This document shows positions 1-64,000 of a stretch of 64,000 nucleotides of DNA, one piece after another. The translations under genes were made by a program, and so were the position numbers. The stretch comes from an uncultured Flavobacteriaceae bacterium. Its GTDB lineage: Bacteria; Bacteroidota; Bacteroidia; Flavobacteriales; Flavobacteriaceae. Each line of letters starts with the position of its first letter. The stretch's first letter is position 1. Under the pieces are notes generated by a model. The model was not told the origin of the DNA. It saw nothing but the letters and a program-made list of their open reading frames with translations, and did no database searches. The stretch lies in contig CALSPF010000001.1 of assembly GCA_943788165.1 (NCBI GenBank), forward strand, positions 248,001 through 312,000. Reading direction: 5' to 3'.

Positions 1-585
1 TTAATTACAGTTGGAATAGGAGTAATGGATTACAAAGGATTAAAGGCCATTCCTTACATGCCAAGAGCTGAAGTCTTTATTTTAATTGTCGTGTTAGTTT
101 TATCGTCTGTTTGGAACCTGGTTTATGCCGTGGGGATTGGTCTTGTGATTGCCTCGCTAATGTTCATGAAGAAGATTGGAGACAATGCTGCAGAGAGCTT
201 TAATGTGCAGCCGCTTGAGAAGGAAGGCGCCTGGAAGGATGAAAAGAGAATTAAGAAGGGAGACAAGGTTTTTCTGAAGCATTTAGATGGACCTCTGTTT
301 TTTGGTTCTACCTCGAAGTTTACTGAAGTGGCCAAGCAAATACCGAAGGACACTGAAAAGGTTGTTGTTCGAATGGATCGAGTTCCCTATATCGATCAGT
401 CTGGACTCTACGCTTTAGAATCTGTTATCCTCGGTTTTATTCAAGACGATATAGAGGTAGAAATTGTAGGCCTTCAGAAGCAGCCTCAATACATGATGGA
501 GCGGATTGACATTATCCCTGACCTTATTCCAAGACATAACCTATTCAAATCAATCGAAGACTACATCTACACAAAAGACGATTAA
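1..585 (+). CDS. SulP-family anion transporter, C-terminal part (runs in from left edge)
   Basis: The reading frame is open from the first base, so the gene begins outside the window. The visible part holds the last membrane helices (hydrophobic stretches over about residues 25-55 of the visible protein, ending in LMFMKKIGD) and a cytoplasmic STAS domain from about residue 85 to the end (FLKHLDGPLFFGST, then VRMDRVPYIDQSGLYALE, the typical beta-strand and D-x-S-G turn). SulP proteins move sulfate, bicarbonate or other anions across the inner membrane, and the STAS domain regulates them. Substrate cannot be read from this fragment. Stop is TAA at 583-585. Family assignment is firm; the exact anion is unknown. 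Confidence 0.88.
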   Translation, partial: LITVGIGVMDYKGLKAIPYMPRAEVFILIVVLVLSSVWNLVYAVGIGLVIASLMFMKKIGDNAAESFNVQPLEKEGAWKDEKRIKKGDKVFLKHLDGPLFFGSTSKFTEVAKQIPKDTEKVVVRMDRVPYIDQSGLYALESVILGFIQDDIEVEIVGLQKQPQYMMERIDIIPDLIPRHNLFKSIEDYIYTKDD

Positions 586-619
586 ATATTAGCTGGCTAA
601 GTTAGATTTATCCCTCTTG

Positions 620-659
620 GAAAAAAGCTTACATTCGATCTGTCTATCGAGGAATGTAA
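620..659 (-). terminator. Hairpin, likely terminator for the minus-strand GH15 remnant
   Basis: Arms 629-635 (TTACATT) and 653-659 (AATGTAA) pair, extended by CGAT (636-639) with ATCG (646-649) and a 3-nt bulge. Read on the minus strand the stem is followed by AGC and a run of six T (plus-strand A 621-626), as in an intrinsic terminator. The plus-strand side has no T run, so it fits the leftward gene better than the SulP gene. Confidence 0.45.
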
Positions 660-679
660 CAAAAATTCAACTCCTCCAC

Positions 680-769
680 TTAAAGTGGTTTTGATTTATT
701 CAAATTCATTGCCGTTTCAATCAGCGCTAAATGTGAGTAGGCTTGTGGGAAATTTCCGAGGAGTTCTTT
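680..769 (-). pseudogene. Remnant of the C-terminus of a GH15-family glycosidase
   Basis: Read on the minus strand, about 29 codons end at a TAA (complement of 680-682) and contain LLGNFPQAYSHLALIE. This is the hallmark C-terminal block of glycoside hydrolase family 15 proteins (glucoamylase or trehalase type), where a (L)GNFPQA(F/Y)SH motif closes the (alpha/alpha)6 barrel. Nothing GH15-like is found beyond about 770, so only the last 5% of the protein survives. It abuts an SDR remnant on the opposite strand, so the rest was lost in a deletion or rearrangement. Motif recognition is good; the rearrangement is inferred. Confidence 0.55.
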
Positions 770-780
770 TATATTTCTCA

Positions 781-1329
781 ATCGTTGCCTTAGTTAATGT
801 TACAAGACCAACAATTTCTTTTATGTATTCATAAAACAACACAGGGTCTCTTGTTGCACGTAAATTTTTGCATGAAATGGAAACTGATTTTTGGCACAAA
901 GTAATGGACGTTAACCTAACTTCCATGTTATTAGTGACAAGAGCTGCTTCACAACACCTTATAAAAAATTAGTACAGTAGTATTGTTAATTTAGCTTCAC
1001 TTGCTGGCCGTAAGGGATGGCATCCTGGTTCACTGGTGTATTCTACTAGCAAGGGAGCAGTTCTAACTTTTACAAGAGCCCTGGCATCTGAATTAGGACC
1101 AGAAGGGGTGAAAGTAAATGCAGTAGCTCCAGGTCTAATCTTAGGTACGGCATTTCATAATACGCACACAACCAAAGAGTCTGCCGCTGCAACAACAGCA
1201 GGTATTCCAATTGGGAGAGCAGGAAACGCAGACGATGTAGCTAGAGCGGTGATCTATCTTGCTTCCGAATATGATGGATTCATTACTGGAGCTACCCTAG
1301 ATATTAATGGTGGTGTCTATAATATGTAA
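781..1329 (+). pseudogene. Short-chain dehydrogenase/reductase (SDR), degraded, two in-frame stops
   Basis: In frame 1 the sequence reads as an SDR: LVNVTRPTISF (equivalent of the NNAG region), WHKVMDVNLTSMLLVTRAA, SIVNLASLAG (catalytic Ser strand), YSTSKGA (catalytic Tyr and Lys) and a C-terminal DINGGVYNM. The frame is broken by TAA at 832-834 and TAG at 970-972, and the nucleotide-binding N-terminus (TGxxxGxG) is missing. The longest intact piece starts at ATG 1036. Family members oxidise or reduce sugars, alcohols or acyl groups with NAD(P). This one should be inactive unless the stops are sequencing errors, because the Rossmann N-terminus is also gone. Confidence 0.8.
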
Positions 1330-1464
1330 ACTGTTTTATGAGTTGATCAAATAAATAAGAGGTAATTCTTCGACATTGTATTTGATTTAATGCTTTTAAA
1401 GGACTCTTTTTTAGCCCTTAATGATGGAATAAAAATAAAGTGTACAGTCTTTCACTAATTTTTA

Positions 1465-1492
1465 TTGTAAATCATATTTTTTTATATCTTTA
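1465..1492 (+). promoter_or_regulatory. Candidate Bacteroidota promoter for the exbB operon
   Basis: TTG at 1465-1467, 17-nt spacer, then TATCTTTA at 1485-1492, close to the Bacteroidota consensus (TTTG / 17-23 nt / TAnnTTTG). It lies 34 nt before the ATG at 1527 in an otherwise empty AT-rich gap (1330-1526). Confidence 0.45.
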
Positions 1493-1526
1493 AAGCTTTA
1501 ACAATTAAGAACAAAAATTCATCAAA

Positions 1527-2298
1527 ATGAAAAAACTATTCGTTTCCCTTGTAATGAGCATGTTCATGGCAACATCAGCCGTTAATGCCAATACAGTTAA
1601 TCTAAACAATCTTACCGTTTCAATGATTGTTCAAGAAGACGAGCAAGCTGATGTAGCTGCAGAAGCTTCTTTCACACAAGAATTGAAAACACGTTTTATC
1701 GAAGGAGGCCCAGGATTTATGGGAATCGTTTTAATTTGTTTGATCCTTGGTTTAGCGATTGCTATTGAAAGAATTATCTTTTTAAACCTTGCTTCAACAA
1801 ACACAAAAAAATTAACAGATGGTGTTGAAGAAGCATTATCTAGTGGTGGAGTAGAAGCCGCAAAAGAAGTATGTCGAAATACTAAAGGACCCGTTGCCTC
1901 AATTTTCTATCAAGGACTTGATCGTGTAGATGAAGGCGTTGAAAGTGCAGAAAAGGCAGTAGTTGCTTACGGTGGTGTTCAAATGGGACAATTAGAGAAA
2001 AACGTTTCTTGGATTTCTTTATTTATTGCCTTGGCACCAATGCTTGGTTTCATGGGAACAGTAATTGGAATGATTCAAGCATTTGATAAAATTGAAGCAG
2101 CAGGAGACATGCAACCATCATTAGTTGCAGGGGGGATTAAAGTTGCCCTTCTGACTACCGTTTTCGGTCTTGATTGTAGCCATCATCCTTCAAGTTTTTT
2201 ACAACTACATCGTTGCCAAAATCGATGGTATTGTCAACGACATGGAAGATGCTTCCATCACACTTGAGTTGACATCCTTGTGGTCGCTCAAGAAGTAA
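1527..2298 (+). CDS. exbB: ExbB/TolQ/MotA-type proton channel protein, frame interrupted near 2172
   Basis: An ExbB-like inner-membrane subunit that, with ExbD, uses the proton gradient to energise outer-membrane transport or related envelope work. There is a signal-like N-terminal extension (residues 1-22), TM1 at about 64-84, TM2 at about 162-184 with the conserved GFMGTVIGMI, and TM3 after VALLTTVFGL. In the raw frame, translation goes out of register at residue 216 and stops at 2267. Skipping G2172 restores IVAIILQVFYNY and KIDGIVNDMEDASITL, the expected third helix and tail, ending at TAA 2296-2298. A further +2/+1 wobble (about 2266 and 2283) would give LVDILVSLKK as the tail. Upstream of two exbD genes, as usual in flavobacteria. 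Confidence 0.8.
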
Positions 2299-2316
2299 GA
2301 ACCTTCCATTTAAACA

Positions 2317-2782
2317 ATGGAAATTATGAAGTTTCAGAATATAGTCAAAATAGTCAGTCGCCGGTATCTTTGGCGTTCTAGGCGTAGCCTTTTTCCTTCT
2401 TAGGATCATGAGTACTGGAGATGAAGAAATAAAAATGGCTGCGTCTATGGGAGACTATGGAACTGTATCGCCATTAATTAGCATTGCCCAAATAATCCTT
2501 ATTATAGCTATTGCAGCTACCGTTATCTTTTCTTTAATCACATTATTTGGTGACAAAGAAAAGCTAAAAAAAGCCGTTATTTCTATTGGTTTCTTGGTAG
2601 TAGTAGTAGGACTTGCATTTGCTTTGTCTAGCGGTGAAGAAACTGCCTTAAAAGACGGTGAAGTACTTTCTGCTTCTGGTGCTCGTTGGGTAGAAACAGG
2701 AATTCGTGTATTCTATTACCTAGCTGCTATTGCAGTAGGTGCTATGGTATATGCAGGAGTTAAACGTTTAATTAATAGTTAA
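2317..2782 (+). CDS. Small three-helix membrane protein of the exbBD operon, frame interrupted near 2359
   Basis: The intact downstream part starts at ATG 2408 (124 aa). Upstream, the frame from ATG 2317 or 2326 reads MKFQNIVKIVS. If one base near C2359 is dropped it joins smoothly to AGIFGVLGVAFFLLRI, a missing first membrane helix, and then to MSTGDEEIKMAAS. The full protein would then have about 152-155 residues and three helices: near the N-terminus, about residues 55-80, and a last one ending in AGVKRLINS. Flavobacterial exbB-exbD operons usually carry such a conserved hypothetical protein at this place; its function is unknown. It ends 3 nt before the first exbD. Confidence 0.65.
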
Positions 2783-2785
2783 GAT

Positions 2786-3409
2786 ATGGCAAAAAGAGCT
2801 GCACCTGAAGTAAATGCAGGGTCGATGGCAGACATCGCTTTCTTGCTATTGATTTTCTTCTTAGTTACCACTACGATCGAAACCGATTCTGGAATCAACC
2901 GTAAGTTACCTCCAACCGATGAGGTTGTTGATCCCCCTGTCATTAAACAACGTAATATTTTTACGGTGGTTGTGAACAAGGATAACCGTTTGTTGGTTGA
3001 AGAAGAGTTGATGGATATTAGCGAAGTTCGCGAAGCGGCGATTGCCTTTCTAGACAATGGTGGTGGTCAAGGTGAAGAAGCCTGTGATTACTGTAAAGGA
3101 AAAAGAGATACTAGTTCGTCGGATAATCCGGAAAAAGCAATTATCTCATTAAAGAACGATAGAGAAACATCTTACAAGGTGTATATCGCCGTTCAAAATG
3201 AGTTAGTAGCTGCATACAACGACCTTCGTGATCGTGAGTTTGCTCTCCTAAATCCAATGGCTGGAATAACCTATACAGAAGCCCAAAAACGTTACAGTGA
3301 TCCACGTACAACAGCTAACGAAAAAGCTAAACTCAAGCCCAAGTTAGACGAAGTGAAGAACATGTATCCGCAAAAGCTCTCTGAAGCCGAGCCGAGTAAA
3401 ACCAATTAA
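2786..3409 (+). CDS. exbD: Biopolymer transporter ExbD, with periplasmic CxxC insert
   Basis: 207 aa. A short cytoplasmic N-terminus, then the single ExbD helix (residues 17-33) preceded by the essential proton-relay aspartate D16 (SMADIAFLLLIFFLVTTTI). The periplasmic domain is longer than classical ExbD (about 140 aa) and contains CDYC at residues 100-103 followed by a charged helical tail rich in K, E and R. It works with the ExbB protein as the proton-driven motor that energises outer-membrane receptors. It sits 3 nt after the small membrane protein and 11 nt before a second exbD, so these are one transcript. Identity is firm; the role of the cysteine pair is unknown. Confidence 0.93.
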   Translation: MAKRAAPEVNAGSMADIAFLLLIFFLVTTTIETDSGINRKLPPTDEVVDPPVIKQRNIFTVVVNKDNRLLVEEELMDISEVREAAIAFLDNGGGQGEEACDYCKGKRDTSSSDNPEKAIISLKNDRETSYKVYIAVQNELVAAYNDLRDREFALLNPMAGITYTEAQKRYSDPRTTANEKAKLKPKLDEVKNMYPQKLSEAEPSKTN

Positions 3410-3420
3410 AAACACAACGT

Positions 3421-3903
3421 ATGTCAAAATTTAAAAAGAAAAAAGGAGGCGAATTGCCCGCTATTTCAACGGCTTCCCTTCCGGATATCGTTTTCATGCT
3501 TTTGTTTTTCTTTATGGTAGCGACCGTTATGCGGGACAGTACCCTAATGGTTCAAAACGCTCTCCCAGCTGCCGATCAAATCCAGAAATTGGACAAGAAG
3601 GACCGGGTGATGTATATCTATGCTGGGAAACCTTCGGGTAGATATTCAGATAAGTATGGATCTCAAGCGCGTATTCAGTTAAACGACAAGTTTGCTGATG
3701 TGGGCGATGTTGCTGCTTTTGTTCTGGCAGAACGCGCTTCCAAGCGTCAAGAATTACAAAATGTGCTTACCACTGCTTTAAAAGTAGATGGAGATACTAA
3801 TATGGGATTGATTACTGATATTAAGCAGGAATTACGTAAAGTAAATGCCTTAAAAATTAACTACACAACTCGTTTAGGAGATTACACACAGAATATCAAC
3901 TAA
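3421..3903 (+). CDS. exbD: Second biopolymer transporter ExbD
   Basis: 160 aa. A basic N-terminus (KFKKKKGG), then D22 and one membrane helix at 23-38 (LPDIVFMLLFFFMVATVM), followed by a periplasmic domain without cysteines. The D-x-x-F-M-L-L-F-F pattern is diagnostic for ExbD/TolR. Together with the preceding ExbD it may form a heterodimer in the ExbB pentamer pore, as inferred for flavobacteria that carry two adjacent exbD genes. Last gene of the operon; a strong hairpin-plus-T-run terminator begins 20 nt after the stop. Confidence 0.93.
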   Translation: MSKFKKKKGGELPAISTASLPDIVFMLLFFFMVATVMRDSTLMVQNALPAADQIQKLDKKDRVMYIYAGKPSGRYSDKYGSQARIQLNDKFADVGDVAAFVLAERASKRQELQNVLTTALKVDGDTNMGLITDIKQELRKVNALKINYTTRLGDYTQNIN

Positions 3904-3920
3904 TCTTTTCATTGAAAGAT

Positions 3921-3950
3921 AAAAAGCACCCACTAGGGTGCTTTTTTTTT
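3921..3950 (+). terminator. Intrinsic terminator of the exbB-exbD operon
   Basis: Perfect stem GCACCC (3926-3931) / GGGTGC (3936-3941), 4-nt loop, followed by nine T (3942-3950) and preceded by A5, so the stem can extend by A-T pairs. A textbook rho-independent terminator. Confidence 0.88.
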
Positions 3951-3983
3951 ACCCTTACTCTTTCAAAATTGTACCTTTACAAC

Positions 3984-4649
3984 ATGAAAGCATTTTTCTT
4001 CCTTTTTTATTTCTTTTTTATTGGCCTTTTATTGGGGCAAGAAAAGGATAGTCTGTCATATAATGAAGATCAATTTTACATAGATGTTAATTTTATTATT
4101 CAAGCAAACGATATAAATTCCTTCCAAGAAAATGGTTTTTCACGGAGTATTCATGCTGGATTTTTACGTGACTTTTCATTCACCAAGAAAGGTGATAAGG
4201 CAATTGCAATTGGATTGGGATACGGCTTTGAACGCTTGGTAAATAATTTAAATGTTCAGAAAAATGAAAATGAGTTTAGTTATTCTTTTCCATCTAATGG
4301 GGTTTCTCTTCGCAACACATTTTCTTTTCATCAACTACAATTACCTATTGAGCTAAGATGGCGAACATCTACTATCGATAATTATCGTTTCTGGCGTATT
4401 TATTTGGGCTATCGATTGAGTTATCAGTTCTTACCGACCTACAAGCCCTTTTTTGGACGATCATTTAAAATAGACGATCAAATTGAGGAATGGCAGCATT
4501 CGCTGTCTCTTTCGTTTGGTTTTAATACGTGGAATTTGCATTTTTCTTATGGACTAACCCCTTCCTTATCCAGTGCTGTTCAAACCCAGGAAGGAATTCG
4601 CCCTAATATTTATCCAGTTCAAGTTGGCTTGATTTTTTATCTTCTATAA
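3984..4649 (+). CDS. Outer-membrane beta-barrel (porin-like/PorT-like) protein
   Basis: 221 aa from ATG 3984. An upstream in-frame start at 3912 would place the terminator inside the gene and is rejected. The start gives a clean signal peptide (MKAFFFLFYFFFIGLLLGQ). The rest alternates hydrophobic and polar residues with many aromatics (GLGYGFERLV, YLGYRLSYQF, SLSFGFNTW, VGLIFYLL), as in small 8-10-strand barrels. The C-terminal aromatic/hydrophobic strand fits insertion by BAM. It lies between exbD and rpoN, a conserved flavobacterial order. A -7-like box TACCTTTA (3972-3979) sits 4 nt before the ATG. Its stop overlaps the rpoN stop by 6 nt. Fold confident; function unknown. Confidence 0.75.
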   Translation: MKAFFFLFYFFFIGLLLGQEKDSLSYNEDQFYIDVNFIIQANDINSFQENGFSRSIHAGFLRDFSFTKKGDKAIAIGLGYGFERLVNNLNVQKNENEFSYSFPSNGVSLRNTFSFHQLQLPIELRWRTSTIDNYRFWRIYLGYRLSYQFLPTYKPFFGRSFKIDDQIEEWQHSLSLSFGFNTWNLHFSYGLTPSLSSAVQTQEGIRPNIYPVQVGLIFYLL

Positions 4650-6089
4650 CTCTTTTCGGAGTCGTGCAACGGGGAAGTGCATCTGCTCCCTGTACTTGGC
4701 TACCGTTCTTCGTGCAACTTTATAGCCTTTGTCGAGTAATTCTTTCGACAAAGCATTGTCTGCTAAAGGTTTCTTCTTGTCTTCTTGCTCGATAAGGGTT
4801 CGTAAGATTTTCTTTATTTCTATGGTGGATACTTCTTCGCCTTCGGAATTTGTCAACGACTCAGAGAAAAAAGTTTTCAGTAGTTTAGTTCCATAAGGGG
4901 TGTCAATATACTTACTGTTTGCAACACGTGATATGGTGGAAATATCCATCTGAATGGTTTCAGCAATATCTTTTAAGATCATTGGTTTTAACATGCGCTC
5001 GTCTCCAGTAAGGAAATACTCATACTGATGTTTTACAATGGCGTTTATGGTGAGTTGAAGGGTTTGATGGCGTTGCTGAATGGCATCGATAAACCATTGG
5101 GCAGCATCTAGTTTTTGCTTAATAAACTGAACGGCTTCTTTTTGTGATTTAGATTTGGTCGAAGCTTCTTTATAGCCCTTCATCATCTCTTGGTAAGAGG
5201 AAGAAACATGTAGTTCAGGTGCGTTTCTTCGGTTAATGACTACATTGATTTCTCCGTTGTCAATGGTGAGCAGAAAATCTGGGACAATATGGGTATTTTG
5301 AAACACTCCAGACATTGTCCCCCCAGGCTTGGGGTTGAGTTTTTCGATTTCGTCTAGGCCCTGTTTGAGTAAGTTTTCATCAACATCAAATTTGTCTTGC
5401 ATTTTAGTGTAATGCTTTTTTGAGAAAAGCTCAAACGCTTCATTAACAATCTTCGTTGCCATGATGATGGGTACACTCAACTCTTTTCGTTCCAATTGTA
5501 GCGATAGACATTCTTGTAAATCTCGAGCACTTACTCCCGGTGGATCAATTCCTTGTACTTTTTCCAATACATCTTCAATTTCACTTGCATCCACAATTAG
5601 ACTTTGTGTAAAGGCCAAATCATCCATTAAGTCTTCAATAGATCTCCGTAGATATCCGCTCTCGTCAATACTTCCAACAATAAAGTCGGCAATCATCTCT
5701 TCTTTTTCAGATAGAATTAATGATCCAATTTGAGTTGTAAGCATTTCATGAAAACTGATTCCACCCGAAATAGGTGTACTCTTTTCTTCATCATCCGAAC
5801 TGTAGTTATTGGCATTTAAACGATAAGAGGGAATTTCATCGTCACTCAAGTAGGCTTCGATATCAATGTCTTGGGTGTCGATAACCTCTGCATTTTCCTC
5901 AAATTCGTTTTCATACGAATCTTCCTGAGCAACCTCTTCTTTTCCTGTTTCAAGAGCAGGATTTTCTTCAAGTTCGTTTTGCAAACGTTGTTCAAAGTCA
6001 AGTGTAGGTAGTTGAATCAACTTCATTAACTGAATCTGCTGAGGAGACAGTTTTTGAGAAAGTTTGAGTTGAAGTTGTTGTTTTAGCAT
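4644..6089 (-). CDS. rpoN: RNA polymerase sigma-54 factor RpoN
   Basis: 481 aa, normal for the family. The N-terminal activator-interacting region is LKQQLQLKLSQKLSPQQIQL (residues 2-21, Gln/Leu rich), followed by an acidic linker (about 40-90), the core-binding region, the helix-turn-helix (about 355-400, SRVANSKYIDTPYGTKLL) and the RpoN box ARRTVAKYRE at 459-468, which binds the -24 promoter element. It directs polymerase to -24/-12 promoters and needs AAA+ activators, none of which are in this window. A -7-like TATATTTA lies about 17 nt before the ATG. Convergent with the barrel protein; stops overlap. Confidence 0.96.
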   Translation of the reverse strand: MLKQQLQLKLSQKLSPQQIQLMKLIQLPTLDFEQRLQNELEENPALETGKEEVAQEDSYENEFEENAEVIDTQDIDIEAYLSDDEIPSYRLNANNYSSDDEEKSTPISGGISFHEMLTTQIGSLILSEKEEMIADFIVGSIDESGYLRRSIEDLMDDLAFTQSLIVDASEIEDVLEKVQGIDPPGVSARDLQECLSLQLERKELSVPIIMATKIVNEAFELFSKKHYTKMQDKFDVDENLLKQGLDEIEKLNPKPGGTMSGVFQNTHIVPDFLLTIDNGEINVVINRRNAPELHVSSSYQEMMKGYKEASTKSKSQKEAVQFIKQKLDAAQWFIDAIQQRHQTLQLTINAIVKHQYEYFLTGDERMLKPMILKDIAETIQMDISTISRVANSKYIDTPYGTKLLKTFFSESLTNSEGEEVSTIEIKKILRTLIEQEDKKKPLADNALSKELLDKGYKVARRTVAKYREQMHFPVARLRKEL

Positions 6090-6133
6090 AATTGGGAAGT
6101 CTTATCTAAATATAAGTAAAACTTCTTAGATAG

Positions 6134-7564
6134 TTAGAAAGAAGCATTCTGTGGGGTGCGCGGAAAAGGAATCACATCACGTATATTTCCCATTCCAGTA
6201 GCAAAAAGCACAAGTCGTTCAAAGCCTAAACCAAAGCCGCTGTGTGGTGCCGATCCAAACTTGCGTAGGTCTAGGTACCACCATAATTCTTCTTCTTCAA
6301 TTCCCATGGCTTTAATTCTCTCTTGCAATACATCTAAACGTTCTTCTCTTTGCGAACCTCCAACCATTTCGCCAATTCCAGGGAACAAAATGTCCATGGC
6401 ACGAACTGTTTTTCCATCATCATTCATGCGCATGTAAAAGGCTTTTATTTTGGCGGGGTAATCAAATAAAATCACTGGAGTTTTAAAGTGTTTTTCAACC
6501 AAATAGCGTTCGTGTTCACTTTGTAAATCTGCCCCCCATTCTTCAATGATGTACTTGAATTTTTTCTTTTTATTGGGCTTGCTGTTTCTTAAAATATCAA
6601 TGGCTTCAGTATAGTTAACACGCTTAAAGTCATTGTCAACAATAAACTGAATTTTCTCCAATAATCCCATTTCTGATCGTTCCAATTTGGGTTTGCTGTT
6701 TTCTTCTTGTGCATAGCGTTCATCCAGGAAGGCAAGATCTTCTTGGCAATTATCAAGCGCGTAGCTCAAAACACTTTTGATAAATTTTTCCGCCAAATCC
6801 ATATTGTCATTTAGATCAAAAAAGGCCATTTCTGGTTCAATCATCCAAAATTCAGCAAGGTGTCTGGTGGTGTTAGAGTTTTCAGCACGAAAAGTAGGTC
6901 CAAAGGTATAGACCTCTCCAAGTCCCATGGCATAGGTTTCTGCTTCTAACTGGCCAGAAACAGTCAAGTGGGTCTCTTTTCCAAAAAAGTCTTGTGTAAC
7001 GTCTACATTTCCGTTTTCGTCCAAAGGTGGGTTTTTGGCATCCAAGGCACTCACGCGAAACATTTCTCCGGCGCCTTCAGCATCACTTCCTGTAATAATG
7101 GGGGTGTTGACATAATGGAATCCTTCTTCTCGAAAGAATTTATGTACTCCAAAAGACAAGGCTGCACGTACACGCATTACTGCACTAAAGGTTGCAGTTC
7201 GAACACGTAAATGAGCTTTCTCGCGAAGAAACTCAAAGCTGTGTTTTTTGGGCTGTATTGGATAACTTTCAGGGTCAGCAGTACCGTGAATCAAAAGGTC
7301 TTCTACTTGAATTTCTGCCGCTTGTCCTTTTCCTTGACTTTTGACATATCGTCCAGTTATCTTAAGCGCTGCTCCGGTCGAAACGTCTTTGAGCAAGGCT
7401 TCGTCAAAATCTTCAAATTCAACTACACATTGCAAATTTCCCAAAGTTGACCCATCATTTAATGCAATGAATCGATTGGCACGAAAAGTTCTTACCCATC
7501 CTTGTACGGTTAACTGTTGACCTTCGGGAGCGGTCTTGAGTAGTGCTTTTATTTTTACTGACAT
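6134..7564 (-). CDS. asnS: Asparaginyl-tRNA synthetase
   Basis: About 476 aa from the ATG at 7564 (MSVKIKALL). A start 18 nt further upstream adds six residues and is less likely. N-terminal OB-fold anticodon-binding domain (VQGWVRTFRANRFIALNDGS), then a class II synthetase core with motif 2 (FRAENSNTTRHLAEFWMIEPE) and motif 3 (GFGLGFERLV), which bind ATP and Asn. It charges tRNA-Asn with asparagine. A perfect TATATTTG box (complement of 7580-7587) lies 15 nt before the start. Downstream of rpoN by 44 nt in the opposite sense of transcription order (asnS first, then rpoN). Confidence 0.96.
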   Translation of the reverse strand: MSVKIKALLKTAPEGQQLTVQGWVRTFRANRFIALNDGSTLGNLQCVVEFEDFDEALLKDVSTGAALKITGRYVKSQGKGQAAEIQVEDLLIHGTADPESYPIQPKKHSFEFLREKAHLRVRTATFSAVMRVRAALSFGVHKFFREEGFHYVNTPIITGSDAEGAGEMFRVSALDAKNPPLDENGNVDVTQDFFGKETHLTVSGQLEAETYAMGLGEVYTFGPTFRAENSNTTRHLAEFWMIEPEMAFFDLNDNMDLAEKFIKSVLSYALDNCQEDLAFLDERYAQEENSKPKLERSEMGLLEKIQFIVDNDFKRVNYTEAIDILRNSKPNKKKKFKYIIEEWGADLQSEHERYLVEKHFKTPVILFDYPAKIKAFYMRMNDDGKTVRAMDILFPGIGEMVGGSQREERLDVLQERIKAMGIEEEELWWYLDLRKFGSAPHSGFGLGFERLVLFATGMGNIRDVIPFPRTPQNASF

Positions 7565-7579
7565 GATGAAAATTTGATG

Positions 7580-7587
7580 CAAATATA
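7580..7587 (-). promoter_or_regulatory. -7 promoter box for asnS
   Basis: The minus strand reads TATATTTG, an exact match to the Bacteroidota -7 consensus TAnnTTTG, ending 15 nt before the asnS ATG. No clear -33 TTTG is visible. Confidence 0.45.
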
Positions 7588-7601
7588 CGCTATCCGCTTA
7601 A

Positions 7602-10010
7602 TTATTTAATTTTTCCTTTGGATGCTTTTTTATCCTCTTCGGGATCAATTATTTGAATTTTTGGCGCCTTTAATACATCTTCATTAGCAACAGTGTCTTT
7701 GAGGGAAATTAACAAAGAGGGAAGAAGCACAAGATTCGCCAGCATGGCGAATAGCAAGGTCATCGAAATCAAACCACCAAGGGCAACCGTTCCGCCAAAA
7801 TTAGAAATCATAAAGACAGAGAATCCAAAGAATAAAACAATTGATGTGTAGAACATGCTTACCCCAGTTTCGCGTAATGCGGCATATACCGAACGTTGAA
7901 TTTTCCAATTGGAATCAATAAGTTCTTGTCGGTATTTTGCCAAAAAGTGAATGGTGTCATCCACAGATATTCCAAAGGCGATACTGAAAACTAAAACCGT
8001 TGACGGCTTGAGAGGTATTCCCAAAAAGCCCATCATTCCTGCTGTGATGATTAAGGGAAGTAAGTTCGGTATCAGCGAAATGATTATCATTTTAAAGGAT
8101 CGGAACATGTAAGCCATGAATAAGGCAATCAAAAAGATGGCAAGGGTCAAAGAGAGCACAAGATTATTTATAAGGTATTTTGTCCCTTTTAAAAAGAGCA
8201 GCGTTTTTCCTGTTAAACTCACATTATACCGTTCTTCGGGAAAAATTTTAGCCACTTCGCGATTCAGTTCTATTTCAATTTCTTCCATTCGGTCGGTATC
8301 AATATCCGTCATGTAAGTTGTCATACGTGCATATTGGCCGGTTACATCTACGTAGTTCGTCAACACATTTTCATTGTTATCTGACTGATCAAAATATGAC
8401 AGAATAAAACTATTTTCTTGGGGACTGGGTAGTGAGTAATAATTTGGATTCCCATTGTAGTAAGCCTGTTTTGCATATTTCATGGCATTGACAACTGACG
8501 TGGGTGCCGACAGCTCCGGAATTTGCGCAATACTCTCATTCAGCCGTTCCATGCGACGTAATGTAGAAAGTTTGAGCACCCCATCTTTTCGCTTGGTGTC
8601 TATTAAAATCTCGAGGGGTACTATTCCATCAAATTCTTTGTCAAAAAAGAGAATGTCTTTAAAGAAGGCTTGCTTTTTGGGCATGTCTTCCAAAATACTT
8701 CCAGATATATTAATGGTGTAAATTCCAATGATGCTAATAATTAGGGTAAGAAGCGAAATGATGTAGGTGTTAATACGTTTGTGGCGCACATTGTTTTCCA
8801 TCCATTTGACAAAACGATCTACAGTTTTATTATTTAGGTGATTCAGATGTTTTTTATTGGGTAGTGGCATAAAACTGTAAGCTATCGGAATGACAAGCAA
8901 AGAGAGAATGAAAATTCCAATGACGTTGATCGAAGCGACCACGCCAAATTCTTTGAGTAATTTACTGTTGGTCAAAATAAAGGTTGCAAAACCAGAAGCT
9001 GTTGTTAAATTGGTCATTAAGGTGGCATTACCAATTTTCACAATGACCTGTCGCAATGATTTTACCTGATTCCCATGTTTGGCAACTTCTTGCTGGTATT
9101 TGTTAATCAGGAAAATGCAATTTGGAATACCTATGACAATAATTAATGGAGGAATTAGCGCAGTCAGTACAGTGATTTCGTAGCCCAAAAGCCCCAAGGT
9201 ACCCAGTGCCCAAGAAACGCCAATAAGCACTACAATCATTGAAATAAATGTGGCGCGTATTGATCTGAAAAATAAAAAGAAGATTAACGAAGTAACCCCC
9301 ATTGCTGCAAAGACAAAGAGGCCAATTTCATCAACAATATTTTGGGCATTGAGGGTTCTGATATAGGGCATACCAGATCGATGAATTTTCATTTTATTCT
9401 CTTTCTCAAAAGCATCGACCAAAGGAATAAACGTTTCGAAAACAAACTCTTTTCGAGCGGAGCTGTTAACCACCTCTTGATTCATGTAAATGGCCATGCG
9501 AACTGTTCCAGAATCTTTATTGAAGAGCAGATTTTGATAAAACGGTAGTTCGAGAAATAGTTTTTGTTTAAATTTAGCAAAGGCACTGCTGTCTTCGGGA
9601 ATCGTTTTAAGTACAGGGGCTAATTCAAACTTTTTCTTTTGCTTGTTCTTGACCAATTCTTTGACATTGTCTATCGATAGCACAGCATCAATTTCGTCGT
9701 AGGCATTGAGTTGTTCGCTCAATTCCTTCCAGGCGATTAGCTTTTTTTTTGAAAATAATGCAGGGTCCTTGGTGGCAATTAGTAAAACACTGCCTTCTTC
9801 TCCAAATAACGAAAGAAAATCATTGTATTTAATGTTTTGCGGATGATCGTCGGGTAATAAATTTGCTTCTGTAAAGGTGAAGCGCATGTGTTGCCATTGC
9901 GATACCCAAAAACCAGTAACGCCAATCAGCACCAAAATTAAGGCAAAGCGATTGCGTAAAATAAGGCGAGCTATCCCCTCCCAAAAATTCCATTTATTTT
10001 TTCTTTTCAT
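7602..10010 (-). CDS. RND-superfamily (MMPL/SSD-like) membrane permease
   Basis: 802 aa with the classic duplicated RND layout. TM1 (about 19-37) is followed by a large periplasmic loop, then a block of membrane helices (about 235-390, including GLFVFAAMGVTSLIFFLFF). The pattern repeats: helix at about 425, loop to about 635, then helices at 640-780 with SIAFGISVDDTIHFLAKYR, the charged D-D motif of proton-coupled RND proteins. This subfamily (predicted exporters of the RND superfamily) is linked to lipid or hydrophobic-compound export; the substrate is not visible. It lies between asnS and frr, 24 nt after frr, and may be co-transcribed with it. Confidence 0.85.
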   Translation of the reverse strand: MKRKNKWNFWEGIARLILRNRFALILVLIGVTGFWVSQWQHMRFTFTEANLLPDDHPQNIKYNDFLSLFGEEGSVLLIATKDPALFSKKKLIAWKELSEQLNAYDEIDAVLSIDNVKELVKNKQKKKFELAPVLKTIPEDSSAFAKFKQKLFLELPFYQNLLFNKDSGTVRMAIYMNQEVVNSSARKEFVFETFIPLVDAFEKENKMKIHRSGMPYIRTLNAQNIVDEIGLFVFAAMGVTSLIFFLFFRSIRATFISMIVVLIGVSWALGTLGLLGYEITVLTALIPPLIIVIGIPNCIFLINKYQQEVAKHGNQVKSLRQVIVKIGNATLMTNLTTASGFATFILTNSKLLKEFGVVASINVIGIFILSLLVIPIAYSFMPLPNKKHLNHLNNKTVDRFVKWMENNVRHKRINTYIISLLTLIISIIGIYTINISGSILEDMPKKQAFFKDILFFDKEFDGIVPLEILIDTKRKDGVLKLSTLRRMERLNESIAQIPELSAPTSVVNAMKYAKQAYYNGNPNYYSLPSPQENSFILSYFDQSDNNENVLTNYVDVTGQYARMTTYMTDIDTDRMEEIEIELNREVAKIFPEERYNVSLTGKTLLFLKGTKYLINNLVLSLTLAIFLIALFMAYMFRSFKMIIISLIPNLLPLIITAGMMGFLGIPLKPSTVLVFSIAFGISVDDTIHFLAKYRQELIDSNWKIQRSVYAALRETGVSMFYTSIVLFFGFSVFMISNFGGTVALGGLISMTLLFAMLANLVLLPSLLISLKDTVANEDVLKAPKIQIIDPEEDKKASKGKIK

Positions 10011-10034
10011 TGCGTGGGTTGCCCTAGGAGACTT

Positions 10035-10589
10035 TTATACTGTCATGATTTCTTTCTCCTTGGCGGCTAGGATACTGTCTATTTTTTGAATGAAGTTATC
10101 GGTTGAAGTTTGAACATCTATTTCGCAATTTTTTTGCTCGTCTTCCGAACTCTCACTTTTTTTTATTTCTTGGTTGGCCTCTTTGCGTGCACTTCGCACA
10201 CTAACTTTGGCATTTTCAGCCTCTACCTTGGCCATTTTTGCTAAATCTCTACGCCGCTCTTCAGTTAAAGGAGGAACATTAATGATAATGCTTTCACCGT
10301 TGTTCATTGGATTAAAACCAATGTTAGCGATCATGATGCCTTTTTCAATTTCTGTTAACATAGCTTTTTCCCAAGGTTGAATGGTTAACGTTCTTCCATC
10401 GGGAGTGTTGACATTGGCCACTTGACTCAGTGGAGTTTGGGTGCCATAATAATCAACCATCACACTTTTTAACATTACAGGGTTGGCTTTTCCAGCACGA
10501 ATATTTAATAATTCGTTCTCTAAATGCGCAAGTGCACCGTTCATGCTTTCTTTGGTGCTGTCTAAAATAAATTGTAATTCTTCGTTCAT
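10035..10589 (-). CDS. frr: Ribosome recycling factor
   Basis: 184 aa, the usual length. The three-helix bundle is recognisable: N-terminal MNGALAHLENELLNIRAGKA with the conserved R-x-G-K/R-A, beta domain VDYYGTQTPLSQVANV and TIQPWEKAM, then PPLTEERRRDLAKMAK. With EF-G it splits the post-termination ribosome. The gene follows pyrH by 11 nt; pyrH-frr is a very widely conserved pair. Confidence 0.97.
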   Translation of the reverse strand: MNEELQFILDSTKESMNGALAHLENELLNIRAGKANPVMLKSVMVDYYGTQTPLSQVANVNTPDGRTLTIQPWEKAMLTEIEKGIMIANIGFNPMNNGESIIINVPPLTEERRRDLAKMAKVEAENAKVSVRSARKEANQEIKKSESSEDEQKNCEIDVQTSTDNFIQKIDSILAAKEKEIMTV

Positions 10590-10600
10590 TGTTCAGCTAT

Positions 10601-11305
10601 TTAGTCTACACGTGTACCGATTTTTTCTCCATTGACAACTTTACTTAAGTTGCCCTTGGTGTTCATATCAAACACAATGATGGGGAGTTTATTTTCTTGA
10701 CTGAGGGTAAAAGCAGTGGTGTCCATTACTTTTAATCCTCGTTTTAATACTTCTTCAAAAGAGAGTGTGTCGAACTTGACGGCTGCTTTGTTTTTTTCAG
10801 GGTCTTCTGTGTAGATACCATCTACACGTGTTCCTTTTAAAATAACATCTGCATTAATTTCGATAGCACGCAGCACTGCAGCAGAATCGGTGGTAAAAAA
10901 TGGATTTCCGGTGCCTGCACTAAAAATGACAATGCGCTTTTTTTCGAGATGACGCGTTGCTTTTCTTTTGATGTATGGCTCAGCAATTGCTTCTATTTTT
11001 AGCGCTGTTTGTAAACGAGTTGGTACACCAACATTTTCAAGAGCACTTTGCAGGGCAAGACCATTCATTACGGTGGCTAACATGCCCATATAATCGGCTT
11101 GCACTCGATCAACACCTTCGTTTGAGCCAGCCATTCCGCGAAAAATATTTCCACCTCCAATAACAATCGCAATTTCCACCCCTTTGGAATGAAGTAACTT
11201 AATATCTTCTGCATATTCGTTGATACGCTTTGGATCAATCCCATAAGATTTGGACCCCATCAACGCTTCACCGCTTAGTTTTAATAGTATACGATTGTAT
11301 TTCAT
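10601..11305 (-). CDS. pyrH: UMP kinase
   Basis: 234 aa. N-terminal KLSGEAL (phosphate loop), [11 protein letters not shown] (the nucleotide-binding glycine loop of bacterial UMP kinases), [11 protein letters not shown] and a C-terminal [18 protein letters not shown] region. It phosphorylates UMP to UDP in pyrimidine nucleotide synthesis; bacterial PyrH is hexameric and allosteric. A perfect TATATTTG box lies on the minus strand (complement of 11322-11329), 16 nt before the ATG, so pyrH probably starts its own transcript with frr. truB upstream ends 53 nt away. Confidence 0.97.
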
Positions 11306-11321
11306 AATTGTTCTGTTCCCA

Positions 11322-11329
11322 CAAATATA
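11322..11329 (-). promoter_or_regulatory. -7 promoter box for pyrH-frr
   Basis: The minus strand reads TATATTTG (exact TAnnTTTG), 16 nt before the pyrH start, in the 53-nt gap after truB. Confidence 0.45.
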
Positions 11330-11358
11330 AGCAATAATGGGAGATGATTATTGATGAT

Positions 11359-12087
11359 TTAAGAATCTGTTTTTGAAGAAATATCTTCTTTTGCGGTGTT
11401 CAATTGTTCCTCGAACTCTTCTATTGAAATGGCCTCATTCAAGTGAAACTCGCCAATACGTTCCCGACACAAATTTGTTAAATGCGCTCCACTTTCAAGT
11501 GTTTTACCAAAATCATTGGCCAATGAGCGAATGTAGGTTCCCTTGCTACAGCTTGTTACGAACTGAATTGACGGAAATTCTGAAGTATCCAACCTGAGAC
11601 TAGCGATAGAAACCTCACGCACAGGGACGTCCACAGCTTCCCCTTCTCGGGCATAGGCATACAAACGTTTTCCTTCTTTTTTTAGTGCAGAAAAAACAGG
11701 CGGTTTTTGTTGAATGGCTCCCACAAACTTTTTCCGTGCACTTTCAATCATTTCTTCGTTAATATGACTGGTGGGGAACTCTTGGTTAATTTCTGTTTCT
11801 AGGTCAAATGAGGGTGTGGTGGCACCCAGCAAGAAACGACCACTATATTCTTTTTCTTGCCCTTGAAATCGATCAATCTCTTTGGTCATTTTTCCAGAAC
11901 AAATAATTAGTAGACCTGTGGCTAGGGGGTCTAAGGTACCTGCATGTCCTACTTTTATTTTCTTGATATTGAATTTTTGTCGAATCAACCAACGCACTTT
12001 ATTGACCACTTGGAAAGAGGTCCAGTTCAGGGGTTTATTGATTAGTATAACTTGTCCAGCTAAAAAAGCTTCTTTTGTAATGATCAT
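11359..12087 (-). CDS. truB: tRNA pseudouridine(55) synthase
   Basis: 242 aa. The catalytic motif is GHAGTLDPLATGLL with the nucleophilic D53. Also visible are the LINKPLNWTSF substrate loop and CSKGTYIRSLANDFG, the second conserved TruB block. It isomerises U55 in the T-loop of tRNAs. The ATG overlaps the stop of uppP by 4 nt, so translation is probably coupled in the ftsX-DUF3098-uppP-truB operon. Confidence 0.97.
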   Translation of the reverse strand: MIITKEAFLAGQVILINKPLNWTSFQVVNKVRWLIRQKFNIKKIKVGHAGTLDPLATGLLIICSGKMTKEIDRFQGQEKEYSGRFLLGATTPSFDLETEINQEFPTSHINEEMIESARKKFVGAIQQKPPVFSALKKEGKRLYAYAREGEAVDVPVREVSIASLRLDTSEFPSIQFVTSCSKGTYIRSLANDFGKTLESGAHLTNLCRERIGEFHLNEAISIEEFEEQLNTAKEDISSKTDS

Positions 12088-12875
12088 AGTAAACTTAAAA
12101 CAATGGCGAATATTCCAACGATGAAACAGTAATAACTAAAGTAGGAAAGTTGTGCTTTTTTGACAATTGCAATCATCCATTTACAGGCAATAATACCAGT
12201 TATAAATGCGCTCACAAAGCCAATAAACATAGGAAATAAAGAGTCGTTTAAGTTTATGCTGTCGGCATCGAGGATACTTTTTGCCATACTTCCAAAAATC
12301 AGGGGAATAACCATAAGGAACGAGAATCGCGCAGCTTTTTCCTTGTCAATTCCCAGTAGAACAGCCGTGGCAATGGTCGCTCCGCTCCGCGAAATTCCGG
12401 GCAATATGGCGACAGCTTGAAGAAGACCGATGACCACGGCAGAGGAGGCGTTAATGTTTTTTGTACTTGCTTTTGCACGGTCAGCCAAAAAAAGGAGTCC
12501 ACCCGTAAATAACAGCATTGCACCAACAAGCAATATGTTTTGATTGAACAAAGAAGTAATGAGATCTTCTAATAATAAGCCAACCAAGGCAGCCGGAATC
12601 ATTGATATGACAATGTAAAGTGAAAAGTAGAACGATGGACTGGGTTTGAAAGTTAGGAGTTCCTTTAATAGTTCTCCAATATCTTTTCGAAAGACAACGA
12701 CTGTGCTGAATGCAGTAGCACCATGTAAAACAATGGTGAATAAAAGACTTTCTTTTGGAAGATTTTGAGCAGAGCTCAGCGCTTTAGCGAGCTCTAAATG
12801 TCCGCTAGAAGAAACAGGTAAAAATTCAGTAAGTCCCTGAACGATTCCTAAAAGCAAGGCTGTTAATTCATTCAT
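12084..12875 (-). CDS. uppP: Undecaprenyl-diphosphate phosphatase
   Basis: 263 aa, integral membrane (about 8 helices). Both signature motifs are present: EFLPVSSSGHLEL at 17-29 and PGISRSGAT at 159-167, which form the active site. It dephosphorylates C55-PP so that the lipid carrier can be reused for peptidoglycan and other surface polymers; loss or overexpression alters bacitracin sensitivity in other bacteria. It overlaps DUF3098 (4 nt) and truB (4 nt), giving a tight operon. Confidence 0.96.
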   Translation of the reverse strand: MNELTALLLGIVQGLTEFLPVSSSGHLELAKALSSAQNLPKESLLFTIVLHGATAFSTVVVFRKDIGELLKELLTFKPSPSFYFSLYIVISMIPAALVGLLLEDLITSLFNQNILLVGAMLLFTGGLLFLADRAKASTKNINASSAVVIGLLQAVAILPGISRSGATIATAVLLGIDKEKAARFSFLMVIPLIFGSMAKSILDADSINLNDSLFPMFIGFVSAFITGIIACKWMIAIVKKAQLSYFSYYCFIVGIFAIVLSLL

Positions 12876-13117
12876 TTTTTATTCCCATTAATCAAAATGG
12901 AATAGGCGGCTAATCCAAAACCAATTAAAACCAAAGTAGGCGCTAAACGTATTCTCCTGAAGTTAAACATTTCAGGGTTAAATACGGATGGATCATCGCT
13001 TCCTCCGCCAACCATCAAAATGAATCCCAAGGCAATTACTGCAATGGCGATGAGTAGCATGCGATAGTTGCTGGCTTGAAACAAGAACTGCTTTTGGGTG
13101 GAAGGATTTTTTTTCAT
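12872..13117 (-). CDS. DUF3098 small membrane protein
   Basis: 81 aa with two helices (about residues 16-36 and 55-74: LLIAIAVIALGFILMVGG; IRLAPTLVLIGFGLAAYSIL) and a basic N-terminus. It matches the Bacteroidota DUF3098 pattern, which nearly always lies between ftsX and uppP. Function unknown; the position suggests a link to cell division or envelope synthesis. Overlaps uppP by 4 nt and follows ftsX by 6 nt. Confidence 0.85.
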   Translation of the reverse strand: MKKNPSTQKQFLFQASNYRMLLIAIAVIALGFILMVGGGSDDPSVFNPEMFNFRRIRLAPTLVLIGFGLAAYSILINGNKK

Positions 13118-13123
13118 GGGAGC

Positions 13124-13996
13124 TTAATTTACGTCATCTGTGGTTAAGTTTAAGAAACGCTGGGTGGCAAAAAAAGTACAGGCACCAGTAATAAAAATAC
13201 CCATGAAAAGGATAAATCCAAAAATAAGTGCAGGTTCTGTAGGGTTACTCAACAAGGAGAGTTCAGGGAAGCGAAGGTTTAATGCGTATAATAAATAGCC
13301 CAATCCAGCCGAGGCTAGTATTGCTCCCAACAAGCCGAGCTGGAGATGTTTCCAAATAAATGGACGGCGAATAAAACGCTTGGTGGCTCCCACCAATTGC
13401 ATAGTTTTGATGATGAGTCGTTTTGAATACACCGATAGACGAATGGAACTATTGATGAGTAGTACCGCAATGAGAATAAAGACGGTACTCAGCGCAATGA
13501 TTCCTTGAGTGATTTTTTTTATATTTTCATCTAGAATTTCCAAAAGAGGTTGATCATAGATTACCTCGCTGACATAAGATTTTGTTTCAAAATTTTCTTT
13601 GAGTTCAGCTAAAAAAGCTGGGGAAACAAATTCAGAAACAAAATAAACATCGATGGAACTCAGCAAGGGGTTGTAACCCAAAAATTCCATAAAATCTTCT
13701 CCAATATCGTTGGCATGAGTTTCAGCAGCTTCTTCTTTGGAGACAAAACGCGCAACTTTTGTTTCCTTCCGAAGGGCTAAGCTTTTTTGCAGTTGCTTTA
13801 CTTCAATTGGCTTTGCAGAGTCGTTGATGTATATTGTAAAGGCAATTTGCTCTTTAAAATGATCGGCTACTTTTTTTGAATTTAGCAGTAACATGCCTAG
13901 CACGCCAACCATGAAGAGCACAAGACTAATGCTAATGACCACCGAAAAATAGGAGGAAATAAGACGTCTTTTTTGGTATGTATCTCTTGATTTCAT
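13124..13996 (-). CDS. ftsX: Cell division protein FtsX
   Basis: 290 aa. One N-terminal helix (about 14-36), a periplasmic domain (about 40-165, including FVSKEEAAETHANDIGEDFMEFLGYNPL split over two strands), then three helices at about 167-187, 215-240 and 253-280. This is the FtsX permease-like topology. With the ATPase FtsE (not in this window) it controls peptidoglycan hydrolases at the septum. First gene of the leftward ftsX-DUF3098-uppP-truB operon. Divergent from leuS across a 125-nt gap. Confidence 0.92.
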   Translation of the reverse strand: MKSRDTYQKRRLISSYFSVVISISLVLFMVGVLGMLLLNSKKVADHFKEQIAFTIYINDSAKPIEVKQLQKSLALRKETKVARFVSKEEAAETHANDIGEDFMEFLGYNPLLSSIDVYFVSEFVSPAFLAELKENFETKSYVSEVIYDQPLLEILDENIKKITQGIIALSTVFILIAVLLINSSIRLSVYSKRLIIKTMQLVGATKRFIRRPFIWKHLQLGLLGAILASAGLGYLLYALNLRFPELSLLSNPTEPALIFGFILFMGIFITGACTFFATQRFLNLTTDDVN

Positions 13997-14091
13997 GGAA
14001 TATTATTGTGTGCTTTGCCAGTAAAATTACAAAACACAGGCCAAATTGTATTCTTGCCTTGGATAAACTTTTTCCTTTCCCCCATTAGCGC

Positions 14092-14099
14092 TACTTTTG
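14092..14099 (+). promoter_or_regulatory. -7 promoter box for leuS
   Basis: TACTTTTG, an exact TAnnTTTG match, ends 22 nt before the GTG start of leuS in the gap divergent from ftsX. The nearest upstream TTG (14059-14061) is 30 nt away, longer than usual. Confidence 0.45.
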
Positions 14100-14121
14100 T
14101 AGGGTTATAAAATTAATTCTC

Positions 14122-16938
14122 GTGGGCTACAATTTCCAAGATATAGAACAAAAATGGCAGCAATATTGGGCTGAAAACAAAACTTTTCAGGCATCCAATT
14201 CATCCGATAAACCAAAGTACTACATTCTCGATATGTTTCCTTATCCCTCTGGGGCAGGTTTGCATGTTGGGCATCCTCTTGGGTATATTGCCAGTGATAT
14301 CTATGCGCGCTACAAGCGTCATACTGGTTTTAATGTTCTTCACCCACAAGGATATGACTCTTTTGGCTTGCCCGCAGAACAATATGCAATACAAACGGGG
14401 CAACATCCAGCGTTGACGACTAAAACAAATATTGCTCGTTATCGCGAGCAACTCGATCGTTTGGGCTTTTCGTTTGACTGGAGTAGAGAAGTACGTACGT
14501 CAGATCCAAAGTTTTATCGGTGGACACAATGGATCTTCTTACAACTATTTCATTCCTACTACGATGAAATTGAGGATAAAGCAAAACGTATAACCGATCT
14601 TGTTTCTCTTTTTGAAAAAGAAGGGAATGTGAAAATTCATGCAGAATGCGCATCGAACACAGCACAGTTTACTGCTCAAGAATGGAATTCTTTTTCGGAA
14701 GATCAACAACAACTTATATTGTTGGACTACCGTCTAACCTATATTTCTGAAACGGAAGTGAACTGGTGTGCAGACTTAGGGACTGTTTTGGCGAATGATG
14801 AAATCATCAACGGGGTTTCTGAACGTGGCGGATTTCCGGTGACCAAAAAGAAAATGAAACAATGGAGTATGCGCATTGGCGCCTATGCCGAACGCTTGCT
14901 TCAAGGCTTGGAAACAATTGATTGGCCAGAGTCACTCAAAGAAATGCAACGCAACTGGATTGGGAAATCGGTTGGGGCATTGGTGCGTTTCCCAGTAGAA
15001 AATCACTCGGCATCTCTAGAGGTTTTTACTACTCGACCTGATACACTTTTTGGTGTCACCTTTATGACCCTTGCTCCAGAATTAGACTTGGTGCAAGAAA
15101 TCACTACTCCAGCGCAAAAAAAAGCCGTTGATGCCTATAAAGAACAAACCACTCAGCGTACAGAACGCGACCGTATGGCCGATGTTAAGACCATTAGTGG
15201 TGTCTTTACGGGAGCCTACGCTACTCATCCGTTAACGCAAGAACGTGTGCCAATTTGGATTGGCGATTATGTTTTGGCAGGCTACGGGACCGGGGCTGTT
15301 ATGGCTGTTCCTTGTGGAGATCAACGCGACTATGCCTTTGCCAAGCATTTCAACATTCCAATTAAAAATATTTTCGCGGATACGGATATTTCTAAAGAGG
15401 CCTACAGTGATAAAAATGCTGGAATAAAACTTCAGGATTCTGATTTCTTAAACGGATTAGAGTATGACGAAGCAATGTCGAGTGTTATCGCTTATTTGGA
15501 AAAGACAGCAACAGGAGAGGGGACAATTAATTACCGCCTAAGAGACGCTATTTTTAGCCGTCAACGTTATTGGGGAGAGCCCATTCCGATGTATTATAAA
15601 AACGACCTTCCAGTTCCCTTAGAGGAAAAGCACCTTCCATTAGAATTACCCAAGGTAGAAAACTATTTACCCACGGCAGACGGTGCACCTCCATTAGGAA
15701 ACGCAACCGACTGGGCATGGGACACCCAAGGTGAAAAGGTGGTTTCGAATAGTTTAATCGACCAAAAAACAATTTTTCCACTTGAAATGAATACTATGCC
15801 CGGTTGGGCAGGGAGCTCATGGTATTTTTACCGCTATATGGATGCAACTAATTCAACCGACTTTGTTTCCAAAGAGGCGGCAGCCTACTGGCAAGATGTT
15901 GACTTGTATTTGGGAGGAAGCGAACATGCTACAGGGCACCTTTTGTATTCTCGTTTTTGGCAAAAGTTCTTGTTTGATCAAGGGTATTTACCCGTTGAGG
16001 AATACGCTAAAAAATTAATCAATCAAGGCATGATATTAGGTTCTTCAGCTTTTGTGTATCGTAAAAAGGGAACCCAAGAATATCTTTCCAAAGGCTTGAT
16101 TGAGGAACAAGAAGTAGAGCCAATTCGTGTAGATGTTTCCTTGGTAAATGCTTCAAATGAACTTGATTGTGAAGCGTTGAAAAAATGGCAACCACAGTTT
16201 AGCGAAGCATATTTTGTGCTTGAAGGGGAGGTTTACAATGTGGGACGAGAAGTAGAGAAAATGTCCAAGTCTAAATACAATGTTGTGAATCCAGATCAAA
16301 TTTGTGAAGATTATGGGGCAGACACCCTCCGGATGTATGAAATGTTTTTGGGCCCTATTGAACAGGCAAAACCATGGAACACTGCAGGGATGTCTGGGGT
16401 TTATTCCTTCCTAAAAAAAACATGGAAATTGTTTTCACCAGCGGATGAAGTTGTGATTAGCGAAGAAACTCCATCTCCAGAATCAATGAAAACATTGCAC
16501 CAAACCATAAAAAAAATCACCGAGGATATTGAACACTTTTCGTTCAATACCTGCATCAGTGCATTCATGATTTGTGTAAATGAGTTGTCTGCACAAAAAT
16601 GCAATCAACGAGCAATACTAGAACCTTTCACGGTGTTATTGTCTCCTTTTGCACCGCACATAGCAGAAGAATTATGGTCTTTATTGGGACACGAAGGTTC
16701 GATTAGTGAAGTTGATTTCCCTGTTTATGAAGAAAAATTCTTGGTAGAAAGCACGAAAAACTATCCTGTCTCTTTCAATGGAAAAATGCGTTTCACCCGA
16801 GAATTATCTCTGGACCTTTCGCCAAAAGAAATTGAGGAAATTATATTACAAGATGAACAAACGCAAGAACAACTGCAAGGAAGGACACCGAAGAAGGTGA
16901 TCGTTGTTCCTGGAAAAATAATTAATATTGTTGGCTAA
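14122..16938 (+). CDS. leuS: Leucyl-tRNA synthetase
   Basis: 938 aa from a GTG start, chosen because the N-terminal YNFQDIEQKWQQYW block begins there. The class I HIGH motif is HVGH at 48-51 (GAGLHVGHPLG). The CP1 editing domain follows (about 230-430, TTRPDTLFGVTF and GYGTGAVMAVPCGDQRDYAFA), and KMSKS is at 713-717. About 938 aa is a little long: a Bacteroidota-type insertion lies after residue 150 (EIEDKAKRITDLVSLFEKEG). It charges tRNA-Leu and edits mischarged products. The stop codon overlaps the ATG of the SemiSWEET gene (TAATG). Confidence 0.97.
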   Translation: MGYNFQDIEQKWQQYWAENKTFQASNSSDKPKYYILDMFPYPSGAGLHVGHPLGYIASDIYARYKRHTGFNVLHPQGYDSFGLPAEQYAIQTGQHPALTTKTNIARYREQLDRLGFSFDWSREVRTSDPKFYRWTQWIFLQLFHSYYDEIEDKAKRITDLVSLFEKEGNVKIHAECASNTAQFTAQEWNSFSEDQQQLILLDYRLTYISETEVNWCADLGTVLANDEIINGVSERGGFPVTKKKMKQWSMRIGAYAERLLQGLETIDWPESLKEMQRNWIGKSVGALVRFPVENHSASLEVFTTRPDTLFGVTFMTLAPELDLVQEITTPAQKKAVDAYKEQTTQRTERDRMADVKTISGVFTGAYATHPLTQERVPIWIGDYVLAGYGTGAVMAVPCGDQRDYAFAKHFNIPIKNIFADTDISKEAYSDKNAGIKLQDSDFLNGLEYDEAMSSVIAYLEKTATGEGTINYRLRDAIFSRQRYWGEPIPMYYKNDLPVPLEEKHLPLELPKVENYLPTADGAPPLGNATDWAWDTQGEKVVSNSLIDQKTIFPLEMNTMPGWAGSSWYFYRYMDATNSTDFVSKEAAAYWQDVDLYLGGSEHATGHLLYSRFWQKFLFDQGYLPVEEYAKKLINQGMILGSSAFVYRKKGTQEYLSKGLIEEQEVEPIRVDVSLVNASNELDCEALKKWQPQFSEAYFVLEGEVYNVGREVEKMSKSKYNVVNPDQICEDYGADTLRMYEMFLGPIEQAKPWNTAGMSGVYSFLKKTWKLFSPADEVVISEETPSPESMKTLHQTIKKITEDIEHFSFNTCISAFMICVNELSAQKCNQRAILEPFTVLLSPFAPHIAEELWSLLGHEGSISEVDFPVYEEKFLVESTKNYPVSFNGKMRFTRELSLDLSPKEIEEIILQDEQTQEQLQGRTPKKVIVVPGKIINIVG

Positions 16939-17189
16939 TGTACCTTGACACAATTGGATTCATTGCTGCCATTTTGACCACTGTTGCTTTTGTGCCGCAA
17001 GTGTATAAGATTTGGAAACTAAAATCAGCTAAAGATGTCTCCTTGGTCATGTATTTGGTCATGTTAAGTGGAGTCTGTTTGTGGGAGGTTTACGGTTTAA
17101 TCATTAAAAGCCCACCCATAATTGTCGCAAATATTGTTACGGCATTACTTTTGCTGATGGTTATTTACTTCAAATTAAAGTTTAAATAA
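16938..17189 (+). CDS. SemiSWEET-family small sugar transporter
   Basis: 83 aa, three predicted helices (about 4-24, 35-56, 60-79) with the PQ-loop motif FVPQVYKIWKLKSAKDVS (P20-Q21). SemiSWEETs are half-size relatives of eukaryotic SWEETs that dimerise to allow facilitated passage of sugars. The substrate cannot be deduced. The ATG overlaps the leuS stop by one base, so expression is probably coupled; 11 nt later begins a Zn peptidase gene. Confidence 0.85.
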   Translation: MYLDTIGFIAAILTTVAFVPQVYKIWKLKSAKDVSLVMYLVMLSGVCLWEVYGLIIKSPPIIVANIVTALLLLMVIYFKLKFK

Positions 17190-17200
17190 AAAGAATCGCT

Positions 17201-17893
17201 ATGGGAGGATATTACTTGATTATCATTGTTTTTGGACTGGTGAGTTCAATGGTGAGCAGTCGATTAAAGAAAAAGTTTAAGCAGTATTCGAAGGTTATGT
17301 TGCGCAACGGTTTGTCTGGGAAAGAAATTGCCGAGCAAATGCTAATAGACCACGGTATTCGTGATGTTAAGGTGGTTTCTACTCCTGGAATGTTGACAGA
17401 TCACTACAACCCAAGAACAAAAACAGTTAATTTAAGCGAGGGAGTTTATTCGCAACGCAATGCTTCTGCTGCTGCTGTTGCAGCCCATGAATGTGGACAT
17501 GCAGTGCAGCACAACATTGGTTATGAGTGGCTTAGCATGCGATCGACTTTGGTCCCTGTGGTTAATGTGGCTTCCAGTTTTTCAATGTGGGTCATTTTTG
17601 GTGGTCTTATCTTGGGTCAGAGTACTGCATTTGGACAAACAATTGCCCTGATTGGGGTTGGTCTGTTTGGTATGGGTACATTGTTTAGTTTTATCACCCT
17701 CCCAGTAGAATATGATGCAAGTAATCGCGCAATTGACTGGTTGAAGCGAAAAAACATGGTTAGTCAGCAAGAGCTTGCTGGTGCAGAAGATGCCCTGAAG
17801 TGGGCCGCGAGAACCTATGTTGTAGCGGCCATTGGGTCACTTGCGACCTTGCTTTATTTCTTGTTTAGAGTAATGGGGAATAGTCGCGACTAA
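17201..17893 (+). CDS. Membrane zinc metallopeptidase (YugP/PF04298 type)
   Basis: 230 aa. N-terminal helix (2-19), then a soluble part with the HExxH zinc site HECGH at 96-100 (AAVAAHECGHAVQH), more helices at about 120-140 and 150-170, PVEYDASNRAIDWL (conserved acidic block after the second zinc-ligand region) and a C-terminal helix. It matches the bacterial neutral zinc metallopeptidase family 2. The substrate is unknown; membrane position suggests quality control of membrane proteins. Convergent with the Lrp gene; stops interlock over 4 nt (17890-17893). Confidence 0.87.
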   Translation: MGGYYLIIIVFGLVSSMVSSRLKKKFKQYSKVMLRNGLSGKEIAEQMLIDHGIRDVKVVSTPGMLTDHYNPRTKTVNLSEGVYSQRNASAAAVAAHECGHAVQHNIGYEWLSMRSTLVPVVNVASSFSMWVIFGGLILGQSTAFGQTIALIGVGLFGMGTLFSFITLPVEYDASNRAIDWLKRKNMVSQQELAGAEDALKWAARTYVVAAIGSLATLLYFLFRVMGNSRD

Positions 17894-18357
17894 AGCGTTA
17901 TTTGACGCCCAATTTGTTGATTGAGTGAAATGAATGTTTCGGTTCGTGAAATCCCAGGAATTTTTTGAATCTGATTGTTGAGTAAATTCATTAAATGTTC
18001 ATTGTCTTTACAAAGAATTTTCACCAATACACTCCAATCTCCGGTCGTGAAATGGCACTCGATGACTTCATTTATTTTTTTTAATTGAGTAACAGCCGAT
18101 GGGTTGTTCATGGCCTTGTCTAAATAAATCCCAACGAATGCTAGCGTGGTATAACCCAATTGCTTAGGGTTAATCGTTATTTGAGAGCCTTCAATTAAAC
18201 CTGATTTCTCTAATTTTTTTATGCGTTGGTGAACAGCAGCACCAGAAATCCCTACTTGCTTGGATAATTGGTTGATCGACATGCGGGCATTTTGCATCAG
18301 TCCATTTAGTAGGATTTTGTCAATACCATCTATCTTTACATTCTCTTGTTTATTCAT
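17890..18357 (-). CDS. Lrp/AsnC family transcriptional regulator
   Basis: 155 aa. N-terminal winged helix-turn-helix (about 8-60, INQLSKQVGISGAAVHQRIKKLEKSGLIEG) and a C-terminal RAM/ligand-binding alpha-beta domain (about 68-145, HFTTGDWSVLVKILCKDNEHL). Lrp-type proteins form octamers and sense amino acids or related effectors; here the targets are unknown. A well-formed promoter (TTG, 19 nt, TACTTTTG) precedes it on the minus strand. It is divergent from the DUF423 gene. Confidence 0.93.
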   Translation of the reverse strand: MNKQENVKIDGIDKILLNGLMQNARMSINQLSKQVGISGAAVHQRIKKLEKSGLIEGSQITINPKQLGYTTLAFVGIYLDKAMNNPSAVTQLKKINEVIECHFTTGDWSVLVKILCKDNEHLMNLLNNQIQKIPGISRTETFISLNQQIGRQITL

Positions 18358-18379
18358 GCTTAAAACTAATAATATTCAT

Positions 18380-18409
18380 CAAAAGTAATCAATCAATTGA
18401 TTTTACCAA
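18380..18409 (-). promoter_or_regulatory. Promoter of the lrp-like gene
   Basis: On the minus strand: TTG (complement of 18407-18409), a 19-nt spacer, then TACTTTTG (complement of 18380-18387). Both boxes and spacing match the Bacteroidota consensus; the -7 box ends 22 nt before the ATG. Confidence 0.62.
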
Positions 18410-18456
18410 CAGCTATTTTTGTTATAATTTAAGTACCTTCGTTTAAAAGACAACAA

Positions 18457-18843
18457 ATGAAATTAGTCATTGCCGCTTTTATAGGTGCTTTATTTATGTT
18501 TTTTGGTGTACTCTTGGGTGCGCTGGGAAGTCATGCTTTAGAGGAGAAACTGAGCCAAGATTCACTCAATAGTTTTATGATAGCCATACGATACACGATG
18601 TTCCATGGTCTGGCACTACTTGTATTATCTGCAGTTCCTTTTATCCCTGAGAGTGGTAAAGAATGGGTTGCACTTGCTTTTGTAGTGGGTACTCTGTCGT
18701 TCTCCGTAAGCATATTGGTGCTTTCAACCAAGGCAATTCACGGACTTTCGGTTTCCTTTTTAGGGCCAATTACTCCAATAGGAGGACTATTGTTGTTATT
18801 TGGCTGGGGGTATCTAAGTATTCAATTGTTTAAGGCAATTTAG
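18457..18843 (+). CDS. DUF423 membrane protein
   Basis: 128 aa, four predicted helices (about 4-28, 46-62, 69-91, 100-122) with the family pattern GALGSHALEEKL near the N-terminus and LGPITPIGGLLLLFGW near the C-terminus. DUF423 (YwdK/YgdD type) proteins are widespread small inner-membrane proteins of unknown function. Divergent from the Lrp gene. The stop interlocks with the stop of hemD over 18840-18843. Confidence 0.87.
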   Translation: MKLVIAAFIGALFMFFGVLLGALGSHALEEKLSQDSLNSFMIAIRYTMFHGLALLVLSAVPFIPESGKEWVALAFVVGTLSFSVSILVLSTKAIHGLSVSFLGPITPIGGLLLLFGWGYLSIQLFKAI

Positions 18844-19595
18844 ACCGTAGCCATTTCCTTAATGTACTTTTCAATAGCCATTGTCATGGATGGAGTTTCC
18901 TCGGAAGGAGCTTTGATGTCCACACGAAGTTTAGCGTTATCTGCAGCACTTATTGTTGTGTTACCATAAACGGCTATACGTGTATTGTTTTGCTCAAATT
19001 CTGGGAAGTTTTTAAATAAAGATTCGATTCCGGAAGGACTGAAGAAAACCAATATGTCATAGTACACATCGCGGAGGTCAGAAAGATCACTAACAACAGT
19101 TTTATACAATTGTGCGCGTTTCCAATTCAACTCTAATCTATCTAGGAAGTCTGGAATAACGGGTTTTAAAATGTCTGAAGAAGGCAAAAGAAAACGGTCT
19201 TCTTTGAATTTCTTAAAGGTAGCTTCAAGGTCCATTAAGTTTTTCTCGCCAACATAAACTTTTCGCTTGCGGTAAACTATATATTTCTGTAAGTAATAAG
19301 CAACCCCTTCAGATGCACAAAAGTATTTAGTTGAATCAGGCACTTTAAAACGCATTTCTTCGGCTAAACGAAAGAAATGATCAACAGAGTTTCTGCTGGT
19401 AAGAATGATTGAATCAAAGTTGTTGAAATCAATCTTTTGCATGCGTACATCTTTTGCTTCGACACCTTCAACATGAATAAAAGGGCGATAATCAATGGTC
19501 AGATTATACTTTTCTTTTAGTCGTGTGTATGGTGAACTATCACTGTTGGGTTCAGGTTGAGAAACTAAAATTGTTTTCACTTTTTTTGTACTCAT
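18840..19595 (-). CDS. hemD: Uroporphyrinogen-III synthase
   Basis: 251 aa from the ATG at 19595 (MSTKKVKTILVSQPEP). A start at 19655 would run into the upstream gene and is less likely. The two-lobed HemD fold is visible in weakly conserved blocks: TILVSQPEP, FDSIILTSRNSVDHFF, and DILVFFSPSGIESLF with IAVYGNTT, the last two being the typical C-terminal motif. It closes hydroxymethylbilane to uroporphyrinogen III in heme synthesis. HemD is poorly conserved, but the ordering of motifs and length fit. Preceded by the DUF4271 gene at a 5-nt gap, as in other flavobacteria. Confidence 0.88.
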   Translation of the reverse strand: MSTKKVKTILVSQPEPNSDSSPYTRLKEKYNLTIDYRPFIHVEGVEAKDVRMQKIDFNNFDSIILTSRNSVDHFFRLAEEMRFKVPDSTKYFCASEGVAYYLQKYIVYRKRKVYVGEKNLMDLEATFKKFKEDRFLLPSSDILKPVIPDFLDRLELNWKRAQLYKTVVSDLSDLRDVYYDILVFFSPSGIESLFKNFPEFEQNNTRIAVYGNTTISAADNAKLRVDIKAPSEETPSMTMAIEKYIKEMATV

Positions 19596-19600
19596 GTGTC

Positions 19601-20254
19601 TTAATTTTTTAAGCCTCCAATTAAAAGAATCCAGGGGCTTAATTTGAGAGTGCAAAGATACAAAATAAAATATAAGCCACCTCTTTTGATGGTGCTAAAG
19701 AAATCGCGAACGAGCAATAGTTGGGTTAGAAGGTAGATAAATAAGATTAAAACCAGGAATACATTAAAGAAAAGATCCGGCAGTTGATGTGTATATTGAT
19801 AAAGGACAAGCCCAACAAAAAGTAAGGTTGATAAACGGAAAATATAAGTGTTGTTTCTAAATTGGAATTGATGAAGGAATTCTTCTAAATCAAGAATATA
19901 GGCTAGGAATAATTGCAGAATATGACGTATGGCAACAATAAGAAGAGTGCTTGATAGAATCAGTGTAAAAGTTGAAAAGTCAATAGCTACTAGCTGGTAA
20001 TGCCCCATTATGTATGTCGCTAGAAGCGATATGTTTGACAAGGAAAAAAAGGTCAGGCAAAGAATAAACCCCTGTTTGAGTATTCCTTTTTCTGAGTAAT
20101 TGTTAATTTGAGTTGAGTTGTCGATTAGGCGAAAAAAAGCGAAAAAAGCTTGTTGAAATCGCCATTTTGTAAAGACAAACAGGAGAAAATTGAACCCCAG
20201 TACAAAGGTGATCCAGTTGTAGTTTGAACGTGGAATTAAGGTCCATTCTTCCAT
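19601..20254 (-). CDS. DUF4271 membrane protein
   Basis: 217 aa, about 6 helices (WITFVLGFNFLLFVFT; ILCLTFFSLSNISLLATYI and others), starting with MEEWTLIPRSN. It matches the Bacteroidota DUF4271 family, regularly found directly upstream of hemD. Function unknown. A TACCTTTA box (complement of 20259-20266) ends only 4 nt before the ATG. Divergent from the mannose-synthase gene over an 82-nt gap. Confidence 0.83.
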   Translation of the reverse strand: MEEWTLIPRSNYNWITFVLGFNFLLFVFTKWRFQQAFFAFFRLIDNSTQINNYSEKGILKQGFILCLTFFSLSNISLLATYIMGHYQLVAIDFSTFTLILSSTLLIVAIRHILQLFLAYILDLEEFLHQFQFRNNTYIFRLSTLLFVGLVLYQYTHQLPDLFFNVFLVLILFIYLLTQLLLVRDFFSTIKRGGLYFILYLCTLKLSPWILLIGGLKN

Positions 20255-20258
20255 GGTG

Positions 20259-20266
20259 TAAAGGTA
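20259..20266 (-). promoter_or_regulatory. -7-like box 4 nt before the DUF4271 start
   Basis: The minus strand reads TACCTTTA (TAnnTTTR). The spacing to the ATG is 4 nt, so a transcript from it would be nearly leaderless. No -33 box is seen. Confidence 0.35.
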
Positions 20267-20298
20267 TCAAATTTATTTAACCCAGATTGAATTTCGAT

Positions 20299-20328
20299 TT
20301 GTCTTTAGCCTTTTATTCACTACTTTTA
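20299..20328 (+). promoter_or_regulatory. Promoter of the polyprenol-phosphate mannose synthase operon
   Basis: TTG at 20299-20301 (part of TTTG), 19-nt spacer, TACTTTTA at 20321-20328. The -7 box ends 8 nt before the ATG at 20337. Both elements and the spacing agree with the Bacteroidota consensus. Confidence 0.52.
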
Positions 20329-20336
20329 CACACGCT

Positions 20337-21059
20337 ATGGAACAAATTCTCATTATAATTCCTACCTATAACGAAAGAGAAAATATTGTTGAGCTAATTG
20401 CTGAAATATTTTCAATTCTACCTGAAGTCCATTTGCTTTTTGTTGATGATTCTTCTCCTGACGGAACAGCAGAATGTGTGCGTTCGTTGATGAAGAAATA
20501 CCCAGGTCAAATACACCTTGAAGTACGCGAAAATAAGGAAGGATTAGGCAAGGCCTATGTGCATGGTTTTCGATGGGCTTTAGCTAAAGAATACAGTGCT
20601 ATTTTTGAAATGGATGCCGATTTGTCTCATCCAGCACAAGCACTTCCCCACATGTTAGAGGCTCTCCAAAAAGGAACAGATGTAGTAGTAGGCTCCCGGT
20701 ATTTAAATGGTGTTAATGTGGTTAACTGGCCACTGTTTAGAATAGCACTATCAATGATAGCCTCTATCTATGTAAGAATAATTTTAGGGTTACCCGTTAA
20801 AGACACCACAGCTGGCTTTGTTGGATACAGTCGAACATCTCTTCAATCATTGAATTTAGATGATCTTGTTTTTGTTGGCTACGCCTTTCAAATTGAGATG
20901 AAGTATAAGCTTTGGCAAAACGGATTTAGCCTAAAAGAATTACCAATTATATTTACAAATCGTAAAAAAGGGAAATCAAAAATGGATAAAACCATCATTT
21001 GGGAAGCCATTTATGGTGTGTTTTACCTTCGACTTAAATCAATATTTAAACGTTTATGA
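20337..21059 (+). CDS. Polyprenol monophosphomannose synthase (GT2, Dpm1-like)
   Basis: 240 aa, single-domain GT2 as in Dpm1. It has IIPTYNERENI, VDDSSPDGTAE, EMDADLSHP (the D-x-D metal/sugar-nucleotide site), KDTTAGFVGYSR and FTNRKKGKSKM near the C-terminus, the last two being diagnostic for dolichol/polyprenol-phosphate mannosyltransferases. It transfers mannose from GDP-Man to a polyprenyl phosphate at the inner face of the membrane. There is no C-terminal membrane domain. Likely donor supplier for the GT87/MptB-like protein at 37-38.6 kb (inference). It overlaps pyrC by 4 nt (ATGA). Confidence 0.9.
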   Translation: MEQILIIIPTYNERENIVELIAEIFSILPEVHLLFVDDSSPDGTAECVRSLMKKYPGQIHLEVRENKEGLGKAYVHGFRWALAKEYSAIFEMDADLSHPAQALPHMLEALQKGTDVVVGSRYLNGVNVVNWPLFRIALSMIASIYVRIILGLPVKDTTAGFVGYSRTSLQSLNLDDLVFVGYAFQIEMKYKLWQNGFSLKELPIIFTNRKKGKSKMDKTIIWEAIYGVFYLRLKSIFKRL

Positions 21060-22390
21060 CACAACTGATTAAAAACGCTTTTCTCGTTAACGAAGGAAAG
21101 ACGACTCAACAAGATCTTCGTATTCAAGACGGAAAAATTTTGACCATTGCTGAACATCTTGCTCCATTGGAGAATGAGGAGGTGGTTGATGCAGCAGGGA
21201 AGTATTTGTTGCCTGGATTAATTGATGATCAAGTTCATTTTCGTGAACCAGGGCTTACACAAAAAGCCTGTATCAAAACAGAATCTCGTGCAGCAGTTGC
21301 AGGTGGAATAACTTCTTTTATTGAAATGCCCAACACTGTTCCACAAACAACTACCCTAGAGAAATTCGATGAGAAACTTGCGATAGCAAAAGAAAATTCA
21401 CTGGCCAACTATTCTTTTATGTTTGGTGGGACCAACGATAACTTTGATGAAATTCAACGTTTGGATACCTCTAAAGTGGCAGGTTTAAAGTTGTTTTTAG
21501 GATCATCAACAGGGAATATGCTTGTTGATGATGAAGCAACTCTGCGCAAAATATTTTCCAGTACAGATTTGGTGATATCGGTACATTGTGAAGATGAACC
21601 CACTGTAAAGGCCAACCTTGCTGCCCATATTGCTGAGTATGGAGAGGATATACCGATTGAGAAACATCCAATAATTAGAAGTCATGAAGCCTGCTATATT
21701 TCTTCTTCAAAAGCAATTGCTTTGGCTAAAGAAACTGGCGCTCGACTGCATGTTTTTCATCTGTCAACGGCCATTGAAACAGAATTGTTTGACAATACAA
21801 TTCCTCTCAAGGATAAAAAGATAACAGCAGAGGTTTGTGTGCATCACCTTTGGTTCTCTGCCGATGATTATGCAGAAAAAGGAACTTTTATCAAATGGAA
21901 TCCAGCGGTAAAGAATGATGCAGATCGAACCGCATTGTGGGCTGCTTTAAACGATGATAGGATAGATGTTTTAGCCACGGATCATGCACCGCACACCCTA
22001 GAAGAGAAAAGCAATGTTTACACCAAAGCCCCTTCGGGCGGCCCCTTGGTACAACAAGCTTTATTGGCCTTGTTAACCGCTGCGAAACAAGGGAAAATTA
22101 CCCTCGAAAAACTGGTTGAGAAAGCCTGTCACAATCCAGCAATTTTATTTCAAGTTGCAAAAAGAGGTTATTTAAGAGAAGGCTATTGTGCTGATCTTGT
22201 ATTGGTAGACTTGGACCGCAAGACAACAGTGACCAAAGAAAGCTTGTTGTATCAATGTGGCTGGTCTCCTTTTGAGGGAACAACATTTGACGCTGTGATT
22301 GATCAAACTTGGGTCAACGGAAAAACAGTTTATGCAAATGGTAAGGTTATCGAGGTTGATGCAGCACAACAATTAACCTTCGATCGATGA
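21056..22390 (+). CDS. pyrC: Dihydroorotase (class I), QxH in place of HxH
   Basis: 444 aa amidohydrolase. Visible motifs: LPGLIDDQVHFREPG (residues 52-66), GLKLFLGSSTG (candidate carboxylated Lys), VHCEDE, VFHLST and LATDHAPHTLEEK, carrying the usual metal ligands. The first His of the HxH pair is Gln (Q59-V-H61). Dihydroorotases cyclise carbamoyl-aspartate in pyrimidine synthesis. The DDQVHFREPG form recurs in flavobacterial dihydroorotases as far as I recall, so the change may be a lineage trait rather than a loss. It overlaps both neighbours by 4 nt, in an operon with the mannose synthase and DUF4296. Confidence 0.9.
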   Translation: MTQLIKNAFLVNEGKTTQQDLRIQDGKILTIAEHLAPLENEEVVDAAGKYLLPGLIDDQVHFREPGLTQKACIKTESRAAVAGGITSFIEMPNTVPQTTTLEKFDEKLAIAKENSLANYSFMFGGTNDNFDEIQRLDTSKVAGLKLFLGSSTGNMLVDDEATLRKIFSSTDLVISVHCEDEPTVKANLAAHIAEYGEDIPIEKHPIIRSHEACYISSSKAIALAKETGARLHVFHLSTAIETELFDNTIPLKDKKITAEVCVHHLWFSADDYAEKGTFIKWNPAVKNDADRTALWAALNDDRIDVLATDHAPHTLEEKSNVYTKAPSGGPLVQQALLALLTAAKQGKITLEKLVEKACHNPAILFQVAKRGYLREGYCADLVLVDLDRKTTVTKESLLYQCGWSPFEGTTFDAVIDQTWVNGKTVYANGKVIEVDAAQQLTFDR

Positions 22391-22758
22391 AAAAACTGCT
22401 TTTAATTGCCGGATTTCTGTTTCTCGCTTGCGACACCAATTCGTCTGTAACTAAACCAGATGAGTTTTTGTCTTCCGAGAAAATGGAAAACATTTTATAT
22501 GACCTTACGTTGCTCAAAGCGATTAAAACTTCCTACAATGACAAAGAAGGGAAAGCGCTTTTTAACGATGCGTATATTTTTCGTAAATACAATATCGACA
22601 GTACAGTCTTGGCGCAAAACCAACTGTATTATGCACAAAGTCCAAAAGAATCGATTGCCATATACAAGCGCATAGATCAGCGTTTAAAGAAAGCTAAAGA
22701 CAGCATCAATGAACTACTGCGAAAGCAAAAGGAGGAAAAAGACTTAGTTGTTGAGTAG
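22387..22758 (+). CDS. DUF4296 lipoprotein
   Basis: 123 aa. Signal peptide with lipobox LFLAC (Cys at 15), then a helical domain: FLSSEKMENILYDLTLLKAIKTSYN, IFRKYNIDSTVLAQNQLYYAQ, and a Lys/Glu-rich coiled tail. This matches the Bacteroidota DUF4296 family, commonly downstream of pyrC. Function unknown; predicted to be anchored in the outer or inner membrane facing the periplasm. It overlaps pyrC (4 nt) and converges on the epimerase gene with a 15-nt overlap. Confidence 0.84.
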   Translation: MKKLLLIAGFLFLACDTNSSVTKPDEFLSSEKMENILYDLTLLKAIKTSYNDKEGKALFNDAYIFRKYNIDSTVLAQNQLYYAQSPKESIAIYKRIDQRLKKAKDSINELLRKQKEEKDLVVE

Positions 22759-23730
22759 TTGCTTTAAATAGTCAGCAATGGGCCGGTAGTTAAACTTAAT
22801 GACTGCTTGAATTTTACTTCCATCGATGTCTTTTGTGTCCGAAAGGCTTTTGACTAGTGCTTTGGTAAGAAATTTACGACGCAGTTTTAGTGCGCTTACA
22901 CAGCTTTCAAAAAACCAAGCAATATAGAGGTAGCTAGATTTTAATTCCAATGTTGGAACCCTCTTTCCAAGATATTTTGCCGTAAGCTGAATCATGTCTT
23001 TGAAAAACCAATTTTCTGCAACTAGAATATACCGTTCGTTTTTAATGTCGCTTTCCATCAAACGAATTAACACCTCCACAACATCTTCTACAGCAACATA
23101 GCCCGTTTTGCCGGTAGGATAAAAACGTATTCCCTTGCGGACCTGTTCTGTTAATTGATCCAGGGGAGAATGGGGCATTCCAGTCCCCAATATTACGCCT
23201 GGATTAATAATAACAACTGGAATACCCTCTTGCGAAGCACGCCAAATCTCAAGCTCAGCACCATATTTAGAATAGGCATAGGGCGTTTTTTCTAGGGTTG
23301 GGTTCCAAGGAGTTTTTTCGTTAATGACGGCTGAGGTGGTTTCGTTACCAAGAGCGGCGATAGAGCTTACATAGGCTAACTTTTCAATTTTATTTTCAAT
23401 GCATAAGTTAGCGATATAGGCCGTTCCCTGCTGGTTGACTTCCTGTAGGTAGGCTTGTTTATGGAAGGCCATTGAAATGTAGGCAGCACAATGGTAGACA
23501 TGTGTGATTCCCTCAAAGGCTTTGGTGAGTTCGGGTAAGTTGCACAAATCTGCTTGCCGCCATTCGATTTGCTCAAAAAGGGACAATTTGTTTTTAGCGC
23601 TAAAAAAAGCACGTGTTGCCTCTTTTTTTTTGTCTCGACGAAAAAGAGCTACGATGGGGGTTCCTTTTTGTAATAATTCAAGACAAAGATGGGCCCCAAC
23701 CAATCCTGTCGCTCCAGTGACTAAAATCAT
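22744..23730 (-). CDS. NAD(P)-dependent epimerase/reductase (extended SDR)
   Basis: 328 aa. GATGLVGAHL at 5-14 (nucleotide-binding TGxxGxxG), AYISMAFHKQ, VSSIAALGNE, YAYSKYGAE (catalytic Y-x3-K) and VIINPGVILG, in the order of extended SDRs related to dihydroflavonol-4-reductase. The substrate is unknown; DFR-like proteins of Bacteroidota act on sugars, sterols or steroid-like lipids. A TACTTTTA box (complement of 23735-23742) lies 4 nt before the ATG. Divergent from tyrS. Confidence 0.87.
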   Translation of the reverse strand: MILVTGATGLVGAHLCLELLQKGTPIVALFRRDKKKEATRAFFSAKNKLSLFEQIEWRQADLCNLPELTKAFEGITHVYHCAAYISMAFHKQAYLQEVNQQGTAYIANLCIENKIEKLAYVSSIAALGNETTSAVINEKTPWNPTLEKTPYAYSKYGAELEIWRASQEGIPVVIINPGVILGTGMPHSPLDQLTEQVRKGIRFYPTGKTGYVAVEDVVEVLIRLMESDIKNERYILVAENWFFKDMIQLTAKYLGKRVPTLELKSSYLYIAWFFESCVSALKLRRKFLTKALVKSLSDTKDIDGSKIQAVIKFNYRPIADYLKQLLNN

Positions 23731-23734
23731 GGAT

Positions 23735-23742
23735 TAAAAGTA
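23735..23742 (-). promoter_or_regulatory. -7-like box 4 nt before the epimerase start
   Basis: The minus strand reads TACTTTTA (TAnnTTTR), separated from the ATG by 4 nt. Same arrangement as at the DUF4271 and LuxE-like genes. Confidence 0.35.
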
Positions 23743-23783
23743 CTGTTTTTTCTGTTTGTCTTTTTCCATTCACTTGAGAAATC

Positions 23784-23791
23784 TATCTTTG
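23784..23791 (+). promoter_or_regulatory. -7 promoter box for tyrS
   Basis: TATCTTTG (exact TAnnTTTG), 18 nt before the ATG at 23810. A TTTG at 23755-23758 lies 25 nt upstream, slightly long for a -33 box. Confidence 0.42.
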
Positions 23792-23809
23792 TTGCTTACT
23801 AAAGAAACT

Positions 23810-25105
23810 ATGAGAAATACATTCGTTGAAGAACTTGAATGGAGAGGGATGTTGCATGACATTATGCCCGAAACCGAGAATCATCTAAACCTTGGGCCAA
23901 CGGCTGGCTATATTGGTTTTGATCCTACGGCCGATTCCCTACATATTGGAAGTTTGGTGCAAATCATGATTTTGATGCATTTTCAACGTGCAGGTCACCA
24001 GCCCATTGCTTTGGTGGGTGGTGCAACTGGTAAGATTGGTGATCCCTCAGGAAAGTCGGACGAACGAAACCTATTAGACGGGCCAACCCTCGAGGCGAAT
24101 ATTACTGGAATTAAAGCACAACTTTCTCGTTTTCTCGATTTTTCAGCCAGCCAGAAAAACCCAGCCTTGTTGGTCAATAACTTTGATTGGATGAAGAACT
24201 ATTCGCTGATCGATTTTTCACGTGATATTGGGAAACACATCACGGTGAATTATATGATATCGAAAGAATCAGTTAAAAAGCGTTTGGGCTCAGAATCTCA
24301 GGTCGGAATGTCTTTTACAGAATTCACTTACCAGCTATTACAGGGATACGATTTTCTTCATTTGTATAAAAACTTTAACTGTAGCCTTCAAATGGGGGGA
24401 AGTGACCAGTGGGGGAACATCACCACGGGGACTGAACTCGTTCGGCGAAAAGTAGGGGGAAAAGCCTATGCCATAACTTGTCCGTTGATTACTAAAGCCG
24501 ATGGAACTAAGTTTGGTAAAACCGAAGGAGGGAACATTTGGTTGGATAAACAACGTACATCGCCTTATAAATTCTACCAATATTGGCTCAATGCTTCGGA
24601 TCAAGATGCCGAGAACTACATTAAAATCTTTACTTTCTTAACAAAAGAGGAGATTGAAACCTTGATCAAAGAGCACCAAGAAACGCCTCATTTGCGTTTA
24701 TTGCAAAAGCGTATTGCAGAAGAAGTAACCCTTTCGGTACATTCAAAAGAAGATCTCGAAAATGCGCAACGAGCCTCGCAAATTTTGTTTGGGAAATCGA
24801 CGTCCGAAGATTTATTGACGCTCGATAGTTCAACTTTTTTAGATGTTTTTGACGGCGTGCCTCAAGCGCAAATTGACAAAAGCACCTTAGCCGATGGGTT
24901 AGACATCATCGCAGCTTTAGCTGGAGATGGGAGATTGTTGAAGTCCAACGGAGAGGCCAGAAGAGCATTAAAGGAAAATTCTATTTCGGTCAATAGATCC
25001 AAGGTCGATGAGAATAAACAAATCAATGCAAGTGACTTGATCAACGATCGATACGTTCTCCTTCAGCGCGGGAAGAAAAGTTATTTTATTTTGGAATTTG
25101 TTTAG
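23810..25105 (+). CDS. tyrS: Tyrosyl-tRNA synthetase
   Basis: 431 aa from ATG 23810; a TTG further upstream at 23756 would include the promoter and is rejected. Class I synthetase with HIGS at 45-48 (DPTADSLHIGSLVQI), the Tyr-binding QMGGSDQWGNITTG block, the KMSKS equivalent KFGKTEGGN, and a C-terminal S4 RNA-binding domain (about 355-431). It charges tRNA-Tyr. Convergent with the LuxE-like gene; stop codons interlock over 4 nt. Confidence 0.96.
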   Translation: MRNTFVEELEWRGMLHDIMPETENHLNLGPTAGYIGFDPTADSLHIGSLVQIMILMHFQRAGHQPIALVGGATGKIGDPSGKSDERNLLDGPTLEANITGIKAQLSRFLDFSASQKNPALLVNNFDWMKNYSLIDFSRDIGKHITVNYMISKESVKKRLGSESQVGMSFTEFTYQLLQGYDFLHLYKNFNCSLQMGGSDQWGNITTGTELVRRKVGGKAYAITCPLITKADGTKFGKTEGGNIWLDKQRTSPYKFYQYWLNASDQDAENYIKIFTFLTKEEIETLIKEHQETPHLRLLQKRIAEEVTLSVHSKEDLENAQRASQILFGKSTSEDLLTLDSSTFLDVFDGVPQAQIDKSTLADGLDIIAALAGDGRLLKSNGEARRALKENSISVNRSKVDENKQINASDLINDRYVLLQRGKKSYFILEFV

Positions 25106-26085
25106 TAGACCAACAGATTACAGCCGCGAATATCACTAGCATCTAGTCTGCCCATTACTTCAAAAGTTCCGTCAGGAAAGGATCGACCTAGATCATCGGT
25201 AGCGATAAATGCACAAGATTCTTGGTTAGCGAGATCGATAATATTGAGCCGCCCAATTTTCCCTTCTTCTGTTGGGGCAAAAGGATCATTGATTTCGAAG
25301 GGAGTAACTCGCATCCAATTTGGACAGTGAAAACGTCCATCGCCTTTGGCATAGGCTTGCGAAAGTAATTCTGTCATTCCATATTCACTGTGAATAGCAG
25401 AAACACCAAATCCTTTTTGCAGTGTTTTGTGCAGTTCTTCGCGTGTCAATTCTTTTCGCCTTCCTTTAATTCCACCCGTATCCATCACTGTGGTGGAAGA
25501 TAAATTTAACGAATACTGTTCCGTGAAATCCAAGAGCGCAAAAGAAACACCAAGTAATAGAGTAGGTTGTTTTTGTTGTTCGAGTTCAAGTAAAATGGCA
25601 TTTAGTTTGGCCAAATCATCTAGATAAAAACCCGAATGTTCGTTTTTGCTTTGCGCAATAAGTGAATCCATCATGTAGATCAATGAGGAGCCTTCGCGTT
25701 CTAAATATGATGGGAGTAATGCTAGGATGGCCCAATCCTTTGGCTTTCCATAGAACTGTTCAAAGCAAGCCTGAAAGCTCGCTCGGTAATTACTTAAATC
25801 GGCCAAATGATGCTGGGCATTGATACTAGTGGTAGTGCCACTAGACGTAAATGTTTTGACGGGCTTTCCCTCAAACGATTGAATAGTATGACTTTTAAAA
25901 AAACGTGTGGGTAAATAGGGAACATCCTGCGCTCTCTGCACATCATTTGGGGCAATATTGATCAAATCGCAATACGAGCGATAAACCATATTATTGTTGT
26001 ATTGATGTTGGAAAGTAGCGACAACCTCGCGATCAAAATCAGCCGTAGAGGCAATTTCGAGGAAGGAAGGTGTGGACTTTTTCAT
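25102..26085 (-). CDS. LuxE-like acyl-protein synthetase / acyltransferase
   Basis: 327 aa. Resembles the LuxE/PF04443 family, relatives of ANL adenylating enzymes: PYLPTRFFKSH, KTFTSSGTTTS (phosphate-binding S-S-G-T-T-T-S), ILALLPSYLERE, MDTGGIKGRRKELTREEL, EYGMTELLSQAYA and DLGRSFPDGTFEVMGRLDASDIRGCNL. LuxE uses ATP to activate a fatty acid and load it on a Cys; in flavobacteria the gene stands alone without lux genes, so the acyl acceptor is unknown. An exact TAGCTTTG box (complement of 26090-26097) ends 4 nt before the ATG. Confidence 0.82.
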   Translation of the reverse strand: MKKSTPSFLEIASTADFDREVVATFQHQYNNNMVYRSYCDLINIAPNDVQRAQDVPYLPTRFFKSHTIQSFEGKPVKTFTSSGTTTSINAQHHLADLSNYRASFQACFEQFYGKPKDWAILALLPSYLEREGSSLIYMMDSLIAQSKNEHSGFYLDDLAKLNAILLELEQQKQPTLLLGVSFALLDFTEQYSLNLSSTTVMDTGGIKGRRKELTREELHKTLQKGFGVSAIHSEYGMTELLSQAYAKGDGRFHCPNWMRVTPFEINDPFAPTEEGKIGRLNIIDLANQESCAFIATDDLGRSFPDGTFEVMGRLDASDIRGCNLLVY

Positions 26086-26089
26086 GGAT

Positions 26090-26097
26090 CAAAGCTA
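26090..26097 (-). promoter_or_regulatory. -7 box 4 nt before the LuxE-like start
   Basis: The minus strand reads TAGCTTTG, an exact TAnnTTTG, with 4 nt to the ATG. It implies a leaderless or near-leaderless transcript. No -33 TTTG within 17-23 nt. Confidence 0.4.
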
Positions 26098-26208
26098 TAA
26101 AATTTTCCTCCAGATTAAGGTTATTTGGGGCAACAGTTTTTCATATTACCACTATGTTATCATATTGTTTCTTTTTTGATATCGAAAAAGCTTACCGCTA
26201 TTATTTAG

Positions 26209-26216
26209 TACATTTG
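26209..26216 (+). promoter_or_regulatory. -7 promoter box for the PhoB-like regulator
   Basis: TACATTTG (exact TAnnTTTG), ending 22 nt before the ATG at 26239. The nearest TTG (26176-26178) is 30 nt upstream, too far for a standard -33. Confidence 0.42.
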
Positions 26217-26238
26217 AGAGTAGGAAAAAATAGGCCGA

Positions 26239-26928
26239 ATGAAAAAAAGTAAAATCAAGATTCTTCTTGTCGATGATGAGCCAGATATTTTAGAAATACT
26301 ATCCTTTAACTTATCAAATGAAGGCTATCAGATTTTTACGGCAGAAAACGGAAAAGAAGCACTTGACGTTGCCGACAAACAGTTGCCAGATTTAATTATT
26401 TTAGATGTGATGATGCCTGTTATGGACGGAGTCGAAACCTGCGAGCGTCTCCGAATGGATAAACGATTCAAAGACACCCTGATTATGTTCTTGTCGGCAA
26501 GGGGTGAGGACTATTCTCAGGTAGCTGCCTTTGAATCAGGGGCAGATGATTATGTGACCAAACCCATTAAACCAAGAATACTTAATTCTAAAGTTAAAGC
26601 CATATTGCGTAGGTTTGTCAATGAAGATGCAAATGCAAACATTGTTGTTGGCGGCTTACAAATTAATGTTGATGAGTATACAGTTGTGAATAAAGGCAAA
26701 GAATTTGTCTTGCCACGAAAAGAATTTGAACTCCTTTACCTACTGGCATCTAAACCAGGGAAAGTGTTTAAACGAATAAAAATAATGGAAGCTGTTTGGG
26801 GAAGTGATGTTGTTGTTGGAGATCGAACTATTGATGTTCATATTCGTAAATTGCGTGAGAAAATTGGCGATGACATCCTCAAAACGGTCAAAGGAGTTGG
26901 TTATAAATTTGTCATTGAAAAAGAATAA
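26239..26928 (+). CDS. OmpR/PhoB-family response regulator
   Basis: 229 aa. Receiver domain 1-122 with the acidic pair VDDE (11-14), phospho-acceptor D56 (LIILDVMMP), Thr/Ser switch (FLSAR) and Lys (YVTKP). C-terminal winged helix 130-229 (EFELLYLLASKPGKVFKRIKIMEAVWG, then RTIDVHIRKLREKIG, the recognition helix). It pairs with the histidine kinase 11 nt downstream. Similar pairs in flavobacteria are annotated PhoB/PhoR-like, but no pst genes are nearby, so the signal is open. Confidence 0.94.
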   Translation: MKKSKIKILLVDDEPDILEILSFNLSNEGYQIFTAENGKEALDVADKQLPDLIILDVMMPVMDGVETCERLRMDKRFKDTLIMFLSARGEDYSQVAAFESGADDYVTKPIKPRILNSKVKAILRRFVNEDANANIVVGGLQINVDEYTVVNKGKEFVLPRKEFELLYLLASKPGKVFKRIKIMEAVWGSDVVVGDRTIDVHIRKLREKIGDDILKTVKGVGYKFVIEKE

Positions 26929-26939
26929 GACTACTTACC

Positions 26940-27989
26940 ATGAATAGACGTTACAGTACTGCAATTAAATTGTCCATTCTTATTATGGGTGTATTCAGTC
27001 TAATTATCGCTGGTTTCTTTTTCTTTTATACAGGAAGTTTCACCTTTTTGTTTGACGTTATTTATTATGCAATTGCGTGCCATATCGTTTTGTTCTTAGT
27101 TTCGTTTTTCATCATTCAAAAGTATATCGAAAGATTTGTTTACGCTAAGGTGGAAGCCATGTATCAAGACTTATTGCCCAAAGGGATTCCTTTGAGTGAA
27201 ACCTCCGTGCAAAAAGATGTCTGGTCGCTAACACAGCGTCTACAACAGTTCGCCAAAGACAGTAAGCTAGAGATTGAATTGCTCAAGGATAAAGAGAATT
27301 ATCGGAAAGAATTTATTGGGAATTTAGCCCATGAATTAAAGACCCCCCTTTTTATGGTGGAGAGCTATATTTTCACTCTTCTAGAAGGAGGCGTTAAAGA
27401 CAAAGAAACATGTAAAAAATATATCCAAAAAGCAGCCAATGGGGTAGATCGTCTGAGTTTTATCATCAAAGATTTAGATTTGATTACTCAATTTGAGACA
27501 GGAGTCACATCACTCGACATTGTTGAGTTTGATTTGGTTAAACTCATCTTTGAAATGGTCGAACTACTCGAATTAAAGGCCGCAAAGAAAGAAATAAACT
27601 TGGTGTGCAATTTAGATGTTAACAAGCCTATTTTGGTTGAAGCAGACAGAGAGCGGATTATACAAGTCTTGTCAAATCTGGTGGTTAATTCATTGAAATA
27701 TGGTGTTAAAAACGGAACTACAGAAATCGAGATAAACGAATTAACGAGTGAAAAAGTACTGTTGCGAATCATTGATAATGGAAAAGGAATTGGGAAGGAG
27801 CATCTTCCGCGTCTCTTTGAGCGTTTTTATCGAGTAGAGAAAACCCGTAACAGAAACGAAGGAGGATCTGGTTTGGGTCTAGCTATTGTCAAACATATCA
27901 TTGAAGCGCACAATGAGAAAGTGTATGTACAAAGCACGCCTAATGTTGGTTCGGAGTTTTCATTTACACTAGCGAAAGCAAAAGCCTAA
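26940..27989 (+). CDS. Two-component sensor histidine kinase (PhoR-like)
   Basis: 349 aa. Two membrane helices (about 10-30 and 37-60) with almost no periplasmic loop, so the stimulus is probably sensed in the membrane or by a partner. Linker, HisKA with phospho-acceptor H131 (FIGNLAHELKTPL), then HATPase_c with an N box (VVNSLKYG), DNGKGIGKEHL (G1), FERFYRVEKTRN (F box) and GGSGLGLAIVKHI (G2). Co-transcribed with the regulator just upstream. All catalytic boxes are intact. Confidence 0.94.
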   Translation: MNRRYSTAIKLSILIMGVFSLIIAGFFFFYTGSFTFLFDVIYYAIACHIVLFLVSFFIIQKYIERFVYAKVEAMYQDLLPKGIPLSETSVQKDVWSLTQRLQQFAKDSKLEIELLKDKENYRKEFIGNLAHELKTPLFMVESYIFTLLEGGVKDKETCKKYIQKAANGVDRLSFIIKDLDLITQFETGVTSLDIVEFDLVKLIFEMVELLELKAAKKEINLVCNLDVNKPILVEADRERIIQVLSNLVVNSLKYGVKNGTTEIEINELTSEKVLLRIIDNGKGIGKEHLPRLFERFYRVEKTRNRNEGGSGLGLAIVKHIIEAHNEKVYVQSTPNVGSEFSFTLAKAKA

Positions 27990-28009
27990 ATTCTTGTGTA
28001 AATTTTAAG

Positions 28010-28017
28010 TAGTTTTG
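28010..28017 (+). promoter_or_regulatory. -7 promoter box for trmB
   Basis: TAGTTTTG (exact TAnnTTTG), ending 16 nt before the GTG start of trmB. A TTG at 27994-27996 is 13 nt upstream, shorter than the usual spacer. Confidence 0.4.
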
Positions 28018-28033
28018 CAACAAAAGCACAACG

Positions 28034-28729
28034 GTGGGAAGTAAAAATAAACTCAAACGATTTAATCAAAATTCAACCTTTTCAAATGTGATCCAGCCCA
28101 CTCGGGAGGAAATCACCGAGACTGAATTTGTGTACAAGGGCAAATGGCGAAAAGATTTTTTTAAAAATGACAAGCCCATTGTTCTTGAGTTAGGTTGTGG
28201 AAAAGGAGAGTATTCGGTGTATTTGGCCCAAAATTATCCAGACAAAAACTTCCTAGGAATTGACGTTAAAGGAGCGCGTTTTTGGTTTGGTGCAAAAGAA
28301 GCTCTTGAATTGGGTTTGGAAAATGTTGGTTTTTTGCGCACCCAAATAGAACTTCTTGATTTAGTCTTTGATGAGAATGAAGTCGACGAAATTTGGATTA
28401 CCTTCCCCGATCCTCAAATCAAGTTCAAGCGAACAAAACACCGCCTCACAAATCCTGCTTTTTTAGACCGCTATCAAACCGTTCTGCAGCCAGATGGGAA
28501 GGTACACTTGAAAACAGATAGTGAATTTTTATACGGCTATACCCTTGGCTTGTTAGAAGGGAAAGGCTGGGAGGTTGACTACGCACATCATGATGTTTAT
28601 GGAAATGCGTATTCACCAAAACATGTAACCGCAATACAAACCCACTATGAGCGTTTGTTTATGGCGAAGGACAAACTGATTACCTACTTAACGTTTCGTT
28701 TCCCCAATGGCAAAAAAAGACAAAACTAA
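28034..28729 (+). CDS. trmB: tRNA (guanine(46)-N7)-methyltransferase
   Basis: 231 aa from a GTG start. SAM-binding LELGCGKGEYSVYLA, then FLGIDVKGARFWFGAKEA, and EIWITFPDPQIKFKRTKHRL, the TrmB signature (FPDPW-x-K-x-R-H-x-K-R-R type). It methylates G46 of tRNA. The last 23 nt overlap the start of the alkyltransferase-like gene, so they are likely translated together. Confidence 0.95.
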   Translation: MGSKNKLKRFNQNSTFSNVIQPTREEITETEFVYKGKWRKDFFKNDKPIVLELGCGKGEYSVYLAQNYPDKNFLGIDVKGARFWFGAKEALELGLENVGFLRTQIELLDLVFDENEVDEIWITFPDPQIKFKRTKHRLTNPAFLDRYQTVLQPDGKVHLKTDSEFLYGYTLGLLEGKGWEVDYAHHDVYGNAYSPKHVTAIQTHYERLFMAKDKLITYLTFRFPNGKKRQN

Positions 28730-29045
28730 TTTTTTCGAAAAAGTATACGCAATTGCCCGCCAAATCCCCGAAGGGAGAATTACTTCATATGGTGCTATCG
28801 CAAAGTGTATTGGCTCTCCACAAAGTGCTCGCATGGTGGGCTGGGCAATGAATGCCTCTCATAACCAAGAAGATGTGCCTGCGCATAGAGTGGTAAACCG
28901 CAAAGGATTACTGACGGGGAAGCATCATTTTGAAGGAACAAACCTCATGCAACAATTGCTCGAAAACGAGGGTATCGTTGTCATTGAAAACCAAATTCAA
29001 AACTTTGAAGAAATCTTTTGGGATCCTAGCAGCATCAAAAGCTAA
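28707..29045 (+). CDS. Alkyltransferase-like protein (MGMT family without the active Cys)
   Basis: 112 aa, equal to the DNA-binding domain of O6-alkylguanine methyltransferases: YAIARQIPEGRITSYGAIAK (helix-turn-helix), SARMVGWAMNAS, VPAHRVVNRKGLLTG. The catalytic PCHR is PAHR here (Ala at residue 59, GCG at 28881-28883), so it cannot accept alkyl groups. Alkyltransferase-like proteins bind O6-alkylguanine and hand it to nucleotide-excision repair; those known mostly have Trp or Ala at this position. Function inferred from family. Overlaps trmB by 23 nt. Confidence 0.87.
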   Translation: MAKKDKTNFFEKVYAIARQIPEGRITSYGAIAKCIGSPQSARMVGWAMNASHNQEDVPAHRVVNRKGLLTGKHHFEGTNLMQQLLENEGIVVIENQIQNFEEIFWDPSSIKS

Positions 29046-29085
29046 AGCTTTAACGGTCAAACTTTTTTAGTCCACATCTTCCCTG

Positions 29086-29093
29086 TATATTTG
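29086..29093 (+). promoter_or_regulatory. -7 promoter box for the mrp-nifU-ferredoxin operon
   Basis: TATATTTG (exact TAnnTTTG), ending 27 nt before the ATG of the Mrp gene. No clear -33 TTG in the expected place. Confidence 0.42.
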
Positions 29094-29120
29094 TAATTTA
29101 GAATCAGTTTAAAAAAGTAA

Positions 29121-30248
29121 ATGAATCTAGCTAAACAAGACATTCAACAAGCATTGACGACCATTTCCTTACCTGGAGACGGGAAAAACTTAATGGAAAG
29201 CGGTGCGGTCAAAAATATAATTGTCTTTGGAGATGAGGTAGTCATTGATTTGACTCTAAGTAATCCAAGTCTACAGGCCCGCAAAAAAGTCGAAGTAGAA
29301 ATACTGAAATGCATTCATAAAGAAGTGCACCCAAAGGCAAAAATTAAAATTAATGTAACCGTTGAAGCACCTGCCAAAACAGAAACTATTAAAGGGAATC
29401 CCATTCCGGGAATCGATAATATAATTGCAATTTCATCTGGAAAAGGTGGTGTTGGGAAATCAACTGTTACCTCTAACATTGCCGTTACACTAGCTCAAAT
29501 GGGGTTCAGCGTTGGGATATTAGATGCAGATATTTATGGGCCATCTATTCCAACAATGTTGGACATGGAAGGCGCACGACCATTGTCAATCAACGTTGAC
29601 GGTGCTTCCAAAATGGAGCCCATTGAAAATTATGGCGTAAAAGTACTCTCCATCGGTTTCTTTACCCAACCTGACCAAGCGGTTATTTGGCGCGGTCCCA
29701 TGGCTGCAAAAGCATTGAATCAAATGATTTTTGATGCAGCATGGGGAAAACTCGATTTCTTGTTGATCGACTTGCCTCCCGGAACAGGTGATATCCATCT
29801 AAGTATCGTGCAATCACTTCCCATTAACGGAGCTGTTGTGGTGTCTACACCGCAAAATGTTGCTTTGGCAGATGCCCGCAAAGGAATTGCTATGTTCCAA
29901 CAAGAGAACATCAATGTTCCCGTTTTAGGCGTAGTAGAAAACATGGCTTACTTTACACCAGAAGAATTGCCCAACAATAAATACTACCTCTTTGGACAAG
30001 AGGGAGCAAAAAATTTAGCTGAAGATAAAGAGGTTCCTTTTCTAGGAGAGGTGCCCATTGTCCAAAGTATACGCGAAGCGGGTGATGTAGGTCGTCCTGC
30101 CGCTCTTCAAAACAATACTTTGGTATCACAAGCTTTCGAAGAAATTACCCGAAATACCGTTTCAGGGCTAATGAAAAGAAACGATCATTTACCCCCAACA
30201 CAGGCGGTAAAAATAACCACCATGGCCGGATGTTCGGCAGTGAAATAG
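29121..30248 (+). CDS. mrp: Mrp/NBP35-family Fe-S cluster carrier ATPase
   Basis: 375 aa. N-terminal MIP18/DUF59 domain (1-85), then the deviant Walker A GKGGVGKS at 108-115, the ILDADIYGPSIPTML switch I region and LLIDLPPGTGDIHLS (Walker B, a clear Mrp mark). ApbC/Mrp proteins bind and transfer [4Fe-4S] clusters in an ATP-dependent way. Next to a NifU-like scaffold and a ferredoxin, which supports the Fe-S assembly role. First gene of the operon. Confidence 0.94.
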   Translation: MNLAKQDIQQALTTISLPGDGKNLMESGAVKNIIVFGDEVVIDLTLSNPSLQARKKVEVEILKCIHKEVHPKAKIKINVTVEAPAKTETIKGNPIPGIDNIIAISSGKGGVGKSTVTSNIAVTLAQMGFSVGILDADIYGPSIPTMLDMEGARPLSINVDGASKMEPIENYGVKVLSIGFFTQPDQAVIWRGPMAAKALNQMIFDAAWGKLDFLLIDLPPGTGDIHLSIVQSLPINGAVVVSTPQNVALADARKGIAMFQQENINVPVLGVVENMAYFTPEELPNNKYYLFGQEGAKNLAEDKEVPFLGEVPIVQSIREAGDVGRPAALQNNTLVSQAFEEITRNTVSGLMKRNDHLPPTQAVKITTMAGCSAVK

Positions 30249-30262
30249 TAAAGCTAAATTCA

Positions 30263-30496
30263 ATGGAATTAAGAGATAAAATATTACTGGCCTTAGATGA
30301 AATTCGACCTTTTTTAGAAGCAGATGGTGGAGACATTGCCCTGATTGATATTGTAGAAGATAAAATTGTAAAAGTCCAGCTTCAAGGGGCTTGCGCAGGT
30401 TGTTCTGTCAATCAAATGACGTTAAAGTCGGGTGTTGAAATGACCATTAAAAAGCATGCTCCAGAAATTGAAGAAGTTATTAATTTAGATACCTAG
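30263..30496 (+). CDS. NifU-like C-terminal-domain Fe-S scaffold
   Basis: 77 aa from ATG 30263; an earlier start at 30230 would overlap the mrp stop and adds unrelated residues. Contains the NifU-C motif GACAGCSVNQMTLKSGVE with cysteines C44 and C47 and DGGDIAL near the start. Such Nfu proteins hold a [4Fe-4S] cluster between two subunits and pass it to client enzymes. Located 14 nt after mrp and 3 nt before the ferredoxin. Confidence 0.92.
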   Translation: MELRDKILLALDEIRPFLEADGGDIALIDIVEDKIVKVQLQGACAGCSVNQMTLKSGVEMTIKKHAPEIEEVINLDT

Positions 30497-30499
30497 TGA

Positions 30500-30823
30500 T
30501 TGGAAGATATTACCATCACCGTTATTGATAGAGATGGCGAAAAGCATAAATTACTTGCTCCAACAGACATGGCCATGAATATTATGGAAGTCTGCAAAGC
30601 ATATGAGTTGCCTGTTGAAGGTACTTGTGGAGGAATTGCTTTATGTGCTTCCTGTCAATGTTATGTTCTATCTGATCACGTCTTGGATGAAAAATCAGAC
30701 GATGAAGAAGCCATGCTAGCCGAAGCATTCAATGTTCAAGCATCAAGCCGATTGGGGTGTCAAATACACATAACCGAATCGCTAGACGGATTAGAAATTG
30801 AATTAGCTCCAGAAGAAGACTAA
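30500..30823 (+). CDS. [2Fe-2S] ferredoxin
   Basis: 107 aa from a TTG start (the first in-frame ATG, at codon 24, would lose the first strands). Cluster motif GTCGGIALCASCQCY: C43, C49, C52, with the fourth ligand C87 (SRLGCQIHI). Adrenodoxin-like layout. Serves electron transfer, most likely in Fe-S assembly given the mrp and nifU genes upstream. The TTG start is inferred from similarity of MEDITITV to other ferredoxins and from spacing. Confidence 0.92.
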   Translation: MEDITITVIDRDGEKHKLLAPTDMAMNIMEVCKAYELPVEGTCGGIALCASCQCYVLSDHVLDEKSDDEEAMLAEAFNVQASSRLGCQIHITESLDGLEIELAPEED

Positions 30824-30860
30824 CTTCTTTGTATATTTAGTTTTTAATTTAGTTTATTCA

Positions 30861-32237
30861 ATGAAAAAAATAGTCCTTTTCTTGTTCAGCTTAGCCTTGT
30901 TTAGCTGTCAGCAATCCGTTTCAACTACTGAAGTAAAACCCATGACGCCAATCACAAACCAAAATATAGCGCAGGGTGTTCTGTATGAAGTCAATATTCG
31001 TCAATTTACCAATGAAGGGACTTTTAATGCCTTTGCAAAGGAGCTTCCAAAAGTAAAAGAACTAGGAGTGAATATACTCTGGTTTATGCCAACTTTCCCT
31101 ATTTCAACTACAAAAAGCAAGGGTCCTTTGGGAAGCTATTATGCTGTTTCAGACTTTAAGGGCGTTAACCCAGAATACGGTTCTTTAGAAGACCTAAAAG
31201 CCTTGGTTGACAAAGCACATGACATGGGGATGTATGTTATTTTTGACTGGGTTCCGGGCCATACAGGCTGGGATCATGTTTGGATAAAAGAACACCCAGA
31301 GTTTTATTTGAAAAATGAGGCTGGTGAAATCATCGATCCTATAGATCCCCGTACAGGCGAATCTTTTGGTTGGACAGATGTTGCTGATTTAGATTATGAT
31401 AATCCTGCCATGCGTGAGGCCATGAAAAAGGCCATGTTGTATTGGATCAAAGAAGTAGATATTGATGGCTATCGTGTTGATCAGGCCTATGCCGTCCCAA
31501 TGGATTTTTATGAAGACACCTTTGCAGCAATTCGAGCAATTAAACCAGTTTTCTTACTTGGAGAAACGGATGCAAATCATCCTGGCGGATTTGAACATTT
31601 AAAAAACTTTGATGCATCCTATGATTTTCCAGGACATCATTTGACCAAAGAAATTGCCCACGGAAAAAATACATTAGTAGACTATCATGAGCACCGCGAA
31701 AACTTTATTAACAAACACGATCCATCACATTTTCTTTTAAACTTTGTGAGCTCGCACGATGAAAATGCATGGGCTGGTACTGTTGATGAAATATACGGAG
31801 ATGCCAGTCATGCCATGATGGCATTGAATTATTTGGCGCCCGGATTGCCGTTTTTGTACAGTGGGGTTGAATATGACCTAAACAAACGCCTACTCTTTTT
31901 TGAGAAAGACAGTTTCCCTCGTGCTGCAGGCGAAACCTTTCAACTGCTAAAACAGCTAGGTGAATTGAAGCAAACTCATCCCTCCCTAAATGCAGGAAAA
32001 GAAGCGGGTAAATTAACACAAATAGACACCTCTTTGGGAGACAAAGTATTGGCTTTTGAACGTACAAAAGCAGGAGATACCATTGTCTTTATGGCTAATC
32101 TATCTAAGGATCACATAGGTTTTACTTCGCCCTACAACGGTCGTTTTAAGCGCTATCAAGACAATAAGTCCAAGCGTCTGTCTTTTTCCTATGAGTACAG
32201 AATGAAACCATGGGAATTCTGGATCTTAAAAAAATAA
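30861..32237 (+). CDS. Alpha-amylase family (GH13) lipoprotein
   Basis: 458 aa. Lipoprotein signal (FSLALFSC, Cys at 16). A GH13 barrel with all three acids: nucleophile D207 (DGYRVDQAY), acid/base E235 (LLGETDAN) and D300 (NFVSSHDENAW), plus FDWVPGHTGWDH (conserved region I, N/H position). A C-terminal all-beta domain follows (about 380-458). It hydrolyses alpha-1,4-linked glucans or shorter maltodextrins, probably on the cell surface or in the periplasm. No SusCD neighbours, so it is not part of a polysaccharide-utilisation locus here. Confidence 0.9.
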   Translation: MKKIVLFLFSLALFSCQQSVSTTEVKPMTPITNQNIAQGVLYEVNIRQFTNEGTFNAFAKELPKVKELGVNILWFMPTFPISTTKSKGPLGSYYAVSDFKGVNPEYGSLEDLKALVDKAHDMGMYVIFDWVPGHTGWDHVWIKEHPEFYLKNEAGEIIDPIDPRTGESFGWTDVADLDYDNPAMREAMKKAMLYWIKEVDIDGYRVDQAYAVPMDFYEDTFAAIRAIKPVFLLGETDANHPGGFEHLKNFDASYDFPGHHLTKEIAHGKNTLVDYHEHRENFINKHDPSHFLLNFVSSHDENAWAGTVDEIYGDASHAMMALNYLAPGLPFLYSGVEYDLNKRLLFFEKDSFPRAAGETFQLLKQLGELKQTHPSLNAGKEAGKLTQIDTSLGDKVLAFERTKAGDTIVFMANLSKDHIGFTSPYNGRFKRYQDNKSKRLSFSYEYRMKPWEFWILKK

Positions 32238-32240
32238 TAC

Positions 32241-33011
32241 ATGAAACATGCAACTTCCGTTAAGCCTTTAATTTATATGTTGTTATTGTCATTGCTTTCC
32301 TGTACTTCTGCGACTCAGCCCCTTGTGGTTGGGCACCGTGGGGCACGTGGACATGTTGCCGAAAACACGGTTGCCTCTATAAAGAAAGCGATGGAGCTAG
32401 GTGTTGATGGAATAGAGATTGATGTTTTTCTTTGTGCCTCGGGAGAATTAGTTGTTTTTCACGATAAAACCCTCGAGAAGCTGACTGATGCTGAAGGGTA
32501 CATAGAATCGTTAACCCTTGATTCTATCCAGAAAATAACCGTTTTAGGTCGTGAGCCCATTCCAACACTCGACGAGGTGTTGGATGTGATTAATGGAGCA
32601 GTTACATTAAACATTGAACTCAAGGGATCCCAAACGGCTAAGCCCACCGCTGCTTTATTAAAAAAGTATTTTGATCAAGGGAAACTGGTTCCCGAGGATG
32701 TGTTTATTTCTAGTTTTGATTGGATTGAATTAAAGTTGTTTTATGCAGCAACTCAAACTCAAGTTGTGAGAATTGCTGTTCTCACAGAAGATGAACCTTT
32801 GGATGCTATTCCAATTGCCAAGGGGCTAAATGCTTTTGCCATAAACCCTGACTTTAGGAGTTTAACCAAAAAAAACGTAAAGAAAATCCATCAAGCAAAT
32901 CTTGCTATTTATACTTGGACGGTAAATGAACCAGAAGATATTCAGCGCATGAAAGCCTTAGGGGTAGATGCCATTATTACCGATTATCCAGAGCGGATTT
33001 ACCCGCAATAA
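32241..33011 (+). CDS. Glycerophosphodiester phosphodiesterase (lipoprotein)
   Basis: 256 aa. Signal with lipobox LLSC (residue 21), then the GDPD signature VVGHRGARGHVAENT, IEIDVFLCASGELVVFHD (Glu/Asp metal ligands and His) and IELKG, finishing with IYTWTVNEPEDIQRMKALGVDAIITDYPE. It cleaves glycerophosphodiesters into glycerol-3-phosphate and an alcohol, recycling phospholipid head groups. Starts 3 nt after the amylase stop, so probably co-transcribed. Confidence 0.92.
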   Translation: MKHATSVKPLIYMLLLSLLSCTSATQPLVVGHRGARGHVAENTVASIKKAMELGVDGIEIDVFLCASGELVVFHDKTLEKLTDAEGYIESLTLDSIQKITVLGREPIPTLDEVLDVINGAVTLNIELKGSQTAKPTAALLKKYFDQGKLVPEDVFISSFDWIELKLFYAATQTQVVRIAVLTEDEPLDAIPIAKGLNAFAINPDFRSLTKKNVKKIHQANLAIYTWTVNEPEDIQRMKALGVDAIITDYPERIYPQ

Positions 33012-33022
33012 GTATAATTCCC

Positions 33023-33505
33023 TTAATTAAAGTAGACTATTCCAAGGTTTAGTAGGCTGGCATAGCACACCCATGCCAAATAAGGATAAAGCAGGTATGC
33101 GGCAGTTCTTTCCACAATCAAAAACCAGTGGATGGTTCGAACAATTAGAAAGATCAAAAGTGCGATGACCAACAATGCAATGATTGGACTTTTTAATCCG
33201 AAAAAGACAATGCTCCACAATGCATTGACAATAAGCTGTGCAGCAAAATGAAATAGGGCCGTTTTCACCCATCGGTGATGACTTCCTTTTGACCAAATCC
33301 ATCCAGCAGCTATTCCCATTAAAATATAAAGGGTGGTCCAAACAGGACCAAAAAGCCAATTGGGAGGGGTGAAAAAAGGTTTCTCTAAGCCAGCATACCA
33401 GACTGGAATTGCAGCTTGGGTTATAAAACCAGAAACCCCACCAATGGTCAGACATAGGCTTGTCGCAACAGTAACTCCCAAAACAATTTTGGTTTTTCGT
33501 TTCAT
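33023..33505 (-). CDS. tspO: TspO/MBR-family membrane protein
   Basis: 160 aa from ATG 33505; the longer frame to 33658 adds an unlikely N-terminus that would overlap the mvaD gene. Five helices with GGVSGFITQAAIPVWYAGLEKPFFTPPNWLFGPVWTTLY split across the first turn; W-Y-x-x-L-x-K-P-x-x-x-P-P-x-x-x-F is the TspO signature. Homologues bind porphyrins, heme or isoprenoids and respond to oxygen and stress; the bacterial role varies. It ends 11 nt from the GDPD stop (convergent) and is divergent from mvaD. Confidence 0.92.
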   Translation of the reverse strand: MKRKTKIVLGVTVATSLCLTIGGVSGFITQAAIPVWYAGLEKPFFTPPNWLFGPVWTTLYILMGIAAGWIWSKGSHHRWVKTALFHFAAQLIVNALWSIVFFGLKSPIIALLVIALLIFLIVRTIHWFLIVERTAAYLLYPYLAWVCYASLLNLGIVYFN

Positions 33506-33567
33506 TAAGTAGGATCTTGTAGCAAGATAGTGAATATATTTCGGGCTGAAATTGCCATTGAAAATGG

Positions 33568-33575
33568 TATCTTTG
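33568..33575 (+). promoter_or_regulatory. -7 box 6 nt before mvaD
   Basis: TATCTTTG (exact TAnnTTTG) ends 6 nt before the ATG at 33582, which would give a leaderless or near-leaderless mRNA. A TTG at 33552-33554 is 13 nt upstream. Confidence 0.4.
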
Positions 33576-33581
33576 CCTAGT

Positions 33582-34661
33582 ATGATCAGCACAAAAGATT
33601 TTGTTTCCAGCAAATTTTCACCCATTGAGGGAAAGACAACTTGGGCATCTCCATCCAATATCGCCCTAGTGAAATATTGGGGAAAATATGGGGATCAGTT
33701 CCCCCAGAACCCTTCGTTGAGTTTTACCCTTTCAAAGTGTATCACAACAACTACTGTTGCTTTTAAACCAAAAGGGAAAAGCAATGATACTTTTTCTTTT
33801 TCCTTTTTGTTTGAAGGAAAAAATGAAGCTGCTTTTCATCCTAAAATCGAAACATTTTTAAAACGAATTGTACCTTATTGCCCCTATTTGACAGAACATC
33901 ATTTAGCAATTTCCTCGTCAAATTCTTTTCCACACAGTAGTGGAATTGCCTCTTCTGCCTCTAGCATGAGTGCCTTGGCACTGGCAATTGCTTCTATGGA
34001 GCGAGAGGTTAGTCCAACGATTTCATCTGATTATTTTAATCAAAAAGCTTCTTTTTTGGCTCGATTAGGCTCTGGAAGTGCCGCGCGAAGTATTTCTGGT
34101 CCAATGATGTCTTGGGGAGAAACACCTTCCGTTGCTCATAGCTCACAAGCGTATGGAACACAACTTTTTGGAAAAATTCATTCGGTTTTCGAAACCTTTC
34201 AAGACACTATTTTGATCATCGATAAAGGGCAGAAAAAAGTGAGTAGCACGCTGGGGCACCAATTGATGGAGAATCATCCCTATGCAGTCACACGATTTGC
34301 ACAAGCGCATGAGCATTTGGCCAAGTTAGTAACCATCTTATCGACCGGTGAGATGGACGACTTTATTGCTTTAGTCGAATTAGAAGCATTAACCCTGCAC
34401 GCTCTAATGATGGCCTCGAATCCCTATTTTGTTTTAATGCAACCCAATACCTTGGCGGTGTTAAATAAAGTGTGGGCATTTCGTCAAGACACTGGATTGC
34501 CGCTATCTTTTACCCTTGATGCAGGCGCAAACGTTCATCTGCTTTATCCCGAAGAAGACAAAACAGCAATTTTAGCGTTTATTCAAACGGAACTTTCTGT
34601 GTATTGTCAAGACGGGCAATACATTGAAGATCAAGTTGGTGCTGGGGCTAAAATGTTGTAA
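33582..34661 (+). CDS. mvaD: Diphosphomevalonate decarboxylase
   Basis: 359 aa from ATG 33582. GHMP-kinase fold with the MDD marks TWASPSNIALVKYWGKYG, HSSGIASSASSMSALALA (phosphate loop), LARLGSGSAARSISGPMMSW and a C-terminal LDAGANVHLLYPE (catalytic Asp region). It converts mevalonate-5-diphosphate to isopentenyl diphosphate with ATP. Followed by a mevalonate-kinase-like GHMP kinase and a UbiA prenyltransferase, i.e. an isoprenoid block. So this bacterium uses the mevalonate route rather than MEP, as some Flavobacteriaceae do. Confidence 0.92.
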   Translation: MISTKDFVSSKFSPIEGKTTWASPSNIALVKYWGKYGDQFPQNPSLSFTLSKCITTTTVAFKPKGKSNDTFSFSFLFEGKNEAAFHPKIETFLKRIVPYCPYLTEHHLAISSSNSFPHSSGIASSASSMSALALAIASMEREVSPTISSDYFNQKASFLARLGSGSAARSISGPMMSWGETPSVAHSSQAYGTQLFGKIHSVFETFQDTILIIDKGQKKVSSTLGHQLMENHPYAVTRFAQAHEHLAKLVTILSTGEMDDFIALVELEALTLHALMMASNPYFVLMQPNTLAVLNKVWAFRQDTGLPLSFTLDAGANVHLLYPEEDKTAILAFIQTELSVYCQDGQYIEDQVGAGAKML

Positions 34662-34673
34662 GTTTGTAATGAT

Positions 34674-35597
34674 ATGAAAGGTCCGCTATTTTATGCTAAA
34701 ATCCTTCTCTTTGGAGAATATGGAATCATTAAAGACTCTAAAGGACTTTCCATTCCATATAATTTTTATCGTGGAGCGTTAAAGCTTTCTGCCGAGGGAG
34801 AATTTGAGGATTCACACCAAAAGTTAGTTGCCTTTTCAGACTATCTGCGTCAACTTCCAGAAACAATTGTTCGTTTTGATTGGGAACATTTACAGGCCGA
34901 TATAGACCAAAAAATGTATTTTGACAGCAGTATCCCCCAAGGCTATGGAGTTGGAAGCAGTGGCGCTCTGGTTGCAGCCATATACGACCAATATGCTTTG
35001 GATAAGATTACTGTTTTAGAAAACCTTACCAAAGAAAAACTGCAACAACTCAAGCAGATTTTTTCAGCTATGGAATCTTTTTTCCACGGGAAATCTTCTG
35101 GCTTAGATCCCTTGAATAGTTATTTGAGTTTACCCATTTTAATTCATTCCAAAGACAGTATTGAGCCAACCGGATTACCCTCTCAAAACCCAAAAGGAAA
35201 AGGAGCGGTGTTTTTATTGGACAGTGGTATTGTTGGTGAAACTGCACCCATGGTTTCCATCTTTATGAAAAACATGGAGCAGGAACCATTTCGTTTGATG
35301 ATGAAAGAGCAATTTATTCGCTACACTGACCTCTGTGTTGATGATTTTTTAAGTGGAGATTTACGTTCCCTATTCGCCAATACAAAAAAGCTTTCGCAGC
35401 TTGTATTGAATAACTTTAAACCCATGATTCCCGAGCAGTTTCACGCCATTTGGAACAAAGGCTTAGAAACAAACGATTATTACCTCAAGCTTTGTGGATC
35501 GGGTGGTGGTGGGTATATTTTAGGCTTTACAGAAGACTTTGAAAAAGCTAAAATAGCCTTGAAAGACTATCGACTTGAAGTAGTATATAATTTCTGA
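34674..35597 (+). CDS. GHMP kinase, probable mevalonate kinase
   Basis: 307 aa. FYAKILLFGEYGIIKDSKGL at the N-terminus (the K-I-x-L-x-G-E-H/Y motif of GHMP kinases), PQGYGVGSSGALVAAIYDQY (ATP-binding glycine loop) and LKLCGSGGGGYILGF (motif 3). By neighbourhood, between mvaD and a prenyltransferase, it should be mevalonate kinase; phosphomevalonate kinase is a possible alternative. It starts 12 nt after mvaD. Substrate is inferred. Confidence 0.82.
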   Translation: MKGPLFYAKILLFGEYGIIKDSKGLSIPYNFYRGALKLSAEGEFEDSHQKLVAFSDYLRQLPETIVRFDWEHLQADIDQKMYFDSSIPQGYGVGSSGALVAAIYDQYALDKITVLENLTKEKLQQLKQIFSAMESFFHGKSSGLDPLNSYLSLPILIHSKDSIEPTGLPSQNPKGKGAVFLLDSGIVGETAPMVSIFMKNMEQEPFRLMMKEQFIRYTDLCVDDFLSGDLRSLFANTKKLSQLVLNNFKPMIPEQFHAIWNKGLETNDYYLKLCGSGGGGYILGFTEDFEKAKIALKDYRLEVVYNF

Positions 35598-35602
35598 AAA
35601 GC

Positions 35603-36487
35603 ATGCGGCTTTTCCCTAAATCATTTTTGCCTCTACTTGCTGTATTTGCTTCCGCACGGGGTTATACCATTCTTGTTTTAGTCGCCGCACAATACATTAG
35701 CGCACGCTATATACTTGCTCCGCAACGTTCATGGGTAGAGCATTTAACCGATTATAACCTGTTTTTTCTGGTACTAGCCTCTTCCTTTGCTATTGCGGGT
35801 GGCTATTTGATCAATAACTTTTATGACGCTGAGAAAGACCGAATAAATCGACCACAACAATACCTTTTACAGCATTTAATTTCAACGGAAAAGCAATTGT
35901 TGTATTATTCTTTTTTCAATGGTTTGTGTATGTTGCTGGCTTTTCTAGTTAGCAAAAAAGCCTTCTTGTTTTTCTTTGCCTATATCAGTGGTATTTGGTT
36001 GTATAGTCATGTTTTAAAGAAAACATTTTGGGCAAGTAATGTCTTTGCTGCTTTTTTGGCCATTAGTCCATTCTTTGCCATTAGTCTATATTTTAATAAT
36101 CTTTCCACATGGGTGCTCTATCATGCTAGCTTTCTTTTCTTAATTATTTTGATCCGTGATTTAGTCAAAGATTTACAAAATTTTAGAGGCGATTGGGTGA
36201 GAAAATACAATACTGTTGCGATTGTTTTTGGGGTGAAAATAACCAAAAGAATTGTTACAGTTTTAATCGTCTTTTCCTCTTTCCCTATTCTTCAACTTTT
36301 GCGGTCAACAGACCAGTTGGGGTGGATGTACTATTATTTTGCCGCTTGTATACCCTATTTGATTGGAATTGTCTTCCTCTTATGGAAAGCCAAGGATCAA
36401 AAGATGTATCTTTGGCTGCACAATTTGTTAAAGGTATTGATCCTTGCAGGTGTTGGGAGTATCATACTCGTTAGATATTCAATTTAA
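35603..36487 (+). CDS. UbiA-family prenyltransferase (probable GGGP transferase-like)
   Basis: 294 aa, about 8-9 helices. Two Asp-rich motifs typical of UbiA enzymes: NNFYDAEKDRINRPQQ (about 73-88) and RDLVKDLQNFRGD. Such enzymes join a prenyl diphosphate to a lipid or aromatic acceptor in the membrane. In Bacteroidota this gene in the mevalonate block is often annotated geranylgeranylglycerol-phosphate geranylgeranyltransferase; menaquinone-type MenA is the main alternative. Starts 5 nt after the kinase. Confidence 0.8.
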   Translation: MRLFPKSFLPLLAVFASARGYTILVLVAAQYISARYILAPQRSWVEHLTDYNLFFLVLASSFAIAGGYLINNFYDAEKDRINRPQQYLLQHLISTEKQLLYYSFFNGLCMLLAFLVSKKAFLFFFAYISGIWLYSHVLKKTFWASNVFAAFLAISPFFAISLYFNNLSTWVLYHASFLFLIILIRDLVKDLQNFRGDWVRKYNTVAIVFGVKITKRIVTVLIVFSSFPILQLLRSTDQLGWMYYYFAACIPYLIGIVFLLWKAKDQKMYLWLHNLLKVLILAGVGSIILVRYSI

Positions 36488-36560
36488 GTACTATGCATGG
36501 AATAAATCAATAGCATTTGATTGATTTCAACTATTCATCACAATTAAGACAATCGCTAAA

Positions 36561-37286
36561 ATGGCCGAAAAAAATACAATACGACTCAATAAATTTGTTG
36601 CTAACTCTGGCTTGTGTTCTCGCCGAGAAGCCGATATGCATATTTCCCTGGGTACCGTTAAGGTCAATGGCAAGGTCATTACAGAAATGGGCTACCAGGT
36701 GTCACCCGGTGATGATGTACGTTTTGACGGACAACGAATTACCGCAGACAAGCCCACCTATGTGTTGTTGAATAAACCCAAAGGCTTCCTCGCTTCTGTT
36801 AAAAAAGGAATTTACAAGAAAGATGTAATGGAATTGGTCGATCGGGCGGCACCTTTTCGTATTGACCCAATTCAAGCAATGGATCGATCTACTACAGGTC
36901 TATTACTATTCACTAACGATCAAGAGCTAACAGCTAAATTACGCGCATCTAAAACACGTGTTAAGAAAATCTATCAAGTGATTTTGGACAAAAATATAAC
37001 GTCTGAGTCAATTGAAAAAATCAAGAAAGGCGTCTCGATTGATCGACACAAGAAGTTGTTTGTTGAGGATATTAGCTTTGTACGCGGAGAGCCAAAACGT
37101 GTTGTAGGTGTTGAAATTCATGATCAAACCTATAAGGCTGTGAACCAAATAATGGAATCGCAAGATTATACTGTGGAGCAACTGGATTTGGTTACCTATG
37201 CTCATTTGACAAAGAAAGATTTACCAAGAGGAAGGTGGAGGCATCTAAGCGATCAAGAGATCAATAACTTAAAAATGTTGAAGTAA
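36561..37286 (+). CDS. rRNA pseudouridine synthase (RluB/RluF-like)
   Basis: 241 aa. N-terminal S4 domain (KFVANSGLCSRREADMHISLG), then the RsuA-type catalytic block IQAMDRSTTGLLLFTND with catalytic Asp (the usual sequence is GRLDxxTxGLL; here AMDRSTTG) and NKPKGFLASV. It isomerises uridines in 23S or 16S rRNA. The altered motif AMDRSTTG keeps the Asp, so activity is expected. It converges on the mannosyltransferase gene with an 18-nt overlap. Confidence 0.9.
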   Translation: MAEKNTIRLNKFVANSGLCSRREADMHISLGTVKVNGKVITEMGYQVSPGDDVRFDGQRITADKPTYVLLNKPKGFLASVKKGIYKKDVMELVDRAAPFRIDPIQAMDRSTTGLLLFTNDQELTAKLRASKTRVKKIYQVILDKNITSESIEKIKKGVSIDRHKKLFVEDISFVRGEPKRVVGVEIHDQTYKAVNQIMESQDYTVEQLDLVTYAHLTKKDLPRGRWRHLSDQEINNLKMLK

Positions 37287-38594
37287 GGATCTTTTCTTCA
37301 CCAATTCATAGCCAAGCACAGCAAACACGATTCCGTATTCTACCCCTATCAAGTAATAGTTTTCTTGGAAGGAAGGATGTGCATAGGTTACATAGCTTAA
37401 TAGTACCAACGCACTCCAAAAGAGCGGATAACTAAAGCGGGTAAATAGCGATAAAAAAACAAGGCTAATGATATACCACGGATGCACAATAGAGGCCATA
37501 AAGTAGTAACAAGAAAGTAACAACAGCATTGCCCTAAATACCTGTTTTGCATTTTTTTTTGGTTTTAAACAGCTAAAAATCAGTACAATTAAAACGATAA
37601 TCCAGGGTGTGACCTCGCCTAATTGTCGAATAATATTATAGCATTTTATTTCATAACCTATCCAACGTGCTATATAATATAGGCTTCCATTGAATTCAAA
37701 GTTTTTAAACCACAGTTGGATGGTTGCCAGGTAATTCTCCATCCCAATATCTTTAAAGAAAGGAAGAAAAAGTAGAACTAGACTAAGTAGTCCAGCGCAA
37801 GCCATTAGCGCACTTTTTCTCCATGACTGATAACGTACAAATACAGGAACCAAAAGCAGTGGAATTAGTTTAGTTCCAATCGACAATGCAAAAGCAAAGC
37901 TTGATAGCCAAAGCTTTTTATGTACATATAACCACCAGCCAAGGGCAAAGAAAAAAAGCATAACACCTTCCCAGTGTAAATTTCCAGTCAGTTCAATTAA
38001 TACCAAAGGATTAAGGAAATACCAGCCAATACGCTCCTGTGCAAAACCAAAAAACTTGAGTAATTGTTTCCCAAGAAAGAACACACCAATATCAGCTGCT
38101 ATAAGCAACAAACGCATCATTATAATTGAAGTAAATAATGAATTTGATTCCCACAAAATAGAAAACAGAAATCCAAGTTGATTGATTGGTGGGTAGTTAG
38201 AATAATGGCCAGCGCTCAGCTCTCCCATGTTTTTATGCAGTACTTCTGTTAGCACAGGAGAAAATAAATGTGGTTGATCGATGAGCTCGTTGGGCGTATA
38301 GGCATATGGATTTAGCTCGTTAAAAAGTAAGAGACCATCCCAAATGAAACGATAGAAATCTTGAGACAACCATGGGAGAGTGATAAGCAAGACTGCCCTG
38401 TAAAGGAGACCCTGCCATAGAATTTGATTGATGGATATTTTTTGAACACTAAAATAGGTTAACCCAAACAGTCCAAACGAAAGAACAAGAAATTGTACAC
38501 TTTGTTCACGTGTTGTGAAATAACCAATAAAAAGATATAAAATTCCCATGGCTAGTGGGATTAAATAAGAGCGAAAAGGAATTCGCCAAAGCAT
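37269..38594 (-). CDS. Polytopic mannosyltransferase-like membrane protein (GT-C, DUF2029/MptB-like)
   Basis: 441 aa, about 10-12 helices. It carries the GT-C signature LSQDFYRFIWDGLLLFNELNPYAYTPNEL (in pieces): catalytic Asp in F-I-W-D-G and L-N-P-Y. GT-C enzymes of this type use a polyprenyl-phosphate sugar, typically mannose, on the periplasmic side. The Dpm1-like enzymes at 20 kb and 40.1 kb could supply the donor (inference). Last gene of the leftward FAD-FeS-GT operon; it shares its last base with the GT2 gene upstream (38594). Product unknown. Confidence 0.75.
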   Translation of the reverse strand: MLWRIPFRSYLIPLAMGILYLFIGYFTTREQSVQFLVLSFGLFGLTYFSVQKISINQILWQGLLYRAVLLITLPWLSQDFYRFIWDGLLLFNELNPYAYTPNELIDQPHLFSPVLTEVLHKNMGELSAGHYSNYPPINQLGFLFSILWESNSLFTSIIMMRLLLIAADIGVFFLGKQLLKFFGFAQERIGWYFLNPLVLIELTGNLHWEGVMLFFFALGWWLYVHKKLWLSSFAFALSIGTKLIPLLLVPVFVRYQSWRKSALMACAGLLSLVLLFLPFFKDIGMENYLATIQLWFKNFEFNGSLYYIARWIGYEIKCYNIIRQLGEVTPWIIVLIVLIFSCLKPKKNAKQVFRAMLLLLSCYYFMASIVHPWYIISLVFLSLFTRFSYPLFWSALVLLSYVTYAHPSFQENYYLIGVEYGIVFAVLGYELVKKRSLLQHF

Positions 38595-40096
38595 TATCCT
38601 TGGGTTTTAAAAGAGGAAATAAAGACAAAGCCGAAGCCTAAGACTAAAAGTAAATGAAAAGGGAATAAGCCAAAATCACCACTTTCACCGACAACAAATG
38701 CACTGTACATGCCAAAAAGGAAATACAAGGTAAGCAAGCCTTCTGCGATGGTGTTTTTATGCACCTTGGTAGGGATGTATTTATTGTTTTTCCATGAGTC
38801 TTTAATGTTCTTAATATTGAATTTAGGTGTCCGAACAAAATCACTTCTCTTGCCTCTGTGGCCTTCCATTACCGCAAGTGCATTATGGAAAGAAAAGCCC
38901 ATGGCAACAGTATAGAAGGTAAAAAATGTCTTAATGTATTCTATAAAATGTAAGAGACTACTTCCATGTTGCCGTTTATACAACTCCCAGTAACAATAAA
39001 AGAAAATGACTGTACTGACAATAAACAGAGAAGATATTTTAAAAAACCAAGCCAAATGCCCCCATTCGTTTTTGATGTAAAGCATTGGAATACTTAAAAG
39101 ACCAACAACCAAAACATTTAAAAACATACTGCTGTTGAGCAAGTGAAGTATAGAATGCAAACGAGTTGAAAAAGGAAGTTCTTTCTTATTCAAGACCTTT
39201 TTGATCATTTTTTGATAATTCTCTGCTCCTCCTTTGTTCCAACGGAATTGTTGTGAACGAATGGCACTCATGACCACTGGAAGTTCTGAAGGGGTTTTCA
39301 CATCTTCTAAATATTTAAATTTCCAATTTTTTAATTGAGCGCGATAACTCAAATCCAAATCTTCTGTCAAGGTGTCTCCTTCCCAATTTCCAGCATCAAT
39401 GATGGTTTCTTTTCGCCAAATACCGGCAGTACCATTGAAGTTAATGAAATGGTTTTCTACATTTCGCCCAACTTGTTCAAGGGTGAAGTGAGCGTCTAGA
39501 GCAAAGGCTTGTACCTTTGTTAAAATAGAATAATCGTGATTGATGTGCTCCCAACGGGTTTGTACAACCCCAATTTCAGCGCTATCAAATTGTGGAACAG
39601 TTTTAAGTAACCAATCTTCTCGGGGAAGGAAATCGGCGTCAAAAATGGCAATTAGTTCTCCCTTTGCGGTTTCTAAACCTTCTTTGAGTGCTCCTGCTTT
39701 GAATCCAACACGATTTTCGCGGCGAATTTGCATAATGTCTAAACCATCTTTTTGTAAGCCTTCAACTAATTTTCGTGTCAATTCAACTGATTCATCCGTA
39801 GAATCATCAAGTACTTGAATTTCTAAGCGTTCTCTAGGATACTCAATTTTATTGATACATTCCAAAAGGCGTTCCATTACGTAGAGTTCATTAAAGACGG
39901 GAAGTTGAATGGTTACGTAAGGAACATTCAAACGATCTGTAATGTTTAAACTGGTTAATGTCGGTTTGTTTTTTTGGGCTTTCTTATAATTGAATAAAAG
40001 ATTCAATTGAGCAAGACTGTAAAAGAAAACTAGTAATAAACATAAACAATACATACCCATCACAAGGAAGGAAAAGTTTAATAAAAAGTATTCCAT
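38594..40096 (-). CDS. Cellulose-synthase-like glycosyltransferase (GT2, membrane)
   Basis: 500 aa from ATG 40096 (MEYFLLNFSFLVMG); the longer frame start at 40156 runs into the upstream gene. N-terminal helix, GT2 core with VTIQLPVFNELYVMERLLE, LEIQVLDDSTDESVEL, IFDADFLPRED (D-x-D), EDLDLSYRAQLKNWK and QQFRWNKGG (the Q-x-x-R-W motif of processive GTs), then four to five helices at the C-terminus. Similar to glucomannan/ceramide glucosyltransferase-type proteins. It makes or transfers a polysaccharide/glycolipid; product unknown. The next gene upstream ends 11 nt before it. Confidence 0.87.
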   Translation of the reverse strand: MEYFLLNFSFLVMGMYCLCLLLVFFYSLAQLNLLFNYKKAQKNKPTLTSLNITDRLNVPYVTIQLPVFNELYVMERLLECINKIEYPRERLEIQVLDDSTDESVELTRKLVEGLQKDGLDIMQIRRENRVGFKAGALKEGLETAKGELIAIFDADFLPREDWLLKTVPQFDSAEIGVVQTRWEHINHDYSILTKVQAFALDAHFTLEQVGRNVENHFINFNGTAGIWRKETIIDAGNWEGDTLTEDLDLSYRAQLKNWKFKYLEDVKTPSELPVVMSAIRSQQFRWNKGGAENYQKMIKKVLNKKELPFSTRLHSILHLLNSSMFLNVLVVGLLSIPMLYIKNEWGHLAWFFKISSLFIVSTVIFFYCYWELYKRQHGSSLLHFIEYIKTFFTFYTVAMGFSFHNALAVMEGHRGKRSDFVRTPKFNIKNIKDSWKNNKYIPTKVHKNTIAEGLLTLYFLFGMYSAFVVGESGDFGLFPFHLLLVLGFGFVFISSFKTQG

Positions 40097-40106
40097 ATGA
40101 TATAAG

Positions 40107-40811
40107 TTACGATAAATAATGTTTGAAAATCCAACCAATAATTTTCGCTCCGGCAAATATAGTCCCTTTTATTGTCCCAGATACTTTGGAAACACCAATT
40201 CTTTTCTTGTAGGAAACAGGGATTTCTTTATGGCTTATTTTCTGACGTAAAACTTTCAGTTGCATCTCTACTGTCCAACCATAGGTTTTGTCCGACATTT
40301 TTAAACTTTGCAGGGTTTCCCATTTAATGGCGCGAAAAGGACCAAGGTCTGTAAAGGTGGAGTTGAATAAGCCCTTCATTAAAAAACAGGCCAACCAATT
40401 TCCAAAGATTTGCTGGGGAGTCATTGAGCCTTCCTCTCGTAATTCTTTTACACGTGCTCCAACCACAAAGTCAACTTCGTTATTCTGTATGGGGGCAATT
40501 ATTTTTATCAGTTCCACAGGGTAATCAGAGAAATCGCCATCGAGAAAGACCACCACATCTGGTGGGCATTGCTGCCGTGCTGCATGCTCAATACCTTTTA
40601 AACAAGCATATCCATAGCCCATACGGTTTTCGTCAAAAACAGTCGCTCCTGCTGTAGCGGCAACGGTTGCTGTTTTATCGGTAGAACAATTGTTTACTAC
40701 AATAATTTCATTGACCAAAGAAGGGATTTCCTTGATGACTTTAGCAATGGAGCCTTCTTCGTTATAAGCTGGGATAATAACAGTAACAGACAGAGAAGAT
40801 GTTGTGTTCAA
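40107..40811 (-). CDS. GT2 glycosyltransferase (polyprenyl-phosphate sugar synthase type)
   Basis: 234 aa, soluble GT2. VTVIIPAYNEEGSIAKVI, EIIVVNNCSTDKTATVA, VVFLDGDFSDYPVELIK (D-x-D) and FTDLGPFRAIKWETL plus KTYGWTVEMQLK are the blocks of the dolichyl-phosphate glucose/mannose synthase group. It lacks membrane helices. It may load the lipid carrier used by the polytopic enzymes downstream. In an operon with the membrane GT2 (11 nt) and the polyferredoxin gene (14 nt upstream). Confidence 0.87.
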   Translation of the reverse strand: MNTTSSLSVTVIIPAYNEEGSIAKVIKEIPSLVNEIIVVNNCSTDKTATVAATAGATVFDENRMGYGYACLKGIEHAARQQCPPDVVVFLDGDFSDYPVELIKIIAPIQNNEVDFVVGARVKELREEGSMTPQQIFGNWLACFLMKGLFNSTFTDLGPFRAIKWETLQSLKMSDKTYGWTVEMQLKVLRQKISHKEIPVSYKKRIGVSKVSGTIKGTIFAGAKIIGWIFKHYLS

Positions 40812-40825
40812 TTTTGTAAAGTAAA

Positions 40826-42385
40826 TTAATTGTCCAAGGTGTTTCCTAGGGGAAAGTTAGGTAAATGAGTTCTGTTAGCTACTGGGCCGTTTTCTAATTT
40901 TAATACTCCACGTGGGCATACGGCAGAACAGACACCACAGCCAACACAAGAAGAGCGGACAATATTTTGTCCTTTTTGTGCATAGGCGCGAACATCAATT
41001 CCCATCTCACAATAGGTCGAGCAGTTTCCACAAGAAATACATTGACCTCCATTTGTTGTAATACGGAAACGTGATTTAAAGCGTTGAACCAAACCTAGGT
41101 AGGCTGCGAGCGGACAACCAAAGCGACACCAAACACGGTTTCCGAAAATAGGATAAAACCCAGTTCCTATAACACCTGCAAAAATAGAGCCGATTAAAAA
41201 GCCGTAGATACTTTGAATCGTTTGTGTTTTAATCCCTAAAACTGCACTTGTTCCAGAGAAGTAAGTGTAGAGTGTAAAGCCAGTCATGACGATTGAGAAT
41301 GCCAACACACCATGGACCAACCAGCGTTCTAATTTCCACGCACCAATAGATTTATTTGAAAGGTGACGATACGGATCGCCGAGCGTTTCGGCTAAACCCC
41401 CACATCCACAGACCCAAGAGCAATACCAGCGTTTTCCATAGAAGTAAACCATCACTGGAAAGATGACTAGGGTCAATGCAATCCCCCAAACGAGAATGAA
41501 TAAACCAAACCCACCACTAGAGATTAAACTATTTAGATTCCAGCTGAAGAAAAAATCGTAATCAAGAGGGAATGCATTTTTAAAATCATACCATGGTTTT
41601 TCGAAGCGTACCAATATTTCTGGGATCAAAAAAGCAAAGACGATTTGAAAAAATAGGACAGAGGTAGTTCTTAGAATTTGGTACTTATTGTTTCGGTATT
41701 TAATGTACATGCGGATCGCCATAACAGTCATCACAACACAATATAAATAGCCGTATAAAAACCATTGACTTGCTAAGTTACCGCTCAGACTTTGACTGAT
41801 TGGATCGACGATATAGGTCCAATTGACAATATAATCTGGGAAAAAGTATAACAAAACATAAAAGCTCACTAAGAAGATAAAAACTGACCATCCTAAAAAA
41901 CCCCTGTTCGTGCTAGAGTCGAAGAAAATGCCATTGTTTTTTATTCCAGGAGGCCCTAGTGTAATTACGTTAGGTATGATGTACAACAACGAACCAATAA
42001 TGCCCAATCCAAAGGTTATAAACCAAAACCAACCTTTGTTGTTTGGAATCATTCCCGTCCCAGCTTTTTTAGCCACCTCATAAGAGAAACTGTGGGGTTT
42101 GTCCCAAATCACTTTACTCCATTCTCTTTTCTTTCGATGGACTTTGTTAGCTTCTTCGAGGGCGGTATTGATCCTTGTTGAGAATTCAAAAGGACCCGAG
42201 AATTCTTTGTCTACTAGGTTTCGTTTAATGTTAGCAATAAAAACTTCGCTTTTAATTCCTTTCTCAGCAATTAAAGCGTCAAACTGCTTGGCTTTGAGTT
42301 GGTATTTTCCAATAAAAATTAGCGCGCAAAAAATAGCCAATCCTGACAAGAATACCCCCAATCCGAATTTTTGTAATGTTTTCAT
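40826..42385 (-). CDS. 4Fe-4S membrane protein (NapH/CcoG-like)
   Basis: 519 aa from ATG 42385, which shares the A of its ATG with the stop of the preceding gene (TAATG). Around eight helices; a cytosolic-side cysteine cluster CSWVCGCGG; C-R-F-G-C-P; two ferredoxin motifs near the C-terminus, CISCGNCSTYCEMGID and CVGCGVCSAVCPRG. This is the NapH/RdxA type layout of a membrane electron conduit. Together with the FAD oxidoreductase it should pass electrons from NAD(P)H into or across the membrane. The acceptor is not known; the linked glycosyltransferases suggest a surface molecule, but that is a guess. Confidence 0.86.
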   Translation of the reverse strand: MKTLQKFGLGVFLSGLAIFCALIFIGKYQLKAKQFDALIAEKGIKSEVFIANIKRNLVDKEFSGPFEFSTRINTALEEANKVHRKKREWSKVIWDKPHSFSYEVAKKAGTGMIPNNKGWFWFITFGLGIIGSLLYIIPNVITLGPPGIKNNGIFFDSSTNRGFLGWSVFIFLVSFYVLLYFFPDYIVNWTYIVDPISQSLSGNLASQWFLYGYLYCVVMTVMAIRMYIKYRNNKYQILRTTSVLFFQIVFAFLIPEILVRFEKPWYDFKNAFPLDYDFFFSWNLNSLISSGGFGLFILVWGIALTLVIFPVMVYFYGKRWYCSWVCGCGGLAETLGDPYRHLSNKSIGAWKLERWLVHGVLAFSIVMTGFTLYTYFSGTSAVLGIKTQTIQSIYGFLIGSIFAGVIGTGFYPIFGNRVWCRFGCPLAAYLGLVQRFKSRFRITTNGGQCISCGNCSTYCEMGIDVRAYAQKGQNIVRSSCVGCGVCSAVCPRGVLKLENGPVANRTHLPNFPLGNTLDN

Positions 42386-43734
42386 TAGTTTGTGATTAGG
42401 TTGGCGAAAATTCTTCTCCAACTTTTCTTTTTTAATCGAATGTTTGTACCGAATTCTTGGTTGAATTTTGCGATGATTTCTCCACCATAAGAGGTACAAA
42501 ATTCTGGATCAAAATTACAATCATTCAAATGCTCAACAACATGGAGAACGGTTCTTTTTTCTGTTAACATTTGGTCGAAAATTTCATGACGCATGCGTAT
42601 TCCCAATGTGTTGATTCCTATGAATTCATTTGTTTCTTTATTGAAAGCAATTGTGATGCCAAGATTTTTTGCTGGATTTTCCCATTGAAAATGAATTTCG
42701 GGTTCTGTTGGGTGTGCAGCGACCAATCCATATGTCTGGTATTCTATGTCAAAAAATTTGGCGCTGTTAAACCATTGCCCAGGATGATAGGCTGATTTTT
42801 CTCCGGTTAATGTTTTTGCCAAGGTTTCACCCATCATTCGTCCGGTATACCAAACAGCTTCAATGGGTCTTCTTCCAGGAACTGGTTCTTGCTGTTCGGC
42901 ACAGTCCCCAATGGCATAAATATCGGGCAGATTTGTTTCCAAGTATTTATTGACAAGGATACCGCGGTTGGTGTCGATTGAACTGTCTTTGATGAAATCT
43001 ATGTTAGGACGAACACCAACAGTAAGTCCAACAAACTGACATGGGATGATTTCATCTTTATCTGTACGTATTGCTTTGGCTCTTCCGTTTTCGTCTTCAA
43101 TAATTTCGCTTAGGCTTGTAGCAAGTCTAAGGTCAATTCCATGTGATAAAATATGACGGTTGATCATTTGAGATTCTCCTTTTGGAAGAACATTGCTCCA
43201 GAAACTTTTTTCTCTGACCAAAAAAGTTACTTTTTTCCCTCTAACCTGGAGCATTTCGGCTAATTCAATTCCAATAAGTCCGCCGCCAACAATCACAGCT
43301 TCTTCGATTGATGGACTCAAGGCTTCTAACTTTTCAAGATCTTGTTTTGAATACAATCCTTGGACTCCTTTTAAATTTTCTCCTGGCCAACCAAATTTAT
43401 TTGGAATAGATCCTGTGGCCAAAACAAGCGAGGCATAAGAAAGTGTATTGCCATTGGAAACCGTAAGTTTTTTTTTCTCAGGATCAATTTCGGTTACAGT
43501 TTCTTCTAATAAGTCAAGCCTATTTTTCTTCCAAAAATGATTTTCATAGGGTTGGATATGTTCCCACTTGAGGTGCCCCATATAGACATACATCATGGCA
43601 GTTCGGGAAAAAAAATAGCGACTTTCTTTGGATATAATTAGGATAGGAGCGTCACTTCTTTTGCGGATGTGTCTTGCGGTTGTAATGCCAGCAATTCCAT
43701 TTCCAATGATAATGATCGGGGTTTGGGATACCAT
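42385..43734 (-). CDS. NAD(P)/FAD-dependent oxidoreductase
   Basis: 449 aa. Two dinucleotide folds: IIIGNGIAGITTARHI (FAD, 6-21) and AVIVGGGLIGIELAEML (NAD(P)H), plus GDCAEQQEP with DIYAIGDC near 320 (FAD). Resembles pyridine-nucleotide-disulfide oxidoreductases of the ferredoxin/rubredoxin-reductase group without a redox-active CxxxxC. First gene of the operon with the 4Fe-4S protein, so electrons likely flow NAD(P)H - FAD - Fe-S. The C-terminal part (about 400-449) contains LNDCNFDPEFCTSYGG, two extra cysteines of unknown role. Confidence 0.88.
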   Translation of the reverse strand: MVSQTPIIIIGNGIAGITTARHIRKRSDAPILIISKESRYFFSRTAMMYVYMGHLKWEHIQPYENHFWKKNRLDLLEETVTEIDPEKKKLTVSNGNTLSYASLVLATGSIPNKFGWPGENLKGVQGLYSKQDLEKLEALSPSIEEAVIVGGGLIGIELAEMLQVRGKKVTFLVREKSFWSNVLPKGESQMINRHILSHGIDLRLATSLSEIIEDENGRAKAIRTDKDEIIPCQFVGLTVGVRPNIDFIKDSSIDTNRGILVNKYLETNLPDIYAIGDCAEQQEPVPGRRPIEAVWYTGRMMGETLAKTLTGEKSAYHPGQWFNSAKFFDIEYQTYGLVAAHPTEPEIHFQWENPAKNLGITIAFNKETNEFIGINTLGIRMRHEIFDQMLTEKRTVLHVVEHLNDCNFDPEFCTSYGGEIIAKFNQEFGTNIRLKKKSWRRIFANLITN

Positions 43735-43871
43735 AAAAAATATTTATTCCAAGGTAATGTATTTAAATGATTTAAAAAAAAGTGTAGTTTAGAGCTACCA
43801 AATTTTACCTAAATTTAGATAAGTTCAACACTTTGTTGTCGTTTATTTCATAAGGTTTTAATACCTATATA

Positions 43872-44315
43872 ATGAAAAAACCACTTTGGGCAGTTCTGGA
43901 ACTCCCGCTCAAAACAACTAAAGAATCCGTTTGGTCAGTTTTAACTGAGCCCAAATATACCATGCAATACATGTACAATTGTGCCCTGCAATGTAATTGG
44001 GAAATTGGCGATAAAGTCGAATGGGTTGAAACGCATGACGATGGCGCTACAATCATACATGTTGTGGGAGAACTTTTAGAATATACGCCCTACAGGATAC
44101 TTAGATTTTCAATTTCTCATAAAAGAGCTGGCTTGAAAGGGCAGTATTCCGAATTGCGTTTTAGGATCATCCCCCATACTGAAGGAGTGTTGCTAACTAT
44201 TGAGCAAGGAGATTTTTCTAGCTTCCCTAAAGCAAAAGAAATCCATGCAGAATGTCAGCGTGGCTGGCTTTATGTGCAACAAGACCTCAAGAAAACCTGT
44301 TTAAATTACACTTAA
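43872..44315 (+). CDS. SRPBCC-family (AHSA1/START-like) protein
   Basis: 147 aa. Begins with WAVLELPLKTTKESVWSVLTEPKYTMQYM and contains the helix-grip layout: W-E-I-G-D-K-V-E-W, RILRFSISHKRAGLKGQYSELRFRI and a long C-terminal helix (QRGWLYVQQDLKKTC). SRPBCC domains bind hydrophobic ligands in a deep cavity. Ligand unknown. Divergent from the FAD oxidoreductase gene across a 137-nt gap. Confidence 0.75.
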   Translation: MKKPLWAVLELPLKTTKESVWSVLTEPKYTMQYMYNCALQCNWEIGDKVEWVETHDDGATIIHVVGELLEYTPYRILRFSISHKRAGLKGQYSELRFRIIPHTEGVLLTIEQGDFSSFPKAKEIHAECQRGWLYVQQDLKKTCLNYT

Positions 44316-44340
44316 CTATTTACCCCCTAAATCTTAACCT

Positions 44341-44523
44341 ATGTTTTATATTTTTGCCGGAATTACCGCTGCGTTTTCATTACTTTTTTTAAAAAGCTAC
44401 TTGTCGATATTTAAGGATGCTGACGACCTTTTTTCCATTCTTGGATTTACCCTAATTTATTTTATCACGACAGCTTTAATTGGCGTAGTGGTCTTCATTC
44501 CCTATTATTGGTGGATGCTGTAA
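44341..44523 (+). CDS. Small membrane protein, hypothetical
   Basis: 60 aa with two membrane helices (about 2-22 and 33-58, ending in an aromatic patch YYWWML) and a short acidic loop (KDADDLF). No family recognised. It lies 25 nt after the SRPBCC gene and 36 nt before the GH113-like gene, on the same strand, so it is probably read with the SRPBCC gene. Compact length and clean codon use speak for a real gene. Confidence 0.55.
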   Translation: MFYIFAGITAAFSLLFLKSYLSIFKDADDLFSILGFTLIYFITTALIGVVVFIPYYWWML

Positions 44524-44546
44524 GTACGAAAGCTAAATAAGTTTCC

Positions 44547-44554
44547 TATCTTTA
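44547..44554 (+). promoter_or_regulatory. -7-like box 5 nt before the GH113-like gene
   Basis: TATCTTTA (TAnnTTTR), 5 nt before the ATG at 44560. An AAAGG directly before the ATG is compatible with an alternative ribosome-binding reading. Confidence 0.3.
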
Positions 44555-44559
44555 AAAGG

Positions 44560-45561
44560 ATGGATTTAAAGGGAATTGTATTTTTCTGTTTTTTTGGCTG
44601 TTTCATGTTTGTACACAGCCAAAAAATGCATGGACTAAGTTTTGTGGGAACACGAGATGATATTCAGATTTCCCAAGTGAAAAAGATTCAGGATGTTAAC
44701 GCCAATTGGGTAACGCTCATGCCATTTGGTTATCTCTATAGCTTGCAAGACAGTGTTGTGAAGTTTAACCGAACTGGGCAATGGAAAGGAGAAACAGCCA
44801 AAGGTATAAATGAAACGATTCCGCTATTTCATCAAGCTGGAATCAAAGTGATGCTGAAGCCTCAATTGTGGATAAGAAATGGAGCTTTTACAGGGAAAAT
44901 TGACCTAAAAAGTAAACGTGAATGGGCCTCTTTTAAAAGATCATACAGCACATTTATTTTGCATTTTGCTGCTTTAGCAGAAGAGCATCGATTGCCCTTA
45001 TTTTGTATTGGTACAGAACTGACTTCAGTCGTAGAAAATGATCCAGACTATTGGAGGGATTTAATTATATCGATTAGACAAATTTACTCAGGAAAGTTAA
45101 CCTATGCTGAAAACTGGGATAGTTATACAAAAGTTGATTTCTGGGATCAGTTAGATTTTATTGGGGTGAACGCTTATTTCCCTCTAAAGGGAAAAGAAAG
45201 CTTGAGTGTGTCTGTTTTAAAAAAACGATGGATTCCAACAGTGACGGTTTTGACCCAATTGAGTGATTCTTTAAAACGTCCGGTGGTATTTACAGAAATG
45301 GGGTACAGAAGTATAGATGATCCGGTTTCTCGGCCTTGGGATTACCGTCAAAAAGATGTACACTTTAATCCAGTTGCGCAGGCCATTGCATTGGAAGCTT
45401 TGTTTGAAACATTTCAGCCCAAAAGCTGGTGGGCTGGTGGTTTTGTCTGGAAGTGGTTTCCTCAACATTCAACAGCAGGTGGCAATGGACATAAAGGCTT
45501 CACCCCACAAAATAAGATGGCTGAAACGGTATTGCGGTCCTATTTCACAAAGGCAGAGTAG
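44560..45561 (+). CDS. GH113-like glycoside hydrolase (beta-mannanase type)
   Basis: 333 aa. Signal peptide 1-20 (ends in VHSQ), then a TIM barrel: GLSFVGTRDDI, VNANWVTLMPFGYL, HQAGIKVMLKPQLWI, FCIGTELTS (acid/base E153), FIGVNAYFPL and VFTEMGYRS (nucleophile E246). These two Glu motifs and the F-G-Y turn are typical of GH113, which includes endo-beta-1,4-mannanases. Probably secreted to periplasm or surface. Overlaps, tail to tail, the end of the glycosyltransferase pseudogene. Confidence 0.82.
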   Translation: MDLKGIVFFCFFGCFMFVHSQKMHGLSFVGTRDDIQISQVKKIQDVNANWVTLMPFGYLYSLQDSVVKFNRTGQWKGETAKGINETIPLFHQAGIKVMLKPQLWIRNGAFTGKIDLKSKREWASFKRSYSTFILHFAALAEEHRLPLFCIGTELTSVVENDPDYWRDLIISIRQIYSGKLTYAENWDSYTKVDFWDQLDFIGVNAYFPLKGKESLSVSVLKKRWIPTVTVLTQLSDSLKRPVVFTEMGYRSIDDPVSRPWDYRQKDVHFNPVAQAIALEALFETFQPKSWWAGGFVWKWFPQHSTAGGNGHKGFTPQNKMAETVLRSYFTKAE

Positions 45562-46246
45562 TATCGACTAAGTTGTTTAGGCGAGCATCCAATGAAACGC
45601 ATCAGATGAATAATTCCGTGATGGTAATGGAGGCGTCACAGACCATTTTCTTCAAATCTGCGTGCAGAAGTTGTTATTTTTTGTGGTAAAACGCTAAAGC
45701 CATTGTTTTTGTAAATCCGATCGATCAATTCTCCATCTTCACAAACTTGGTAAGTCTCATTGAAACCATTCAACTGGTCAAACAGCACTTTGTCAATGAA
45801 TAACGACTGATCACCACCCCTGCAAATTCGAACGTTAAAGCGCGTAGCATAAGCCGACCATTTCAATGCTTTTTTTGAAGAATAAAATTGGGGTTGGAAG
45901 CAGCCTGCTTTTGCTCCTAGGGATTTTTTTCTAGAATGTGCAAATCAAAATTTTTGGGCGGAATACTGTCCACATGAAGGAAGTAATGCAGTTTGAATCT
46001 TGCTGCTTTAGCGCCAAGATTCATTTGTTTGGCTCGCCCTTTTTCACTCCTGATTAATGTGCAATGCTGCTGCGTATTGATGTATTGGTCGCCTCCATCA
46101 TCACTGCCCCCAACTACAAATATCAATTGATTTTTATAAAATGAATTGACCAAAAGTGCATCTATGAACCTGGGTAGAACTGAAGCTTTATTTAAAACAG
46201 GAACAATAATGGATATACCTTTCTTATTCGTTGAGTTGCCAGTCAT
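45540..46246 (-). pseudogene. TIGR04283-type arsenosugar glycosyltransferase, interrupted (frameshift plus TGA)
   Basis: Last gene of the arsenosugar operon. From ATG 46246 it reads ISIIVPVLNKASVLPRFIDALL, VVGGSDDGGDQY, RAKQMNLGAKAARF, FLHVDSIPPKNFDLHILE, then breaks. A T7/A7 run (45924-45930 on plus) is one base short: with an eighth A it continues as KSLGAKAGCFQPQFYSS, ATRFNVRICRGGDQSLF and SARRFEENGL. A TGA (complement of 45636-45638) then stands where Trp is expected (homologues have NG(V/L)WR), followed by RLHYHHGIIHLMRFIGCSP to TAG at 45540. In this family the protein is thought to transfer a sugar in arsenosugar synthesis. With two lesions it should be inactive, unless the sequence is faulty. 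Confidence 0.8.
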
Positions 46247-46925
46247 AGGTAAAAAAATCCACTTTTGGATTTTCATTGAAGGGTTGGTTTGCATATTTTC
46301 GGATAAAAGCAATGCGTTCTTTTTTATTTCCAAAGTCATCACTGAACCACTGGAAGATACGTGAAATTTCAATTTTCTTCTCACTTAGTTTATTCCTCTT
46401 TGTATCGTTAATAAAGTCGTGGGTAACTTGTTCCAGTTGTTTTTCCATTGTGTGCGATTCGAAAGCAACATTGATCAATTTTGGACAAGAGGCAGAAGCA
46501 CAATTGATGGCAAAATGAATGCGAGGCTCATTCATCTTTCGGAGAATTTCATGTTCAATATGATTCAAGGAAACTTTTTCACCGTTCAAAGTAAAACGTT
46601 TAAATCGCCAAGGGGTAACTAAATTCCGAATGCTTTTTAGAGGGTATTTATCTAAAATTAATTTTACCGTAACGGCATTGTAGGCATTGATGAAGTAGGC
46701 CAACGAATCACTTTTTGACCAAGCTTCTACTGGTGGGTTTTCTTCCAATGTTTGAAGGTAGTTATCCAAATAGGTGGTGTCTTTTTTCCAGCTTTTGTAG
46801 TTCACGTTTCCGTCATCATCAACATGTTCTTGTAATGCGGACGTCCATAAATTATGCATGCTTTTTTGTCCAACAACAGACATAGACAGAAAAAGCATTA
46901 TTCCAGTAATATAACGTAGGTTCAT
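46224..46925 (-). CDS. DUF547 protein of the arsenosugar operon
   Basis: 233 aa from ATG 46925 (MNLRYITGIMLFLSMSVVGQ, signal peptide); the ATG at 46946 overlaps arsM. DUF547 marks: FINAYNAVTVKLILDKYP, LNHIEHEILRKMNEPRIHFAINCASASCPKL (split over two motifs, with the conserved NCASxSCP), then FINDTKRNKL. DUF547 proteins are secreted or periplasmic, with a putative cysteine-protease-like fold; function unsettled. The gene lies between arsM and the TIGR04283 glycosyltransferase, an order seen in flavobacterial arsenosugar clusters. Its last 23 nt overlap the next gene. Confidence 0.84.
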   Translation of the reverse strand: MNLRYITGIMLFLSMSVVGQKSMHNLWTSALQEHVDDDGNVNYKSWKKDTTYLDNYLQTLEENPPVEAWSKSDSLAYFINAYNAVTVKLILDKYPLKSIRNLVTPWRFKRFTLNGEKVSLNHIEHEILRKMNEPRIHFAINCASASCPKLINVAFESHTMEKQLEQVTHDFINDTKRNKLSEKKIEISRIFQWFSDDFGNKKERIAFIRKYANQPFNENPKVDFFTYDWQLNE

Positions 46926-46936
46926 GAGAAGGGCGA

Positions 46937-47905
46937 TTAGCAACAACCGCCACCATCATAGTGAAAAGTAGACTCACTGATGTAGAGGTTATCTTGGTTA
47001 TTGTTTTTTAGTGCATTAGCTGTTTTGTCACAAATGGCTAATGGCTGATTTTTGAGTAAAATATGTCCATTCTCATCGTCAAAAAAATCTTCATTACCAA
47101 AATAGATGGCTGCTTTTCCGGTAAATACACAAGGACCATCTGCTGGCATGGGGTCTTTTATTGCGCATACTTCAACGCTTTCAATAAAGATAGTTTCCTC
47201 GGTTGGATAATGTTTACTATCTAAGATTCGATAGGGTCGTTTTGCACGACATTCAATGGTGCCAAAACCAACATCGGTCAAAAGTTTTATGTAATCATTT
47301 AAAGGAATAGAACCAGAGAGACACAAAGCGCGAAGGCGTTCATCTTCTCGAAGTGTATCGTTCATGGGTTGTTCGCAAATTGGGTCACTCATAACCAAAC
47401 GGCCATGAGGTTTCAAAACACGGTACATTTCTTCCAATGCTTTTTTGAGTTCATCCAATTTAAAAATATTGAATAAGCAATTTTGCGCAGCCACATCAAT
47501 GCTTTCGTCTTTAACAGGTAAAGCCAAGGCATCCCCTTTTTTAAGGGTAACAAAGTCCGATTGAAACCAATCGTTTTCTTTTTCTGCAATCACGAAATTC
47601 TTACGTGAGGCCTCCAGCATTTCATCTACAACATCAATCCCAATAACACCTTCTTTTTGTCTAGAAAAATAAGAGAATTGAAGTAATTCCATTCCGCCGC
47701 CAACACCCACATAAAGAATTTTTGGATTATTGACCAAGTCTCTTGGGTGAACGGTTGACCCACAGCCATAATTCATTTCTTGCATTATGGTTGGAATCGA
47801 TAATCCTGGGAATTGCCATATTGGAGTAGTGGTACAACATAAACCTACATCTGGTGTGAGGGCTGCTTCTTTGTATACATCTTTGGTAACTTCTAAGTAA
47901 CTCAT
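46937..47905 (-). CDS. arsM: Arsenosugar-pathway arsenite methyltransferase (ArsM-like)
   Basis: 322 aa SAM methyltransferase. SAM motif I is YVGVGGGMELL (65-75), then VIGIDVVDEMLEASRKNF; other blocks are AALPVKDESIDVAAQNCLFN and MYRVLKPHGRL. Many cysteines that can hold As(III): C23-C24, C48, C143, C177, C195 and a C-terminal GGGCC. ArsM uses SAM to methylate arsenite to methyl-arsenicals; the arsenosugar version leads to dimethylarsenic. It sits with arsS, which takes the next step, so the assignment is supported by context. The start is 2 nt after the PNP stop. Confidence 0.9.
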   Translation of the reverse strand: MSYLEVTKDVYKEAALTPDVGLCCTTTPIWQFPGLSIPTIMQEMNYGCGSTVHPRDLVNNPKILYVGVGGGMELLQFSYFSRQKEGVIGIDVVDEMLEASRKNFVIAEKENDWFQSDFVTLKKGDALALPVKDESIDVAAQNCLFNIFKLDELKKALEEMYRVLKPHGRLVMSDPICEQPMNDTLREDERLRALCLSGSIPLNDYIKLLTDVGFGTIECRAKRPYRILDSKHYPTEETIFIESVEVCAIKDPMPADGPCVFTGKAAIYFGNEDFFDDENGHILLKNQPLAICDKTANALKNNNQDNLYISESTFHYDGGGCC

Positions 47906-47906
47906 T

Positions 47907-48731
47907 TTATTTTTTTTGGGTGGATAGTAATTCTTTTACGATGATAATCAAAGACTGTTCCGCTTTTTTGGCTGAAGCCATGATGTCTTCAATATTAATA
48001 GGGGCTAGGTTTTGTGGATCACAAAGATCGGTCAAAACGGAAAATGCTATGCATTCCATTTTGAGTTGATTGGCTACAATAACTTCTGGAACAGTTGACA
48101 TTCCCACTGCATCTACACCAATAATTTTAAGGTAACGGTATTCTGCTTTTGTTTCCAGTTGAGGTCCAGTTACTGCAGCATATACCCCTGCATGTAAAGC
48201 GAAATTATTACGCTGTGCAATACTCTTTGCTTTTCGGATTAGCTTGGGCGAATATGGAGCACTCATGTCTACAAAACGCTCTCCCAATTCTTCAATGCCT
48301 TTTTCTGCCAGAGGCGATCCGGCTTGGAGATTGATATGGTCTTCAATGAGCATGACCTCTCCTTTTTTAAAGGCAAGGTTGATTGCGCCAGCAGCATTGC
48401 TTATAATGAGTTGTTGAGCACCCATGGCATGCATGAGTCGAACGGGGTAGGTTATTTCAAAATAACTAAGTCCTTCGTAAGCATGAAATCGGCCTTCAAA
48501 AATGACTACTTTGTTGTTTTCTAGACTACCGTAAATCAATCTTCCTTTGTGGAATTCCATGGTTGGTTTCGGAAAATGAGGAATAGCGCTGTAAGGAATT
48601 TCTCGTTCAATCTGAATCTGGTCAATAAGGTCTCCAACTCCCGTTCCAAGGATAATTCCTACGGCACCAGCTTCGATACCCATGTTTGTTAAAAAGACTT
48701 GACTTTGGTTGATTTTTTCTTGTTTGTTCAT
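47907..48731 (-). CDS. Purine nucleoside phosphorylase (in arsenosugar operon)
   Basis: 274 aa of the trimeric PNP family: GIILGTGVGDLIDQI, PHFPKPTMEFHKGRLIYG, FHAYEGLSYFEITYPVRLMHAMG, ISNAAGAIN (catalytic Asn/phosphate region) and YRYLKIIGVDAVGMSTVPEVIVANQL. It splits nucleosides with phosphate. In the arsenosugar pathway it can plausibly remove adenine from the 5'-dimethylarsinoyl-5'-deoxyadenosine formed by ArsS, yielding the ribosyl phosphate. The overlap of its ATG with the stop of the downstream-facing GT gene (4 nt) shows operon membership. Confidence 0.92.
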   Translation of the reverse strand: MNKQEKINQSQVFLTNMGIEAGAVGIILGTGVGDLIDQIQIEREIPYSAIPHFPKPTMEFHKGRLIYGSLENNKVVIFEGRFHAYEGLSYFEITYPVRLMHAMGAQQLIISNAAGAINLAFKKGEVMLIEDHINLQAGSPLAEKGIEELGERFVDMSAPYSPKLIRKAKSIAQRNNFALHAGVYAAVTGPQLETKAEYRYLKIIGVDAVGMSTVPEVIVANQLKMECIAFSVLTDLCDPQNLAPINIEDIMASAKKAEQSLIIIVKELLSTQKK

Positions 48732-49327
48732 TTCAAGAGTTGCATTAGTTCTGGATGATCTTTAAGATCATTGTAGGTGTCGATGTCGTTTTTTTCTTCC
48801 AACAAATAAACGTCTTCTTTTTTAAGATCATTCAGGCTATTTGATAATACTGTTGGGGTTCCCCATTTTTTATTTTCAAATAGCGCTGGGATAAACTTTT
48901 GTAGCCCCAAAAGATAATAGCCTCCGTCGGCAGAGGGGCCAATCACTGTTCCACTGGTCTGGAGTGCTTCAAACGCTTTGTGAATATCGAAAATATCAAG
49001 CGTCCACAAGTCTGTACCAATAATAACAATGGGAGAATACGATTTAAAACCTTCTTTAAATGCATTGGTCATACGGATGCCCAGATCATTTCCCGTTTGT
49101 ATTTTTTTTGTGATCGAGGGTTTTTGGAATATATCGTCATGATCAATATGCGATGAATAGTATAATTGGATATCTATATCAACATCAAACAGGACAAGGG
49201 CAGTTTTTTGTAAAAGTGCGTGATATACCTCCAGCGCTTTTTCTTCACCAATGGAAGCAGCCAAGCGTGTTTTAGCTTTCCCTAAGATTGGATTTTTACA
49301 GAAGACAAGTAAGAGTGGTTTTTTCAA
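48728..49327 (-). CDS. TIGR04282-type arsenosugar glycosyltransferase
   Basis: 199 aa if started at a TTG at 49327, 12 nt after the arsS stop. The first ATG, at 49360, would overlap arsS and add LIFVHLKKP-type residues. Sequence marks: LLLVFCKNPILGKAKTRLAAS, the start of the family, then GNDLGIRMTNAFKEGF, VIIGTDLWTLDIFDI (Asp) and GPSADGGYYLLGL. It is related to cofactor guanylyltransferase/GT-A folds. The family is named for its presence in arsenosugar clusters and is predicted to act on the arsenosugar. Overlaps PNP by 4 nt. Confidence 0.86.
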   Translation of the reverse strand: MKKPLLLVFCKNPILGKAKTRLAASIGEEKALEVYHALLQKTALVLFDVDIDIQLYYSSHIDHDDIFQKPSITKKIQTGNDLGIRMTNAFKEGFKSYSPIVIIGTDLWTLDIFDIHKAFEALQTSGTVIGPSADGGYYLLGLQKFIPALFENKKWGTPTVLSNSLNDLKKEDVYLLEEKNDIDTYNDLKDHPELMQLLK

Positions 49328-49338
49328 GTGTACAAATA

Positions 49339-50397
49339 TTAAGCAATGCTTCCTTGGCAACTACTCCCTGCTCCTGCGGTGCAGCCGTAGCAATGTTGAG
49401 AGAGTTGGATTTTACGTTGTTGTAGTTCAACTGCGTTAAAATCACGAATATGAGAATGTTTGCTAGCAACTTTTAATTCAAGCATTTGATTAAAGTCACA
49501 ATCATATAAATGGCCTTCCCAGCTTACTGAAAGGGTATTGGTACACATTACATTTTCTGCCGCCGCAGGATTAAATGCATCCACTAGGGCATGCATATAT
49601 TCCTCATAGTTTTCAGAAGCAATTAAATAATCTAAAAAACGACTAATGGGTAAATTGGTGATGGTGAACAATTGATTGAATTCAATCCCAAAATCTTCCC
49701 TTAATGCTTTTTTAAAATCGTCTTCTAGCGCCATTTGATCACCGGGCAAAAAGGCCCCTGAAGGGTTGTAAACAAGGTCAAGTTGAAGCTGCCTATCTTT
49801 TTTACCATAGCCTGCAGTATTTAATTTTTGTAGTGCTTTTATGGATTGATCAAACACACCTGTCCCTCTTTGACGGTCGGTTTTGTCACGTTTGTAAAAT
49901 GGAAGAGAAGAGATGACATGTACATTGTGCAGGGCAAAAAAATCGGGTAAATCGTTGTATTTTTTATTGGCCATGATGATGGTCAAATTGGAACGTACAA
50001 TGATTTCATTCACCGAGGTTCTCGACCTAATTTGTTCCACAAACCAACGGAAATCTGGGTGCATCTCTGGCGCTCCACCGGTCAAGTCAACGGTTTCAAT
50101 TGTGTTTGCTTCCATTACTGCGATACACTCTTCCATGGTAGTGCGGGTCATCATTTCTTTTCGATCTGGACCTGCATCAACATGACAATGTACACAAACT
50201 TGGTTGCACATATAGCCAACATTAAGTTGAAGAATGGTTAGTTTTTGGGGTTCTATTGGCGCTAAGGCATGCTCTTTTAGTTTTTGTTTAAATGTTGGGA
50301 GTTGTCCGTTTTGAAAAACACCATTGGATAGGATTTCCAATTGTCGATCGGTATTGGAAAGCTCGTTTTGTTGTGCTTTTAAGGATTTTGAGGCCAT
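49339..50397 (-). CDS. arsS: Arsenosugar biosynthesis radical SAM protein ArsS
   Basis: 352 aa. Radical SAM cluster motif CNQVCVHC at C64, C68, C71 (QLNVGYMCNQVCVHCHVDAG), GGAPEMHPDF, LDLVYNPSGAFLPGDQ, and C-terminal auxiliary cysteines CTNTLSVSWEGHLYDCDFNQ and CYGCTAGAGSSCQG. ArsS moves the 5'-deoxyadenosyl group onto dimethylarsenite, giving the precursor of arsenosugars; this is known for the cyanobacterial homologue. Its cysteine set and length match. It is the diagnostic gene of this operon. Confidence 0.93.
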   Translation of the reverse strand: MASKSLKAQQNELSNTDRQLEILSNGVFQNGQLPTFKQKLKEHALAPIEPQKLTILQLNVGYMCNQVCVHCHVDAGPDRKEMMTRTTMEECIAVMEANTIETVDLTGGAPEMHPDFRWFVEQIRSRTSVNEIIVRSNLTIIMANKKYNDLPDFFALHNVHVISSLPFYKRDKTDRQRGTGVFDQSIKALQKLNTAGYGKKDRQLQLDLVYNPSGAFLPGDQMALEDDFKKALREDFGIEFNQLFTITNLPISRFLDYLIASENYEEYMHALVDAFNPAAAENVMCTNTLSVSWEGHLYDCDFNQMLELKVASKHSHIRDFNAVELQQRKIQLSQHCYGCTAGAGSSCQGSIA

Positions 50398-50402
50398 ATT
50401 GG

Positions 50403-50738
50403 TTACATGCTTAATTGGTCGTGACGATTCATCATCTGCACTCCATGAACAAGAACTGCGCCACTTTTGATGGCTGCGCCCACATGCACAGCTTCCATCA
50501 TTTCTTCCTTTTCAATTCCGCGTTGAAGCCCATCTTTGGTGTAGGCATCAATGCAATAGGGGCAATGTACAACATGAGAAACGGCTAAAGCAATTAAGGA
50601 CTTCTCTCTTGCCGTTAAATGCCCTTCCTTAAAAACACTTGCATAGTATTTGAAAAATTTGTCTCCAAGCTCTTTATTCCACTCAGTTATTTGGCTAAAT
50701 TTTTTTAAATCGTCGGGATTGAAATAGTCTTTTTTCAT
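50403..50738 (-). CDS. Carboxymuconolactone decarboxylase-family protein (arsenosugar-associated peroxidase-like)
   Basis: 111 aa, AhpD/CMD fold. Redox-active pair in HCPYCIDAYTKDG (C59, C62), preceded by TAREKSLIALAVSHVV and followed by GIEKEEMMEAVHVGAAIKSGAVLVHG. It belongs to the arsenosugar-associated peroxidase-like group and may protect the pathway or reduce an arsenical or peroxide (inference). First gene of the leftward operon; arsS follows after 5 nt. The promoter region lies between this gene and the LytS remnant; no perfect TAnnTTTG is seen there. Confidence 0.87.
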   Translation of the reverse strand: MKKDYFNPDDLKKFSQITEWNKELGDKFFKYYASVFKEGHLTAREKSLIALAVSHVVHCPYCIDAYTKDGLQRGIEKEEMMEAVHVGAAIKSGAVLVHGVQMMNRHDQLSM

Positions 50739-50859
50739 GGTTATTTTTTAAATCAAAGTAGATTAATAATACAATGATATGAGTTTTTATACATTTAACC
50801 AATCAACCTACTTTATTGATCTTAAATTAAGTATATTATAATAAACTTTATTATATTTA

Positions 50860-50914
50860 TTTCAAACAAGAAAACCCGTTTGATGGTTTTCCAAACTCAT
50901 TTATTTGTTTGAAA
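50860..50914. repeat. Nested inverted repeats in the intergenic region before the LytS remnant
   Basis: Outer arms TTTCAAACAA (50860-50869) and TTGTTTGAAA (50905-50914) match perfectly. Inside them are GAAAACC (50870-50876) / GGTTTTC (50885-50891) and an alternative GTTTG (50878-50882) / CAAAC (50892-50896). The set could form a long stem with side hairpins or switch between two folds. The right outer arm ends on the A of the kinase start codon. It lies 121 nt upstream of the arsenosugar operon start and could be an operator or an attenuator. Confidence 0.5.
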
Positions 50915-51710
50915 TGCTCTCATTAACCACCAACATAGCGATTCCATTGTTTGTAAGTAATTTTATTACCATTACACTCATCGTTTTTTTTTTGGTCGAG
51001 ATCGATCTAGACAGCGTTCAGCCTACCGCGACCAAATTGCTCGCCTCGAATCTCAATCACTAAAAGCTCAAATGAATCTGCACTTTATTTACAACACCCT
51101 AAATGGAATTCAAAGTGTCTTGATGCTGAAAGGGGAGGAAAAGACCAATCAGTATGTCGGTATTTTTTCACGAATGCTTCGAAAAAAATTAGACATGTCT
51201 TCTTCTGATAATATGACCTTGTCCGAAGAAATTGATTACATACAAGGTTATATCGCCCTTCAAAATATTCGTTTGGAACGACCAATCAATTTCAGTGTTA
51301 CTTTTGAGAATAAATTGAATCCAGATACCTGTCTTATTGCTCCAATGCTACTTCAGCCTATTGTTGAAAATGCCATTATTCATGGTTTGGTGCACCAAAA
51401 AGAAGAAGGCCTAATCGAACTCAAAGTCAAGCATTCTGAAGATTCTTTGGTTTTGCATGTTGAAGATAACGGGATGGGTAGAAAAGCTGCAAGTCGATTA
51501 CAGAAAACCAATGCACTAAGGAAAAATGTTCATAAATCACATGCAACAAAAATCTTAAAAGAGCGCATCGATATTTTGAACTATATCTATAAAACAAAAT
51601 CCGTCTTTTAACTGGAAGATATACTAGATGAAGGAATTATTTGTGGAACAAGAGCCGTATTGATTGTTCCAGAAATCACAGAAAAAAATAAAGCACATGA
51701 AAATGTTTAA
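50914..51710 (+). pseudogene. LytS-type sensor histidine kinase, interrupted (T10 run and in-frame TAA)
   Basis: Frame from ATG 50914 reads LTTNIAIPLFVSNFITITLIVFF (one helix), then breaks in a T10 run (50984-50993). One more T would join it to RDRSRQRSAYRDQIARLESQSLKAQ and MNLHFIYNTLNGIQ (phospho-acceptor His, His_kinase family), NIRLERPINF, and VEDNGMGRKAA. A TAA at 51609-51611 then stands inside the HATPase tail; the same frame continues LEDILDEGIICGTRAVLIVPEI to TAA 51708-51710. Intact LytS kinases of this type sense cell-surface state. With two lesions it is probably dead or misread; the paired regulator is intact and overlaps its end. Confidence 0.8.
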
Positions 51711-52458
51711 AACAGTTCTTGTAGAAGACGAGAAAAATAATTTAGACCTACTCAACCATTTCATTAAAAAATACTGTAAGAACATTGACGTTGTTGCCTC
51801 ATGTTCTAACTATGACCAAGCACTGAGCGTTCTGAAAGCAGAAGAGCCAGATTTGGTTTTTCTCGATATAGTGTTAGATAGAGATACTTCTTTCGACCTC
51901 TTACAGGAATTGGGTAATCCTGATTTTCAAATTATTTTCACCACCGCCTATGACGAGTATGCTATTCGTGCATTCAAATACAATACGATTGATTATCTTT
52001 TGAAGCCTATTATTATCGAAGAACTTGTGGCAGCAGTAAATAAAGTCGCTGAAAAGATAAATGAGAACAAAACCTTGGATATGGGAAGTATTAAAAACAT
52101 TTCTCAATCTTTTAACACCAAGCATCCAGCAAATTTCATCATGATTTATGGAATGGATCGTATCGATTTTATTCATCCGGATGAAGCGGTTTGCTTAAAA
52201 TCGACGGGCCGTTATACAGAGTTTTATTTAAAAGATAAAAAGTGTAAAATTACTTCTTCAAAACCCATTGGTGAGTATGAGAATATTTTAGATCAAGATG
52301 TTTTTTATCGAATACACAATTCCTTTCTCATCAATTTAGCGCAATTAATCAATATTAATAAACGTGCGGGGAACTATTGCGAAATGTCAAACGGAGATTC
52401 CTTGCCGCTTTCCAGAAGACGTAATGAAGGATTGATGGGCTACATGCGAAACAGATGA
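51697..52458 (+). CDS. LytTR-family response regulator
   Basis: 253 aa from ATG 51697 (MKMFKTVLVEDEKN). Receiver 1-115 with acidic pair, phospho-acceptor D57 (LVFLDIVLD) and Lys (LLKP); C-terminal LytTR DNA-binding domain (about 150-250, CLKSTGRYTEFYLKD, RIHNSFLINLAQL, LPLSRRRNEGLMGYM). LytTR regulators bind direct repeats upstream of targets; none could be identified here. It overlaps the kinase remnant by 14 nt and would need another kinase if the latter is dead. Convergent with the VanY gene, 8-nt gap. Confidence 0.93.
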   Translation: MKMFKTVLVEDEKNNLDLLNHFIKKYCKNIDVVASCSNYDQALSVLKAEEPDLVFLDIVLDRDTSFDLLQELGNPDFQIIFTTAYDEYAIRAFKYNTIDYLLKPIIIEELVAAVNKVAEKINENKTLDMGSIKNISQSFNTKHPANFIMIYGMDRIDFIHPDEAVCLKSTGRYTEFYLKDKKCKITSSKPIGEYENILDQDVFYRIHNSFLINLAQLININKRAGNYCEMSNGDSLPLSRRRNEGLMGYMRNR

Positions 52459-52466
52459 TAGATTAC

Positions 52467-53177
52467 TTACTCTTTTAATTGAATGGAGATTCCTTTAATA
52501 TTTTCCTCTAAATAGTGATTTAAAAAAGACTCTGTTAAATAAGAGCTTCCAAGCAACGTACTGTCTTTTGCAATTTTCTCAATCAGGTTTTCTTCTATGA
52601 AAGAAGATAAAAATTCAGTTGATAAAGCAGAGTAGGTGTAATGCCATGGCTCATAGAAAAACCCTTTTCGAGACCTGTCTTTGGTGTAGACCAATTCGAA
52701 CCCGTAGGTTGCAGCATTTTTTTTCAGCCATAATCCCAATTTCACATATGGGCCATTGCCCAGGAAATGCTCTTCCAACAAAACATCACCTTCTACCGAA
52801 GGTTGTGCGTCAATGATATCAATATCTGTCCCCCAATGATGGCGTGATGTACCCGGTAGAGTAGAGTATTCAATTATTTTTTGAATCGCTTTTTCAGGAC
52901 TAAGTCCTTCGTTGGTAAAGCGCTCAAATTTTCTGTTCCAAATTCTTTTTTGAACAGCATAACTCCTGTAGCTAGAAACATTTTTTAGCTCTATGCTATC
53001 TTTTTTTGCTGCTCTTTGCATTTGAAGAAAGGCTATTTCGACCTGTGGAAGTAAACCGTGTTTTGCGGAAATAACATCTTCTTTTTGGCCCATTAAAAAA
53101 GCGCTGTCAAAATCATGTGCGTCTTGACTAAAGCCTAAAAACGGAAGGAGTAAAACGGAAAAGAAAAATCTAGTCAT
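52467..53177 (-). CDS. D-Ala-D-Ala carboxypeptidase (VanY, M15B)
   Basis: 236 aa. Signal peptide 1-17 (FLGFSQ), then the M15 zinc site: SRHHWGTDIDI (H and D ligands, S-x-H-x-x-G-x-x-x-D) and the third ligand EPWHY. Also RSYAVQKRIWNRKF and FLGNGPYVKLGLWL. It trims the terminal D-Ala of peptidoglycan stem peptides in the periplasm. Its start overlaps the GNAT gene by 8 nt, so they are co-transcribed. Activity beyond wall turnover (for example glycopeptide tolerance) is not implied. Confidence 0.9.
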   Translation of the reverse strand: MTRFFFSVLLLPFLGFSQDAHDFDSAFLMGQKEDVISAKHGLLPQVEIAFLQMQRAAKKDSIELKNVSSYRSYAVQKRIWNRKFERFTNEGLSPEKAIQKIIEYSTLPGTSRHHWGTDIDIIDAQPSVEGDVLLEEHFLGNGPYVKLGLWLKKNAATYGFELVYTKDRSRKGFFYEPWHYTYSALSTEFLSSFIEENLIEKIAKDSTLLGSSYLTESFLNHYLEENIKGISIQLKE

Positions 53178-53625
53178 GATTTAAACGTTTAAAATAGCAA
53201 TAATGTAAACCAATTCCAGCAATAGCAAATCCTTCTCCGTGAGCAGTGTAATGCAAGGCTTCATAGAAAGGGACTGCATTTGTGCGTGCATTCAGCCAAA
53301 TTAATTCAGCTTTTTTTGTGCTGAGCTGCTGTTCGATTCCTTTCATGAGTGCCTTTCCAACACCAAAACGATGGTGCTTTTTGACTGTTGCGACCCCCCT
53401 GACCTGGTAGCTTGGCTGGCCTTTAAGTCGAGAATGTTGTTTTAAAAAAGCAGAAGCCACACCAATCAATTCCAAGTTGTGAAAAGCGCCTAAATGAAAA
53501 GTGGTTTCTAGTTCATCTTCTTCAAAAAAACAATCTTCGATAGGTCGGCCATATCGAAGCATTGGATGACGAACCAAATGGGTTTCTACAGCAGAAATAG
53601 GTCTAAGTTCGATCGATGTAATCAT
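53170..53625 (-). CDS. GNAT-family N-acetyltransferase
   Basis: 151 aa. A GNAT fold with acetyl-CoA loop HHRFGVGKALM (Q/R-x-x-G-x-G/A type) following RGVATVKK, then LIWLNARTNAVPFYEALHYTAHGEGFAIAGIGLHYCYF in pieces. The substrate is unknown. TACTTTCA (complement of 53630-53637, one mismatch to TAnnTTTR) lies 4 nt before the ATG. Co-transcribed with vanY downstream (8-nt overlap). Confidence 0.87.
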   Translation of the reverse strand: MITSIELRPISAVETHLVRHPMLRYGRPIEDCFFEEDELETTFHLGAFHNLELIGVASAFLKQHSRLKGQPSYQVRGVATVKKHHRFGVGKALMKGIEQQLSTKKAELIWLNARTNAVPFYEALHYTAHGEGFAIAGIGLHYCYFKRLNHD

Positions 53626-53737
53626 TGCGTGAAAGTACAGAATTTATTGAAAGAAAATTCAGTTATAGCAAAAGTCAGTTCGGTTTTATATACCAGTAGC
53701 TTTTTTTTGGAAGAATGGGATTTAATCTAAATAATAC

Positions 53738-53745
53738 TATATTTG
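53738..53745 (+). promoter_or_regulatory. -7 promoter box for tRNA-Gly
   Basis: TATATTTG (exact TAnnTTTG), ending 7 nt before the first tRNA base at 53753. A TTG at 53707-53709 lies 28 nt upstream, longer than the usual spacer. Confidence 0.52.
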
Positions 53746-53752
53746 TACCACT

Positions 53753-53825
53753 GCGGGAGTAGCTCAGTTGGTAGAGCTTCAGCCTTCCAAGCTGATTGTC
53801 GCCGGTTCGAGCCCGGTCTCCCGCT
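53753..53825 (+). tRNA. tRNA-Gly (anticodon TCC)
   Basis: 73-nt cloverleaf: acceptor GCGGGAG (53753-53759) / CTCCCGC (53818-53824), discriminator T53825, D arm GCTC...GAGC, anticodon stem TCAGC/GCTGA with loop CTTCCAA (anticodon TCC, Gly), T arm GCCGG-TTCGAGC-CCGGT. The 3' CCA is not encoded (the genome reads TCA after the stem), so CCA must be added. Decodes GGA/GGG glycine codons. Confidence 0.96.
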
Positions 53826-53904
53826 CAATTTTCCTCCTCTCCTTTCCAATTTTTATTAACAAAGCCTTAGCAGTTAATCGTTAGATAATACCTATTTTTA
53901 TCTT

Positions 53905-54633
53905 ATGAAAATTTTACTATCTAGTTTTTTCACACTTTGTTTTCTGTTGGTTTCTGCCCAAGAAAGACGCATCCCTTTAAAGGGGAAACTTCTGTACCGA
54001 AACAATAATGTAATTGCAGCAAACGTAGTCAATAATACTGCACTAACCAATACCATTACCAATGGGGAAGGAGAGTTTGAAATCCTTGCTCGTGTTGGCG
54101 ACGAAATTATTTTTTCATCGGTACAGTTTAGAATAAAAAGCATAGAGGTAACGGCAGAAACAATAAAGAAAAATCGTTTGGTGGTTGAAGTAAATGAACG
54201 AACAACAGCCTTAGATGAAATTGTGGTTGGCCCAGAGAATACAGAGAAGTTTCTAGATTTAAAAAAGGAAGAATTTTCGCGGGTAGATTATTCACAGGAT
54301 AAATCTACTCGAATCCGAAATAATATTATCACACAAGGGCAGTTGACCAATGGCCTAAACATTGTAAACATTGCCAAGCTTTTAGCAAAAGTAGTAACGG
54401 CAAAACAAGATGCAGAGAAAAGAACAATGGTTCCCTCAAAAGTTCTTCCGCTTATTTTTGAAGAGAACTTCTTTACAAATGACTTGGATTTAGCAGACAA
54501 CGAAGTGGTGGGCTTTCTAGAAGAACTGGATCGTGTCTTACCCAGTGATCGTTTGCTAAAAAAGGACATGGAGTTCCAACTAATTGAATATTTATACCTG
54601 CAAAGCAAAAAATACAAGAAAAAAATTCGTTGA
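53905..54633 (+). CDS. Secreted carboxypeptidase-regulatory-like domain protein, paralogue 1
   Basis: 242 aa. Signal peptide 1-18 (FLLVSAQE), an N-terminal beta-sandwich of the CarboxypepD_reg-like type (about 22-95: LKGKLLYRNNNVIAANVVN, TNGEGEFEILARVGDEIIFSS), then DEIVVGPEN and a long helical region (110-242). It is not a TonB receptor; it has no plug or barrel. A TATTTTTA sequence sits just before the ATG. The next gene encodes a paralogue, so a duplication is likely. Function unknown; probably a periplasmic or outer-membrane-linked accessory. Confidence 0.75.
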   Translation: MKILLSSFFTLCFLLVSAQERRIPLKGKLLYRNNNVIAANVVNNTALTNTITNGEGEFEILARVGDEIIFSSVQFRIKSIEVTAETIKKNRLVVEVNERTTALDEIVVGPENTEKFLDLKKEEFSRVDYSQDKSTRIRNNIITQGQLTNGLNIVNIAKLLAKVVTAKQDAEKRTMVPSKVLPLIFEENFFTNDLDLADNEVVGFLEELDRVLPSDRLLKKDMEFQLIEYLYLQSKKYKKKIR

Positions 54634-55409
54634 AAATAAGCGCTATTTTTATTGCGTACCTATTGCTCGCTTTGCCCTTTGGGTTAAGCGCCCAAACTTA
54701 CCGTTTATTGGAAGGTAGAGTGAGTCATTCAAGGTTGCCGCTAGAAGGAATCCACGTTATCAATGCTTCACGTGGTAATGCAGAAATAACAGATGTTAAT
54801 GGAGAGTTTGAAATCTCAATAGCACTCGGCGAACGGCTTCTGTTTTCTGGAGTTCAATTCAAGCAGCGAGAGTTGATCATTACGGAAGCGATCTTTTCTC
54901 TCGCAGAAGTAACTGTTTATTTGGAAGAATTTGTCAACGAACTAAAAGAGGTAGTTGTAAAACCTCATGACCTCAGTGGTAGTCTTTCGAGCGATCTTAG
55001 TGCTGTACCAAAGCAACTCAATTTTAGTGATGTTGGTATCCCTGGCTTTAAAGGAGAACGAGAAGAGAAAATTGTCTCTGCAAAGAGCTTAATTTTAAGC
55101 ACACTGTTGTTGCCAATTTCTGGAGGAATTAATTTGGAAGCAGCATACAAGCATCTTTCAGGCTATTACAAGAAATTAAAGAAAAGAAGGAAATTAGAAG
55201 GTGAGTTTGAAGTCATCTTTTCGATGATTAAATTTTACGGCGTTTTCTTTTTTGAACAAGAGTATGGTTTGCCGCAAGAGAAGATTTATGATTTTGTTTT
55301 GAGTTGTTCCGAGAACACAAACATTATTAAATTTTATAAAATGGGTATGCACGAAGAAGTAACGACTGCTTTTGAACATTTTAACAGGGAACGCTATGCT
55401 GAAAACTAA
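54630..55409 (+). CDS. Secreted carboxypeptidase-regulatory-like domain protein, paralogue 2
   Basis: 259 aa from a TTG at 54630 that overlaps the stop of paralogue 1 by 4 nt. Signal peptide to about residue 21 (LPFGLSAQ). Same plan: YRLLEGRVSHSRLPLEGIHVIN, ITDVNGEFEISIALGERLLFSGVQF, LKEVVVKPHDLSG, then a helical domain ending in HFNRERYAEN. The N-terminal region resembles paralogue 1 (G-E-F-E-I, V-Q-F, E-V/I-V-V). Likely translated together with it. Function unknown. Confidence 0.73.
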   Translation: MKISAIFIAYLLLALPFGLSAQTYRLLEGRVSHSRLPLEGIHVINASRGNAEITDVNGEFEISIALGERLLFSGVQFKQRELIITEAIFSLAEVTVYLEEFVNELKEVVVKPHDLSGSLSSDLSAVPKQLNFSDVGIPGFKGEREEKIVSAKSLILSTLLLPISGGINLEAAYKHLSGYYKKLKKRRKLEGEFEVIFSMIKFYGVFFFEQEYGLPQEKIYDFVLSCSENTNIIKFYKMGMHEEVTTAFEHFNRERYAEN

Positions 55410-55902
55410 GGTAATTGTTTTTTTATTCGCTCTATTGTCAATGTCTTTTGTGGGTAGCCATGACTATTATCTCAGTACCACAACGGTAAAGTGGGTGCCA
55501 GAAAAACAACAAATACAGTTAACAAGTCGGTTTTTTTTGGAGGATATAGAAGCCTATATGCAAGACAAACAAAACAGTAAAGTGGTCTTTTCTCCTGACT
55601 CGCATCCAGATGAAACGGATGCATTCATCGAGAAATTCTTTATCGACAATCTGACCTTAAGGCTGAATGATTTCTCGCAAAAAATAACTTTCCTTGGAAG
55701 GGAGTATCAAGAGGAGTTTTTGGTTATTTATGCGGAAGTGCCCATGCTAACTTCAACCGTTACCTCTCTTCAACTTACAAGTACTTTTTTGTTAGATTTT
55801 ATTGAAAACCAGCAAAATATAGTCCATGTTAAAACTCCAGCTAAAAGCAAAAGCTTTTTGTTGAGAAATAAATTCAATTCACTGGATTTCAAACTGAAAT
55901 AA
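55396..55902 (+). CDS. DUF6702 family protein
   Basis: 168 aa from ATG 55396; the earlier start at 55372 lies inside the previous gene. Signal peptide about 1-20 (LLSMSFVGSHD). Beta-rich: DYYLSTTTVKWVPEKQQIQLTSRFFLEDIEAYMQ in pieces, LNDFSQKITFLGREYQEEFLVIYAEV. This fits the DUF6702 family, which in flavobacteria almost always precedes an M1 peptidase gene. Function unknown. Starts inside the previous gene by 14 nt, so coupled; the M1 gene follows after 37 nt. Confidence 0.78.
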   Translation: MLKTKVIVFLFALLSMSFVGSHDYYLSTTTVKWVPEKQQIQLTSRFFLEDIEAYMQDKQNSKVVFSPDSHPDETDAFIEKFFIDNLTLRLNDFSQKITFLGREYQEEFLVIYAEVPMLTSTVTSLQLTSTFLLDFIENQQNIVHVKTPAKSKSFLLRNKFNSLDFKLK

Positions 55903-55939
55903 TTTAAAGTATATTTAAAACCAATAAAATTTATTATCA

Positions 55940-58177
55940 ATGAAAAAAAATGCTTTAGCCTCAATGACTTTGTTTTTTGCTTTCTTCGTATCTGCACAAG
56001 ATTCTACTGCAGTGCAAGGGCATAAAAACAATAATAATTTCAAGCAATTGTATGAAGAGTTTGCCACACCAAACGGTTTCAGAACTGCTGCAGGTGCCCC
56101 TGGTGTTGATTATTATCAACAACAGGTAGATTACAAAATTGACATCCGTTTAGACGACGCCAACACCAAGTTATACGGAAGTGAAACCATTACGTATACC
56201 AATAATTCTCCGGATGCCCTACCGTATCTTTGGATTCAACTCGATCAGAATATCCGTAACGAGAACGATATGGAAGGAGCAAAAGAACCATCATCTGCCC
56301 CAAAATACAGAGGGGTGAATTCGTTTATTGAAGAGTTTACCACAGAGAAATTCGTGGGTGGTTTCAATATAGAACATGTCAAAGACGCTAGCGGACGACC
56401 ATTGCGTCACACGATAAATCAAACCATGATGCGTGTAGACTTGCCAACGGCCTTACAAAGCGGAGAGCAGTATACGTTTTCAATTAAGTGGTGGTACAAA
56501 ATCAATAACCACGTCACCGATCGTGCACGTTCTGGTTATGAATATTTTGAAGAAGATGATAATCGCGCTTATGTAATAGCACAATTTTTCCCACGTTTAG
56601 CGGTCTATAATGATGTGGAAGGTTGGCAGAATTACCAGTTCTGGGGGAATGGAGAATTTGCCCTTAATTTTGGAAACTATGAAGTGAATATTACTGTTCC
56701 TGAAGATCATATCATGGAGGCGACAGGAAGTTTGCAAAACCCAAAAGAGGTCTTAACCAAAACAGAATATCAGCGCTATAAAAAAGCCTTAAATACTTTC
56801 GATAACCCTGTGATCATTGTTTCTCAAGACGAAGTAGTTGAGAAAGAAAAAGTAAAAGCAACCAAAACAAAAACATGGCGTTTTGTGGCAGAAAATGTGC
56901 GTGATTTTGGTTTTGCCACCTCCCGACGTTTTATTTGGGACATGATGGCCGTGAAGGTAGGCGGTAAAAATATTATTGCCTCCTCGCTCTATCCTAAGGA
57001 AGGAAACCCCTTGTGGGAAGAATATTCTACGCGTGTGGTTGCCCATACCCTTGAAGTGTATTCCAAATACACCTTTGATTACCCTTATCCAAAAGCGGTT
57101 TCTGTTCATGCCAAAAACCAGGGGATGGAATACCCCATGATTTGTTGGAACTATGGCCGTCCTAATCCAGATGGCACCTATTCGGACCGAACAAAATACG
57201 GAATGATCAGTGTGATTATTCACGAAGTGGGGCACAACTATTTCCCCATGATTGTTAACTCTGATGAACGTCAGTGGGGATGGATGGACGAAGGTTTAGA
57301 TACCTTTATGCAGTACCTTACAGAGCAAGAATTTCAAGCCGACTACCCTTCACGTAGAGGAGAGCCGTCTAAAATTGTCCGCTATATGTCCGGTGATCAA
57401 GACTTTATTAGCCCAATCATGTCTAACCCAGAAAACGTCTTTCAATTGGGACCAAATGCCTACGGAAAGCCGGCTACAGCACTGAATATCTTGCGGGAAA
57501 CCATTATGGGACCTGAACTGTTTGATTTTGCCTTTAAAACATATTCGCAGCGCTGGATGTTTAAACATCCTTCTCCAGAAGATTTTTTCCGTACCATGGA
57601 AGATGCTTCTGCAGTAGACTTAGATTGGTTTTGGAGAGGTTGGTTCTATTCAACAGACGTTGTGGATATAGGCGTTAAAGAGGTGAAACGTTATTATGTT
57701 TCTCCGACCCCAAGCAAAGAAGTAAACGATCTATTGGCTCGCTATGGCATGACGGCAGATGATTTAAATCCATCGGTTTTTATGGTCGCAGAGAACAGTG
57801 AGGAGTTTGACGCTTCTTTGGCAGAAGGAAAACCAACAGATCACTCTGAAGTATTGGCTTCTACGCTTGTAGAAGGACAAGAATTTCCTGCCTATTTCTA
57901 TGAAATTGAGTTTGAAAAGCCAGGCGGGATTGTAATGCCTATCATTGTTGAATACAGCTATGCTGACGGAACCACAGAACGTATTACTTACCCGGTTCAA
58001 GTATGGCGCAAGAATGATGCTTCTGTAAAAAAACTCATTACATCAGACAAAGAATTGATTGGTGTAACCGTTGATCCAGATGCTGAAACAGCAGACATTG
58101 ATTTAACCAATAATGCTTGGCCTAAGCAAGAAGCCGATTATGACTTTGATGCCTTTAAAGCAAAAGTTCAAGGCTAA
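55940..58177 (+). CDS. M1-family zinc metallopeptidase (aminopeptidase-like)
   Basis: 745 aa. Signal peptide 1-20 (FFVSAQ), N-terminal beta domain (50-300), then the thermolysin-like core: QGMEYPMICWNYG (GAMEN equivalent), zinc site HEVGH at 428-432 (IIHEVGHNYFP) with third ligand E451 (WMDEGLDTF) and a helical C-terminal part. It belongs to the M1/LTA4-hydrolase-like group secreted by flavobacteria. It removes N-terminal residues of peptides in the periplasm or outside. The N-terminal recognition motif differs from GAMEN (QGMEY), typical of this subgroup. A terminator hairpin follows 26 nt after the stop. Confidence 0.93.
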   Translation: MKKNALASMTLFFAFFVSAQDSTAVQGHKNNNNFKQLYEEFATPNGFRTAAGAPGVDYYQQQVDYKIDIRLDDANTKLYGSETITYTNNSPDALPYLWIQLDQNIRNENDMEGAKEPSSAPKYRGVNSFIEEFTTEKFVGGFNIEHVKDASGRPLRHTINQTMMRVDLPTALQSGEQYTFSIKWWYKINNHVTDRARSGYEYFEEDDNRAYVIAQFFPRLAVYNDVEGWQNYQFWGNGEFALNFGNYEVNITVPEDHIMEATGSLQNPKEVLTKTEYQRYKKALNTFDNPVIIVSQDEVVEKEKVKATKTKTWRFVAENVRDFGFATSRRFIWDMMAVKVGGKNIIASSLYPKEGNPLWEEYSTRVVAHTLEVYSKYTFDYPYPKAVSVHAKNQGMEYPMICWNYGRPNPDGTYSDRTKYGMISVIIHEVGHNYFPMIVNSDERQWGWMDEGLDTFMQYLTEQEFQADYPSRRGEPSKIVRYMSGDQDFISPIMSNPENVFQLGPNAYGKPATALNILRETIMGPELFDFAFKTYSQRWMFKHPSPEDFFRTMEDASAVDLDWFWRGWFYSTDVVDIGVKEVKRYYVSPTPSKEVNDLLARYGMTADDLNPSVFMVAENSEEFDASLAEGKPTDHSEVLASTLVEGQEFPAYFYEIEFEKPGGIVMPIIVEYSYADGTTERITYPVQVWRKNDASVKKLITSDKELIGVTVDPDAETADIDLTNNAWPKQEADYDFDAFKAKVQG

Positions 58178-58197
58178 CGAATAAAGAAAAAAATGTG

Positions 58198-58232
58198 AAA
58201 AAAGCAGTCAAACTATTCACTGCTTTTTTTTT
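58198..58232 (+). terminator. Intrinsic terminator after the M1 peptidase gene
   Basis: Stem GCAGT (58204-58208) / ACTGC (58219-58223) with a 10-nt loop, extended by A6 (58198-58203) pairing with the start of a T run (58224-58232). Rho-independent type, ends the 53.9-58.2 kb operon. Confidence 0.72.
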
Positions 58233-58236
58233 CGCC

Positions 58237-58244
58237 TATATTTG
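58237..58244 (+). promoter_or_regulatory. -7 promoter box for tatA
   Basis: TATATTTG (exact TAnnTTTG), directly after the M1 terminator and 15 nt before the ATG at 58260. Confidence 0.45.
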
Positions 58245-58259
58245 AAAAAAAATCCTAGC

Positions 58260-58526
58260 ATGCTATCCATCAGTGGAGCCGAAATTGTGTTTATTTTTTT
58301 TATCGTTTTGCTCATTTTTGGTGCCGATAAAATACCCTCTATTGCACGTGGGTTGGCCAAGGGAATTACCCAAGTCAAACAGGCTACCAATGAGATTAAA
58401 TCTGAAATTCAGAAATCTGCTGATCTAGATCCTACCAAACAAATTGGAGAGGATATTCAAAAAGAAATAAATCAAGTAAAAGAAGACTTTGACAACTTGA
58501 CCAATTCGGTTAAGCGCAAGCTTTAA
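58260..58526 (+). CDS. tatA: Sec-independent translocase protein TatA/TatB-like
   Basis: 88 aa from ATG 58260, chosen so that the helix is N-terminal. MLSISGAEIVFIFFIVLLIFGADKIP (in pieces): one membrane helix with F-G-x-x-K-I-P hinge, then an amphipathic helix (IARGLAKGITQVKQATNEI) and an acidic tail. TatA forms the pore for folded proteins with twin-arginine signals. tatC is not in the window. Convergent with the O-methyltransferase; stop codons interlock over 58523-58526. Confidence 0.9.
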   Translation: MLSISGAEIVFIFFIVLLIFGADKIPSIARGLAKGITQVKQATNEIKSEIQKSADLDPTKQIGEDIQKEINQVKEDFDNLTNSVKRKL

Positions 58527-59164
58527 ATTTTCCGACTGATGGTAAGCCCGTCTCTTAAGGGTAACAGGACCGTTTCTAGTTCAGTATGACTGGATAAAAG
58601 CATATTAAATTCTTTGAGTACCCTTGTATCCTCATCTTTTTTCTGTGTTTCTTCCAGCACTTTCCCACTCCACAGCACGTTGTCAGACAGCAAAAGCCCT
58701 CCTGAACGTAGTTTCGGAAGAACCAGTTCAAGATATTTTAGGTAATTCTTTTTATCAGCATCAATGAAGATGAGGTCATAGGTTTTGTTCAGTTGGGGGA
58801 TAAGTTCGAGGGCATTTCCTGTGTGTTGATGTATTTGCTTTCCCCAAGGAGAGCGATCAAAAAATGAACGTTGAAAATCGGACAATTCTTCATTGATGTC
58901 CAAAGTGTCAATACGTCCATCTTTCGGTAGGCCTTCGGCAAGACAGAGGGTGGCATAGCCTGTAAAGGTGCCAATTTCCAATATTCGTTTGGGCGAAATG
59001 AGTTTAGAGAGTATACTCAAAAAACGTCCCTGTAGAGGCCCGCTCAACATTCGCGGCTGCAAAACCTTTAAATGTGTTTCTCGGGTCAATTCTGTCAATA
59101 AAGGTGGTTCGGCCTGCGAATGCTTTACCACATAATCAAAAAGAGAGGAAGTAATAAATTCCAT
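58523..59164 (-). CDS. SAM-dependent O-methyltransferase
   Basis: 213 aa, catechol-O-methyltransferase-like fold. SAM motif LEIGTFTGYATLCLAEGLP, IDTLDINEE, then DLIFIDADKKNYLKYLELVLPKL (metal-binding D-A-D-K) and LLSDNVLWSGKV (metal-binding D-N). It methylates a hydroxyl group of a small catechol-like compound using Mg. Substrate unknown. It starts 3 nt after the flavin-reductase gene, so they are an operon. Confidence 0.92.
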   Translation of the reverse strand: MEFITSSLFDYVVKHSQAEPPLLTELTRETHLKVLQPRMLSGPLQGRFLSILSKLISPKRILEIGTFTGYATLCLAEGLPKDGRIDTLDINEELSDFQRSFFDRSPWGKQIHQHTGNALELIPQLNKTYDLIFIDADKKNYLKYLELVLPKLRSGGLLLSDNVLWSGKVLEETQKKDEDTRVLKEFNMLLSSHTELETVLLPLRDGLTISRKI

Positions 59165-59167
59165 GAT

Positions 59168-59785
59168 TTAGTTGTTTGGTCGGGCGTATGGAAATCGCTC
59201 CAAGAGTGTTGGTAACGCATAGCCATCTAGTCCATTAATTGTAACAATCTCACCTTTGTCCAGCTGCACCCAACCATCGTCAAGTAACATATCTTCTTTT
59301 ACGTATAAATGCTCGATTGCACCAACAACCAACAAGGTGTTGTTTTCTTCGATTAGATAATCATTGACATAAGAGCACGCTATCTGGATGGGGGCCTCTT
59401 TAACAAAAGGAGCGAAGAAGTCATTTTTGTATTCTTCCAATAAACCACTTTGCTCGAATTCAGATACCTCTTCTGGGTATTTGGCCGACGTGTGATGCGC
59501 CGCTTCAATTTGTTGTTGGGCTATATGATTAATGGTAAACACTCCATTTTCTTTCATGTTCTGGTAACTGTGTCGGGGAACGGTTGTTGGTCGAAGTATA
59601 AAACCTAACAGGGCAGGATTGCTTCCCAAATGAACTACGGAATTGAAAACAGCTAAGTTAGTGTTCCCAGCTTTAGACTTAGTGCCAATTAAATTGGCAG
59701 ACTTGTAACCAGAAACACTGTTGATTAAGTTGTTTTTATAGCGGGAGGCCAATTCATCGATGGCTTCTTTTGTAAAATGCTGCAT
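59168..59785 (-). CDS. Flavin reductase family protein
   Basis: 205 aa, FMN-binding split-barrel type. NLIGTKSKAGNTNLAVFNSVVHLGSNPALLGFIL in pieces (flavin-binding N-terminus), ENGVFTINHIAQQQIEAAHHTSAKYPEEVSEF, and IQIACSYVNDYLIEENNTLLVVGAIEHLYV. Reduces or binds flavin; in similar gene pairs it feeds a monooxygenase or acts alone. Reaction unknown. Precedes the O-methyltransferase by 3 nt. Confidence 0.87.
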   Translation of the reverse strand: MQHFTKEAIDELASRYKNNLINSVSGYKSANLIGTKSKAGNTNLAVFNSVVHLGSNPALLGFILRPTTVPRHSYQNMKENGVFTINHIAQQQIEAAHHTSAKYPEEVSEFEQSGLLEEYKNDFFAPFVKEAPIQIACSYVNDYLIEENNTLLVVGAIEHLYVKEDMLLDDGWVQLDKGEIVTINGLDGYALPTLLERFPYARPNN

Positions 59786-59806
59786 CTTTTTTTAACAAAG
59801 ATAAGG

Positions 59807-60010
59807 CTAATCGGTAGGATTGTCTTCTTTTAAAACAATGGCTAGAACAACTGCGAGTCCAGCGACCAATGTTCCAAGGTAGATTAAATGCTTGTGTTCT
59901 TCGATTCCTTTAAACTGTCCGTCCAGAATAAAACTATCGACAAAGCTTATAAAGCCGCCCAAGAATAGCATTAAAATTAGTGCTTTGTATTTTTGAAAGG
60001 GTGATTGCAT
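59807..60010 (-). CDS. Small membrane protein, hypothetical
   Basis: 67 aa with two helices (about 10-28 and 43-61: LMLFLGGFISFVDSFI; YLGTLVAGLAVVLAIVL) and a charged middle (DGQFKGIEEHKHL). No family recognised. It precedes the flavin reductase gene by 21 nt on the same strand and is divergent from aconitase across a 175-nt gap. A real gene is likely from its membrane pattern. Confidence 0.5.
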   Translation of the reverse strand: MQSPFQKYKALILMLFLGGFISFVDSFILDGQFKGIEEHKHLIYLGTLVAGLAVVLAIVLKEDNPTD

Positions 60011-60185
60011 AAAATGAATATTAGTTTAGATCAACGTAATTTTGATTCTTTATATTTATTGACGAATTGATTTACATTAAAAATACCATTATTTTGACTA
60101 TTTTTCAATAGGTCAATTTATTCTGTTAAACGAGTAAAATCTGTTGCATAATTTTGTAATTTTACTACACTAAAATAATTGGATT

Positions 60186-62453
60186 ATGGCATTTGACATT
60201 AAAATGATCAAAGCAGTTTACGCACGACTGGAAGATCGTGTTGCACAAGCAAGAAAGTTAACAGGAAAACCATTAACCGCATCGGAGAAAATCTTGTATT
60301 CTCACCTTTGGGAAGGCACGTCTCAACGCGCTTTTTCTCGTGGGAACGACTATGTGGACTTTGCGCCAGATAGGATTGCCTGTCAAGATGCAACAGCACA
60401 AATGGCCTTGTTGCAATTCATGCAAGCAGGAAAAGCAAAAGTAGCTGTTCCTACCACGGTTCACTGTGATCACTTAATTCAAGCCAAAGAAGGTGCTACA
60501 CAAGATTTAAAATCGGCGAATTCTACTTCTTCAGAAGTATTCAATTTTTTAGAGTCTGTTTCAGATAAATACGGTATTGGGTTTTGGAAACCAGGCGCTG
60601 GAATTATCCACCAAGTGGTTTTGGAAAACTATGCTTTCCCAGGGGGGATGATGATCGGAACCGATTCGCATACCGTTAACGCAGGTGGACTAGGAATGCT
60701 AGCCATTGGAGTTGGTGGTGCAGATGCTGTAGATGTTATGGCCGATATGGCTTGGGAATTGAAATTTCCTAAACTCATTGGAGTTAAGTTAACCGGAAAA
60801 CTAAACGGTTGGACTGCACCAAAAGATGTAATTCTTAAAGTAGCAGGTATCCTTACGGTAAAAGGAGGAACAGGCGCTGTCATTGAATACTTTGGCGAAG
60901 GTGCCGAATCTATGTCATGTACTGGAAAAGGGACCATTTGTAATATGGGTGCAGAAGTAGGAGCAACCACTTCAACCTTTGGATACGATGAATCCATGGA
61001 GCGTTATTTAAGAGCAACCGATAGAGATGATGTTGCTGATGCTGCCAATCAGGTAAAAGAGCACTTAACAGCTGATCCAGAAGTATATGCTAATCCCGCA
61101 GATTACTTTGATGAAGTAATCGAAATTGAATTAAATACACTCACCCCACACATAAACGGACCTTTTACACCCGATTTAGCTACACCTGTTTCAGAAATGA
61201 GCAAAGTAGCCAAAGAAGGAGGATGGCCTTTACAGGTTGAATGGGGATTAATTGGATCGTGTACCAACTCTTCTTACGAAGATTTATCACGTGCTGCTTC
61301 GATTACCAAACAAGCCGTTGAAAAGAACTTGATCACCAAGGCAGAGTTTGGAATTAACCCAGGTTCAGAGCAGGTACGTTACACTGCTGAACGCGATGGT
61401 TTATTGTCCATTTTTGAAGATTTAAACGCTAAAATATTCACCAATGCTTGTGGGCCATGTATTGGACAATGGGCACGAGAAGGTGCAGACAAACAAGAGC
61501 GAAACTCGATCATTCACTCGTTCAATCGAAATTTTTCGAAAAGAGCAGATGGGAACCCAAATACGCATGCCTTTGTAGCTTCTCCTGAAATGGTCGCTGC
61601 TGTTGCTATTTCTGGTCGACTCGACTTTAATCCAATGACGGATGTGTTGATCAATCAAAATGGAGAAGAGGTAAAGTTAGATCCACCAACAGGAATGGAA
61701 TTACCACCGCTTGGATTTGACGTAAAAGAAAATGGCTACCTCGCTCCACAAGAAGATGGTTCTTCTGTTGAGGTTAAAGTAAGTGAAACTTCTGAACGCC
61801 TTCAGTTATTGACCCCATTTGCTCCATGGGATGGCGAAAACTTAACGGGCGCTAAACTATTAATCAAAGCCCTCGGAAAATGTACTACCGACCATATCTC
61901 TATGGCTGGTCCATGGTTGCGTTTTAGAGGACATTTAGACAATATTTCAAACAACTGTTTGATTGGCGCTGTAAACGCCTTTGGGGAGAAAACCAACTTT
62001 GTGAAAAACCAGTTGACGGGTGAGTTTGGTGGTGTGCCAGATGTACAACGTCAGTATAAAGCCGCAGGAATTGAAACGGTTGTTGTGGGTGACCATAACT
62101 ATGGTGAAGGTTCCTCACGTGAGCATGCGGCTATGGAACCTCGCTTCCTAGGTGTTAAAGTTGTTTTAGTGAAGTCTTTTGCACGTATCCACGAAACAAA
62201 CTTGAAGAAACAAGGGATGTTAGGGATCACCTTCGCTAACGAATCAGATTATGATTTGATTCAAGAAGACGACACCTTCAATTTTATCGACCTGAAGGAT
62301 TTTGCTCCCGGAAAACAAATCACTGTTGAGGTGGTTCATGCAGATGGTTCAAAAAATACCATTAGGGCTAATCACACCTATAATATTCAGCAAATTGAAT
62401 GGTTCAAAGAAGGTTCTGCTTTGAACCTAATCAAGAAAGAAAACGCAGCTTAA
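60186..62453 (+). CDS. acn: Aconitate hydratase
   Basis: 755 aa, the length of mitochondrial-type aconitase. Cluster cysteines C359 (LIGSCTNSS), C422 and C425 (NACGPCIGQ), plus the substrate loops [21 protein letters not shown], and the swivel domain [21 protein letters not shown] and [22 protein letters not shown]. It interconverts citrate and isocitrate in the TCA cycle through a [4Fe-4S] cluster. Transcribed alone from a 175-nt gap; the reverse promoter serves the minus-strand genes. Ends in a palindromic terminator. Confidence 0.96.
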
Positions 62454-62464
62454 GCAATCGTTTG

Positions 62465-62505
62465 ATTCATAAAACACCACTTTTATCGGGGTTTTTTTTA
62501 TGAAT
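62465..62505. terminator. Bidirectional-looking terminator after aconitase
   Basis: 10-bp inverted repeat ATTCATAAAA (62465-62474) / TTTTATGAAT (62496-62505); between them ACC and GGG add pairs at the top. The right arm contains a T8 run (62492-62499), so it acts on the plus strand; the symmetric arms would also work leftward. Confidence 0.55.
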
Positions 62506-62542
62506 GATTTTCAAGTATTTATATAAGTATAATAAATAAACT

Positions 62543-62550
62543 TATTTTTG
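62543..62550 (+). promoter_or_regulatory. -7 box 4 nt before the TSP3 lipoprotein gene
   Basis: TATTTTTG (exact TAnnTTTG), separated from the ATG at 62555 by 4 nt. Same leaderless-type geometry as at other genes in the window; no -33 TTTG. Confidence 0.38.
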
Positions 62551-62554
62551 TTGA

Positions 62555-63825
62555 ATGAAGTTTAACTCAGGCACCTTTATTGTTTCGTTTATACTACTCT
62601 TTGTGGTTGCCTGCACTCCACCTATTTTTGAGCCACCCGTACAAGAAGAGGAAGCACGAAACCCAAACTGGGAGAATGTAGGAAGCCTCAATGCTTCTTT
62701 TATTTCTACCTCCAGATCTATAGGTATTTCAACAAATACTGGTTCTCCTTCTTTTGATGTTACTTTTATTGCTTCAGCGAGTAATATTGATAGTTTGGTC
62801 TGGTCTTTTCCCGGAGGGACAACAAACGATTTAATTGATGAAATTAGTGAAACCGTATCATATGACGCTTATGGGCGCTATGATGTTGGTTTAGAGGTTT
62901 TTAATCGAGACAATGCAGATAGTCGTTATTTTGAAAATTTTATCGAGCTCTATTATAAAGATAACTTATTGTTCGATGGTTCAGACGCAACCAGCTGGAC
63001 GGTGAGTGGCACTGCTGTTGGGACCACAGTTTTTACCCATCCAGTTGATGAGAACGGAGTGCCCTACAGTAATAGGGCGATGCTTTCTTATTCAGTTGAG
63101 CAAAAGGTTGAAGCGCTGAAAAACTTCTCCGATTTTCCAACCAATGATCTTGTGTTAGAGTTTGATTATAAATTGGAACGTCTTCCAGTCCTTTACATTG
63201 ATAACAGCATGCTGTCTGGAACTTCGTTAACTTCTCCAGATTCAGCAGAATACGTTTCTCCTGCCAATACCGCATTGATAACCAATACTACCCGCGTAGA
63301 ATCTCCAGTCATTTATCCAGGAGAAAAGCGTTTTTCTATTGAGTACAACAATATTCCTGTTTGGACAGCAACACGGATCAATGAAGGGTTTTATGAACAT
63401 GTTCTTTTGGACTTACCCTCGCTTTCTTCATTTGCGATTGCATTATTGCGAGAACCTCAAGAAATGATCACGAAATTGATTCCATTTGTGCCTAATGCTT
63501 CAGTGATGGAATCGCCTCGAACCGTCGGTACAGCAACCGTTTCGACCAGTCAAAACCCTTCTGGTGATGATGATAATGACGGGGTAAGTAATATAGCCGA
63601 TGCATTCCCGGAAAATCCTTCTGAGCAGTTGGATACCGATAGAGATGGCTATGGTAACAATTTCGACAACGACGATGACGGGGATGGTTATTTGGACACA
63701 ACAGAAGTTGCCAACGGATCTGACCCCTTGATGACACAAGTATTCCAAACTATGTCATTCAACACGTTCGCTATCCTTATGACTTAAACATTCGGAATAT
63801 GACCATTAAAATGAAAGAAGACTAA
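62555..63825 (+). CDS. Surface lipoprotein with PKD-like and TSP type-3 repeats, C-terminal frameshift
   Basis: Lipoprotein signal with lipobox VVAC (Cys 20), a PKD-like beta domain (about 45-130, including [13 protein letters not shown]), a middle domain to about 330, then Asp-rich calcium-binding type-3 thrombospondin repeats (about 340-390: [40 protein letters not shown]). In the raw frame the protein ends at 63787 with an unlikely tail ([16 protein letters not shown]). Adding one base in the C4 run at 63724-63727 gives [18 protein letters not shown] and ends at TAA 63823-63825, which interlocks with the stop of the next gene. Probably exported to the cell surface; function unknown. Confidence 0.8.
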
Positions 63826-64000
63826 ACGCTGACAATTCTTCCAGGGTTTAGTATGTTTTTTGGGTCCAATGCTCGCTTTAAAGTGCGCATCAAATTAATC
63901 TCATTTTCGGTTCTAGAAGTAGAAAGGTATTTCTTCTTATCTAATCCAATTCCATGTTCAGCCGAAACGGACCCCTTGTTTCTTTGAAGACAGCCATAGA
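63822..64000 (-). CDS. FAD-linked oxidase C-terminus (GlcD/D-lactate dehydrogenase type), cut by the right edge
   Basis: Read on the minus strand: [54 protein letters not shown] and stop TAG (complement of 63822-63824). SxEHGIG and the closing L-D-P-x-x-I-L-N-P-G-R are the C-terminal marks of FAD-binding oxidases that oxidise glycolate, D-lactate or similar 2-hydroxy acids. The rest lies beyond the window. Its stop overlaps the corrected stop of the TSP3 lipoprotein by 3 nt. Confidence 0.85.

Follow-up and report, generated by a model that had tools for sequence, protein, structure and literature searches.

Which enzymes carry arseno-adenosine onward in arsenosugar biosynthesis is the question raised by a compact gene cluster of an uncultured Flavobacteriaceae bacterium. 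According to parts of two reports, the first two steps, catalyzed by ArsM and ArsS, are in print for cyanobacterial enzymes (PMC8552651, PMC12159101), and the portions of the open-access arsenosugar literature that were available name no enzyme for the steps after arseno-adenosine. We analyzed a stretch of 64,000 nucleotides (here called the window; assembly GCA_943788165.1, contig CALSPF010000001.1, positions 248,001 to 312,000), which carries seven genes on the minus strand at positions 45540-50738. Their leftward order agrees with a first-pass annotation of the DNA, and adjacent genes overlap or are separated by only a few bases. The operon and two neighboring genes are as follows, in the order of transcription of the operon:

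50403..50738, minus strand: CMD/AhpD-like protein of 111 aa with a CPYC motif (TIGR04169, 183.9 bits against a cut-off of 120; PF02627)
49339..50397, minus strand: ArsS, by family a radical SAM arsenic adenosyltransferase, 352 aa (TIGR04167 plus DUF3641, 448.5 bits against 300)
48728..49327, minus strand: TIGR04282 protein, read here as a putative CofC-like nucleotidyltransferase (190.8 bits against 134; predicted structure with fold matches)
47907..48731, minus strand: purine nucleoside phosphorylase (PNP) of the Leu200/Asp243/Ile257 class in human numbering (NF006054, 315.7 bits against 218)
46937..47905, minus strand: ArsM of the arsenosugar type with the C terminus GGGCC (NF038099, 571 bits against 400)
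46224..46925, minus strand: DUF547 protein whose start resembles an export signal on visual inspection (PF04784, 91.5 bits against 27; predicted structure)
45540..46246, minus strand: broken gene for a TIGR04283 family-2 glycosyltransferase (split pieces, frame change, in-frame TGA, conserved Asp before GGS missing)
44560..45561, plus strand: convergent gene for a GH113-like hydrolase (PF22612, 169.1 bits; cluster 8)
42385..43734, minus strand: FAD-dependent oxidoreductase, judged by eye (cluster 9)

Profile searches bore out the earlier identification of the genes as an arsenosugar operon. Five of the proteins score above curated NCBIfam cut-offs, the pieces of the TIGR04283 gene do not, and five of the seven families carry NCBIfam names for the arsenosugar pathway. 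The first-pass annotation had named an ArsS-like protein without auxiliary cysteines as a finding that would speak against this identity; upon alignment, the CX3CX2C motif and further cysteines proved invariant in all eight proteins, including the one from the window. The locus is thus an ordinary flavobacterial arsenosugar operon. Promoter-like sites were no more frequent than in shuffled sequences (14 found, mean 15.7), terminator-like sites were somewhat above them (8 found, mean 4.9, standard deviation 2.5), and an Rfam search gave a tRNA outside the operon as its only match. The end of the GH113-like hydrolase gene overlaps the stop of the broken TIGR04283 gene. This hydrolase is a frequent neighbor of the operon (51 loci including the window), and the oxidoreductase cluster also recurs near it (39 loci including the window); for both, a link to the pathway is only putative.

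The survey of flavobacteria proposed along with the first annotation found ArsS above the cut-off in 111 of 149 Flavobacteriaceae genomes, showing that the arsenosugar gene set is common in this family and not peculiar to the window. TIGR04282 occurs in all 111 ArsS-positive genomes compared to 7 of the 38 without ArsS (Fisher P = 1e-25), PNP in 111 compared to 22 of 38 (P = 2e-11), and TIGR04283 in 95 compared to 5 of 38 (P = 6e-16), with kinship ignored in all three tests. Across 198 Bacteroidota genomes, TIGR04282 (E ≤ 1e-25) was found in 79 of 80 ArsS-positive genomes, one of the 79 matches lying under the family cut-off, compared to 45 of 118 without ArsS; in the single ArsS-positive genome lacking it, the ArsS gene is close to the end of a contig. 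The order of the genes is conserved as well: PNP comes immediately after TIGR04282 in 73 of the 78 ArsS loci that hold both, which argues against chance. The same adjacency was seen in all of 23 separate loci, which were fetched because they hold PNP and TIGR04282 together and are not counted among the 78. Among the best 80 of 586 ArsS loci, a choice biased toward relatives of the query, the fetched span includes TIGR04282 in 61 and PNP in 39, and eight Chlorobi loci display ArsS, TIGR04282, and TIGR04283 and no PNP.

The remaining genes are less regular or less informative. The search for ArsM covered 39 chosen genomes of the 149, and 17 of the 22 ArsS-positive ones had no NF038099 match over the cut-off, a biased sample in that these were mostly picked for a missing ArsM at the locus and some are incomplete. 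The CMD-like open reading frames (ORFs) at the 111 flavobacterial ArsS loci all have a CxxC motif (110 of 110). The model of the DUF547 protein (pLDDT 92.8), the first row of which starts within the signal-like segment, matched none of the solved folds in the PDB at E ≤ 0.001, and the sole match in a PDB sequence search had an E value of 0.3.

On this basis we favor, as fairly probable, a standard arsenosugar operon for a nucleotide-activated route of five steps, the last transfer enzyme of which has been lost in this genome. For steps 1 and 2, going by family membership, ArsM would methylate arsenite to dimethylarsenic, and we infer that ArsS attaches dimethylarsenite to C5' of SAM's adenosyl moiety. 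PNP would then use phosphate to cleave arseno-adenosine into adenine and 5-deoxy-5-dimethylarsinoyl-ribose-1-phosphate (step 3), the TIGR04282 protein would couple this arseno-ribose-1-phosphate to a nucleotide (step 4), and the TIGR04283 enzyme would form a beta-riboside by transferring the arseno-ribose onto an alcohol or a lipid (step 5). We infer steps 3 to 5 from fold, fusion, gene order, and co-occurrence; removal of adenine by PNP, as suggested earlier, is retained only as a proposed step. The CMD-like protein might be a redox helper and the DUF547 protein an exported accessory, both of which are guesses. PNP and GT2 enzymes each act with stereochemical inversion. Two such inversions fit the beta-ribofuranoside form of arsenosugars given in excerpts of the literature (PMC10456119, Table 3; PMC6656958), which we counted in favor of the route.

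The step that departs most from the first-pass annotation is that of TIGR04282. Its gene starts with TTG, with an upstream TTG at 49360 as an alternative, and its structure was predicted with a pLDDT of 97.0. The top solved-fold match is the uncharacterized 3cgx, followed by MM2497 (a probable nucleotidyltransferase), Rv2983, 3-phosphoglycerate guanylyltransferase, and cytidylyltransferases. A KTRL-type motif, which we take to be present in CofC also, is found in 88 of 90 TIGR04282 sequences. The protein thereby resembles the CofC/FbiD family of guanylyltransferases in fold, motif, and a distant match of the CofC profile TIGR03552 (25.3 bits, E = 9.6e-6). It differs in its proposed substrate, a sugar-1-phosphate, and is not CofC itself by the profile score, which lies far under the cut-off of 105. 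By fold and motif it looks like a CofC-like nucleotidyltransferase. The earlier view that two glycosyltransferases add the aglycone or trim the sugar is hence revised: one protein would activate the sugar and the other transfer it. A scan of 100 loci, including 20 that had been chosen for long open frames, found both fused in one open frame in seven; all seven exceed both cut-offs, with TIGR04282 first in four and TIGR04283 first in three.

The operon PNP, the only PF01048 match in the genome, scores higher with PNP profiles than with MTAP profiles. Like human MTAP, also a member of PF01048, it combines Asp243 with a hydrophobic residue at 257 (Val in MTAP); unlike MTAP, it is of the PNP type in overall sequence and has Leu at 200. 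These residues stand in place of Asn and His, a change that might go with MTAP-like specificity for adenine and a 5' group different from OH; PNPs of the His257 class can carry Asp243 too, however. All 133 PNP sequences read in three groups, with some genomes belonging to two of the groups, have Asp243 and Ile or Val at 257. From ArsS-positive Bacteroidota, 60 of 80 genomes were searched and residues read in 20 of 92 matches; from those without ArsS, 40 of 118 genomes were searched and the best 30 of 63 matches read. In the latter set, 23 of 30 PNPs, from 30 genomes of which 10 hold TIGR04282, combine Leu200 and Asp243 with Ile, Val, or Leu at 257, and eight Flavobacteriaceae genomes lacking both ArsS and TIGR04282 keep a PNP of this kind. 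The class is therefore not tied to arsenic and is common without ArsS. Two residue-based explanations were rejected: Asp243 as a mark of arsenic-linked adenosine specificity, since nine flavobacterial PNPs of the His257 type also have it, and Ile/Val257 as a change that fits the 5' pocket to arsenic, since the 23 PNPs share the class. Judged from the residue, Ile or Val at 257 is consistent with a 5' group that is not OH. In parts of two papers, His257 is described as important yet dispensable (PMC7338719), and in simulation its bond with an inhibitor's 5'-OH was not persistent (PMC4308819).

Contrary to the first reading, the operon is not intact through its seventh gene. The TIGR04283 gene is open in two pieces coding at 45917-46246 (82.1 bits) and 45636-45866 (69.5 bits), neither of which reaches the cut-off of 182. 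The reading frame changes from one piece to the other, a TGA at 45638-45636 interrupts the frame before the natural stop (45542-45540), and the conserved Asp before GGS is lost. Among the TIGR04283 matches listed for the family, only the two from the window contain internal stops, and a copy from the same genus (locus L059) is open with 230 aa. A search of the whole genome gave no match over the cut-off, six matches elsewhere reaching at most 41.3 bits. The last transfer enzyme of the operon is thus lost in this genome, and in this strain the activated arseno-ribose should be either the end point or diverted. Placed on a quick tree with several long branches and 60 of 108 inner branches left open, loss of TIGR04283 takes 13 changes, of which starred branches force five; a number as low was reached in 24 of 500 shuffles.

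Part of this damage could be an assembly error, since a neighboring kinase gene is also frame-broken, at a run of ten T. We nevertheless consider it unlikely that the gene is intact in the living strain. The two pieces do retain 47 of 51 conserved columns, defined from a cluster of 76 TIGR04283 ORFs of 229 to 293 aa that is full length partly by construction, as its coverage rule excludes fragments. However, an in-frame TGA and a lost Asp codon are atypical of homopolymer errors, the other six operon genes are all open, and 15 further ArsS-positive genomes, some incomplete, yielded no TIGR04283 over the cut-off. Quite improbable, in our estimate, is that TIGR04282 is a true glycosyltransferase, as its NCBIfam name says, with the two enzymes successively transferring sugars or acceptors. 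The broad GT-A fold is common to glycosyltransferases, and these make up 6 of the 50 listed fold matches; yet the first appears at rank 18, the best named matches are nucleotidyltransferases, and the KTRL-type motif, the distant CofC match, and fusion to a GT2-type domain in both orders all favor an activating enzyme.

More weight, if still rather little, goes to PNP lying off the main line. 5'-Deoxyadenosine is a by-product of radical SAM turnover, and PNP might salvage this compound, MTA, or ordinary nucleosides; arseno-adenosine would then lose its adenine to a different enzyme or during the transfer step. The frequency of the same class without ArsS is in keeping with this, as is the single PF01048 match in this genome, since that one protein might have to handle other nucleosides too; Synechococcus elongatus, used as a control, has ArsS and a TIGR04282 match and no PF01048 match, so PNP is not needed everywhere. 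A place for PNP in the route is favored by its position directly after TIGR04282, its presence in every ArsS-positive Flavobacteriaceae genome, and the need of a sugar nucleotidyltransferase for a sugar-1-phosphate. We also assign a low probability to TIGR04282-PNP-TIGR04283 serving 5-deoxy- or 5-modified ribosides more broadly, with arsenic as one of several cargoes of the pathway. Five genomes listed as 99 to 100% complete keep this module without ArsS or NF038099 ArsM, a gene resembling S-methyl-5-thioribose kinase adjoins it in nine loci, and the 45 Bacteroidota genomes with TIGR04282 and no ArsS point the same way. Set against this, TIGR04282 is far more common with ArsS in Flavobacteriaceae, the five genomes could use imported arsenic nucleosides, and the breadth of the survey is that of the Bacteroidota.

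With a defined order of steps and named enzymes, the nucleotide-activated route makes the question of what follows arseno-adenosine testable in a few assays. It also calls into question the database name of TIGR04282, arsenosugar glycosyltransferase. Given the nucleotidyltransferase-like fold and the absence of ArsS from 45 of 124 TIGR04282-positive Bacteroidota genomes, the label alone does not indicate arsenosugar capacity; two genes so labeled were counted as arsenosugar biosynthesis in a part of PMC13077682. Since the operon is common in Flavobacteriaceae, bacteria could add to the arsenosugar pool usually credited to algae.

The ArsM-ArsS pathway of Synechocystis PCC 6803, as outlined in portions of two papers (Xue et al. 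2019; Cheng et al. 2021; via PMC8552651 and PMC12159101), assigns the same roles to these two proteins, and the cyanobacterial control genome shares a TIGR04282 match with the flavobacterial operon. Unlike the cyanobacterial pathway, the flavobacterial form has PNP, DUF547, and CMD proteins in one operon, and in the window genome its TIGR04283 gene is broken. The PRPP-dependent bacterial ribofuranosyltransferases described in sections of PMC11127046 build beta-ribofuranosides, as the proposed route would, but move a ribose carrying a 5-phosphate. In arsenosugars, arsenic fills C5 and displaces the phosphate that the described PRPP routes need, which is why a nucleotide-sugar route is proposed. 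Tentatively, and with somewhat less than even confidence, we extend this to the suggestion that bacteria may make ribofuranosides from 5-blocked ribose via a nucleotide-activated ribofuranose instead of by the PRPP route. A 5'-modified adenosine would undergo phosphorolysis, TIGR04282 would catalyze nucleotidyl transfer, and TIGR04283 would transfer the sugar, with arsenic as the cargo in ArsS-bearing cells and other 5-deoxyribose cargo in cells that bear the module without ArsS.

On the minus strand of the window, whose source genome is assembled in 4 contigs (2.18 Mb, 94.55% complete), seven genes run from 50738 to 45540, overlapping or separated by gaps of a few bases, in the following order:

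50403-50738, minus strand, CMD/AhpD-like protein
49339-50397, minus strand, ArsS
48728-49327, minus strand, TIGR04282 protein
47907-48731, minus strand, PNP
46937-47905, minus strand, ArsM
46224-46925, minus strand, DUF547 protein
45540-46246, minus strand, TIGR04283 protein, a family-2 glycosyltransferase

Six of these genes are open, and each exceeds its curated NCBIfam or Pfam cut-off; the seventh, for TIGR04283, is broken, which was missed in the first-pass annotation of an intact seven-gene arsenosugar operon. An ArsS without auxiliary cysteines had been named there as evidence against this reading, an objection that falls away since the CX3CX2C motif and further cysteines are invariant in 8/8 aligned proteins. 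We regard the identity as an arsenosugar operon as nearly certain.

Of 149 Flavobacteriaceae genomes, 111 encode an ArsS scoring over the cut-off; among 198 Bacteroidota genomes the number is 80. Comparison of the 110 Flavobacteriaceae ArsS loci besides the window's revealed a recurrent order, CMD-ArsS-(rhodanese)-TIGR04282-PNP-ArsM-(fatty acid hydroxylase)-DUF547-TIGR04283. TIGR04282 lies immediately ahead of PNP in 73 of the 78 ArsS loci holding both, and in 23/23 further loci chosen for the two lying together; with both sets pooled, PNP stands ahead of ArsM in 74/76 and DUF547 ahead of TIGR04283 in 70/73. Some other Flavobacteriaceae genomes carry an ArsS locus separate from the TIGR04282-PNP locus. 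Given the frequency of ArsS and the recurrent gene order, the operon itself is not rare. As such it is ordinary; what is new is a testable assignment of its middle steps.

The rhodanese-domain protein NF045521 ("rhoda_near_glyco"; L107:547-1062 and 82 further loci) is absent from the window's operon and lies immediately ahead of TIGR04282 in 79 of the 82 loci with both. The fatty acid hydroxylase family (PF04116) is represented at L122:7897-8799 and in 37 further loci; its member stands ahead of DUF547 in 32/33 loci with both, a placement hinting at a lipid-linked product. Near ArsS in L072, L074, L086, and other loci, a SusC/SusD-like pair (recognized by eye), a sodium/solute symporter-like protein, and a calcineurin-like phosphoesterase were seen, which possibly form an uptake set.

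ArsM and ArsS would together yield an arseno-adenosine, which PNP would convert to arseno-ribose-1-phosphate; TIGR04282 would turn this into a nucleotide sugar, from which TIGR04283 would form the riboside. We lean toward this full mechanism, with some reserve. According to excerpts of the respective papers, ArsS partners ArsM in the first steps in Synechocystis (PMC8552651), and it is a radical SAM enzyme that adenosylates arsenic (PMC12159101). Within the portions of the open-access literature covered, no paper assigning the steps after ArsS was found, which is not proof of absence.

Leu200, Asp243, and Ile or Val257 (human numbering) occur in 78/78 PNPs read at Flavobacteriaceae ArsS loci, in 18/18 from split clusters of ArsS-positive genomes, and in 37/37 near ArsS in a wider sample of 80 loci (the best 80 of 586, biased to relatives of the query), with the three groups overlapping so that some genomes are counted twice. 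At these positions, human PNP carries Phe, Asn, and His, and human MTAP carries Phe, Asp, and Val. Asp243 is also present in nine PNPs of the His257 type, eight of them from ArsS-less genomes. The Leu/Asp/hydrophobic class recurs in eight Flavobacteriaceae genomes that lack both ArsS and TIGR04282 and in 23 of the 30 PNPs read from ArsS-less Bacteroidota (the best 30 of 63 matches), 10 of these 30 genomes having TIGR04282. Its occurrence in ArsS-less genomes limits what the class can say about arsenic: rather than an arsenic invention, it seems to be a broader type, fit for 5'-modified adenosines, which the operon has taken over.

TIGR04282 is named a glycosyltransferase by NCBI. The model of the window's protein (mean pLDDT 97.0) has as its best solved fold match the uncharacterised 3cgx, also its sole sequence match in the PDB, followed by MM2497 (a probable nucleotidyltransferase, which we take to be CofC), Rv2983 (presumably FbiD), 3-phosphoglycerate guanylyltransferase, and cytidylyltransferases. 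Glycosyltransferases account for 6 of the 50 fold matches listed, the first at rank 18. By predicted fold, the protein is nearest to nucleotidyltransferases. CofC proteins carry a KTRL-type motif, and such a motif is present in 88 of 90 operon-type TIGR04282 members. TIGR04282 as CofC itself was ruled out by score (25.3 bits versus a CofC cut-off of 105). Some genomes encode a second TIGR04282 paralogue beside CMD-ArsS (L068:2729-3415 and 23 further open reading frames) with the KTRL-type motif in 0/24 and GPxxDGGY in 22/24, perhaps a catalytically altered partner.

Repeated fusion of two domains is a usual sign of consecutive steps. TIGR04282 and TIGR04283 share one open frame, each domain over its cut-off, in 7 of 100 loci scanned (the 80 of the wider ArsS sample and 20 picked for long open frames). 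TIGR04282 comes first in L349, L354, L358, and L270 (titled Isosphaeraceae), and TIGR04283 comes first in L350, L351, and L357; the occurrence of both arrangements points to two or more independent fusions. The CMD protein is the fusion partner of TIGR04282 in L363.

The window's TIGR04283 gene consists of two open pieces scoring 82.1 and 69.5 bits against a profile cut-off of 182. They lie in different frames, and the second terminates early, at an in-frame TGA (45638-45636), where the natural stop would be 45542-45540. Also missing is the Asp preceding GGS, which at least 90% of the aligned relatives have. The rest of the sequence shows little decay, keeping 47 of the 51 conserved columns, so that either the gene was lost recently or assembly error accounts for part of the damage; the kinase gene upstream likewise carries a frame break, at a T10 run. 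Among the matches listed from the 149 genomes, stops inside TIGR04283 occur only in the window's two, and the copy in a same-genus genome is open. A profile search of the window's genome found no TIGR04283 over the cut-off, six other matches reaching at most 41.3 bits. We hold the breakage to be real with good confidence. No TIGR04283 over the cut-off was found in 16 of the 111 ArsS-positive Flavobacteriaceae genomes, some of them incomplete, and a quick ArsS tree requires 13 changes to explain these absences, of which well-supported branches force 5; PNP and TIGR04282 are each missing from 0/111.

Upstream of the operon, a LytS-like sensor kinase gene (50960-51611, named by eye) shows an apparent frame break at a T10 run from 50984, and an open response-regulator-like gene follows it at 51664-52458. 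At 40107-43734 lie an FAD-dependent oxidoreductase, a 4Fe-4S membrane protein, and a family-2-like glycosyltransferase (named by eye or from relatives), all recurrent neighbors of arsenosugar operons. In five loci that lack TIGR04283 (L040, L083, L089, L137, and L142), the last of these is encoded a few genes after PNP and might substitute for TIGR04283.

Rhodanese-TIGR04282-PNP-TIGR04283 is kept, with DUF547 in 3/5, in five genomes of 99 to 100% listed completeness (G001, G018, G037, G104, and G129; loci L150-L154), in which profile searches found no ArsS over the cut-off and no match to NF038099, the arsenosugar-type ArsM; in G018, a short C-terminal match to ArsS reaches 54.7 bits. TIGR04282 occurs in 45/118 ArsS-less Bacteroidota genomes, and arsenosugar ArsM is absent in 17 of 22 ArsS-positive genomes from a list picked largely because it was missing at the locus. 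In the Synechococcus elongatus control, profile searches matched ArsS and TIGR04282 and not PF01048, the PNP family profile. The fetched spans of the wider sample hold TIGR04282 in 61, PNP in 39, and TIGR04283 in 36 loci, with the fused L270 counted under TIGR04283. Its 8 Chlorobi loci contain ArsS, TIGR04282, and TIGR04283, with PNP absent from the span; in 22/22 searched genomes of group f16, some apparently Chlorobiaceae/Chlorobium, one PNP lies outside the ArsS locus, of the Leu/Asp/Ile class in 5/5 read. Given the ArsS-less carriers and PNP-less ArsS loci, the TIGR04282-PNP-TIGR04283 module may be older or wider than its arsenic use.

Ahead of TIGR04282-PNP, an S-methyl-5-thioribose-kinase-like gene (124.2 bits versus a cut-off of 275) and an ADP-ribosylglycohydrolase gene lie at L159:8310-10894, and the same pair is seen in L150, L151, L155, L161, L164, L165, L169, and L188. 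The kinase-like product could make 5-modified ribose-1-phosphate from the free sugar.

Two lines of inference favour the proposed route. PNP inverts, as does a family-2 transferase, so that a beta riboside would be expected, which fits the arsenosugars. These are beta ribosides in the excerpts consulted (PMC10456119 Table 3; PMC6656958). Arsenic at ribose C5 bars a 5-phosphate, so activation other than PRPP would be needed; the described bacterial ribofuranosyltransferases, as excerpted, use PRPP as donor (PMC11127046).
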